This document shows positions 1 through 32,648 of a stretch of 32,648 nucleotides of DNA, piece by piece; the first letter of the stretch is position 1, and the number at the start of each line of letters is the position of its first letter. The notes under the pieces were generated by a model, which did not search any database, was not told the DNA's origin, and was given only the letters and a program-made list of their open reading frames with translations. The stretch covers positions 1 through 32,648 of the forward strand of contig JAHJCN010000051.1 of the NCBI GenBank assembly GCA_018812905.1, given 5' to 3'. Both the position numbers and the translations under genes were made by a program. Origin of the DNA: Patescibacteria group bacterium. GTDB taxonomy: Bacteria > Patescibacteriota > Patescibacteriia > Magasanikbacterales > GWA2-37-8.

Positions 1-52
1 CTATTAAATTGACACGTTTGCGTTTGTAACATTCCGCCTCAAGGAGGGTGAG

Positions 53-316
53 ATGACTTTTGACGAATTTGTAAGGGAGTTCAATCGTCTCAAGGAGATG
101 GGAGAGTTGAGCGAGGAAGAGCACACGAGGGCGATGTCTTTTGTGAGGATGATCTGCGTGTCGGTCTTGCGCCGACACGGCAAGTGGATGAAGCCCCCGA
201 CAAGGCTGGTGGCATTCCCGGAGGACCTCCCGCACGGGACAAAGCTCACGCCGCAGGAGAAGCGTGAAGCCGAAAGGTTCACTGACTACCTGGACGAGCT
301 CCAACGCCCGTCCTGA
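53..316 (+). CDS. Small hypothetical protein, 87 aa, GC-rich with strong SD
   Basis: I do not recognise this protein. It is hydrophilic and rich in charged residues, with no signal peptide or membrane segment; the first 35 residues look helical (repeated E, R, K and hydrophobic spacing), followed by a Pro/Lys-rich middle and a second acidic-basic helix at the C-terminus. The start is well supported: a perfect AAGGAGG lies at 41-47, five bases before the ATG. Such a site is absent from nearly all other genes here. Over 61-300 the GC content is about 57 percent by hand count, against 32-43 percent in sample lines of neighbouring genes. The gene ends just before a GC-rich hairpin and is followed by a second small gene of the same style, which suggests a pair of accessory genes, possibly acquired. 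Function unknown. Confidence 0.62.
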   Translation: MTFDEFVREFNRLKEMGELSEEEHTRAMSFVRMICVSVLRRHGKWMKPPTRLVAFPEDLPHGTKLTPQEKREAERFTDYLDELQRPS

Positions 317-330
317 ATGCTACCGCAACG

Positions 331-372
331 CCCCACGCCCGCCACGTCTTTAGAGACAACGCGGGCGCGGGG
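331..372 (+). terminator. GC-rich hairpin after the first small gene
   Basis: The arms 331-342 (ccccacgcccgc) and 361-372 (gcgggcgcgggg) pair with a single A-C mismatch, and a small inner stem (gtct 346-349 with agac 354-357) sits in the loop. No run of T follows directly, so it is a strong structure but an imperfect intrinsic terminator. It separates the two GC-rich small genes. Confidence 0.4.
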
Positions 373-478
373 CACACTATTTATTGGAAATTATAGTGGT
401 CTCGGCGTGTGTTAAGTGAAGTGAATTTTTTGACTTTACTTACGATATGCTTGGATTGCTAACCCGAAGGAGGCGGAA

Positions 479-745
479 ATGGCCACAATCGATCAGGTTC
501 TCAACGTGAAGACGGAGGAGGATGTCGTTGCCTTCGGCGGTGTCAAGGAGGTGGCGAAGAAGGTATTCAAACCCGCCGACCGAGGCGGGTTTGAGACGGT
601 GACCTGCTGGTGTGAGAAGGGCTTCTGTGCGGGGCGCGACTGGCTCTCCATCCCCGCGTCGGATTTTGTAAATATTATCAAATCTGACCCGCATGGTCGA
701 AGTCTGGTGTTTCCGCGGGTCGCCGTCACACCAAAAAGTCGATAG
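479..745 (+). CDS. Small hypothetical protein, 88 aa, GC-rich with strong SD
   Basis: I do not recognise this protein. It has no signal peptide or membrane helix and carries two cysteines close together (CWC, around residues 42-44) and a third shortly after (GFC), which could bind a metal, but the pattern matches no family I know. A perfect AAGGAGG at 467-473 stands five bases before the ATG, exactly as in the preceding small gene. GC over 481-720 is about 57 percent by hand count. Residues 30-39 (FKPADRGGFE) are encoded by a perfect palindrome (567-594), so part of the protein may derive from an inserted repeat. A TTGACT at 430-435 has no convincing -10 partner. The gene ends next to the rsmI promoter. 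Function unknown. Confidence 0.58.
   Translation: MATIDQVLNVKTEEDVVAFGGVKEVAKKVFKPADRGGFETVTCWCEKGFCAGRDWLSIPASDFVNIIKSDPHGRSLVFPRVAVTPKSR
567..594. repeat. Perfect 11-bp palindrome inside a coding region
   Basis: The arms tcaaacccgcc (567-577) and ggcgggtttga (584-594) are perfectly complementary around a six-base loop. No T-run follows on either strand, so it is not a normal terminator. Its arms resemble those of the greA terminator (acccgcc and ggcgggtttt, 26834-26856), which hints at a shared repeat family or at common terminator composition. Confidence 0.6.
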
Positions 746-747
746 AA

Positions 748-776
748 TTGCCTTTTTTCGCTCATTTTGCTAAGAT
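748..776 (+). promoter_or_regulatory. Sigma70-type promoter of rsmI
   Basis: TTGCCT (748-753) and TAAGAT (771-776) are separated by exactly 17 bases. Counting seven bases on from the -10 box puts the transcription start at about 783, next to the ATG at 784, so the rsmI mRNA is probably leaderless. The in-frame TTG at 748 that could be taken as a start is the -35 box. Confidence 0.65.
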
Positions 777-783
777 ACATCAT

Positions 784-1503
784 ATGCAAAATAACGCTAT
801 ATATGTCGTGGCAACGCCAATCGGTAATTTTGGCGATATTAGTTTGCGCGCTTTGGAAACACTAAAGAGCGTTGATGTTATATTATGCGAAGACACGAGG
901 GTGACAAAAAATTTATTAAACCATTATGGAATCAAAAAGCCTTTAATGAGCTATCACCAACACAGTGATGCCAGAAAAGTAAAAGAAATTTTGGCGTTAT
1001 TGGATATGGGCAAGAACTTGGCCTTGGTGACAGATGCCGGGACACCGGGCATTTCCGACCCGGGGAATATGTTGGTGCAGAGTGTTGTTGCGAGTATGGC
1101 TACTTCCTCTAAAGGTGAGATTGCTTCGTCGCCCGTCGGGACTCATCACAATGACAGTGTTATTCCGATTCCTGGGGCGTCGGCAGTGATAACGGCGTTG
1201 TCCATATCAGGTTTTCCCACCGACAAATTTACTTTTTTTGGCTTTCCTCCGCATAAGAATAAGAGGCAGAAATATTTTAAGGAGATTGCGGTATGTGAAC
1301 ATACGGCCGTGTTCTACGAATCGGGCCATAGAATTTTAAAATGTTTAGCGGAATTGAAAGAAGTTTTACAACCGGAAAGAAAAATGGTCGTTTGTCGCGA
1401 GCTCACCAAGAAATTTGAGACAATTTATCGAGGAACAATCGATGAGGTTATCGCTAATATGAAAAACGAAAAAGGAGAATTTGTTGTGATAATCAATAGC
1501 TAA
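784..1503 (+). CDS. rsmI: 16S rRNA (cytidine(1402)-2'-O)-methyltransferase RsmI
   Basis: RsmI uses S-adenosylmethionine to methylate the 2'-O of C1402 in the decoding centre of 16S rRNA. The family is recognised by its N-terminus (YVVATPIGNFGDISLRAL), the CEDTR motif near residue 36, the glycine-rich LVTDAGTPGISDPG around 81-94 and PIPGASA around 128-134. With the ATG at 784 the product is 239 residues, slightly short for the family because the C-terminal tail is minimal. An in-frame TTG at 748 would add 12 residues but lies in the promoter. Odd feature: between the DPG loop and PIPGAS there are about 20 extra residues (about 101-126), part of which is encoded by a palindromic repeat at 1118-1155 also found in tatD. 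The enzyme should still fold, since this is a loop between the two halves of the fold, but activity was not tested. Confidence 0.93.
   Translation: MQNNAIYVVATPIGNFGDISLRALETLKSVDVILCEDTRVTKNLLNHYGIKKPLMSYHQHSDARKVKEILALLDMGKNLALVTDAGTPGISDPGNMLVQSVVASMATSSKGEIASSPVGTHHNDSVIPIPGASAVITALSISGFPTDKFTFFGFPPHKNKRQKYFKEIAVCEHTAVFYESGHRILKCLAELKEVLQPERKMVVCRELTKKFETIYRGTIDEVIANMKNEKGEFVVIINS
1118..1155 (-). repeat. Inserted repeat element, copy 1 (in rsmI)
   Basis: The reverse complement of this stretch begins gtcattg and ends gcgacgaagcaatct, matching the copy in tatD (5974-6012) at both ends and most of the middle. In the rsmI frame it is read as EIASSPVGTHHND, in a place where RsmI proteins normally have only a short link. 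ATTGC and GCAAT near the ends form a short terminal inverted repeat. Confidence 0.7.
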
Positions 1504-1522
1504 CAATTTGTCTGATTGTTAG
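1500..1522 (+). terminator. AT-rich hairpin between rsmI and metG
   Basis: ctaacaat (1500-1507) and attgttag (1515-1522) form a perfect eight-pair stem around a seven-base loop that begins at the rsmI stop codon. The following bases (ttgttaattg) are only partly T. It may be a weak terminator or an mRNA 3' end; the rest of the gap consists of near-repeats of ttgttaattg. Confidence 0.35.
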
Positions 1523-1549
1523 TTGTTAATTGCTAATTGTTAATCATTT

Positions 1550-3079
1550 ATGAATAAATTCTACATTACAACCGCAATCCCATACGCCAACGCAGATCCG
1601 CACATCGGACACGCTTTGGAAATTTTATACGCCGACATCATGGCGCGCTACAAGCGCTTGATCGGCAATGACGTATATTTTTTAACAGGCACGGATGAAC
1701 ACGGACAGAAAATGTTTAAGGCCGCCGTGGAGGCGGGGAAATCGGTGGAAGAATTCGCCGCGGAAAAATCGGCTAAGTATTTGGAGCTTGCCGATAGTTG
1801 GAATATCACTAATGATGATTTTATCCGCACAACCGAAGATCGCCACATGAATGCCGCGCAAAAATTTTGGGAAGAGTCGTTAAAAAATGGAAATATTTAC
1901 AAAAAGGATTATTCCGGACTCTATTGCGTGGGATGCGAAGCATATAAGACGGAAAAAGATTTGGTGGATGGAAAATGCTCGGATCATGGCACCGTGCCAG
2001 AAATAATCAAAGAAGAAAATTATTTTTTCCGCTTGTCCGCATTTCAAGAACCGCTTGAATTTTTATTTGAACAAAACAAGACGTTTGTGTATCCGCAAAG
2101 CAGATACAATGAAATGCACAATATCTTGAAATTCGGCTTGGAAGATGTGAGCATTTCCCGCTCCAAAGAAAAATTGTCTTGGGGCGTTCCCGTTCCCGGA
2201 GATGATAGCCAGGTGATGTATGTTTGGTTTGACGCGTTAACGAATTATGTGACGGCGCTTGGATATGGATCAACCGAAAATGAGTTGTTTCAAAAATTTT
2301 GGCCGGCGGACGCGCATGTGATCGGCAAGGAAATCAATCGTTTCCACTCTTTGCTTTGGCCGGCAATGCTGATGTCCGTAAATTTGGAATTGCCAAAACA
2401 AATCGCGGTTCATGGTTGGATTACTGTGAACGGTCAAAAGATGAGTAAAACCATCGGGAACGTGATTGATCCGCTGAAAGTTATTGAAAACCACCCGCTA
2501 GAAGCCGTGCGATATTTTTTGGCGCGAGAAATCCCGTTTGATAATGATGGAGATTTTTCCGAGGAAAAATTTAAGGATAGATTCAACGCGGATTTGGCCA
2601 ATGGCCTTGGCAATTTAACGAATCGTATATTGACGATGGTGGAAAAATATTGCGGGGGAGTTGTGCCAAAAACTTCCACGGAAGACGGCGAGCTCATTGG
2701 AAAATTAACCGACGATGTTTGGCCGACATATTTGGAAAAAATGGAAGAATTTGATTTTGTCCATGCTTTGGAAGCAACTTGGAAATTCGTGGCATTTTGC
2801 GATCACATGATTTCCGATAGACAGCCGTGGGCAATGGCCAAAGCCGGAAAGCAGAATGAGCTGGAAGATTTGCTATATCATTTGTGTGAGTCCTTGCGCC
2901 ATATCGCGCTTATGATCTGGCCGGTAATGCCGGAAACCGCGGAAAAAATATTTGTTCAGCTGGGTTTGGATGTTGGAAAAGAGTTGGGCAAATCTTTGAA
3001 TGATTTGCGACAGTGGGTGGAATTGACAGTTGGGAACAGGATAATAAAAGGGGACGCTTTATTTCCGAGATTGGAATAG
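1550..3079 (+). CDS. metG: Methionyl-tRNA synthetase
   Basis: This class I synthetase charges tRNA-Met, including the initiator, with methionine using ATP in the cytoplasm. The HIGH motif is present as HIGH at residues 18-21 and the KMSKT loop at 297-301. Residues 126-146 hold one zinc knuckle of the C-x2-C and C-x2-H kind (Cys126, Cys129, Cys143, His146), as in the single-knuckle MetRS group represented by Thermus. The 509 residues cover the catalytic, stem-contact and anticodon-binding helical domains; the C-terminal tRNA-binding domain found in longer bacterial versions is absent. The start ATG follows a T-rich gap with no ribosome site, which is typical of this window. Its neighbour cvpA begins 36 bases downstream. 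Confidence 0.97.
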   Translation: MNKFYITTAIPYANADPHIGHALEILYADIMARYKRLIGNDVYFLTGTDEHGQKMFKAAVEAGKSVEEFAAEKSAKYLELADSWNITNDDFIRTTEDRHMNAAQKFWEESLKNGNIYKKDYSGLYCVGCEAYKTEKDLVDGKCSDHGTVPEIIKEENYFFRLSAFQEPLEFLFEQNKTFVYPQSRYNEMHNILKFGLEDVSISRSKEKLSWGVPVPGDDSQVMYVWFDALTNYVTALGYGSTENELFQKFWPADAHVIGKEINRFHSLLWPAMLMSVNLELPKQIAVHGWITVNGQKMSKTIGNVIDPLKVIENHPLEAVRYFLAREIPFDNDGDFSEEKFKDRFNADLANGLGNLTNRILTMVEKYCGGVVPKTSTEDGELIGKLTDDVWPTYLEKMEEFDFVHALEATWKFVAFCDHMISDRQPWAMAKAGKQNELEDLLYHLCESLRHIALMIWPVMPETAEKIFVQLGLDVGKELGKSLNDLRQWVELTVGNRIIKGDALFPRLE

Positions 3080-3115
3080 TATCTTCAACAAATTATTAAA
3101 ATTTAATTTGGGATT

Positions 3116-3640
3116 ATGTCGTACTTTGACATTGTCCTCCTGGTAATATTGGGAGGGTTCGCATTGTTCGGACTGTATTCGGGTTTTATTAGCGCGATGG
3201 GTTCTCTGTTTGGAACTGTCATTGCAACTTTTATTGCCATTCGCGTATATGAGCCAACGGCTTGGTGGATAGGCCACTACACCGGATGGGGCGAAAACAC
3301 AACGCGCGTTGTTGTGTTCGTCGTTCTATTTTTTGTTTTAAATCGTCTAGTCGGCCTGCTTTTTTGGTTGTTTGAAAAGATTTTGACTGTCGTGATTCGA
3401 GTTCCGTTTATTCGGAGCGTGGACAGAATTTTAGGTCTGACGCTTGGGTTGTTGGAAGGTGTTCTGGCTATGGGTTTGGTGTTCTATTTTGTCGCTCGGT
3501 TTCCAATCAGCGATTGGTTTATGAAGGAAATGGCAGGATCGGTTGTAGTCGCAATTGTTGTTCAACCGGTAAAGATTTTGTTGCCACTATTGCCAGAGGC
3601 GATTAAACTTTTGAAAAGCACCGTGTCAAATGTATTGTAG
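3116..3640 (+). CDS. CvpA family membrane protein
   Basis: A 174-residue inner-membrane protein with four hydrophobic segments at about 5-22, 27-45, 62-88 and 105-130. The opening (YFDIVLLVILGGFALFGLYSGF) and the glycine-rich first hairpin are typical of the CvpA family, named for colicin V production, whose biochemical role is not settled. The start at 3116 has no ribosome site; a weak promoter-like pair TTGGAA (3071) and TATTAA (3094), with a 17-base spacer, may serve it. The following lipoprotein gene starts two bases after the stop, so the two are probably cotranscribed and may act together at the cell envelope, which is inference from position only. Confidence 0.8.
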   Translation: MSYFDIVLLVILGGFALFGLYSGFISAMGSLFGTVIATFIAIRVYEPTAWWIGHYTGWGENTTRVVVFVVLFFVLNRLVGLLFWLFEKILTVVIRVPFIRSVDRILGLTLGLLEGVLAMGLVFYFVARFPISDWFMKEMAGSVVVAIVVQPVKILLPLLPEAIKLLKSTVSNVL

Positions 3641-3642
3641 TT

Positions 3643-5472
3643 ATGCAAAAAAAATTGTTCGCATCGATTTTATTCGCAATAATGTTTCTTTCGGGATGCG
3701 TCTATTGGCCTACCATAAAAGCCGAACAATTTGATTCTGATTTGATTTTGAAGCCGGAGGAAACCGCTGGAAATTCAGCAAAAAATGAATATCAATATAC
3801 TGTGCCTTGGGATTCGTCTATTTTTGACGAATATTATGCCAACGCAAGAAATGTTCCGGAGATTGGAGACGTGCGCGGAGGAATTGTACCGCATCATCTT
3901 TTAGCCGGATATATCCCGGCTACTTTTTTTAAAAAATTGGAGAAACAAAAACCATCATTGATTATTCTTCTGGGACCGAATCATTTAAACGCCGGTGGTG
4001 CCAACGCCATTTCCACATTGCTCGATTGGCAAACCCCGTATGGGGTTGTGCGTACGGACAAAGAACTGGTTGGAAGGTTGGCCGAAAGGGGAATAGTTAA
4101 GATTCAGGAAGAAATAATGAAAGACGAGCACAGTATCTATTCCATTTTGCCGTTCATGGCGAAATCTGTTCCGAATGCTAAGGTTTTGCCGATAATTTTT
4201 AGCTACAAAACAGATGTCGGCAAGCTCAATGAAATTTTGGCTGTGCTGTTGCCGCAATTACCAAAGGACGCGGTTGTGGTTTCCTCTGTTGATTTTTCAC
4301 ATTATCAAACATTGGACGCGTCTAATTTTCACGACGAACTGTCGCGCGCGGTCATCAAAAATTTTGACTACGGTCGGTTGGATAATTTGGAAGTTGATTC
4401 CGCTCCCAGCCTATATTTGATGATGCGCCTACTTGAAAACATGAGCGCCCAGAGAGTGGCGTTTGAAATATCCGATAATTCGGCGCACTTATTAAACGAT
4501 GCCACTTTGAAAGAGGGGACGAGTTATTTTTCGCCATATTTTGTGGACGGAGTGAAGGAGAAAGAAAAAATTGCCAGTATTTTGAATTTTGGCGATCTTA
4601 TGCTGGATAGAGACGTCAAGCAGAAAATAGACGCCAATTCAAGTGATTATTTGCTTTCCAAGCTTGCGGGTCAAGAGAATAGGTTTTTTCTTGGAATGGA
4701 CGCGATCGGAGCTAACCTGGAGGGTCCGTTTGCGAATTATCGCCGTCCCACAAGCAAAAGCATAGCTTTTCAATTTGATCCGAAATTGATTTTGATGCTG
4801 AAGAAGTATAATTTTTCCATATTGAATAATGCCAACAATCATACGCTGGACATGGGCAAGGATGGTTTTGTTGAATCACAAAACAATTTAATGAAGGCTG
4901 GAATTGATTATTATGGCGCGCAATATGATATTGATGATAATTCGTATGTTATAAAAAAAGTTGGAGATTACAACATTGCTTTTCTGGGATTGAACGATAC
5001 AAATGCCCGAGTAAATTTAAAGCTAACGAAGAGCATCGTTGAAAAAATTAAACCCAAGTCGGATTTTATTATCGCCAATGTGCATTGGGGGCAAGAATAT
5101 CAAAAAACATCGAATTCATTACAGCGCAAACTGGCGCGTGAACTAATTGATTTGGGTGTTGATGCAATTATAGGGCACCATCCCCACGTTGTGCAAGAAA
5201 TGGAAATTTATAAAAATCGCCCTATTTTTTATTCACTCGGAAATTTTGTCTTTGATCAATATTTTTCCGAAGCCACGCAACAGGAATTGGGAGTTGGGTT
5301 GGTATTTAGGGACAAGTCTATTTCCGCCTACGTTTTTCCATTGCAAAGCGTGAAAAGCCAAATTTCGCAGATGAACTATGCCAACGCGATAAAATTTACG
5401 AGCGACTGGACCGCGAAAAGTCGATTGGGCGATAATAAATTTAATAATTTTAATCTGAAAATAAATTTTTAA
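3643..5472 (+). CDS. Lipoprotein with MEMO-like and CapA-like domains
   Basis: A 609-residue exported fusion. Residues 1-19 are a lipoprotein signal ending in the lipobox LSGC, so Cys19 would be lipidated and the protein anchored outside the membrane. Residues about 75-300 match the MEMO/AmmeMemoRadiSam-B family: VPHH (82-85), LGPNH (110-114) and VDFSHY (216-221). The third metal ligand of MEMO, usually Cys in a CG motif, appears to be Ser here. Residues about 312-565 match the CapA/PgsA metallophosphatase-like family: NFGD (315-318), NLEGPF, NNANNH (395-400), HWGQE (from 481) and GHHPH (511-515). CapA proteins are tied to poly-gamma-glutamate or other surface polymers. The partner genes of AmmeMemoRadiSam (AMMECR1, radical SAM) are not in this window. 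A role in the cell surface is likely; the reaction is unknown. Confidence 0.82.
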   Translation: MQKKLFASILFAIMFLSGCVYWPTIKAEQFDSDLILKPEETAGNSAKNEYQYTVPWDSSIFDEYYANARNVPEIGDVRGGIVPHHLLAGYIPATFFKKLEKQKPSLIILLGPNHLNAGGANAISTLLDWQTPYGVVRTDKELVGRLAERGIVKIQEEIMKDEHSIYSILPFMAKSVPNAKVLPIIFSYKTDVGKLNEILAVLLPQLPKDAVVVSSVDFSHYQTLDASNFHDELSRAVIKNFDYGRLDNLEVDSAPSLYLMMRLLENMSAQRVAFEISDNSAHLLNDATLKEGTSYFSPYFVDGVKEKEKIASILNFGDLMLDRDVKQKIDANSSDYLLSKLAGQENRFFLGMDAIGANLEGPFANYRRPTSKSIAFQFDPKLILMLKKYNFSILNNANNHTLDMGKDGFVESQNNLMKAGIDYYGAQYDIDDNSYVIKKVGDYNIAFLGLNDTNARVNLKLTKSIVEKIKPKSDFIIANVHWGQEYQKTSNSLQRKLARELIDLGVDAIIGHHPHVVQEMEIYKNRPIFYSLGNFVFDQYFSEATQQELGVGLVFRDKSISAYVFPLQSVKSQISQMNYANAIKFTSDWTAKSRLGDNKFNNFNLKINF

Positions 5473-5499
5473 ACATTCAGAACATTTACCTTGGTTATT

Positions 5500-6414
5500 A
5501 TGATTGATTCACATTGCCATATTCAATTCAATGCCTACAAAGACGACGCTGATGAGGTGATAAAAAGATGTCGTGAAAAAAATGTCACCATGAATTGCGT
5601 TGGATCGCAGAGAGACACTAGTGTTCGCGCCGTTGAATACGCGGAAAAATATGATAGTATTTTTGCCACCGTTGGCCTGCATCCGGTTCATATTTCGTCC
5701 ACCGAAGTTGATGAAGAAGAAATTCGTTTTCAATCGCGAGAAGAAGGATTTGATTATGAATTTTATAAAAAACTGGCCTCACATCCAAAAGTGATTGGAA
5801 TAGGGGAGTGCGGATTGGAATTGTTTCACCTTCCTCCGAACATTAATCGCGAAGAAGTTATTACCAAGCAAACGGTGGGATTTATGGCGCAATACAATTT
5901 GGCGAAAGAATTGCGTTTACCGATGGTGATTCATGTGCGAGACGCGCATCAGGAGATGATTGAATTATTAAGTGTCATTGCGAGAAGCGAGGGACGAGCG
6001 ACGAAGCAATCTTTAAAAATCAAGATTACAGCACCGCATCACCACGGTGAGTGTAGCACCATCGCGGGCGTTGTCCACTGCTTCACCGGCAACTGGCAGT
6101 TCGCACAGGAATATCTAAAGCTGGGCTTGTACATCGGCTTCACCGGCGTGATAACTTTTCCGGCGAAAAAAACCGACCCAAAGTCTCAAGAAGAACTGCT
6201 TGAGGTTGTAAAAAATTGTCCACGGGATAGGATATTGATTGAAACGGACGCCCCATATTTGGCGCCCCAAGCCTACCGTGGCAAGCGTTGCGAACCTTGG
6301 ATGGTGGTGGAAGTCGCCAAGAAAATCGCTGAAATCCGTGGGTTGTCTTTGGAAGAGGTAGTTAAATTGACTGAAGAGAATACGCGAAGATTGTTTTATA
6401 AAATTAACATCTAA
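5500..6414 (+). CDS. tatD: TatD family metal-dependent hydrolase
   Basis: TatD/YcfH proteins are TIM-barrel enzymes with two metal ions, described as DNases. The ligands are visible: HCH at residues 5-7, Glu103 in GECGLE, His145 in VIHVRDAH, His193 in VVHCF and Asp250 in ETDAPYL. The protein is 304 residues from the ATG at 5500; an in-frame TTG at 5491 would add three residues but is less likely. Odd feature: between RDAHQEMIELL and the VVHCF strand lie about 30 extra residues (about 158-189), and residues 159-171 (VIARSEGRATKQS) are encoded by a repeat at 5974-6012 that also sits in rsmI. The following H/P/G-rich stretch may be further insertion. The frame stays open, so the gene is probably functional. 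The kinase gene starts three bases after the stop. Confidence 0.9.
   Translation: MIDSHCHIQFNAYKDDADEVIKRCREKNVTMNCVGSQRDTSVRAVEYAEKYDSIFATVGLHPVHISSTEVDEEEIRFQSREEGFDYEFYKKLASHPKVIGIGECGLELFHLPPNINREEVITKQTVGFMAQYNLAKELRLPMVIHVRDAHQEMIELLSVIARSEGRATKQSLKIKITAPHHHGECSTIAGVVHCFTGNWQFAQEYLKLGLYIGFTGVITFPAKKTDPKSQEELLEVVKNCPRDRILIETDAPYLAPQAYRGKRCEPWMVVEVAKKIAEIRGLSLEEVVKLTEENTRRLFYKINI
5974..6012 (+). repeat. Inserted repeat element, copy 2 (in tatD)
   Basis: A 39-base element running from gtcattg to gcgacgaagcaatct, with ATTGC and GCAAT as short terminal inverted repeats. It is the same element as the reverse complement of 1118-1155 in rsmI. It is read in frame as VIARSEGRATKQS, in a surface-loop position of the TatD fold. 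Confidence 0.78.
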
Positions 6415-6417
6415 CAT

Positions 6418-7926
6418 ATGGAAGGGGTTTCTCCGGGTTTTAGGGGTATGAACACAGGTGATTTTAGACGCCGCATTGGTGATTTTTTTCGTAGCAAAAC
6501 AAGTAGTGTTGCGGAGCAAAATGGACGATTCGATGACTATAAAGATTGGAATCATTTTGATGTGCTTAAAACATTGAAGCGGGAAGGTGAGGCGCGTTTG
6601 GGCGAGGCAAAAATTGATTCCGCGGAGTCTGTTTTGAATAATATAGAGAAGCGAAATGAACGAGATTTTGAATTCCTAAAAAAATTTTTAACAGAAAAAG
6701 ATGCAGGTGGAAAGGAGAGGAAGATTTCCTGGAAGGACCTTGAGCTGGTCGGAGACGTTGGTTACCAAGTTGATGAGCCGGAAAAGCTTCCGTTTAACAA
6801 GGTGGAAAAAGAATTCCCGCGAGAAGGAGATGGCAAGAGGTATGGAATACTGAAAATAATTGGAGAAGGCGGAATGGGGCGGGTTGCTCTTGCGTGGGAC
6901 GCAAGAATGATGAGGCCTGTGGTTATAAAGATGATTAAACAAAAAATAGCGAATGAACGAACCAGATCGAATTTTGAAAAGGAAATAAAACTCAATGCGT
7001 TATTTAGCAATAATAAGTATTTAATTAGAACCGATTCTGTGATTAGGCTCGCAAATGGCGAGCTCGGAATTGTGATGGAATATGTTAAAGGTAAGGATCT
7101 CAGCGATTATCTTAAAACTGTTGAATTTGAAAATATTCAAGAACTTGATAAAAAAACAGCGAAAATTATGGTGGAAGTATTGCTCGGCCTGCGTGAATTG
7201 CACGATCAAGGAGTTGTGCACAGAGATATTAAGCCTCAAAATATTTTGATGGATGAAGAAAATGGAGAACCGGGAAACCCCAGGGCTAGATTGATTGATC
7301 TTGGACTCGCTCGAATTTTATCAAAAGGCTTGATCTCAAAAGGGCGTGGTGTCGCTACGCAATTGACTTCTGCCGGTAGGGCGAAACTTGAAAAAATGGC
7401 CGTATCTGAGAAAACTGATATTACCGGAACTTTGCCATATATGGCTCCGGAAGAATTGGATGGTCGCGCGACTAAGTCTGTGAAATCCGACCTGTATTCC
7501 TTTGGTGTTACATTTTATGAATTTATTACAAAAGAAGCGCCGTTCACAAGCGAGAAAACCGATATCGACAAGCGAGCGCAAGATATTTATGAACAAAAGA
7601 AGAATCTTAATGTAAAAACTCCCGATGAAATCATGCGCGGCAAAAAAAGATTCGAAGATTTAACGAACGCCGATTCCAGCGCGCTGAGCGGAATTATTAT
7701 GAATTTAATGCAACCGTACGCCCGTTTGCGAATTGATAATGCCCAACAGGTTGCGGAATTGGTTATGGGGGCAATTTTTTCCAAATATCCCGCCACGAAA
7801 GACTCACATTTAGGTATTCTTATAAGAGAACTGTGTGGTTCAACGAAGACTCGCGAAGCACTTGTTAACCAATTTGAAGATTGGCAGGAGGATCAGAAAA
7901 TACTGGAAGACTTGCTCCGTTTCTAA
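6418..7926 (+). CDS. Hanks-type serine/threonine protein kinase (soluble)
   Basis: A 502-residue kinase with no membrane helix, unlike the PknB group. Residues 1-138 form a charged, probably helical region I do not recognise. The kinase domain runs from about 141 to 460: glycine loop GEGGMG (149-154), Lys171 (VVIKM), helix-C Glu189, HRDIKPQN with Asp270 and Asn275, DLG in place of DFG with Asp294, and APE at 343-345. All catalytic residues are present, so it should be active. The DLG-to-APE segment is about 46 residues, roughly twice the usual length, and contains several Ser and Thr. An ATG at 6448 is an alternative start. It lies directly after tatD and four bases before the promoter of the ATP synthase operon; no PP2C phosphatase is visible. 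Its substrate is unknown. Confidence 0.93.
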   Translation: MEGVSPGFRGMNTGDFRRRIGDFFRSKTSSVAEQNGRFDDYKDWNHFDVLKTLKREGEARLGEAKIDSAESVLNNIEKRNERDFEFLKKFLTEKDAGGKERKISWKDLELVGDVGYQVDEPEKLPFNKVEKEFPREGDGKRYGILKIIGEGGMGRVALAWDARMMRPVVIKMIKQKIANERTRSNFEKEIKLNALFSNNKYLIRTDSVIRLANGELGIVMEYVKGKDLSDYLKTVEFENIQELDKKTAKIMVEVLLGLRELHDQGVVHRDIKPQNILMDEENGEPGNPRARLIDLGLARILSKGLISKGRGVATQLTSAGRAKLEKMAVSEKTDITGTLPYMAPEELDGRATKSVKSDLYSFGVTFYEFITKEAPFTSEKTDIDKRAQDIYEQKKNLNVKTPDEIMRGKKRFEDLTNADSSALSGIIMNLMQPYARLRIDNAQQVAELVMGAIFSKYPATKDSHLGILIRELCGSTKTREALVNQFEDWQEDQKILEDLLRF

Positions 7927-7929
7927 TCC

Positions 7930-7958
7930 TTGACTTTAATATATCTTTCTTGTAAGAT
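7930..7958 (+). promoter_or_regulatory. Sigma70-type promoter of the ATP synthase operon
   Basis: TTGACT (7930-7935) and TAAGAT (7953-7958) have a 17-base spacer. The predicted start is near 7965, leaving about seven bases before the ATG of the first gene at 7972. It lies just after the kinase stop codon, so the operon can be transcribed on its own. Confidence 0.72.
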
Positions 7959-7971
7959 AAACCCGTCCAAT

Positions 7972-8235
7972 ATGTCTGAAAATCAGCCTAAAAAAACGAC
8001 CGATAGGGAATATTACTTATTTGCTTTTAGAATTATAGGCGATTTTGGAGCGACTATCGCGGTTCCGGTTGTAATATTTGTGCTCATTGGGCAATATTTG
8101 GATGGAAAATACGATAAAGGCCCATGGTTCACAGTGCTGGCATTCATTGTGGCATCCTTGCTTACAGCCAAAATCGTTCATAAAAAGGCTGTTAAATATG
8201 GCGCGGAATACGAAAAATTGGATAAAAAACAATAA
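7972..8235 (+). CDS. atpI: AtpI/AtpZ-like small membrane protein of the ATP synthase operon
   Basis: An 87-residue protein with two membrane helices at about 22-43 and 51-69 separated by a short charged turn (GQYLDGKYDKGPW), which is the pattern of the putative F0F1-ATPase subunit family (AtpI/AtpZ-like). Members help assemble the c-ring or move Mg2+/Ca2+ for the enzyme; which applies here cannot be told. The TTG at 7930 that would extend the frame is the -35 box of the promoter, so the ATG at 7972 is chosen; the leader is only about seven bases. It is the first gene of the atp operon, followed by atpB. Confidence 0.82.
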   Translation: MSENQPKKTTDREYYLFAFRIIGDFGATIAVPVVIFVLIGQYLDGKYDKGPWFTVLAFIVASLLTAKIVHKKAVKYGAEYEKLDKKQ

Positions 8236-8270
8236 ATTTAATTTTAATTTTGCATTTTGATTTGGGAATT

Positions 8271-9047
8271 ATGCATATTCCGACATTAGCTCCAGAGGTG
8301 ATATTCCACATAGGCGGACTGTCAATCACCAACACCATAATCAATACTTGGATTGCGATAATTATTTTTTTGATTGTAGGCATAATTATTTCCAAAAACG
8401 CCGCGTTAAGACCCACAAAACTTCAAAATTTTCTGGAATGGACATTGGAATCACTATTCGCATACTTTGACCAAGTGACAGGAGACCGAAAAAAGACCAT
8501 CGCATTTTTGCCGTTGGTCGGATCGGTCTTCTTTTTTATTTTGCTTTCCAACTATCTGGGTCTTATACCCGGAACGGGATCCATAACATGGAACAATATC
8601 ATGTTGTTTCGCCCTGCCAACACAGATCTTAACCTTACCGTTGCCATGGCGTTGACGTCGGTTATTGTGTCCCATTTAGTTGGTTTGTTCAGTATTGGTG
8701 TTTTGGCTCATTTGAACAAATTTATTCAAATTGGCACATTGATCAGAAGTCTGAAGAATGGTCCGATCGCAATTTTTACCGCGTGTGTTGAGGTGGTCGT
8801 TGGCATCATCGAAATTATTTCCGAGATTGCCAAAGTGCTTTCTCTGTCATTCAGGTTGTTTGGAAACATCTTCGCCGGCGAAGTGCTGATGACGGTTATG
8901 AGCTCCTTGGTGGCGCTGATGGTGCCCACTCCATTTATGTTGTTGGAGTTGTTTGTTGGTCTCATTCAGGCAGGTGTGTTTGCTATGTTGACATTGGTGT
9001 ATTTGACGGTTATGAGCATGAAGCCCCATGGCGAAGAAGCGCATTAA
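8271..9047 (+). CDS. atpB: ATP synthase F0 subunit a
   Basis: Subunit a forms the proton half-channels against the c-ring in the membrane. The essential arginine lies in LSFRLFGN (Arg195), followed by the conserved NIFAGEVL; there are five to six hydrophobic segments, with the final pair at about 180-250. The product is 258 residues from the ATG at 8271; an upstream in-frame TTG at 8250 would add seven residues. The start lacks a ribosome site. The gene lies between the AtpI-like gene (35-base gap) and atpE, from which it is separated by 149 bases of structured DNA. Confidence 0.95.
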   Translation: MHIPTLAPEVIFHIGGLSITNTIINTWIAIIIFLIVGIIISKNAALRPTKLQNFLEWTLESLFAYFDQVTGDRKKTIAFLPLVGSVFFFILLSNYLGLIPGTGSITWNNIMLFRPANTDLNLTVAMALTSVIVSHLVGLFSIGVLAHLNKFIQIGTLIRSLKNGPIAIFTACVEVVVGIIEIISEIAKVLSLSFRLFGNIFAGEVLMTVMSSLVALMVPTPFMLLELFVGLIQAGVFAMLTLVYLTVMSMKPHGEEAH

Positions 9048-9048
9048 G

Positions 9049-9120
9049 AGCTTAGAAGTGTGAGAGTTTATGGATAAAACGCGATGATCACGGGCGAACA
9101 AACTCTTAAACTCGTAAGCT
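9049..9120. other. Imperfect inverted repeat after atpB
   Basis: The sequence 9049-9069 matches the reverse complement of 9100-9120 at 17 of 21 positions, so the RNA could fold into a long hairpin immediately after the atpB stop. No T-run follows. The right arm contains a 16-base word repeated before atpD. It could limit transcription, protect an mRNA end or be a decayed mobile palindrome. Confidence 0.45.
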
Positions 9121-9131
9121 ATTTAATAACG

Positions 9132-9191
9132 GCGTTAAACTCCACGAAGTAAAAAATTTTCCCCTTCGTCGGTAACAACGCTAAAGAAAGG
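9132..9191 (+). promoter_or_regulatory. Structured leader and ribosome site of atpE
   Basis: Stem arms acgaag (9144-9149) and cttcgt (9164-9169) enclose an AT-rich loop, and an outer pair gcgtt (9132-9136) with aacgc (9177-9181) closes the structure. Immediately after it comes AAGAAAGG (9184-9191), a purine-rich ribosome site five bases before the atpE ATG. The other atp genes show no site of comparable quality at normal spacing. Confidence 0.5.
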
Positions 9192-9196
9192 TCACT

Positions 9197-9424
9197 ATGT
9201 TTTTAGATCACGAATCAGTGCTGGCCTTGGCAAAAGGTTTGACCATCGCCATTGGCGGTATCGGTCCGGCTTTAGCCATCGGTCGCTTAGTTGGAAAGGC
9301 TATGGAAGCCATCGGTCGCAATCCGGAAGCAACAGGCAAGCTATTTGTTCCGATGCTTTTGGGCGCCGCTTTCGCAGAAGCCATTGCCATCTATGCTTTG
9401 GTTGTGGTGTTTACATTAAAGTAA
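9197..9424 (+). CDS. atpE: ATP synthase F0 subunit c
   Basis: This 75-residue hairpin of two membrane helices (about 8-33 and 50-72) forms the rotor ring. The polar loop is GRNPEATGK (40-48), and Glu61 in helix 2 (FAEAIAIYA) is the ion-carrying carboxylate. Helix 1 has GGIGPALAIG, with Pro24 where Na+-type rings usually have Gln, and the residue after Glu61 is Ala and not Ser/Thr; both point to protons as the coupling ion. The start is supported by AAGAAAGG just upstream. It is flanked on both sides by RNA hairpins, which may help raise its level, since many c copies are needed per complex; that is inference. Confidence 0.96.
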   Translation: MFLDHESVLALAKGLTIAIGGIGPALAIGRLVGKAMEAIGRNPEATGKLFVPMLLGAAFAEAIAIYALVVVFTLK

Positions 9425-9426
9425 TT

Positions 9427-9473
9427 CGATTGGCCAGATCGCTCATAATTTCCTTGATGGTCTGGCTGAATCG
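9427..9473. other. Long hairpin between atpE and atpF
   Basis: cgattggccaga (9427-9438) pairs with tctggct-gaatcg (9461-9473): twelve pairs, one of them G-T, with a single bulged G at 9468 and a 22-base loop. It starts three bases after the atpE stop and lacks a T-run, so mRNA 3'-end protection or processing is more likely than termination. Confidence 0.6.
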
Positions 9474-9502
9474 GGTTGTTTGAAAATTATAAATTTAAAG
9501 TT

Positions 9503-10066
9503 ATGAATTTTATAGATATCGCGCAAGCCAGCACCGAAGCGGTAAGCCACACGGCCGAAGGCGCTGTCGATGAAGGCCTTTTGGCGTCTTTGGGCTTAAA
9601 CGGTCAATTGTTTATTTCGCAATGGATAAATTTTGCCATCGTTGTCGCAATTTTGTGGTTTCTTATTTTAAAACCGTTGGTAAAGAAATTGAACGAACGA
9701 CAGAAAATGATTGATGACAGCATTTCCAATGCTGAAAAAATTCAAAAGAATTTGGATCGCAGTGAGAAAGACTATCTGGCAAAAATGGACGTGGCAAAGG
9801 CCGAAGCCTGCAGGATTTTGACACAAGCAAATTCTGAAGCTGAAGTGGTGGCAGAACAAGTTAAAGAAAAAGCCAAAAATGAAATTGAAGCGGTTGTTTT
9901 GCAAGCTAAAAAGAATATTGGGTTGGAAAAAGACGAAATGGTGTCAAAATTGAAACAACAGACGGCCGACATGATCGTATTGGCGCTGGAAAAGATATTG
10001 TCCGAAAAAATTGACGGTAAAAAGGATAAGGAATTGATCGAGAAAGCGATCAAGGATATGAAATAA
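9503..10066 (+). CDS. atpF: ATP synthase F0 subunit b
   Basis: Subunit b is the peripheral stalk that holds F1 against rotation. The 187-residue product has one membrane helix at about 38-56 (WINFAIVVAILWFLIL) followed by the conserved KPLVKKLNERQ and a long, highly charged helix expected to form a coiled coil with a second copy. The first 30 residues, rich in Ala, Glu and Gly, are longer than the short N-terminus of most b subunits. The ATG at 9503 is chosen over an in-frame TTG at 9476 that lies beside the hairpin. Only one b-type gene is present, so a b homodimer is expected. atpH follows after two bases. Confidence 0.93.
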   Translation: MNFIDIAQASTEAVSHTAEGAVDEGLLASLGLNGQLFISQWINFAIVVAILWFLILKPLVKKLNERQKMIDDSISNAEKIQKNLDRSEKDYLAKMDVAKAEACRILTQANSEAEVVAEQVKEKAKNEIEAVVLQAKKNIGLEKDEMVSKLKQQTADMIVLALEKILSEKIDGKKDKELIEKAIKDMK

Positions 10067-10068
10067 CT

Positions 10069-10458
10069 ATGCGAAAAAAAATATCCAATAAACAATTGGC
10101 AATTGCGTTGTATGAAGCGACGATGGGCGAGAAATCTTCGGATTTGGAAATAATTTTGAATGAATTCGTTTTGTTGCTTTATCGTGAAAGAAAGCTTAAG
10201 AAGTTTGAATATATTTTAAAAGAATTCGTAAAATACGCGAAGAAACAAGATGGGATTAAAGAGATCGATGTCACAACGGCCCACAAGATTGATGAGAAAA
10301 CTGTTAATTTAATTAAGAAATCCTTTGGTACCAAGGTTGAGGCAACCATGAATTTGAATAAGGAACTACTTGGCGGAATTATGATTAAATCTGACGATAT
10401 AATACTGGATGCCAGCCTAAAGGCTCAATTAATGAGTATGAAGAATGCGTTGGTGTAA
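10069..10458 (+). CDS. atpH: ATP synthase F1 subunit delta, shortened
   Basis: Delta joins the peripheral stalk to the top of F1. The product is 129 residues, against about 175-180 in well-studied bacteria. The C-terminal part is recognisable: the domain ends in LLGGIMIKSDDIILDASLKAQL (96-117), the conserved strand and helix of the OSCP/delta family. The N-terminal helical domain, which binds alpha, is much reduced, with only about two to three helices in residues 5-65. The reading frame is intact and the order in the operon is standard, so it is a compact form and not a broken gene. AAGGA at 10052 is twelve bases from the ATG, rather far for a ribosome site. Confidence 0.88.
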   Translation: MRKKISNKQLAIALYEATMGEKSSDLEIILNEFVLLLYRERKLKKFEYILKEFVKYAKKQDGIKEIDVTTAHKIDEKTVNLIKKSFGTKVEATMNLNKELLGGIMIKSDDIILDASLKAQLMSMKNALV

Positions 10459-10487
10459 AATTTTCAATTTTTAATTAAGCAAAAGTT

Positions 10488-11978
10488 ATGTCCATAAACT
10501 CAATTGTTGAAGAACTACGAAAAAACATATCTGCCTTTGAAAAAACTGTGCAGACCGAAGAAATCGGATCCGTAATTGAAGTTGGCGACGGTATCGCCCG
10601 CATCAGCGGGTTAACAAAGTGTCAGGCCTCGGAAATGTTGGAGTTTCCCAACGGTACTTTTGGCGTCGCTCTGAATCTCGAAGAAGAGACAATTGGCGCC
10701 GTGTTGCTAGGCGAATTCAAACATATCAAAGAAGGGGACACTGTAAAGCGCACAGGTCGCATCTTATCTGTTCCGGTTGGAGAAGAGTTGATTGGACGTG
10801 TTGTAAATCCTTTGGGTCAACCCATTGACGGAGGAGCTGAAATTAGGTCAAAGAAATTTTATCCGATTGAAAAAGTTGCCCCTGGTGTAATGACGCGTGA
10901 GCCTGTATCACAGCCTGTGCAGACTGGTATAAAATCCATTGACGCCATGTTCCCGATTGGCCGTGGACAGCGTGAATTGATTATAGGAGATCGTCAAACC
11001 GGCAAAACAGCCGTAGTTGTGGATACCATCATTAATCAAAAGGGGCAGAACATGATCTGCGTGTATGTTGCGATTGGTCAAAAAGAATCCAAAATCGCCC
11101 GCATGGTAGCTAAGCTCAAAGAAACCGGCGCTATGGACTATACCATTGTTGTTACTGCAGGCGCTTCCGATCCGGCCTCATTATTATATATCGCTCCCTA
11201 TGCCGGCGTGGCCATGGCCGAGTACTTCATGGATCAAGGAAAAGATGTGTTGTGCATTTATGACGATTTGTCAAAACAGGCCTGGGCATATCGCGAAGTT
11301 TCATTGTTGCTTAGACGCCCACCGGGTCGCGAGGCATATCCGGGTGATGTTTTCTACTTGCATTCCAGACTTTTGGAACGCGCTTGCCGACGCAACAAAG
11401 AAGCGGGCGGTGGTTCCATTACCGCTCTTCCTATTATTGAAACACAAGCTGGAGACGTTACGGCCTACATTCCAACCAACGTAATTTCCATCACTGATGG
11501 CCAGATTTTCTTGGAAAGCGATTTGTTTTATCGCGGTATTCGTCCGGCCGTGAATGTGGGTATTTCAGTTTCGCGCGTGGGTTCTGCCGCTCAAATAAAA
11601 CCAATGAAAAAAGTGGCCGGCAAAATGAAATTGAACATGGCGCAATTCCGCGAACTGGAAGCCTTTGCGCAATTTGCAAGCGATTTGGATCCTGAAACTA
11701 AAAAACAAATTGATTTGGGCCAGCGCTTGGTGGAAATATTAAAGCAACCTCAATTTCAACCGATGCCTGTCGCGAATCAATTGGCGATTATTTATGCGGT
11801 ATCAAATGGATTCGCGAATGATGTTGAAGTGGACAATGTGCGAGAATGGGAAGCAAAATTACATGAGTTTATGAATCAGACGAAGTCAGTCTTGTTGGAG
11901 AAGATCGACGCGGGAGAGTGGGACGATAAGGTTGAGGCCGAATTAAAAGTGGCGATTGAGGAATTTAAAAAGAGATAG
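10488..11978 (+). CDS. atpA: ATP synthase F1 subunit alpha
   Basis: Alpha is the non-catalytic nucleotide-binding subunit that alternates with beta in the F1 hexamer. The 496-residue length is normal. The Walker A motif is GDRQTGKT at residues 167-174, and the alpha signature [21 protein letters not shown] follows at about 280-300, including the arginine-rich environment that completes the catalytic sites of beta. The N-terminal beta-barrel region starts with [17 protein letters not shown]. The gap from atpH is 29 bases, AT-rich and without a ribosome site. A hairpin-containing 108-base gap separates it from atpG. Confidence 0.98.
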
Positions 11979-12019
11979 ATGGTTATAATTAGAAATAAGA
12001 AATTCGGAAAATTTAGTAC

Positions 12020-12065
12020 GGTTTAAAACAATCACAACAAACGCGAACAGATTCGTCTTTAAACC
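12020..12065. other. Hairpin between atpA and atpG
   Basis: ggtttaaa (12020-12027) and tttaaacc (12058-12065) form a perfect eight-pair outer stem; cgaa (12043-12046) and ttcg (12052-12055) can form a small inner stem. The 108-base gap 11979-12086 otherwise shows no gene and no clear promoter. Confidence 0.4.
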
Positions 12066-12086
12066 ATTAAACATATAAACTCCACT

Positions 12087-12977
12087 ATGGGAGTAAACAC
12101 AAAAATAATCAGAAGTAGAATAAAGTCTATTTCCAACACCAAGAAGATTACCAAGGCCATGGAAATGATTTCGGCGGTAAAGATGCGTAAGGCCGTTACG
12201 AATGTTTTGGCTACCAGAAGTTACGCAAACTTGGCTTGGAGTATGTTGCAGGATGTCGCGCGAAAGACTGATATCAGTTTGCATCCTCTTCTTAAGACGA
12301 GGCCTGTCAAAAAAATCGGTCTAATATTTATAACCTCCAATAGAGGATTGTCGGGTGGTTTTAGCAGTAAATTACTGCTCGAGGCCGATAAATTCATTAA
12401 AAATGCGAATGCGGAGGTAGAAGTTTTGTTAATGGGTAAGAAAGGTAGAAAAATTTATAAAAATTTTGGACATAAAGTTGCGGCTGAATTTGATAAAATT
12501 GACCTAACGACAAAAGTGGAAGAGATTAACGCTCTTTCAAGAATGGCCGTTGAAGATTATGTGAGCGGAAAATACGACAAGCTTTGCGTGGCATACACGG
12601 ATTTTGCATCGGCCATCAAACAGACACCGAAAATTAAGGAGCTCCTGCCTTTTGTGAATCAGGATACGGATTTAGGCGAAACGAATGTAAGGGAGGCTAA
12701 AATTTCCGTGCCGGATGCATTTGAATTCAAATTTGAACCAAATCCGGAAGAAGTTTTAAATATATTAATTCCTCGCTTGGTTGAAATGCAAATTTATCAA
12801 GCCATATTGGAGTCCGATGCTTCCGAACATAGCGCTCGAATGATGGCCATGAGAAATGCCTCAGACGCGGCCTCGGATATTATCAAAGATTTGAATTATA
12901 CATTTAACAAAGCGCGTCAGTCTGCCATTACGCAAGAAATCGCAGAAATTGTTGGCGGTGCGGCGGCATTGGAGTAG
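12087..12977 (+). CDS. atpG: ATP synthase F1 subunit gamma
   Basis: Gamma is the central rotor shaft. The N-terminal helix holds the family motif RIKSISNTKKITKAMEMIS (residues about 11-29), and the C-terminal helix ends with IMKDL-like SDIIKDLNYTFNKARQSAIT and QEIAEIVGGAAAL, the region that contacts the hexamer and c-ring. The middle Rossmann-like domain starts at KKIGLIFITSNRGLSGGF. The product is 296 residues, a normal length. The ATG at 12087 has no ribosome site (ctccact precedes it). Confidence 0.96.
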   Translation: MGVNTKIIRSRIKSISNTKKITKAMEMISAVKMRKAVTNVLATRSYANLAWSMLQDVARKTDISLHPLLKTRPVKKIGLIFITSNRGLSGGFSSKLLLEADKFIKNANAEVEVLLMGKKGRKIYKNFGHKVAAEFDKIDLTTKVEEINALSRMAVEDYVSGKYDKLCVAYTDFASAIKQTPKIKELLPFVNQDTDLGETNVREAKISVPDAFEFKFEPNPEEVLNILIPRLVEMQIYQAILESDASEHSARMMAMRNASDAASDIIKDLNYTFNKARQSAITQEIAEIVGGAAALE

Positions 12978-12982
12978 TATTG

Positions 12983-12998
12983 ACAAACTCTTAAACTC
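12983..12998 (+). repeat. 16-base word shared by two atp intergenic gaps
   Basis: acaaactcttaaactc at 12983-12998, before atpD, is identical to 9098-9113 before atpE. The shorter word aaactcataaa follows twice before atpD. The repeat overlaps a TTGACA at 12980-12985 for which no good -10 box is visible. Confidence 0.6.
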
Positions 12999-13002
12999 AT
13001 AA

Positions 13003-14391
<1,389 letters not shown>

Positions 14392-14400
14392 TTGAATATT

Positions 14401-14829
14401 ATGTTAAAGTTTCAAATAGTCACTCCGGAACGCGTTGTTTTTGAGGATGAGGTAGACCAAGTGACAATGATGACCAGCGATGGAGAAATAACGGTTTTGC
14501 CCCACCACTTGCCTTTGGTTTCGGTTTTAAGACCTGGAGAATTAAGATACAAAAAAGTTGGGGAAGACTTGGTGATGGCAGTTTCCGGAGGTTTTGTGGA
14601 GGTAAGGCCTGATAATACACTGGTTGTATTGGCGGATACAGCTGAATTGGCACACGAGATTGACGTTTCGCGCGCGGAAATAGCCAAAGCAAAGGCGGAA
14701 AAGCTGATGCAGGAAGTGAGAAGCAAGGAAGATGTGGATTATGCGACCTTGCAGGTTAATCTTGAGCGAGCGTTGACGAGGCTTAAAGTTGGAAATAAAT
14801 ATAGAAAAATTCGCGGTAATGCAAAATAA
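14401..14829 (+). CDS. atpC: ATP synthase F1 subunit epsilon
   Basis: Epsilon sits on the rotor and can hold the enzyme in an inhibited state. The N-terminal beta sandwich is clear: FQIVTPERVVFEDEVDQV, DGEITVLPHHLPLVSVLRPGEL and the FVEVRPDNTLVVLAD strands. The C-terminal helical hairpin (about 85-138) is rich in Ala, Glu and Lys and complete, with AEKLMQEV and LERALTRLKV. The product is 142 residues. The ATG at 14401 is preferred over an in-frame TTG at 14392 that abuts the atpD stop. It is the last gene of the operon and is followed by a strong terminator. Confidence 0.93.
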   Translation: MLKFQIVTPERVVFEDEVDQVTMMTSDGEITVLPHHLPLVSVLRPGELRYKKVGEDLVMAVSGGFVEVRPDNTLVVLADTAELAHEIDVSRAEIAKAKAEKLMQEVRSKEDVDYATLQVNLERALTRLKVGNKYRKIRGNAK

Positions 14830-14844
14830 TTCTGACAGAAGTCA

Positions 14845-14869
14845 AAATCCGGCTTGTGCCGGATTTTTT
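14845..14869 (+). terminator. Intrinsic terminator of the ATP synthase operon
   Basis: aaatccggc (14845-14853), loop ttgt, gccggattt (14858-14866), then further T residues to 14869. A nine-pair stem with a T-run directly on it is a canonical Rho-independent terminator, 15 bases after the atpC stop. Confidence 0.9.
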
Positions 14870-14882
14870 ATTTGGGTATAAT
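14854..14882 (+). promoter_or_regulatory. Promoter embedded in the atp terminator
   Basis: TTGTGC (14854-14859) and a perfect TATAAT (14877-14882) have a 17-base spacer; the -35 box lies in the loop and descending arm of the terminator. A second TATAAT at 14899-14904, without a good -35 box, would start transcripts about four bases before the next ATG at 14915. Confidence 0.6.
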
Positions 14883-14914
14883 ATATCTTAGTTAATAATA
14901 TAATCACATATCAT

Positions 14915-15103
14915 ATGAAAGAGACAAATTTAACCCATGTTCCAGATGAAGCAACTTTGAACGAAGCGAATGAGATACTTTATGGTGGAACTCTTCCTGA
15001 TGAGGATACTGAATGGGAAAGTCTTCTAGAGAATCGTCGTAAAGGTTTGGGTGAAGGTGGTCCGGATGCCGACGAAGGAGAAGAAGACGCGGAAGTGGCT
15101 TGA
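14915..15103 (+). CDS. Small acidic hypothetical protein, 62 aa
   Basis: I do not recognise this protein. It is strongly acidic, with a run of Asp, Glu and Gly in the last 20 residues (GPDADEGEEDAEVA) and no hydrophobic segment. An N-terminal helix may span residues 10-24. It stands behind its own promoter and ends five bases before the ATG of the DNA glycosylase gene, so it is probably made together with it; an acidic partner or DNA mimic is possible but is only a guess. Nearby reverse-strand frames are shadows of low information. Coding status is supported by the promoter, the TATG start context and position, not by homology. Confidence 0.6.
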   Translation: MKETNLTHVPDEATLNEANEILYGGTLPDEDTEWESLLENRRKGLGEGGPDADEGEEDAEVA

Positions 15104-15108
15104 TTATT

Positions 15109-15864
15109 ATGAATGCAGGCAAGATAATATTTAGTCTGGTGTCAAGATACAAAAAACAGGGTTGGTGGCCATTGGTTGTTCAAAGTCCACAGCCAATAGT
15201 TCATGGTCGTGGGAGGCTTGAGCCAACTCTCAAATATGGTATTCCATATTGCAATTTAAAAAAATATACAACTGATTTTAGAGATTCATATTTTGAAATA
15301 GCAGTTGGAGCAATTTTGACTCAAAATACAGTATGGAGCAATGTTTCGAAGGCATTGATTAATTTGTATAAAGCAAAATGCCTTACTCCTGAGAGAATCT
15401 GTAAGGTAAACACAAGAAAACTCCAGAGTCTAATTCGTCCGGCAGGATATTATCGCCAAAAGTCAAAAGCCATAAAACTATTCGCGAAGTGGATTGCTGA
15501 TGAATGCGATGGCAAGATAATCAATCTTAAAAGTTGCGCGTTAGACGCTTCTCGAGAAAAGTTGTTGTCCAAATGGGGAATAGGTAAAGAAACAGCCGAT
15601 TCAATCATGTTATACGCTCTTAATAAGCCAATTTTTGTTATAGACGCATACACCAAGCGTTGTTGCAAAAAATATGGTATAATATTTAAAGAATACGACG
15701 AGTATAGGAAATATATTGAAAGAGCTGGGTATAGAATGTGGCCAAACAGCCGTAAACGCGTGAAAGAATTTAAAGAATTGCACGCGCTTTTTGTAGCTTG
15801 GGGAAAAGAAAATAAAAATCGCGATGAAAGTCAGCACAAAAAAAACTTTAAGGATATATCTTAG
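15109..15864 (+). CDS. HhH-GPD DNA glycosylase, EndoIII/MagIII-like
   Basis: A base-excision glycosylase of the helix-hairpin-helix GPD superfamily. FEIAVGAILTQNT (62-74) is the conserved first helix, LLSKWGIGKETAD (152-164) the hairpin, and VIDAYTKR (177-184) the loop with the catalytic Asp179. In EndoIII the hairpin ends in RKTA with the lyase lysine; here that place holds Glu161, so the enzyme should be a monofunctional glycosylase, as in 3-methyladenine glycosylase III. The four C-terminal Fe-S cysteines of EndoIII are absent (the tail is RDESQHKKN). About 35 extra residues lie between GWWP (18-21) and the first conserved helix. The substrate is unproven. The end overlaps the next gene by 41 bases. 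Confidence 0.85.
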   Translation: MNAGKIIFSLVSRYKKQGWWPLVVQSPQPIVHGRGRLEPTLKYGIPYCNLKKYTTDFRDSYFEIAVGAILTQNTVWSNVSKALINLYKAKCLTPERICKVNTRKLQSLIRPAGYYRQKSKAIKLFAKWIADECDGKIINLKSCALDASREKLLSKWGIGKETADSIMLYALNKPIFVIDAYTKRCCKKYGIIFKEYDEYRKYIERAGYRMWPNSRKRVKEFKELHALFVAWGKENKNRDESQHKKNFKDIS

Positions 15865-17584
15865 GCACGTTGCTAAACACAAATTTTTAGCCTGGTTTGT
15901 ATTTTTGGGTGTTGGATTGGGGGCGTTGACCGGAGTGATTGTGCCTCTTTTTTACAGGGATTTTTTTAACGTACTTACCGGGGCTCAAGACAAACAGGCA
16001 TCATCTGAAACGCTAATTGGCATTCTGGTTATTATTGCCTCATTGCAACTGGCCGAATGGGCTTTTTGGCGCATTGGAATCGCGGCAACGTCGGCTTTTG
16101 AGTCTAGAATTGTATTTGAACTGTCGAATTTTTGCTTCAAATATCTTCACCGACATTCATTTGCCTTTTTTAATAATAATTTTGTAGGTTCGCTGGTGAA
16201 GCGCGTCAATCGTTTTACTCGCGCGTTTGAATCAATTTTGGATCGGATAATTTTTAATATATTACCGCTGTCCATTAATGCGATTGTCATCGTATTTATT
16301 TTGTGGAGAACAAATTGGATGCTGTCATTCGGGTTAATCATCTGGATAGCCTTGTACATAGTGGTAAATTTGCTGTTTGTTCGTTTCAAGATGAAGTACG
16401 ACATTCAAAGAAGCGAAGCGGACACAAAGGCAACAGGAATTTTAGCCGATACCATCACGAACAACAGCAATGTTAAATTGTTTAACGGCTATGACAGAGA
16501 AGTGAATAGAATGGGAGAGGCAAATGAACGTGTCAGATATTTGCGCAAATTAACATGGGATCTTTCTTCGATTTTTGAAGCTGTTCAAGGTCTTCTATTC
16601 ATCATCCTGGAAGTGAGTTTGTTTTATTTAGCTATTCAATTATGGATCAAAAACATATTTACTTTGGGTGATTTCGTGCTTCTACAAGCCTATGTATTGA
16701 CTTTAATATTGCGTATCTGGGATTTTGGCAAAATAATTCGTAATATTTATGAAGATTTGGCTGATGCCGAAGAAATGACCGAAATTCTTGAAACTCCGCA
16801 TGAAATCACCGACATTCGCAGGGCAAAAAAATTATCGGTCAATCGCGGAGAAATCATTTTTGAAAATGTTGAGTTTTATTACAATGAAACTCGAAAAATT
16901 TTGTCTGATTTTTCACTAAAAATCGCTGCTAAGGAAAAAGTTGCTTTGGTAGGTTCGTCCGGAGCCGGAAAAACAACCATAGTAAAGCTTATTCTGCGCA
17001 TGTTTGACATCGACGGTGGGAAAATATTGGTTGACGGACAAGATATCGGACGGGCAACTCAAGAAAGTCTGTGGAAAAATATCAGTATGGTGCCTCAAGA
17101 TCCGGTATTATTTCACCGCACGCTCATGGAAAATATCCGGTATGGAAAACCTAACGCAACCGACAAGGAAGTTGTTCGAGCCAGCAAACTCGCGCATTGC
17201 CATGAATTTATTTGTGGTTTTCCTGAAGGGTACGAAACATTTGTGGGCGAGCGTGGAATGAAATTATCCGGAGGAGAAAGACAACGAGTGGCCATCGCGC
17301 GCGCAATTTTGCGCAATGCTCCGATATTGATTTTGGATGAAGCCACTTCCAGTCTTGATTCGGAATCGGAGTCTTTGATTCAAGATGCGTTAAATCATTT
17401 AATGAAAAATAAGACTGTCATCGTGATCGCGCATCGTTTATCCACAATCATGAAAATGGATAGGATTGTTTTAGTTGAAGGTGGAAAAATCTTTGAGCAG
17501 GGGACGCACGCCGAGTTGGTAAAAAAAGAAAGTGGAATTTACAAAAAACTTTGGTCTCTTCAGGCCGGCGGATTCATCAAATAA
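15824..17584 (+). CDS. ABC exporter half-transporter (membrane and ATPase domains fused)
   Basis: A 586-residue type IV ABC exporter subunit that should work as a homodimer or with a partner elsewhere. Residues about 20-310 form the six-helix membrane domain (helices near 20-42, 60-80, 140-160, 165-185, 255-275 and 285-300). The ATPase domain begins near 345: Walker A GSSGAGKT (377-384), Q-loop MVPQDPVLF, signature LSGGERQ (481-487), Walker B ILILDEATSSLD and switch His in IAHRLST. All motifs are intact. The transported substance cannot be predicted; lipid or drug export is usual for the MsbA-like group. The start lies inside the glycosylase gene (41-base overlap) with no ribosome site, and no later Met fits before the first helix. 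Confidence 0.95.
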   Translation: MKVSTKKTLRIYLRHVAKHKFLAWFVFLGVGLGALTGVIVPLFYRDFFNVLTGAQDKQASSETLIGILVIIASLQLAEWAFWRIGIAATSAFESRIVFELSNFCFKYLHRHSFAFFNNNFVGSLVKRVNRFTRAFESILDRIIFNILPLSINAIVIVFILWRTNWMLSFGLIIWIALYIVVNLLFVRFKMKYDIQRSEADTKATGILADTITNNSNVKLFNGYDREVNRMGEANERVRYLRKLTWDLSSIFEAVQGLLFIILEVSLFYLAIQLWIKNIFTLGDFVLLQAYVLTLILRIWDFGKIIRNIYEDLADAEEMTEILETPHEITDIRRAKKLSVNRGEIIFENVEFYYNETRKILSDFSLKIAAKEKVALVGSSGAGKTTIVKLILRMFDIDGGKILVDGQDIGRATQESLWKNISMVPQDPVLFHRTLMENIRYGKPNATDKEVVRASKLAHCHEFICGFPEGYETFVGERGMKLSGGERQRVAIARAILRNAPILILDEATSSLDSESESLIQDALNHLMKNKTVIVIAHRLSTIMKMDRIVLVEGGKIFEQGTHAELVKKESGIYKKLWSLQAGGFIK

Positions 17585-17599
17585 ATAATCACGCCGTGT

Positions 17600-17628
17600 T
17601 TGATATATTTGTCGGCATGAATTATAAT
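17600..17628 (+). promoter_or_regulatory. Sigma70-type promoter upstream of the Nudix gene
   Basis: TTGATA (17600-17605) and a perfect TATAAT (17623-17628) are 17 bases apart. The predicted start is near 17635, giving a leader of about 76 bases that opens with a hairpin. Confidence 0.75.
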
Positions 17629-17631
17629 ATC

Positions 17632-17651
17632 AGCATCCCGTTGGGGGTGCT
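17632..17651 (+). other. 5' hairpin of the Nudix transcript
   Basis: agcatccc (17632-17639) pairs with ggggtgct (17644-17651) over eight positions, one a T-G pair, with the loop gttg. It would sit at the very 5' end of the transcript, or end a readthrough transcript from the ABC gene; only ttaatat follows, so termination would be weak. No known riboswitch pattern was recognised in 17652-17710. Confidence 0.45.
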
Positions 17652-17710
17652 TTAATATTGTAATATGTGGTTATTTTTTGAGCTTTTTCACCTATTTTGA
17701 TTAGTTTTAG

Positions 17711-18196
17711 ATGACATTTATGATAACTTGCGAATTCGAGAACGGCAGTAAAAACAGTCTCCGCCACGCGGTTGTTGACTCTATTATTTATAGGGATGGT
17801 AAAATTTTAATGGCAAAGAGAGCTAAAAATATGGCCAAAGAGCCGGGGAAGTATGCTTTGCCAGGTGGTTTTGTGGATAGAAATGAAACAGTCAAACAAA
17901 CCGCAATGCGAGAAACAAAGGAAGAAACTGGATACGAAGCAATCAAGGCTGAATTTCTGTTTGTGATTACCAATCCCGACAGAAGCGGTGATGACAGGCA
18001 AAATATCGCTTTCGTATACCAAGTTGATGTGGGGGAAAAAGTGACTGATTTTGACGGAGAAGTTGAAGAAATTAAATGGTTTGATATAAATGATTTGCCG
18101 CCCAAAGAAGAAATCGCTTTTGATCACCTTGAAATGATTAATATTTTTATCGAGCATAAACTTAAAGGCGGGCATAGGCCGATAATTTTTGACTAA
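17711..18196 (+). CDS. Nudix hydrolase
   Basis: Nudix enzymes split nucleoside diphosphates linked to another group, using Mg2+. The full Nudix box is present: Gly53, Glu59, Arg67-Glu68, Glu71-Glu72 and Gly74 in GGFVDRNETVKQTAMRETK and the following EETGY. The preceding stretch (KYALPGG) and the LFVITNPDRSGDDR loop resemble ADP-ribose or 8-oxo-dGTP type members, but the substrate cannot be fixed. The 161-residue length is normal. The ATG at 17711 is used; another in frame at 17720 gives a product three residues shorter. The gene has its own promoter and a 5' hairpin, and the helicase-nuclease gene follows after nine bases. Confidence 0.9.
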   Translation: MTFMITCEFENGSKNSLRHAVVDSIIYRDGKILMAKRAKNMAKEPGKYALPGGFVDRNETVKQTAMRETKEETGYEAIKAEFLFVITNPDRSGDDRQNIAFVYQVDVGEKVTDFDGEVEEIKWFDINDLPPKEEIAFDHLEMINIFIEHKLKGGHRPIIFD

Positions 18197-18205
18197 TATT
18201 TTTTT

Positions 18206-21136
18206 GTGCAAAAAATTAAATTAAATCTGGCGCAAAAGGAGGCTGTCGAATATACCGGCAGCCATCTTTTAATTGTCGCAGGCGCCGGAACCGGAAAGAC
18301 CGCGGTAATTACAAACAAAATAGCCCACCTTATTGAAAAAGGTCTGGCAAAACCCGAGGAAATTCTGGCTTTGACCTTCACGGACAAAAGCGCAGATGAA
18401 ATGCTCTCCAGGGTTGACGGAATGATAAATGTAGGTTACGCGGAACTGCAAATTTCCACTTTTCACGCTTTTTGTCAGCGGTTGTTGGAACGTTTTGCGC
18501 TTGATATTGGTTTGCCGAATCAATTTAAACTTTTAACCCAAACAGATGCATGGCTTTTAATTAGAAAACATTTGGATATATTTGATCTTGATTACTATCG
18601 CCCGCTTGGCAGTCCGGCCAAGCATATCCATGAATTTATCAGGCATTTTTCCAAATGCAAGGACGAGCTGATCGCACCGGCCGATTATTTGAACTATGCC
18701 GAAAACGTGATGTTGGATAAGGACGACACCGTTGAAAAGTCCAGATTATCTGAAATTGCTAATGCGTATCATACATACAATCAACTTCTTTTGAAAAACA
18801 ATTCTCTTGATTTCGGGGATTTAATTTTTTACACGATTCAATTGTTGGAAAAACGTCCGAAAATTTTAAAATTGCTACAATCGCGATTCAAATATATCTT
18901 GGTTGATGAATTTCAAGATGTAAATTGGGCGCAATATCATTTGGTGCGGCTTCTGACCGGCATCGATGGACATCTGACAGTGGTTGGAGACGACGACCAG
19001 AGCATCTATGCCTTTCGCGGGGCTTCTGTGTCCAACATCATGCGTTTTAAAGACGATTATACGAATTGCAAGGAAATTGTACTGACGGAAAACTACAGAT
19101 CGGGCCAAGAAATTTTGGATGCCGCCTATAAATTAATTCAAAACAACAATCCGGATAGGTTGGAAGTAAAATTGAAGCTTGATAAGAAATTGACTTCCGC
19201 GGGCAATCAATTGTCCGGCCAAGTAATTCACATGCACCTCAACACTTTGGATGAAGAAGTTAAGGGTGTGATTGACGAAATATCTAAAATTAAAGAAACG
19301 AACGAGGAATGTTCGTGGGACGACTTTGCGATTTTAGTCAGAGCCAATAATCATGCTGAATTATTTTTAAACGCAATGGAAAAATGTGAAATACCCTATG
19401 AATTTATTTCTTCTTCAGGTCTCTTTCGTCAGCCCATTATCATGGATTGCGTAAATTTTTTCCGTTCAATCATTGACTATCGCGAGTCTCCGGCGGTTTA
19501 TCGTTTGCTTTGTCTGCCGTTCTTGAAAATCGGGGATGATGACATGCAAAAATTGCTGCATTTGGCCAAAAAGAAAGCTATTTCATATTTCGAAGCCTTA
19601 AAAAAAGCGGATGAATTTGGGATATCAGCCGAGGGAAAAAAAGCGGCAGAAAAGATCGTGTGCGTCATCTCCGAAGGAATGCGGTTATCTGTGAGCGATA
19701 AGCCGACAAAAGTTTTATATCACTTTTTGGATGAAAGCGGTTATTTGAATTATTTGGCCCACGAAGAAAATCAAGGAAACAGAGAAGTTATACGACAAAT
19801 ACACCACTTAAGACAATTTTTTGAATACTTATCCGGTTTTGAGGCAAACACAGCGCCGGCCAGTGTGAAAAGTTTTTTAGAACATTTTGAATTTGTGTTG
19901 GAATCCGGCGACAAGGGGGCTCTCTATCAACCTTCCGAAACTTCAGATTCGGTGAATGTGCTCACCGTGCATTCTTCCAAGGGTTTGGAATTCAAATATG
20001 TTTTTGTAGCCAACATGGTTGAGGACAGATTCCCCTCCAGAAACAGAGGTGGTGACATTGAAATTCCATTGGAATTAATTAAGGAACAATTGCCGGAGGG
20101 AGACAGCCACCTTCAAGAGGAGCGTCGACTGTTTTATGTTGCCATCACGCGCGCGCGCGAAAGGGTGTATTTTATGAGCGCTGATGATTATGGAGGAGCG
20201 CGTGCGAAAAAAATTAGCAGATTTTTAGTGGAATTGGGACTAATTTCATCTCAAACAGCGAATGTACCGGCTAATTATTTACAAACCCTAATACCGCAAA
20301 AAAAAGACGCGCGAAACAAAGGAGAATTTCAATTTGAATTGCCCACGGCTTTTTCTTTTTCGCAAGTTAAATCTTATGAGACTTGTCCATATCAATACAA
20401 ACTGGCTCATATTCTGCGAATTCCGAGCAAGGGGAGCGCCAGCTTCAGCTTTGGGCAAACCATGCATGGCACTTTGTATGAATTTTATTTGAAGATTCAA
20501 GAATTGAATAATGTTCAGCAAGCATCTCTTTTTGGTATATCCGAATCCAATGAAATTAACGGCGCGGTGAAGGCTCCAAGTTTGGACGAGTTGCTTAAAA
20601 TGTATCATTTACGCTGGATTGACGATTGGTATATCAGTAAAAAACAGCGCGACGATTATTTTAAAAAGGGAGAGGAAATTTTACGTATTTTTTATAAATC
20701 CGAAGAAGGTAATTGGTCTATTCCGGTATGCTTGGAATCTTGGTTCAAAATTAAGGTGGGAGATTATCTGGTGCATGGGCGCATTGATCGTGTCGACAAA
20801 CTTCCGGATGGCACATTGGAAATTATTGACTACAAAACCGGCAAAGCCAAAGAAAAGGTGAGCGGTGGCGACAAAGAACAGTTGGTGATTTATCAAATGG
20901 CCGCCGAACAACTGCCCGAATATCAAACCATCGGCGCTACGAGTCGCCTGACATATTTATACCTAAACGATAATTTAAAAATTTCTTTTCTGGGAAACGA
21001 GAAAGAAAAGGAAAAAATTAAAGAAAAACTTAAAAAAATTATTGGACAGATAAACGCTCGCGATTTCACGGCAACACCCGGCGCTCACAAGTGTGCGTTC
21101 TGCGATTTTAGGGACATTTGCGATTTTAGAGAATAG
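18206..21136 (+). CDS. UvrD-type helicase fused to PD-(D/E)XK nuclease
   Basis: A 976-residue helicase-nuclease for DNA break processing. The SF1A motor has Walker A GAGTGKT (26-32), VDEFQD (233-238), GDDDQSIYAFRGA, LTENYRS, VLTVHSSKGLEF and FYVAITRARERV. The C-terminal nuclease has GRIDRVD (858-864) and EIIDYKTGK from 872, giving the catalytic Asp861, Asp875 and Lys877. Cys727 in ETCPYQYKL plus Cys963, Cys966 and Cys972 at the extreme C-terminus form the four-cysteine iron-sulphur pattern known from AddB, AdnA-type and Cas4 nucleases. One polypeptide therefore holds motor and nuclease; no RecC or AddA partner is adjacent. The start is GTG at 18206, the only plausible start before the Q-motif (LNLAQKEAV), with no ribosome site. 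Confidence 0.93.
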   Translation: MQKIKLNLAQKEAVEYTGSHLLIVAGAGTGKTAVITNKIAHLIEKGLAKPEEILALTFTDKSADEMLSRVDGMINVGYAELQISTFHAFCQRLLERFALDIGLPNQFKLLTQTDAWLLIRKHLDIFDLDYYRPLGSPAKHIHEFIRHFSKCKDELIAPADYLNYAENVMLDKDDTVEKSRLSEIANAYHTYNQLLLKNNSLDFGDLIFYTIQLLEKRPKILKLLQSRFKYILVDEFQDVNWAQYHLVRLLTGIDGHLTVVGDDDQSIYAFRGASVSNIMRFKDDYTNCKEIVLTENYRSGQEILDAAYKLIQNNNPDRLEVKLKLDKKLTSAGNQLSGQVIHMHLNTLDEEVKGVIDEISKIKETNEECSWDDFAILVRANNHAELFLNAMEKCEIPYEFISSSGLFRQPIIMDCVNFFRSIIDYRESPAVYRLLCLPFLKIGDDDMQKLLHLAKKKAISYFEALKKADEFGISAEGKKAAEKIVCVISEGMRLSVSDKPTKVLYHFLDESGYLNYLAHEENQGNREVIRQIHHLRQFFEYLSGFEANTAPASVKSFLEHFEFVLESGDKGALYQPSETSDSVNVLTVHSSKGLEFKYVFVANMVEDRFPSRNRGGDIEIPLELIKEQLPEGDSHLQEERRLFYVAITRARERVYFMSADDYGGARAKKISRFLVELGLISSQTANVPANYLQTLIPQKKDARNKGEFQFELPTAFSFSQVKSYETCPYQYKLAHILRIPSKGSASFSFGQTMHGTLYEFYLKIQELNNVQQASLFGISESNEINGAVKAPSLDELLKMYHLRWIDDWYISKKQRDDYFKKGEEILRIFYKSEEGNWSIPVCLESWFKIKVGDYLVHGRIDRVDKLPDGTLEIIDYKTGKAKEKVSGGDKEQLVIYQMAAEQLPEYQTIGATSRLTYLYLNDNLKISFLGNEKEKEKIKEKLKKIIGQINARDFTATPGAHKCAFCDFRDICDFRE

Positions 21137-21139
21137 CGT

Positions 21140-21430
21140 ATGCAATCTCTTGGAAACATATTGAATTTTAAAGCCAAACGCTCACCCATAATGCGCAGTG
21201 TTGTGGCATCAATGGTCGTGGAAAAAGCAAATCATGTGCTGGCGAACATGTTTGGTGAGCATATTATTGATTTTGCGAGGGCTGTGTACCTCAAAAATAA
21301 GGCTCTAACCGTGGCTTGTTTGAGTTCGGTTTCCGCGCAAGAAATTCGCCTTCATGAATCAAAAATTGTTGAAGAAATTAACAAGAAAATGGGGAATAGC
21401 GTGGTGGACAAAATCAAGTATTTGGCCTAA
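21140..21430 (+). CDS. DUF721/DciA-like protein
   Basis: A 96-residue protein of the DUF721 family. The conserved core is visible: an N-terminal helix followed by ARAVYLKNKALTVACLSSVSAQEIRLHESKIVEEINKK, with the strand-turn-strand and the SxxAQExRL helix, then VVDKIKYL at the end. DUF721 proteins include DciA, which loads or helps the replicative helicase DnaB in bacteria lacking DnaC/DnaI; this short form has only the core domain and no long tail. It starts three bases after the helicase-nuclease stop, so they are cotranscribed. The fit to DUF721 is good; the helicase-loading role is inferred from the family. Confidence 0.82.
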   Translation: MQSLGNILNFKAKRSPIMRSVVASMVVEKANHVLANMFGEHIIDFARAVYLKNKALTVACLSSVSAQEIRLHESKIVEEINKKMGNSVVDKIKYLA

Positions 21431-21439
21431 TACCACCTC

Positions 21440-21468
21440 TTGAATTTATGGCGGTTTTAGCATAGAAT
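21440..21468 (+). promoter_or_regulatory. Promoter of the membrane protein and mre genes
   Basis: TTGAAT (21440-21445) and TAGAAT (21463-21468) are 17 bases apart. The start is predicted near 21475, six bases before the ATG at 21481. A weak stem (accacc 21432-21437 with ggcggt 21450-21455, then TTT) surrounds the -35 box and may act as a poor terminator for the preceding genes. Confidence 0.62.
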
Positions 21469-21480
21469 AGAAAGTGTAAT

Positions 21481-21891
21481 ATGACATTACGCCAATATTT
21501 AATTTTAATGACAATTGGTACATTTTTATGCGCTTTTTGTTGGGTTTTTGTGATGTTCAGCTTTGATCCGACACGATCCGGCATGTTGGGTTTGTTGTTC
21601 TTCTATATAAGCCTGTTTTTCACTTTGGTGGGCGCTTTTTCGGTACTGGGTTTTCTCTTGCGCAGAATCGTAATCAGAGATGATGAAATTATTTTTAGAC
21701 ATGTAAGGCGCACATTCCGGCAAGCCGTGTTTATTTCTTGTTTCGCGATTACGGTCCTGCTTTTTTTGCAATTTAGATTATTAAATTGGTGGGTGGCCAT
21801 TATTCTCGGATTAATGTACGCCATTCTTGAGGGAATTATTTTTACCAACAGAAAACATAGCAACGCGGATTATGTTTCAAAATTTTATTAG
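21481..21891 (+). CDS. Four-helix membrane protein of unknown function
   Basis: A 136-residue protein with four hydrophobic segments at about 6-28, 36-60, 80-97 and 101-118, and a short basic-acidic loop between helices 2 and 3 (RRIVIRDDEIIFRHVRR). I do not recognise a named family. It has its own promoter with a six-base leader and overlaps the start of mreB by 20 bases, so it is probably the first gene of the rod-shape operon. A role with MreB at the membrane is possible from position only. Confidence 0.78.
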   Translation: MTLRQYLILMTIGTFLCAFCWVFVMFSFDPTRSGMLGLLFFYISLFFTLVGAFSVLGFLLRRIVIRDDEIIFRHVRRTFRQAVFISCFAITVLLFLQFRLLNWWVAIILGLMYAILEGIIFTNRKHSNADYVSKFY

Positions 21892-22921
21892 CAGATTTAG
21901 AAAAGATTTGGCAATTGACCTTGGAACGGCCAATACTTTGGTTTATGTGCGCGGACAGGGGATTGTCATCAACGAGCCGTCTGTTGTGGCCGTAAACACC
22001 AAAACTGAGCAAATTCTGGCGGTTGGCAACGAGGCCAAAGACATGGTGGGTAAAACACCCCCCCATATTCTTACGGCTCGTCCTTTGACGGGAGGTATAA
22101 TTTCAGATTTTGAGGTTACGGAAAAAATGCTTGGATATTTTCTGGACAAAGTCGGCGACAAAAGCCTTAGTTTCATTTCACGTCCAAAAGTGGTGGTGGG
22201 AGTTCCAATGAACATCACAGAAGTCGAAAGAAAAGCGGTGAGCGACGCCATAATGAACGCGGGAGCGAGAGAAGTCTGGCTCGTGGAAGAGCCAATGGCC
22301 TCGGCTATTGGATCGCGCATGCCCATCAAAGAGGCGATGGGAAATTTTATCGTGGACATCGGAGGAGGCACATGCGAGATTGCCATTATTTCACTCGGTG
22401 GCATTGTGAATTGGAAATCAATCAAAATAGCGGGAGATGAGTTTAACCACAATATTGTTCAATACGCGCGCGACGTATTTAATTTGTTGGTTGGAGAAAG
22501 ACAGGCGGAAGATATAAAGATTAAGGTCGGCTCTGCCGTCGAGCTTGGCGAAATGATGCAGTTTCCCATGCGCGGGCGCGATTTGGTGACAGGTTTGCCC
22601 AAGGAGATTATGATCAATGACGCCCAGGTTCGCGACGCATTGAGTCGTTCTCTTAGGACGATCGTTGATCAGATTAAGGGTACGCTTGAAACTACACCGC
22701 CGGAATTAATTTCGGATATTCACGAAAGGGGAATATTGCTTACGGGCGGAGGTGCGCTTTTGCGTGGTATAGACGGATTGATCAGCAGAGCGACGGAAAT
22801 CCCGGTACGTATTACAGATGATCCGCTTACGGCCATGGTGCGAGGCGCCGGCCTTCTTCTTGAAGACGACGAATTGCTTCGTGAAATCAGTATAACTTCC
22901 AGAGATAATGCCAATCGGTAA
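21872..22921 (+). CDS. mreB: Rod-shape determining protein MreB
   Basis: MreB is the bacterial actin that directs side-wall peptidoglycan synthesis. The nucleotide-binding signatures are present: DLGTANTLVYVRGQG (16-30), the second phosphate loop VDIGGGTCEIAIISLGG and the adenosine motif LTGGGALLRGIDGLI. The N-terminal MFQNFISRF is a short amphipathic stretch fitting membrane binding. The length is 349 residues, normal for the family. The ATG at 21872 is chosen because it gives this standard N-terminus; an upstream frame extension to 21827 adds unrelated residues. The gene overlaps the preceding membrane-protein gene by 20 bases and is followed by mreC after 14 bases. Confidence 0.97.
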   Translation: MFQNFISRFRKDLAIDLGTANTLVYVRGQGIVINEPSVVAVNTKTEQILAVGNEAKDMVGKTPPHILTARPLTGGIISDFEVTEKMLGYFLDKVGDKSLSFISRPKVVVGVPMNITEVERKAVSDAIMNAGAREVWLVEEPMASAIGSRMPIKEAMGNFIVDIGGGTCEIAIISLGGIVNWKSIKIAGDEFNHNIVQYARDVFNLLVGERQAEDIKIKVGSAVELGEMMQFPMRGRDLVTGLPKEIMINDAQVRDALSRSLRTIVDQIKGTLETTPPELISDIHERGILLTGGGALLRGIDGLISRATEIPVRITDDPLTAMVRGAGLLLEDDELLREISITSRDNANR

Positions 22922-22935
22922 CCCAAGTATCCGCT

Positions 22936-23739
22936 ATGACCAGACGAGGTAGTATCAGATTATTTGTAATTTTGAGCGCCGTATTTGTGGTGCTTATTTT
23001 TTTAAATTATCTCGGCAGGTTAGATTTTGCGAAAAATTTTGTCAGCCGTCTTTTTTCAGATGAATTTGTTGTTTCCAATGATATTGGAACAAACTTGTAC
23101 CGCGAAACCGGTTTTCTCATGGACAAGAAATACTTTCTTGAGGCATATGACAAATGCGTGGCCAAATCACAGGAAGTTGATTCTCTTAAAATTAAAAGCG
23201 ATTTGCTTGTCGAGGAAAATGAGGGGTTAAAAAAATTAATTGGATTTCGTGCCAGAACCAAGATTCAGTTGATCCCCGCAAAAATCATCGGCCGTAATTT
23301 TGACGGAATGGATAAATCCGTGATGATTGACCAAGGATCGCTTGTTGGAGTTGCCGTTGGTCAATCTGTGATTGTTGGAGATGGTATTTTGGTCGGGAAA
23401 ATCAGCAAAACCGAAGATGAAACGGCATTTGTTAGGCTCATTAGCGACAATCAAAATAAGGTGGCGGCAACAATTTTAAACAAAGATCGAAGTCTTGGGG
23501 TCGTTGAGGGCGGTTACGGCATCAGCGTACGAATGAATTTTATTCCTCGGAATGAAACAATAATGATAGGGGAGTTGGTGATAACGTCGGGGCTGGAGCC
23601 GAACGTACCCAAGGGTCTCGCCATTGGAACTGTCGCAGCCATTGAAAATGAGGCTTACCAGCCTTTTCAGCAAGCGGTTCTAACTCCCTCGGCTGACCTC
23701 TCTAAATTGTCCACGATCGCGGTGTTGGTGTTAAATTGA
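22936..23739 (+). CDS. mreC: Rod-shape determining protein MreC
   Basis: MreC links the cytoplasmic MreB filament to the periplasmic wall enzymes. One membrane helix at about 7-26, a coiled coil at about 62-100 (ENEGLKKLIGFRARTK), then two beta domains with the family motifs VIGRNFDGMDKSVMIDQGS, VGVAVGQSVIVGDGILVGKI and TSGLEPNVPKGLAIGTV. Length 267 residues is normal. It comes between mreB and mreD in the standard order, and its stop lies five bases before the mreD ATG. Confidence 0.95.
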   Translation: MTRRGSIRLFVILSAVFVVLIFLNYLGRLDFAKNFVSRLFSDEFVVSNDIGTNLYRETGFLMDKKYFLEAYDKCVAKSQEVDSLKIKSDLLVEENEGLKKLIGFRARTKIQLIPAKIIGRNFDGMDKSVMIDQGSLVGVAVGQSVIVGDGILVGKISKTEDETAFVRLISDNQNKVAATILNKDRSLGVVEGGYGISVRMNFIPRNETIMIGELVITSGLEPNVPKGLAIGTVAAIENEAYQPFQQAVLTPSADLSKLSTIAVLVLN

Positions 23740-23744
23740 ATTGT

Positions 23745-24317
23745 ATGAAAAATTTCATTAAAACAGCAGTGTATCTGTTGATTACAGCCGCGATATTTAT
23801 CGCTCACTATTCACTACTTAACATATTTTTTTTTACGTCTGCGGAGTATCATTTAATTTTGTCGGCGATTGTTTTAACCACCGCTTTTATTCGCAAAGAT
23901 GTTTTGTTGTGGCTCATTATTCCTTTGGCTTTTTTTATGGAAACATTCAGTTCAGCGCCTTTCGGTTTTATTTGTTTAGCCTTGCTACTTAGTACGGCGA
24001 CAATTCACTGGCTTCTCAATATAATATTTACAAATCGTTCAATTCCGATCATCGCGCTCACCACTGCGGCCGGTATTTGCATTTACAGGATATGCTTTGA
24101 TTTTTTAATTTTTGCTAATTGGTTTTTACGCGACCAGAGCTCGGTTTTTAGCTTTGGAACGGCATTTTTTGACATGGGAATGGAATTACTCATTACCGTT
24201 TTTTTTACTGTCGTGTTCTATGTGATAATTTCCATGATTACCAGGATATTATTTCCCAGAAAGGCGTTGATTTTTGAAGCGCAAAGCAATTCATATGGCC
24301 AAAAAAAATATTTTTGA
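23745..24317 (+). CDS. mreD: MreD-like rod-shape protein
   Basis: A 190-residue membrane protein with five to six hydrophobic segments (about 5-27, 32-48, 52-76, 84-104, 118-124 and 143-168). Sequence conservation of MreD is low, so the call rests on membrane pattern, size and position between mreC and mrdA. The ATG at 23745 is used; a TTG at 23736 overlapping the mreC stop would add three residues. The end overlaps mrdA by 23 bases. Confidence 0.75.
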   Translation: MKNFIKTAVYLLITAAIFIAHYSLLNIFFFTSAEYHLILSAIVLTTAFIRKDVLLWLIIPLAFFMETFSSAPFGFICLALLLSTATIHWLLNIIFTNRSIPIIALTTAAGICIYRICFDFLIFANWFLRDQSSVFSFGTAFFDMGMELLITVFFTVVFYVIISMITRILFPRKALIFEAQSNSYGQKKYF

Positions 24318-26274
24318 TATTTCTTCAGAAGATATATCAAGCGCAAAAATGAGCGGCAAATTCAAAAATAATTGGATTGAAGAGTCCTTTAATTTTGAAA
24401 ATGAGGTTGGTCGACAAATTCCTTTGAGCACAACAAGAAAATATCTTGGTAGCAGTGTTAATCCGACCAGAATTAAAATTTTATTAGCATTTTTTGTGTT
24501 GGGAATTTTAGTGATTTTTGGTAAGATTGCTTATTTGCAAATACTTAACGGCGACTTATATAGGAGTCAAGCGGAAGGAAACAGAATCAGGGTTCGTCCC
24601 ATTGTGTCCGAAAGAGGAATCATCTACGACGTATACGGCAAAGAGTTGGTGCAAAATGTGCCGAGTTTTTCATTGGCCATTATTCCGCAAGATTTACCGA
24701 GAAACGCGGTGGAAAGGACGGGGATAATTATTCAAGTATCAGAAATGAGTGGCGTGCCCAGGGATTATATAGAAAATTTAATAAAAAAATACAAATTACA
24801 CAGCTATGAATCGCTGGTGATCAAAGAAAGCTTGGACTATGAAACCGCCTTAAAACTCTACATTTTGAACGCGGATTTGCCGGGAGTTCTAATTGAAAAA
24901 GGCACCAAACGGCATTATGCCAACAATATAGAAAAAGGAGAGAACGATCTTTGGAGTTTTTCGCACATAATGGGATATCTGGGAAAATTGAACGAGAGCG
25001 ATTTGGAGAGCTTGGGAGAATTAGGCTATCTTCCTTCGGATTATATGGGAAAAGTTGGCGTGGAGAGATCTTATGAAGGCGTTTTGCGCGGAAGATATGG
25101 AAAGAAGAAAATTGAAGTAAACGCTGCAGGCAAAGAAATGAGTGTGCTTGCGGAAGAAGCTCCTATGCCGGGAAAAAATATTTATTTGACAATTGATTTG
25201 GAGGCGCAAAAAAAATTGGAAAGCATTGTGAAAGACAATTTTACATTGCATAAGAATAAACGCGGTTCGGCTATTGCGATGGATCCAAACGACGGATCCA
25301 TTCTGGCGATGGTTAGCTGGCCGGCCTTTGACAATAATGATTTTTCAGGAGGCATTAGCATGGATCAATATGCATCATATATCACCAACAAAAATCAGCC
25401 GCTTTTCAACCGCGCTATTTCAGGTTCTTACCCTTCGGGTTCAACCGTGAAGATGATTATAGCCGCTGCAGCGCTGGAGGAGAAAATCATTACGCCGGCC
25501 ACCACTTTTTTAAGCACGGGAGGATTGGATGTTGGTAATCATTTGTTTAGGGATTGGAAAGCAGGCGGACACGGTTATACCAATGTCACAAAAGCGCTGG
25601 CATGGTCCGTTAATACTTTTTTTTATTACATCGGCGGAGGCTACAAAGAATATGAAGGTTTGGGTGTGAATAGGATATATAAATATATGGACCTTTTTAA
25701 CCTTGGCAAAATAACAGGCATTGATTTACCCGGTGAAAATGACGGATTTATTCCGACCAGAGAATGGAAAGAGAAGAATTTGAAAGAGCAGTGGTATGTG
25801 GGAGATACATATAATTTATCAATCGGACAAGGTAATTTATTGGTGACGCCGCTCCAAGTGGCCGTTTGGACCGCCGCCGTGGCAAATGGGGGGCAAGTTA
25901 TGCAGCCGAAGCTCGTTAAAAAAATTATTGAGCCGATTTCAAAACAAGAGATGGTTGTTGAACCCACAATTCTTTCCAAAGATTTTATATCGCCGGCAAA
26001 TATGCGAACCGTGCAGGGTGGAATGCGCCGTTGCGTCACCGAGGGGAGCTGCCAGTTAATGCAAACCCTATCTTTCAGTTCAGCCGGAAAAACAGGAACG
26101 GCCCAGTGGAGCACGGGAAAGGATGAGCACGCATGGTTCACCTCTTACGCACCAGCGACAAAGCCAAAAATTGTCGTGACAGTGATGGTGGAGGAAGGCG
26201 GTGAAGGGGCGGCATCCGCCGAGCCAATTGCACGTGATTTTCTGGCATGGTGGGGGACTAAGTATTTGAAATGA
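24295..26274 (+). CDS. mrdA: Penicillin-binding protein 2 (peptidoglycan D,D-transpeptidase)
   Basis: PBP2 cross-links peptidoglycan during side-wall growth with RodA and MreBCD. The 659 residues comprise a cytoplasmic tail of about 58 residues, one membrane helix at about 61-82, a dimerisation domain starting at RVRPIVSERGIIYD, and the transpeptidase domain with SGSTVK (active Ser383, Lys386), SVN (438-440) and KTGTAQW (from 599). The tail is longer than usual and contains a helical segment unlike known PBP2 tails. The ATG at 24295 is chosen over an in-frame TTG at 24274; it overlaps mreD by 23 bases. RodA is not in this window. Confidence 0.95.
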   Translation: MAKKNIFDISSEDISSAKMSGKFKNNWIEESFNFENEVGRQIPLSTTRKYLGSSVNPTRIKILLAFFVLGILVIFGKIAYLQILNGDLYRSQAEGNRIRVRPIVSERGIIYDVYGKELVQNVPSFSLAIIPQDLPRNAVERTGIIIQVSEMSGVPRDYIENLIKKYKLHSYESLVIKESLDYETALKLYILNADLPGVLIEKGTKRHYANNIEKGENDLWSFSHIMGYLGKLNESDLESLGELGYLPSDYMGKVGVERSYEGVLRGRYGKKKIEVNAAGKEMSVLAEEAPMPGKNIYLTIDLEAQKKLESIVKDNFTLHKNKRGSAIAMDPNDGSILAMVSWPAFDNNDFSGGISMDQYASYITNKNQPLFNRAISGSYPSGSTVKMIIAAAALEEKIITPATTFLSTGGLDVGNHLFRDWKAGGHGYTNVTKALAWSVNTFFYYIGGGYKEYEGLGVNRIYKYMDLFNLGKITGIDLPGENDGFIPTREWKEKNLKEQWYVGDTYNLSIGQGNLLVTPLQVAVWTAAVANGGQVMQPKLVKKIIEPISKQEMVVEPTILSKDFISPANMRTVQGGMRRCVTEGSCQLMQTLSFSSAGKTGTAQWSTGKDEHAWFTSYAPATKPKIVVTVMVEEGGEGAASAEPIARDFLAWWGTKYLK

Positions 26275-26292
26275 TGTGAATACAACTTGCAC

Positions 26293-26321
26293 TTGTTGCT
26301 AAAAAAGTGTTATGCTATACT
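26293..26321 (+). promoter_or_regulatory. Extended -10 promoter of greA
   Basis: TTGTTG (26293-26298), a 17-base spacer, and TATACT (26316-26321) preceded by TGC (26313-26315), which is the extended -10 TGN. An overlapping TTGCAC at 26287-26292 would need a 23-base spacer and is less likely. The start near 26328 gives a 25-base AT-rich leader without a ribosome site. Confidence 0.75.
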
Positions 26322-26352
26322 CCTTAATATCGTTTAATTTAATATCTTAATT

Positions 26353-26826
26353 ATGACAGAGCTAAAAGTATATTATGTAACGGCGGATAGTTTGAAATCT
26401 CTTCAGGAAGAATATGAAGTTCTAAAAAACAAAACAATCCCGGAAATTGCCACAAGAATTGACGCGGCGAGACAACAAGGCGATTTGTCCGAAAATGCCG
26501 AATATCATCAGGCGAGAGAAGATATGTCGTGGGCACAAGGAAGGTTGCGTGAGTTGGATCAAATTTTGGAAAACGCAGAAATTATTTCCACCAAGGGCGG
26601 AAATGGAAATGGGGCAGTTACGATAGGAAATACAGTAAAGGTTTTGGTGAATGAAAAGGAAAAGGAGTATATGATTGTTGGGCCACAGGAGGCAGATCCC
26701 TTAAAGGGTTTGATATCAAACGAATCGCCCATAGGAGAGGCTCTAATCGGTCATAAAAAGGATGAAGAAATTGAAGTGGAAACGCCGGCAGGCAAGCAAA
26801 GATACAAGATTTTGGAGATTAAATAA
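26353..26826 (+). CDS. greA: Transcription elongation factor GreA
   Basis: GreA enters the RNA polymerase channel and promotes cleavage of backtracked RNA. The N-terminal coiled coil carries the catalytic acidic tip as ARQQGDLSENAEYHQARED (about 39-57), and the C-terminal FKBP-like domain ends with ISNESPIGEALIGHKKDEEIEVETPAG. Length 157 residues is normal. It has its own promoter and terminator, so it is a single-gene unit between the mre and lysS units. Confidence 0.96.
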   Translation: MTELKVYYVTADSLKSLQEEYEVLKNKTIPEIATRIDAARQQGDLSENAEYHQAREDMSWAQGRLRELDQILENAEIISTKGGNGNGAVTIGNTVKVLVNEKEKEYMIVGPQEADPLKGLISNESPIGEALIGHKKDEEIEVETPAGKQRYKILEIK

Positions 26827-26834
26827 TGCACACA

Positions 26835-26856
26835 CCCGCCCTCTAGGGCGGGTTTT
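26835..26856 (+). terminator. Intrinsic terminator of greA
   Basis: cccgccct (26835-26842), a two-base loop ct, agggcggg (26845-26852) and TTTT (26853-26856). It is eight bases after the greA stop. The T-run overlaps the -35 box of the lysS promoter. Confidence 0.9.
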
Positions 26857-26883
26857 GACTTTTTACCTTTATCTGGCTATAAT
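26855..26883 (+). promoter_or_regulatory. Strong sigma70-type promoter of lysS
   Basis: TTGACT (26855-26860) and a perfect TATAAT (26878-26883) have a 17-base spacer. Predicted start is near 26890, giving a leader of about 60 bases to the lysS ATG. The -35 box shares two bases with the T-run of the greA terminator. Confidence 0.85.
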
Positions 26884-26911
26884 ACCCGAACAAAGAAGAG
26901 GAAATCAGTAT

Positions 26912-26935
26912 CTGAGGAACCTCAGTTATCTCTTT
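26912..26935 (+). other. Small hairpin and T-run in the lysS leader
   Basis: ctgagg (26912-26917) and cctcag (26920-26925) can pair, and a T-rich stretch (tctcttttt) follows after a few bases. It could be a weak attenuator. No T-box elements (specifier loop, antiterminator consensus) were seen, and the leader is too short for one. Confidence 0.3.
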
Positions 26936-26949
26936 TTAAATACATTCAT

Positions 26950-28416
26950 ATGAGCGAGCAAAAAATTAACGAGGAGGCGGTTCGACTACAGCATTTGCAA
27001 AACATAAAGGAAAAAGGTGTTGAGCCTTATCCGGCAAAATCGAGCCGGCAGAATACTTTGTCGGAAGCCAGAGTCAGCCCCGAAGGCGCCAACGTTTGTG
27101 TTTCCGGACGGCTAATGACAAAAAGGGAAATGGGTAAGCTGTGCTTCTGCCATTTGAGAGATGAGAGCGACCGATTACAAGTTGCTTTTTCAGAAAAGGA
27201 ACTCGACAAAGAAGATTATAAATTTTTCATAAAAAATATCGACATGGGTGATTTTGTTGAAGTCGAAGGAACCATGTTTGTCACCCACAAAGGCGAGACA
27301 TCTGTTTTGGTAAAAAAATATACTATTCTTTCCAAAGCCCTTTTACCGCTACCCGAGAAATTTCATGGACTTAGCGATGTTGAAATACGCTATCGACAAC
27401 GCTACTTGGATTTGATTTCAAACGAAGAATCAATGCGTATTGCTAAAATTCGCAGTTTGGTGGTGCGTGAGATTCGCCACTATTTTGACACAAATGGTTT
27501 TTACGAAGTTGAGACTCCTATCCTCCAGCCATTATATGGCGGCGCCAATGCGCGACCATTCGTAACTCATCATAATTCTCTTGACATGACCCTATATTTG
27601 CGTGTGGCTCCCGAACTATATTTGAAAAGACTTATTGTCGGAGGTTTTGAAAAAGTTTATGAAGTTGCCAGATGTTTTCGCAATGAAGGTATTGATCATA
27701 ATCACAATCCTGAATTTACGCAGATTGAATTTTATTGGGCCTATGCTGATTATACGAATCTGATGGATTTAATAGAAGATTTGATTCCAACATTAATTAA
27801 ATCGGCAGGCTTATCTTTAAAAACTGAAATCGATGGCCAAAAGGTGGACTTTACCCCGCCATATCCCAGAAAAACCATGCGCGACATCATTCGCGAATAC
27901 GCAAAAATTGACATCGAAGATTATCCGGATCAAAAAGATTTGTTTACAAAAGCTAAAGAATTGAAAATTGAAGACATAGATAAGAATACCGGACGTGGAA
28001 AATTGATTGATGAAATATACAAAACATACGCGCGACCGAACATCGTCAACCCAATTTTTATGATTGATCACCCTGTTGAATTGTCGCCGCTTGCCAAATC
28101 AAAGAAGGAAGATTCGAGATATGTTGAGCGCATGCAACTGGTGTGCGTGGGTGGGAATGAGCTTTGCAACGGATTTTCCGAGCTCAACGATCCGATTGAT
28201 CAAGAGAATAGATTTAAGGAGCAAGAGAGATTGGGTAAAAGCGGAGACGAGGAAAGCATGCCTCATGATGAAGATTTTGTGCGCGCCCTGAAACACGGGA
28301 TGCCTCCAACAGCAGGCTTGGGCATGGGTATTGACCGCTTGATAAAACTTTTGGTCAACGCTCAAAATTTAAAGGAAGTTATTTTGTTTCCAACTCTGAA
28401 ACCGGAAAGTAAATAG
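26950..28416 (+). CDS. lysS: Lysyl-tRNA synthetase (class II)
   Basis: LysS charges tRNA-Lys. The N-terminal OB-fold anticodon-binding domain covers about 50-145 (VCVSGRLMTKREMGKLCF), and the class II catalytic core follows: motif 1 region ending in ETPILQPLYGGANARPF, motif 2 RCFRNEGIDHNHNPEFTQIE and motif 3 GLGMGIDRLIKLL near the C-terminus. The 488 residues match the bacterial size. It has a strong promoter and a short leader hairpin; no ribosome site precedes the ATG. The small nucleotidyltransferase gene begins one base after its stop. Confidence 0.97.
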   Translation: MSEQKINEEAVRLQHLQNIKEKGVEPYPAKSSRQNTLSEARVSPEGANVCVSGRLMTKREMGKLCFCHLRDESDRLQVAFSEKELDKEDYKFFIKNIDMGDFVEVEGTMFVTHKGETSVLVKKYTILSKALLPLPEKFHGLSDVEIRYRQRYLDLISNEESMRIAKIRSLVVREIRHYFDTNGFYEVETPILQPLYGGANARPFVTHHNSLDMTLYLRVAPELYLKRLIVGGFEKVYEVARCFRNEGIDHNHNPEFTQIEFYWAYADYTNLMDLIEDLIPTLIKSAGLSLKTEIDGQKVDFTPPYPRKTMRDIIREYAKIDIEDYPDQKDLFTKAKELKIEDIDKNTGRGKLIDEIYKTYARPNIVNPIFMIDHPVELSPLAKSKKEDSRYVERMQLVCVGGNELCNGFSELNDPIDQENRFKEQERLGKSGDEESMPHDEDFVRALKHGMPPTAGLGMGIDRLIKLLVNAQNLKEVILFPTLKPESK

Positions 28417-28417
28417 T

Positions 28418-28807
28418 ATGAAAAAAGTTATCGTATTCGGAACTTTTGATAAACTTCATCCCGGACACATTCATATGCTGAAAGAAGCGGGGGAGTATGG
28501 ATACTATTTGATTGTGGTGATAGCTCGAGACAAGACTGTGTGCGAAGTTAAAGGTAGGGAGCCGACTAATGATGAAATTGCTCGCCTGCAAGCGCTGAAG
28601 GATCTTGGTATAGCCGACAAAGTGCGTCTTGGTTGTTTGGATGATAATAAATATTTGGCTATTTCCGAAGAAAAACCGGACATTGTGGCGCTCGGATATG
28701 ACCAAAAAGCCTTTGTGGATAATTTAGCCGATGCGATTGATTCCCATGTGCAAATAGTACGTCTGGCGCCGTATATGCCTGAAAAATACAAGAGTTCGCT
28801 AATGTAA
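28418..28807 (+). CDS. Small nucleotidyltransferase (cytidylyltransferase-like)
   Basis: A 129-residue nucleotidyltransferase of the HxGH superfamily: FGTFDKLHPGHIHML contains HPGH (14-17), and the second motif region is VALGYDQK (about 90-97). The ending APYMPEKYKSSLM replaces the usual ISTT-like motif. Size and pattern resemble glycerol-3-phosphate cytidylyltransferase (TagD) and the archaeal FAD synthase RibL. The two cannot be separated by eye. It sits tightly between lysS and an RdgB-like gene and is probably part of the same transcript. Confidence 0.83.
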   Translation: MKKVIVFGTFDKLHPGHIHMLKEAGEYGYYLIVVIARDKTVCEVKGREPTNDEIARLQALKDLGIADKVRLGCLDDNKYLAISEEKPDIVALGYDQKAFVDNLADAIDSHVQIVRLAPYMPEKYKSSLM

Positions 28808-28817
28808 GAGTTATTTT

Positions 28818-29429
28818 ATGCAGGAAAGAAAAGTGTTAATCGCCACAACGAATGCCGGAAAGTTTGATGAATTTTTAACACAACTTGGAACCCTAAATTG
28901 TAAATTTGTAAGCCTGAACGATGTTGACATTGGCGATGACGAACCGGACGAACCGTTTGAAACAACTTGGCAAAACGCCATGCATAAAGCGCGATATTAC
29001 GGCCTAAAAACCGGCCTGGTCACTTTTGCGGAGGACACCGCGTTTTGCGTTGAATATTTGAATGGAGCTCCAGGCGTACTGGCAAAGAGGTTTGGCGCGA
29101 CACCGCTTGAGAGGAATCACAAAATTTTAAAGGCGTTGAATGGCGCGAGTGAGAGCGCGAGAAAAGCGTATTTTCAGACGGCAGGTTGTGTCTTCTTTCC
29201 GGAAAATAATAATTTCTACATTTTTAATGGCCGTGTTGATGGGTTGATATCCGAATCAATATCAAAAGCATCGCGACCTGGTATGGGCTATGATTCCATT
29301 TTTTATTTCCCGCCATTAAAATCTTGCTTTGCTGAATTGACGATAGAACAAAAAAATTCAGTCAGTCACAGGGGGCAAATTATCAAACAGTTAAAAAATT
29401 TTTTACAAAGAATGTACTTATATGCTTGA
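28818..29429 (+). CDS. rdgB: RdgB/HAM1 family NTP pyrophosphatase
   Basis: This family removes non-canonical purine nucleotides (dITP, XTP) from the pool by hydrolysis to monophosphate and pyrophosphate. Evidence: ATTNAGK at residues 9-15, the acidic motif AEDTAF (71-76, metal-binding Glu72 and Asp73), GAPGVLAKRF, GMGYDSIF (155-162) and SHRG (183-186). Length 203 residues is normal. The usual AELT-x-EEKN motif reads AELTIEQKN. The last eight bases overlap serS. The ATG at 28818 has no ribosome site. Confidence 0.88.
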   Translation: MQERKVLIATTNAGKFDEFLTQLGTLNCKFVSLNDVDIGDDEPDEPFETTWQNAMHKARYYGLKTGLVTFAEDTAFCVEYLNGAPGVLAKRFGATPLERNHKILKALNGASESARKAYFQTAGCVFFPENNNFYIFNGRVDGLISESISKASRPGMGYDSIFYFPPLKSCFAELTIEQKNSVSHRGQIIKQLKNFLQRMYLYA

Positions 29430-30675
29430 TATTAAATTCATTCGTGACAACAAGGAAATGGTGCAAAAAAATTGCGTGATTCGTAATGTGAATGTTGACG
29501 TGTCGGCTTTGTTGGTTTTGGACGATGAAAGAAAATCATTGCTAAAAAAAGCCGAAGAATTGCGTGCTTTGCGCAATAGTAAATCAAAAGGAAAACCCAG
29601 CCCCGAGGAGATCGTTCAATTGAGGAATACTGGGGGAGAGATAAAAATTATCGAAACTGACCTTGCGCAAATTGTACTAAAATACAATGAAATTTTGCAT
29701 AAAATACCAAATTTAACACACCCTGACAGCCCGATTGGTGGAGAGCAAGATTTTAAAATAATATTTGAAACAAAAAAGCCCAAACCTTTTAAATTTTCTC
29801 CAAAAGATCATGAGGAGCTAATGTTAGAAAACGATTTGATTGATTTTGAACGCGGGGCCAAAGTCGCTACTTCCAAATTTTATTTCTTTAAGAATAAAAT
29901 GGTGCGCTTGAATCAGGCTTTGATAAATTATGGAATGGATATCACTGAAAAATACGGCTACGCTCTTTTAGAGACGCCGGATTTGGCAAAAAATGAAATC
30001 TTAACCGGTATCGGCTATAATCCGCGAGGAACCGAAACCCAAGTTTACTCCGTGGAAAATACGGATTTAAGCCTGATCGGTACCGCGGAAATTGCCGTTG
30101 GGGGATTCCATTCCGGAGAAATTTTGGATTTATCAAAAGGTCCTAAAAAATATGTGGCATTGTCACATTGTTTTCGTACGGAAGCTGGCGCATATGGACG
30201 CGTGAGCAAAGGATTGTACAGGGTGCACCAATTTAGCAAGCTGGAAATGTTTGTCTTTTGCAAACCCGAGGATGGCGAAAAATATCATCAAGAAATTTTG
30301 GAGATCGAGAAGAAAATTGTGGATGGTTTGGAAGTGCCATATCGAATCATTGACATCGCTTCGGGAGATTTGGGTGGTCCGGCCTATAGAAAATATGATA
30401 TTGAAGCCTGGATGGTGATGAACACCTCCGAGAATGAACAAGGAGGATTTGGTGAGATTACCAGTGCCAGCAATTGCACGGATTATCAAGCTCGCAGACT
30501 CAATATTCGCTATCGCAAGGAAGATGGAACAACAGAATTCGCGCACACATTAAATGGAACAGCCATAGCGCTTAGTCGATTTCCGATAGCAATCATTGAA
30601 AATCATCAGAATAAAGATGGCTCAATTTCCGTGCCAAAAGCACTGCGAAAATATGCGGATTTTAACAGGCTATAA
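29422..30675 (+). CDS. serS: Seryl-tRNA synthetase
   Basis: SerS charges tRNA-Ser and tRNA-Sec. Residues 1-100 form the long helical arm that grips tRNA (LDIKFIRDNKEMVQKN at its start). The class II core has LIGTAEIAVGGFHSGEIL, motif 2 HCFRTEAGAYGRVSKGLYRVHQFSKLE and motif 3 NGTAIALSRFPIAIIENHQ. In most SerRS motif 2 reads R-x-E-A-G-A-A-G-R; here it is TEAGAYGR, a mild change. Length is 417 residues. It overlaps rdgB by eight bases, so translational coupling is likely. Confidence 0.97.
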   Translation: MLDIKFIRDNKEMVQKNCVIRNVNVDVSALLVLDDERKSLLKKAEELRALRNSKSKGKPSPEEIVQLRNTGGEIKIIETDLAQIVLKYNEILHKIPNLTHPDSPIGGEQDFKIIFETKKPKPFKFSPKDHEELMLENDLIDFERGAKVATSKFYFFKNKMVRLNQALINYGMDITEKYGYALLETPDLAKNEILTGIGYNPRGTETQVYSVENTDLSLIGTAEIAVGGFHSGEILDLSKGPKKYVALSHCFRTEAGAYGRVSKGLYRVHQFSKLEMFVFCKPEDGEKYHQEILEIEKKIVDGLEVPYRIIDIASGDLGGPAYRKYDIEAWMVMNTSENEQGGFGEITSASNCTDYQARRLNIRYRKEDGTTEFAHTLNGTAIALSRFPIAIIENHQNKDGSISVPKALRKYADFNRL

Positions 30676-30685
30676 AACAATTAAT

Positions 30686-31798
30686 ATGATGACATGGCTG
30701 GAAATCGACTCAAAAGCGATTGCGCATAATATTTCGCAATTTAGGAAAAAAATTGGTAAAGACAGACTCCTCATGCCCGTTATTAAGGCCAACGCCTACG
30801 GGCATGGTTTTTTAAATTTGGCTAAAATTTGCCAACGAAACGCGGAGGTGAATAGGGTTTGTGTTGTCAACTCTGACGAAGCCCTGGATTTGATCCGCCA
30901 TCATTTTACTAAGCCGATAATGATTTTAAGCTTCTACGACACGGATAGCGTTACTCTTAAAATTTTAGGGAAAAAAGGAGTAATTTTTCCCGTTTATTGC
31001 ATGGAACAAGCAAAAATTCTTGACTCGATTGGAGTAAAATTGAACAAACAAATTAAAATTCATATAAAAATTGATACGGGAACAAGTCGAGTTGGTTTTT
31101 TACCGGCGGAATTAGCCGGAGTGGCAGAGAAGCTAAAAAAGATGAAATTTCTAAATATTGAAGGTGTGTGGAGTCATTTTGCTTCCAGCGAAGATGATTT
31201 AATATATACGCAAAAACAATATTTGTTGTTTTTCAAATGCGTTGATCTGCTCAAGAAAAAGGGGATAGACCCTCTAGTCAAGCACATGTCATGTTCTGCT
31301 TCGATCTCAACCGTTAAATTGAATGGTTTTAACGCTTTTAGATTCGGCGTGAGCTTATACGGCCTGCATCCGTCGGCAAAAACACGAAGGAGTTTGGTGT
31401 TACAGCCAGCACTCACATGGCGTACGAAGATAATCCAGATTAAAACCTTGCCCCCCAACACTAAAATCGGCTATGGCGGAACATACACAACGAGGTGCTT
31501 GACAAGACTCGCTGTTTTGGCTGTCGGATATTGGGATGGATACGATCGCAAGCTCTCAAATAAGGCAATTGTTTTGATTCATGGCAAAAAATGTTCCATA
31601 CGTGGGAGAATTTCCATGAATTTGTGCATGGTTGACGTTACCGGGTTAAAACATGTAAAAAGAGGGGATACGGCAACCTTGATAGGCAAATCGGGAGAAA
31701 AGGAAGTTTCCTCTGACGATTTGGCAAAGTGGGCGGACACGATAAACTACGAAATTGTAGACAGAATCAACCCTCTTCTGCCGAGAATTCTAAAATGA
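30686..31798 (+). CDS. alr: Alanine racemase
   Basis: Alr makes D-alanine for peptidoglycan, using pyridoxal phosphate. The PLP lysine is Lys34 in VIKANAYGHG (32-41) and the second catalytic residue is Tyr263 in GYGGTYTT. The C-terminal beta domain starts near 240 and contains RISMNLCMVDVTG. The product is 370 residues from ATGATG at 30686; a frame extension upstream to 30596 lies inside serS and adds unrelated sequence. The gap from serS is ten bases and there is no ribosome site. ftsQ overlaps its stop (ATGA). Confidence 0.95.
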   Translation: MMTWLEIDSKAIAHNISQFRKKIGKDRLLMPVIKANAYGHGFLNLAKICQRNAEVNRVCVVNSDEALDLIRHHFTKPIMILSFYDTDSVTLKILGKKGVIFPVYCMEQAKILDSIGVKLNKQIKIHIKIDTGTSRVGFLPAELAGVAEKLKKMKFLNIEGVWSHFASSEDDLIYTQKQYLLFFKCVDLLKKKGIDPLVKHMSCSASISTVKLNGFNAFRFGVSLYGLHPSAKTRRSLVLQPALTWRTKIIQIKTLPPNTKIGYGGTYTTRCLTRLAVLAVGYWDGYDRKLSNKAIVLIHGKKCSIRGRISMNLCMVDVTGLKHVKRGDTATLIGKSGEKEVSSDDLAKWADTINYEIVDRINPLLPRILK

Positions 31799-32648
31799 AC
31801 TACATAAGATCATATTCAAATTTTAAACAATACAGGCCTCCGAAAAGTAAGTGGCAGTCATTTTTGAATTTATTTCGAAGAAATAAATCGGTATCCTACG
31901 TCAGCCAACCCATCGGTGGTAATCGGGTTCAAAAGAAGCAGTTTGATGCGCGCTATTTGCCAAATGACTACACCAGAAGAAATATTGTGGCGCTTTTTTT
32001 ACTATTTGTCATCACATGCGTTTGGATCTGGAATGTCTTATATACACCCTTTTTTCGAATAAACAAGGTGACATATCTTGGTTTGAGTCTCATCAAGAGA
32101 AGCGAGATTGACGAATTTGTTCAAAATGAAATTCTCAACACCAAGTGGAAAATTCCATTTAATAATTATTTTTTGGTAAACGCCAAGGATGCCCAGCAAA
32201 AGTTGATGTCTGAATTTTCGCTAAACTCTGTAGAAATAAAAAAAATATTTCCGGTAGAAATGAGAATAGATTTGGAAGAAAAAATTTCAACAATAATTTA
32301 TGACAATGGCAACAAATATTATTTGCTGGATACGAAAGGGGATGTGATAAAATATTTGGCTGCAACGGAGTTGCCGGAGAAAAATTTGTCAAACAGCTCT
32401 TCCGATAATATTGTCGCAACGCCAACATCCACACCGGTATCGGATGATAACACGTCCAGCACTTTGTTGTTGGATGACAAAAAAACACATATTCCGGAAT
32501 ACAGGAAGCTGAGGAAGGATTATGGCCAATTTCCGATTTTGTATGACATGAGAAATCTTTTTTTGAATGACGATGATGAAAATATTTTAACTGATAATCG
32601 CAAAGAGAAATTCTTAAAAGTGCTAGAAAATAGAACCAATCATTTTAC
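31795..32648 (+). CDS. ftsQ: FtsQ/DivIB-type cell-division protein, partial (3' end missing)
   Basis: The frame opens at ATG 31795, overlapping the alr stop as ATGA, and stays open to the window end (284 codons). It has a basic cytoplasmic tail (1-61), one membrane helix at about 63-82, and a POTRA domain (about 86-162) beginning FFRINKVTYLGLSLIKRSEI and ending EEKISTIIYDNG. This is the layout of FtsQ/DivIB, which organises the division complex with FtsB and FtsL. Residues about 197-230 are rich in Ser, Thr and Asp and look like a disordered insert within the beta domain. The assignment rests on domain order and the alr neighbour. Confidence 0.85.
   Translation, partial: MNYIRSYSNFKQYRPPKSKWQSFLNLFRRNKSVSYVSQPIGGNRVQKKQFDARYLPNDYTRRNIVALFLLFVITCVWIWNVLYTPFFRINKVTYLGLSLIKRSEIDEFVQNEILNTKWKIPFNNYFLVNAKDAQQKLMSEFSLNSVEIKKIFPVEMRIDLEEKISTIIYDNGNKYYLLDTKGDVIKYLAATELPEKNLSNSSSDNIVATPTSTPVSDDNTSSTLLLDDKKTHIPEYRKLRKDYGQFPILYDMRNLFLNDDDENILTDNRKEKFLKVLENRTNHF

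Follow-up and report, generated by a model that had tools for sequence, protein, structure and literature searches.

In-frame palindromic repeats in core enzyme genes of a patescibacterial genome and their recurrence in the same loops of related genomes

The 39-mer at positions 5974-6012 of the window (the whole 32,648-nt stretch of DNA analysed here) forms a single arm of a palindromic repeat that is dispersed through a Patescibacteria genome, and the repeat unit is probably one arm of an inverted dimer, not these 39 bases. We consider it very probable that the element is a TGTC-tagged, REP/RPE-like sequence with no resident RAYT transposase, which was inserted in frame and was kept where a peptide in a surface loop is tolerated.

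Copies in the window

The element that the original prediction had placed in frame in tatD was confirmed, whereas the inverted copy proposed for rsmI is real but can be called the same element only in degenerate form, because one of its ends is changed and the 20-nt end alone is 95% identical. The features are as follows.

5500-6414, + strand: tatD, host gene; frame open through the insert; Pfam PF01026 (E-value 2e-72)
5974-6012, + strand: first arm of the tatD insert, GTCATTGCGAG...GAAGCAATCT, read as VIARSEGRATKQS in the tatD frame
5973-6061, + strand: probable whole tatD insert (residues about 164-189), with the intact first arm and a decayed inverted second arm (about 6023-6061)
784-1503, + strand: rsmI, host gene; frame open through the insert
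1118-1155, - strand: arm in rsmI, inverted and degenerate; 20-nt end 95% identical to the tatD copy, other end changed (GTCATTGTGATGAG)
1083-1156, + strand: probable whole decayed dimer in rsmI, both arms recognisable (1083-1094 and 1118-1156)

The first rsmI arm, TGTTGTTGCGAG at 1083-1094, matches TGTCATTGCGAG at 10 of 12 positions. Loop length and register of the tatD insert match the intact dimer in the TatD of genome G044, and these two properties suggest a second arm at about 6023-6061, which in sequence is very weak (identical to the intact second arm in the G044 homologue at 17/39 positions). The inserts of both genes are probably remnants of two-armed inverted dimers. That two nearby copies would indicate recent activity was not borne out, since both look decayed; recent spread is evidenced instead by near-identical copies, which are present elsewhere in the genome, and by presence and absence between genomes of one genus. 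From the frame and from stop-codon conservation the insert would be expected to be translated. The nearest TatD homologues by name came from Candidatus Magasanikbacteria (54% identity) and Kerfeldbacteria (47%), which makes a patescibacterium of that group the very probable host.

The repeat unit and its copies in the genome

The genome containing the window (G000; 137 contigs, 992 kb; the window is contig 8) was searched with the pattern GTCATTGCGAGN{2,25}GAAGCAATC, which gave 45 copies with exact ends (24 forward, 21 reverse). The reversed pattern, read backwards as a control, gave 0 matches in the same genome. The element thus belongs to a dispersed family, as had been proposed. Neither outcome that would have refuted the prediction, a lack of further copies in the genome or the same segment with conservative codon changes in every close TatD homologue, was encountered. 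Ordinary variation in loop length combined with a chance similarity to the repeat, or an assembly artefact, could be argued from the generally variable length of the TatD loop; this reading is refuted by the counts of 45 copies against 0 in the control, the same pattern was present in many separately assembled genomes, and we give it practically no credence.

In the aligned copies an arm has the form TGTCATTGCGAG-[variable inner stem-loop]-GAAGCAATC, followed by CCA or TCT, and is 26-44 nt long. GTC itself was contained in the search pattern; of the 45 copies, 43 have T before it, one has C and one has A. All copies start the stem with A-T pairs (ATTGC...GCAAT), for which the pattern itself selected, and end with GCAATCCCA in many cases and with GCAATCTCT or GCAATCTTA in others. 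The stem comprises an outer 5 bp, an internal loop and an inner stem of about 2-8 bp; the inner stems vary in sequence and length while base-pairing is kept (mean z -1.9 for 35 distinct arms), with self-complementary middles such as TCCCGACTAAGTCGGGA and CCCGCAAGGCGGG. Taken as a single hairpin, the tatD 39-mer is unremarkable (z -0.8) and among the weaker hairpins of the arms. Inverted pairs of arms spanning about 67-119 nt, TGTCATTGC...GCAATC--GATTGC...GCAATGACA, are common, and about 20 were listed for the genome, some of them overlapping or degenerate. Dimer length modulo 3 pointed to no consistent length of a target duplication. The 36-nt consensus is open in five of its six reading frames.

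No Rfam family was found in the window, and the exact 39-mer had no match in GTDB contigs; the inner sequence of the tatD arm therefore appears private, with relatives sharing the ends only. Neither the repeat DNA nor its peptide had a relevant match in the literature searched.

Copies inside genes of the genome

Stop-to-stop frames were taken around every arm and combined with Pfam. By this measure at least 18 of the 45 arms, distributed over 15 sites, are in frame within Pfam-supported genes, with the degenerate rsmI copy coming in addition. The host genes are tatD, polA (three sites), leuS, radA, uvrA, trmD, mnmA and the genes for a Mur ligase, a PLP enzyme, two glycosyltransferases, an O-antigen ligase and a Nudix-containing protein. 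All three forward frames as well as reverse frames of the arms are used, and every in-gene insert read was free of stop codons and kept the frame of its host. In polA (G000:C44, ORF 182-3031, + strand) one of the three separate in-frame copies lies in the exonuclease part and two lie further on.

Ribosomal bypass is known from the mitochondrial byp elements, and the hairpins formed by the inserts and their position in core genes might suggest that the element is lost before or in the course of translation, by excision from the RNA or by bypass, leaving a normal protein. Such removal would not require inserts to be stop-free and in frame, as all in-gene inserts read are; moreover, inserts vary in both length and position, and neither splice nor bypass signals were seen. 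We regard this reading as highly improbable.

The shared insertion site in TatD

A large insert was found in 11 of the 83 TatD genes of the order, and in each case the matches were split at query residues 158-163, that is in the same alpha-to-beta loop. Read at the DNA level all 11 inserts are palindromic, and they derive from at least three repeat families.

GTCATTGCGAG type: G000, G044, G016, G012, and G085 with GTCATCGCGAG
GTCATTCYGA type: G009, G004
GAGACC/CTCCCC type: G005, G018, G049
Decayed palindrome: G067

The three main families (GTCATTGCGAG, GTCATTCYGA and GAGACCTCYCCC) are multi-copy in their host genomes and had zero matches to the reversed controls. In the relatives G044, G012 and G016 the tatD insert is the intact dimer. 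The segment is absent from most homologues, although the statement that TatD proteins lack any such segment was too broad, since other palindromic inserts occupy precisely this loop in 10 relatives from the order. The original prediction did not include the dimer structure, the 15 or more sites within genes or the shared landing site. Elsewhere in tatD no comparable in-frame insert was seen in the 83 genomes, where the only other cases were two broken or partial copies (G069, G077); the G069 gene (C6:6840-7615) is split into two frames of 151 and 142 aa, away from the shared insertion site. Among 80 more distant TatDs, the 24 recovered by motif search had no recognised palindromic insert; they do not constitute a control.

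Some loops lacking a palindrome hold short AT-rich repeats instead, such as ISDLGFRISDL (G019 rsmI), KLQIKNYKLKI (G060 tatD) and NLKIKNLKLKI (G010 trmD), and these loops may also gather non-palindromic filler.

Recurrence of inserts in RsmI, TrmD and RadA

In RsmI inserts precede the IPIPG motif in seven genomes, and each of them is different. A TatD and RsmI tree was built with the inserts left out, its RsmI rows coming from 20 genomes only. Insert presence changed state at least nine times for TatD and seven times for RsmI, for which the tree holds six of the seven inserts and a small extension in G050; these counts do not distinguish gain from loss.

The tree bears on the possibility that each gene received one ancient insertion, which passed to its descendants and was subsequently rewritten through gene conversion or recombination involving other repeats of the genome. 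The TatD inserts of G000, G044 and G016 start at the same codon with VIA, for which reason some inserts of the GTCATTGCGAG type may share one ancestral insertion, and G009 and G018, which belong to one genus, have different families at the TatD site. These numbers of changes argue against a single insertion, as do genomes of the same genus without any TatD insert and with a normal loop of 8-13 residues (G019 compared with G012, G060 with G049, and G039 with G085), and we consider one ancient insertion per gene unlikely.

TrmD has palindromic or repeat-derived inserts in one loop in twelve genomes (G000, G018, G011, G004, G009, G019, G013, G026, G003, G023, G005 and G016), those of G003, G023, G005 and G016 being assigned by visible self-complementarity and not by copy counts. 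The G026 insert is dRS3-like, GTCATTCCCGCG...GCGGGAA. The trmD loop of G005 holds a perfect 28-nt palindrome, GTAGGGAACGCATATATGCGTTCCCTAC. In RadA one loop holds different families, namely a GTCATTGCGAG dimer in G000 and a CCCCTCC/GGAGGGG dimer in G018, while in G019 the insert occupies the preceding helix-to-strand loop. Because TrmD and RadA were chosen for their inserts in G000, they show repetition and not the frequency across all genes.

The GTCATTGCGAG repeat occurs patchily within the order, in 20 of 57 genomes, and inserts are concentrated in the genomes that bear it (TatD 9/9, Fisher p 4e-5; TrmD p 4e-4), according to tests that ignore phylogeny. Several genomes have inserts that replace part of the native loop instead of purely adding to it, which counts against plain insertion.

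Position in the protein models and proposed mechanism

In the AlphaFold model of TatD (mean pLDDT 90) the insert lies between helix 150-163 and strand 190-193, and its residues 167-185 form the only stretch below 50. The weaker RsmI model (mean pLDDT 81) shows the insert, residues 110-122, as disordered and situated between helix 94-108 and strand 126-129. These two models place the inserts of TatD and RsmI in predicted surface loops, and a like position may be supposed for TrmD and RadA. The alpha-to-beta loops of a TIM barrel are on the face opposite the active site, so that tolerance of inserts is expected there.

According to the mechanism that we favour, arms and dimers would spread through the genome in a transposition-like manner, and each insertion with a net length divisible by three would add roughly 15-40 residues. 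Inserts would survive where the added residues hang outside the protein, in alpha-to-beta loops at its surface that are remote from the catalytic face, and such survival in tolerant loops only would cause the same few loops to be reoccupied in different lineages and by different palindrome families.

The loops could also be targeted and not merely tolerated, through a preference at the level of DNA, replication or transcription or through selection for the added peptides. All 11 large TatD inserts from the 83 genomes fall within about 6 residues, though other surface loops exist, and in TrmD several unrelated types of palindrome have inserted in about 12 genomes. Yet the same genome has inserts in many other genes and between genes, the insert sequences, lengths and frames differ and hence preserve no conserved peptide, and unrelated repeat families would all need one target preference; targeting is in our judgement quite unlikely. 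We are equally doubtful of the stronger proposal that the same alpha-to-beta loops are, beyond tolerance, preferred landing or storage sites for unrelated palindrome families, by which core proteins would be continually re-decorated with new peptides.

As regards the mobilising enzyme, no Y1 transposase (PF01797) was found in the G000 genome, and among relatives PF01797 was weakly associated with the repeat (8 of 20 repeat-bearing and 6 of 34 repeat-free genomes, p 0.11); mobilisation by a RAYT or IS200 element from within the genome was rejected on these grounds. None of ten Y1_Tnp loci of relatives had the full conserved ends of the repeat close by. The congeneric genomes were too diverged to yield a clean empty-site comparison with a target-site duplication.

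Relation to known repeat systems

The superfamily of CGTC-tagged REPs includes the Rickettsia elements RPE-4 and RPE-6 and the Neisseria dRS3 (Di Nocera et al., 2013, PMC3733652). Like these REPs, which have no dedicated transposase (PMC3733652), the repeats described here are dispersed palindromes of small size that bear a (C/T)GTC end and begin the stem with AT; their arms are paired in opposite orientation, with dimers predominating, they agree in the absence of a Y1 transposase, and some units are situated in frame within genes, frequently those for repair (here polA, uvrA and radA). They differ from CGTC REPs, with a stem of 8-9 bp and a loop of 4-5 nt, in their 5-bp outer stem, internal loop and hypervariable inner stem, as well as in the patescibacterial host and in the occurrence of several families in the same loops. 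Because of the different stem geometry we do not file the repeat as a proven member of the CGTC REPs.

The suggested likeness to Rickettsia palindromic elements is supported, RPE-4 and RPE-6 having been equated with CGTC-tagged REPs (PMC3733652). It is a likeness of kind: in both cases palindromes have inserted in frame into numerous core genes that are unrelated to one another, and the genome is a reduced one. REPIN/RAYT systems (GTAG-tagged REPs) are similar in consisting of short hairpins that form mobile inverted pairs and occur in many copies; unlike them, the present repeat has no GTAG tag, the genome has no RAYT or other Y1_Tnp gene, and no such gene is flanked by the repeat in relatives. 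MITEs and enterobacterial RU elements (PMC2759123) are short mobile sequences of 103-168 bp with open frames that occur inside genes; open frames inside genes are common to both, whereas the arms found here measure 26-44 nt.

In recB of two Xanthomonas species different REPs occur at about the same site (PMC3733652). This is the nearest precedent found for a shared landing site; apart from it, no description of unrelated families occupying one loop repeatedly was found in the literature searched. The kind of element is already known, from Rickettsia RPEs and intragenic CGTC REPs. What appears to be new is its extent in Patescibacteria and the way in which different families use the same loops repeatedly, a novelty that is provisional as the literature searched, in which the patescibacterial pattern was not found described, covered few subscription journals.

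These results add a streamlined patescibacterial lineage to Rickettsia and the few other bacteria in which coding palindromes are known, with a density that is high for a 1 Mb genome. Different elements in the same loops of four core enzymes amount to a natural replicated insertion experiment, which opens to test the old question of whether inserts of this sort are neutral junk or supply proteins with new segments. For annotators, such inserts are real parts of genes and not frame errors. The repeat also adds to the puzzle of what moves REPs that lack a transposase.

Additional observations

A 465-aa ORF without Pfam match (G000:C32, 1096-2490, - strand) contains many palindrome-derived peptides (IASSPxAPRND, EILKQVQDD, VMLSKAKHP), apparently from several repeat families within one protein. 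Besides its palindromic insert, leuS (G000:C86, ORF 3-2246, - strand) encodes a NUDIX domain at residues 416-535, after the match to the editing domain. In the window, the ORF at 3643-5472 appears from its sequence to be a fusion of an AmmeMemoRadiSam/MEMO-like part and a CapA-like part.
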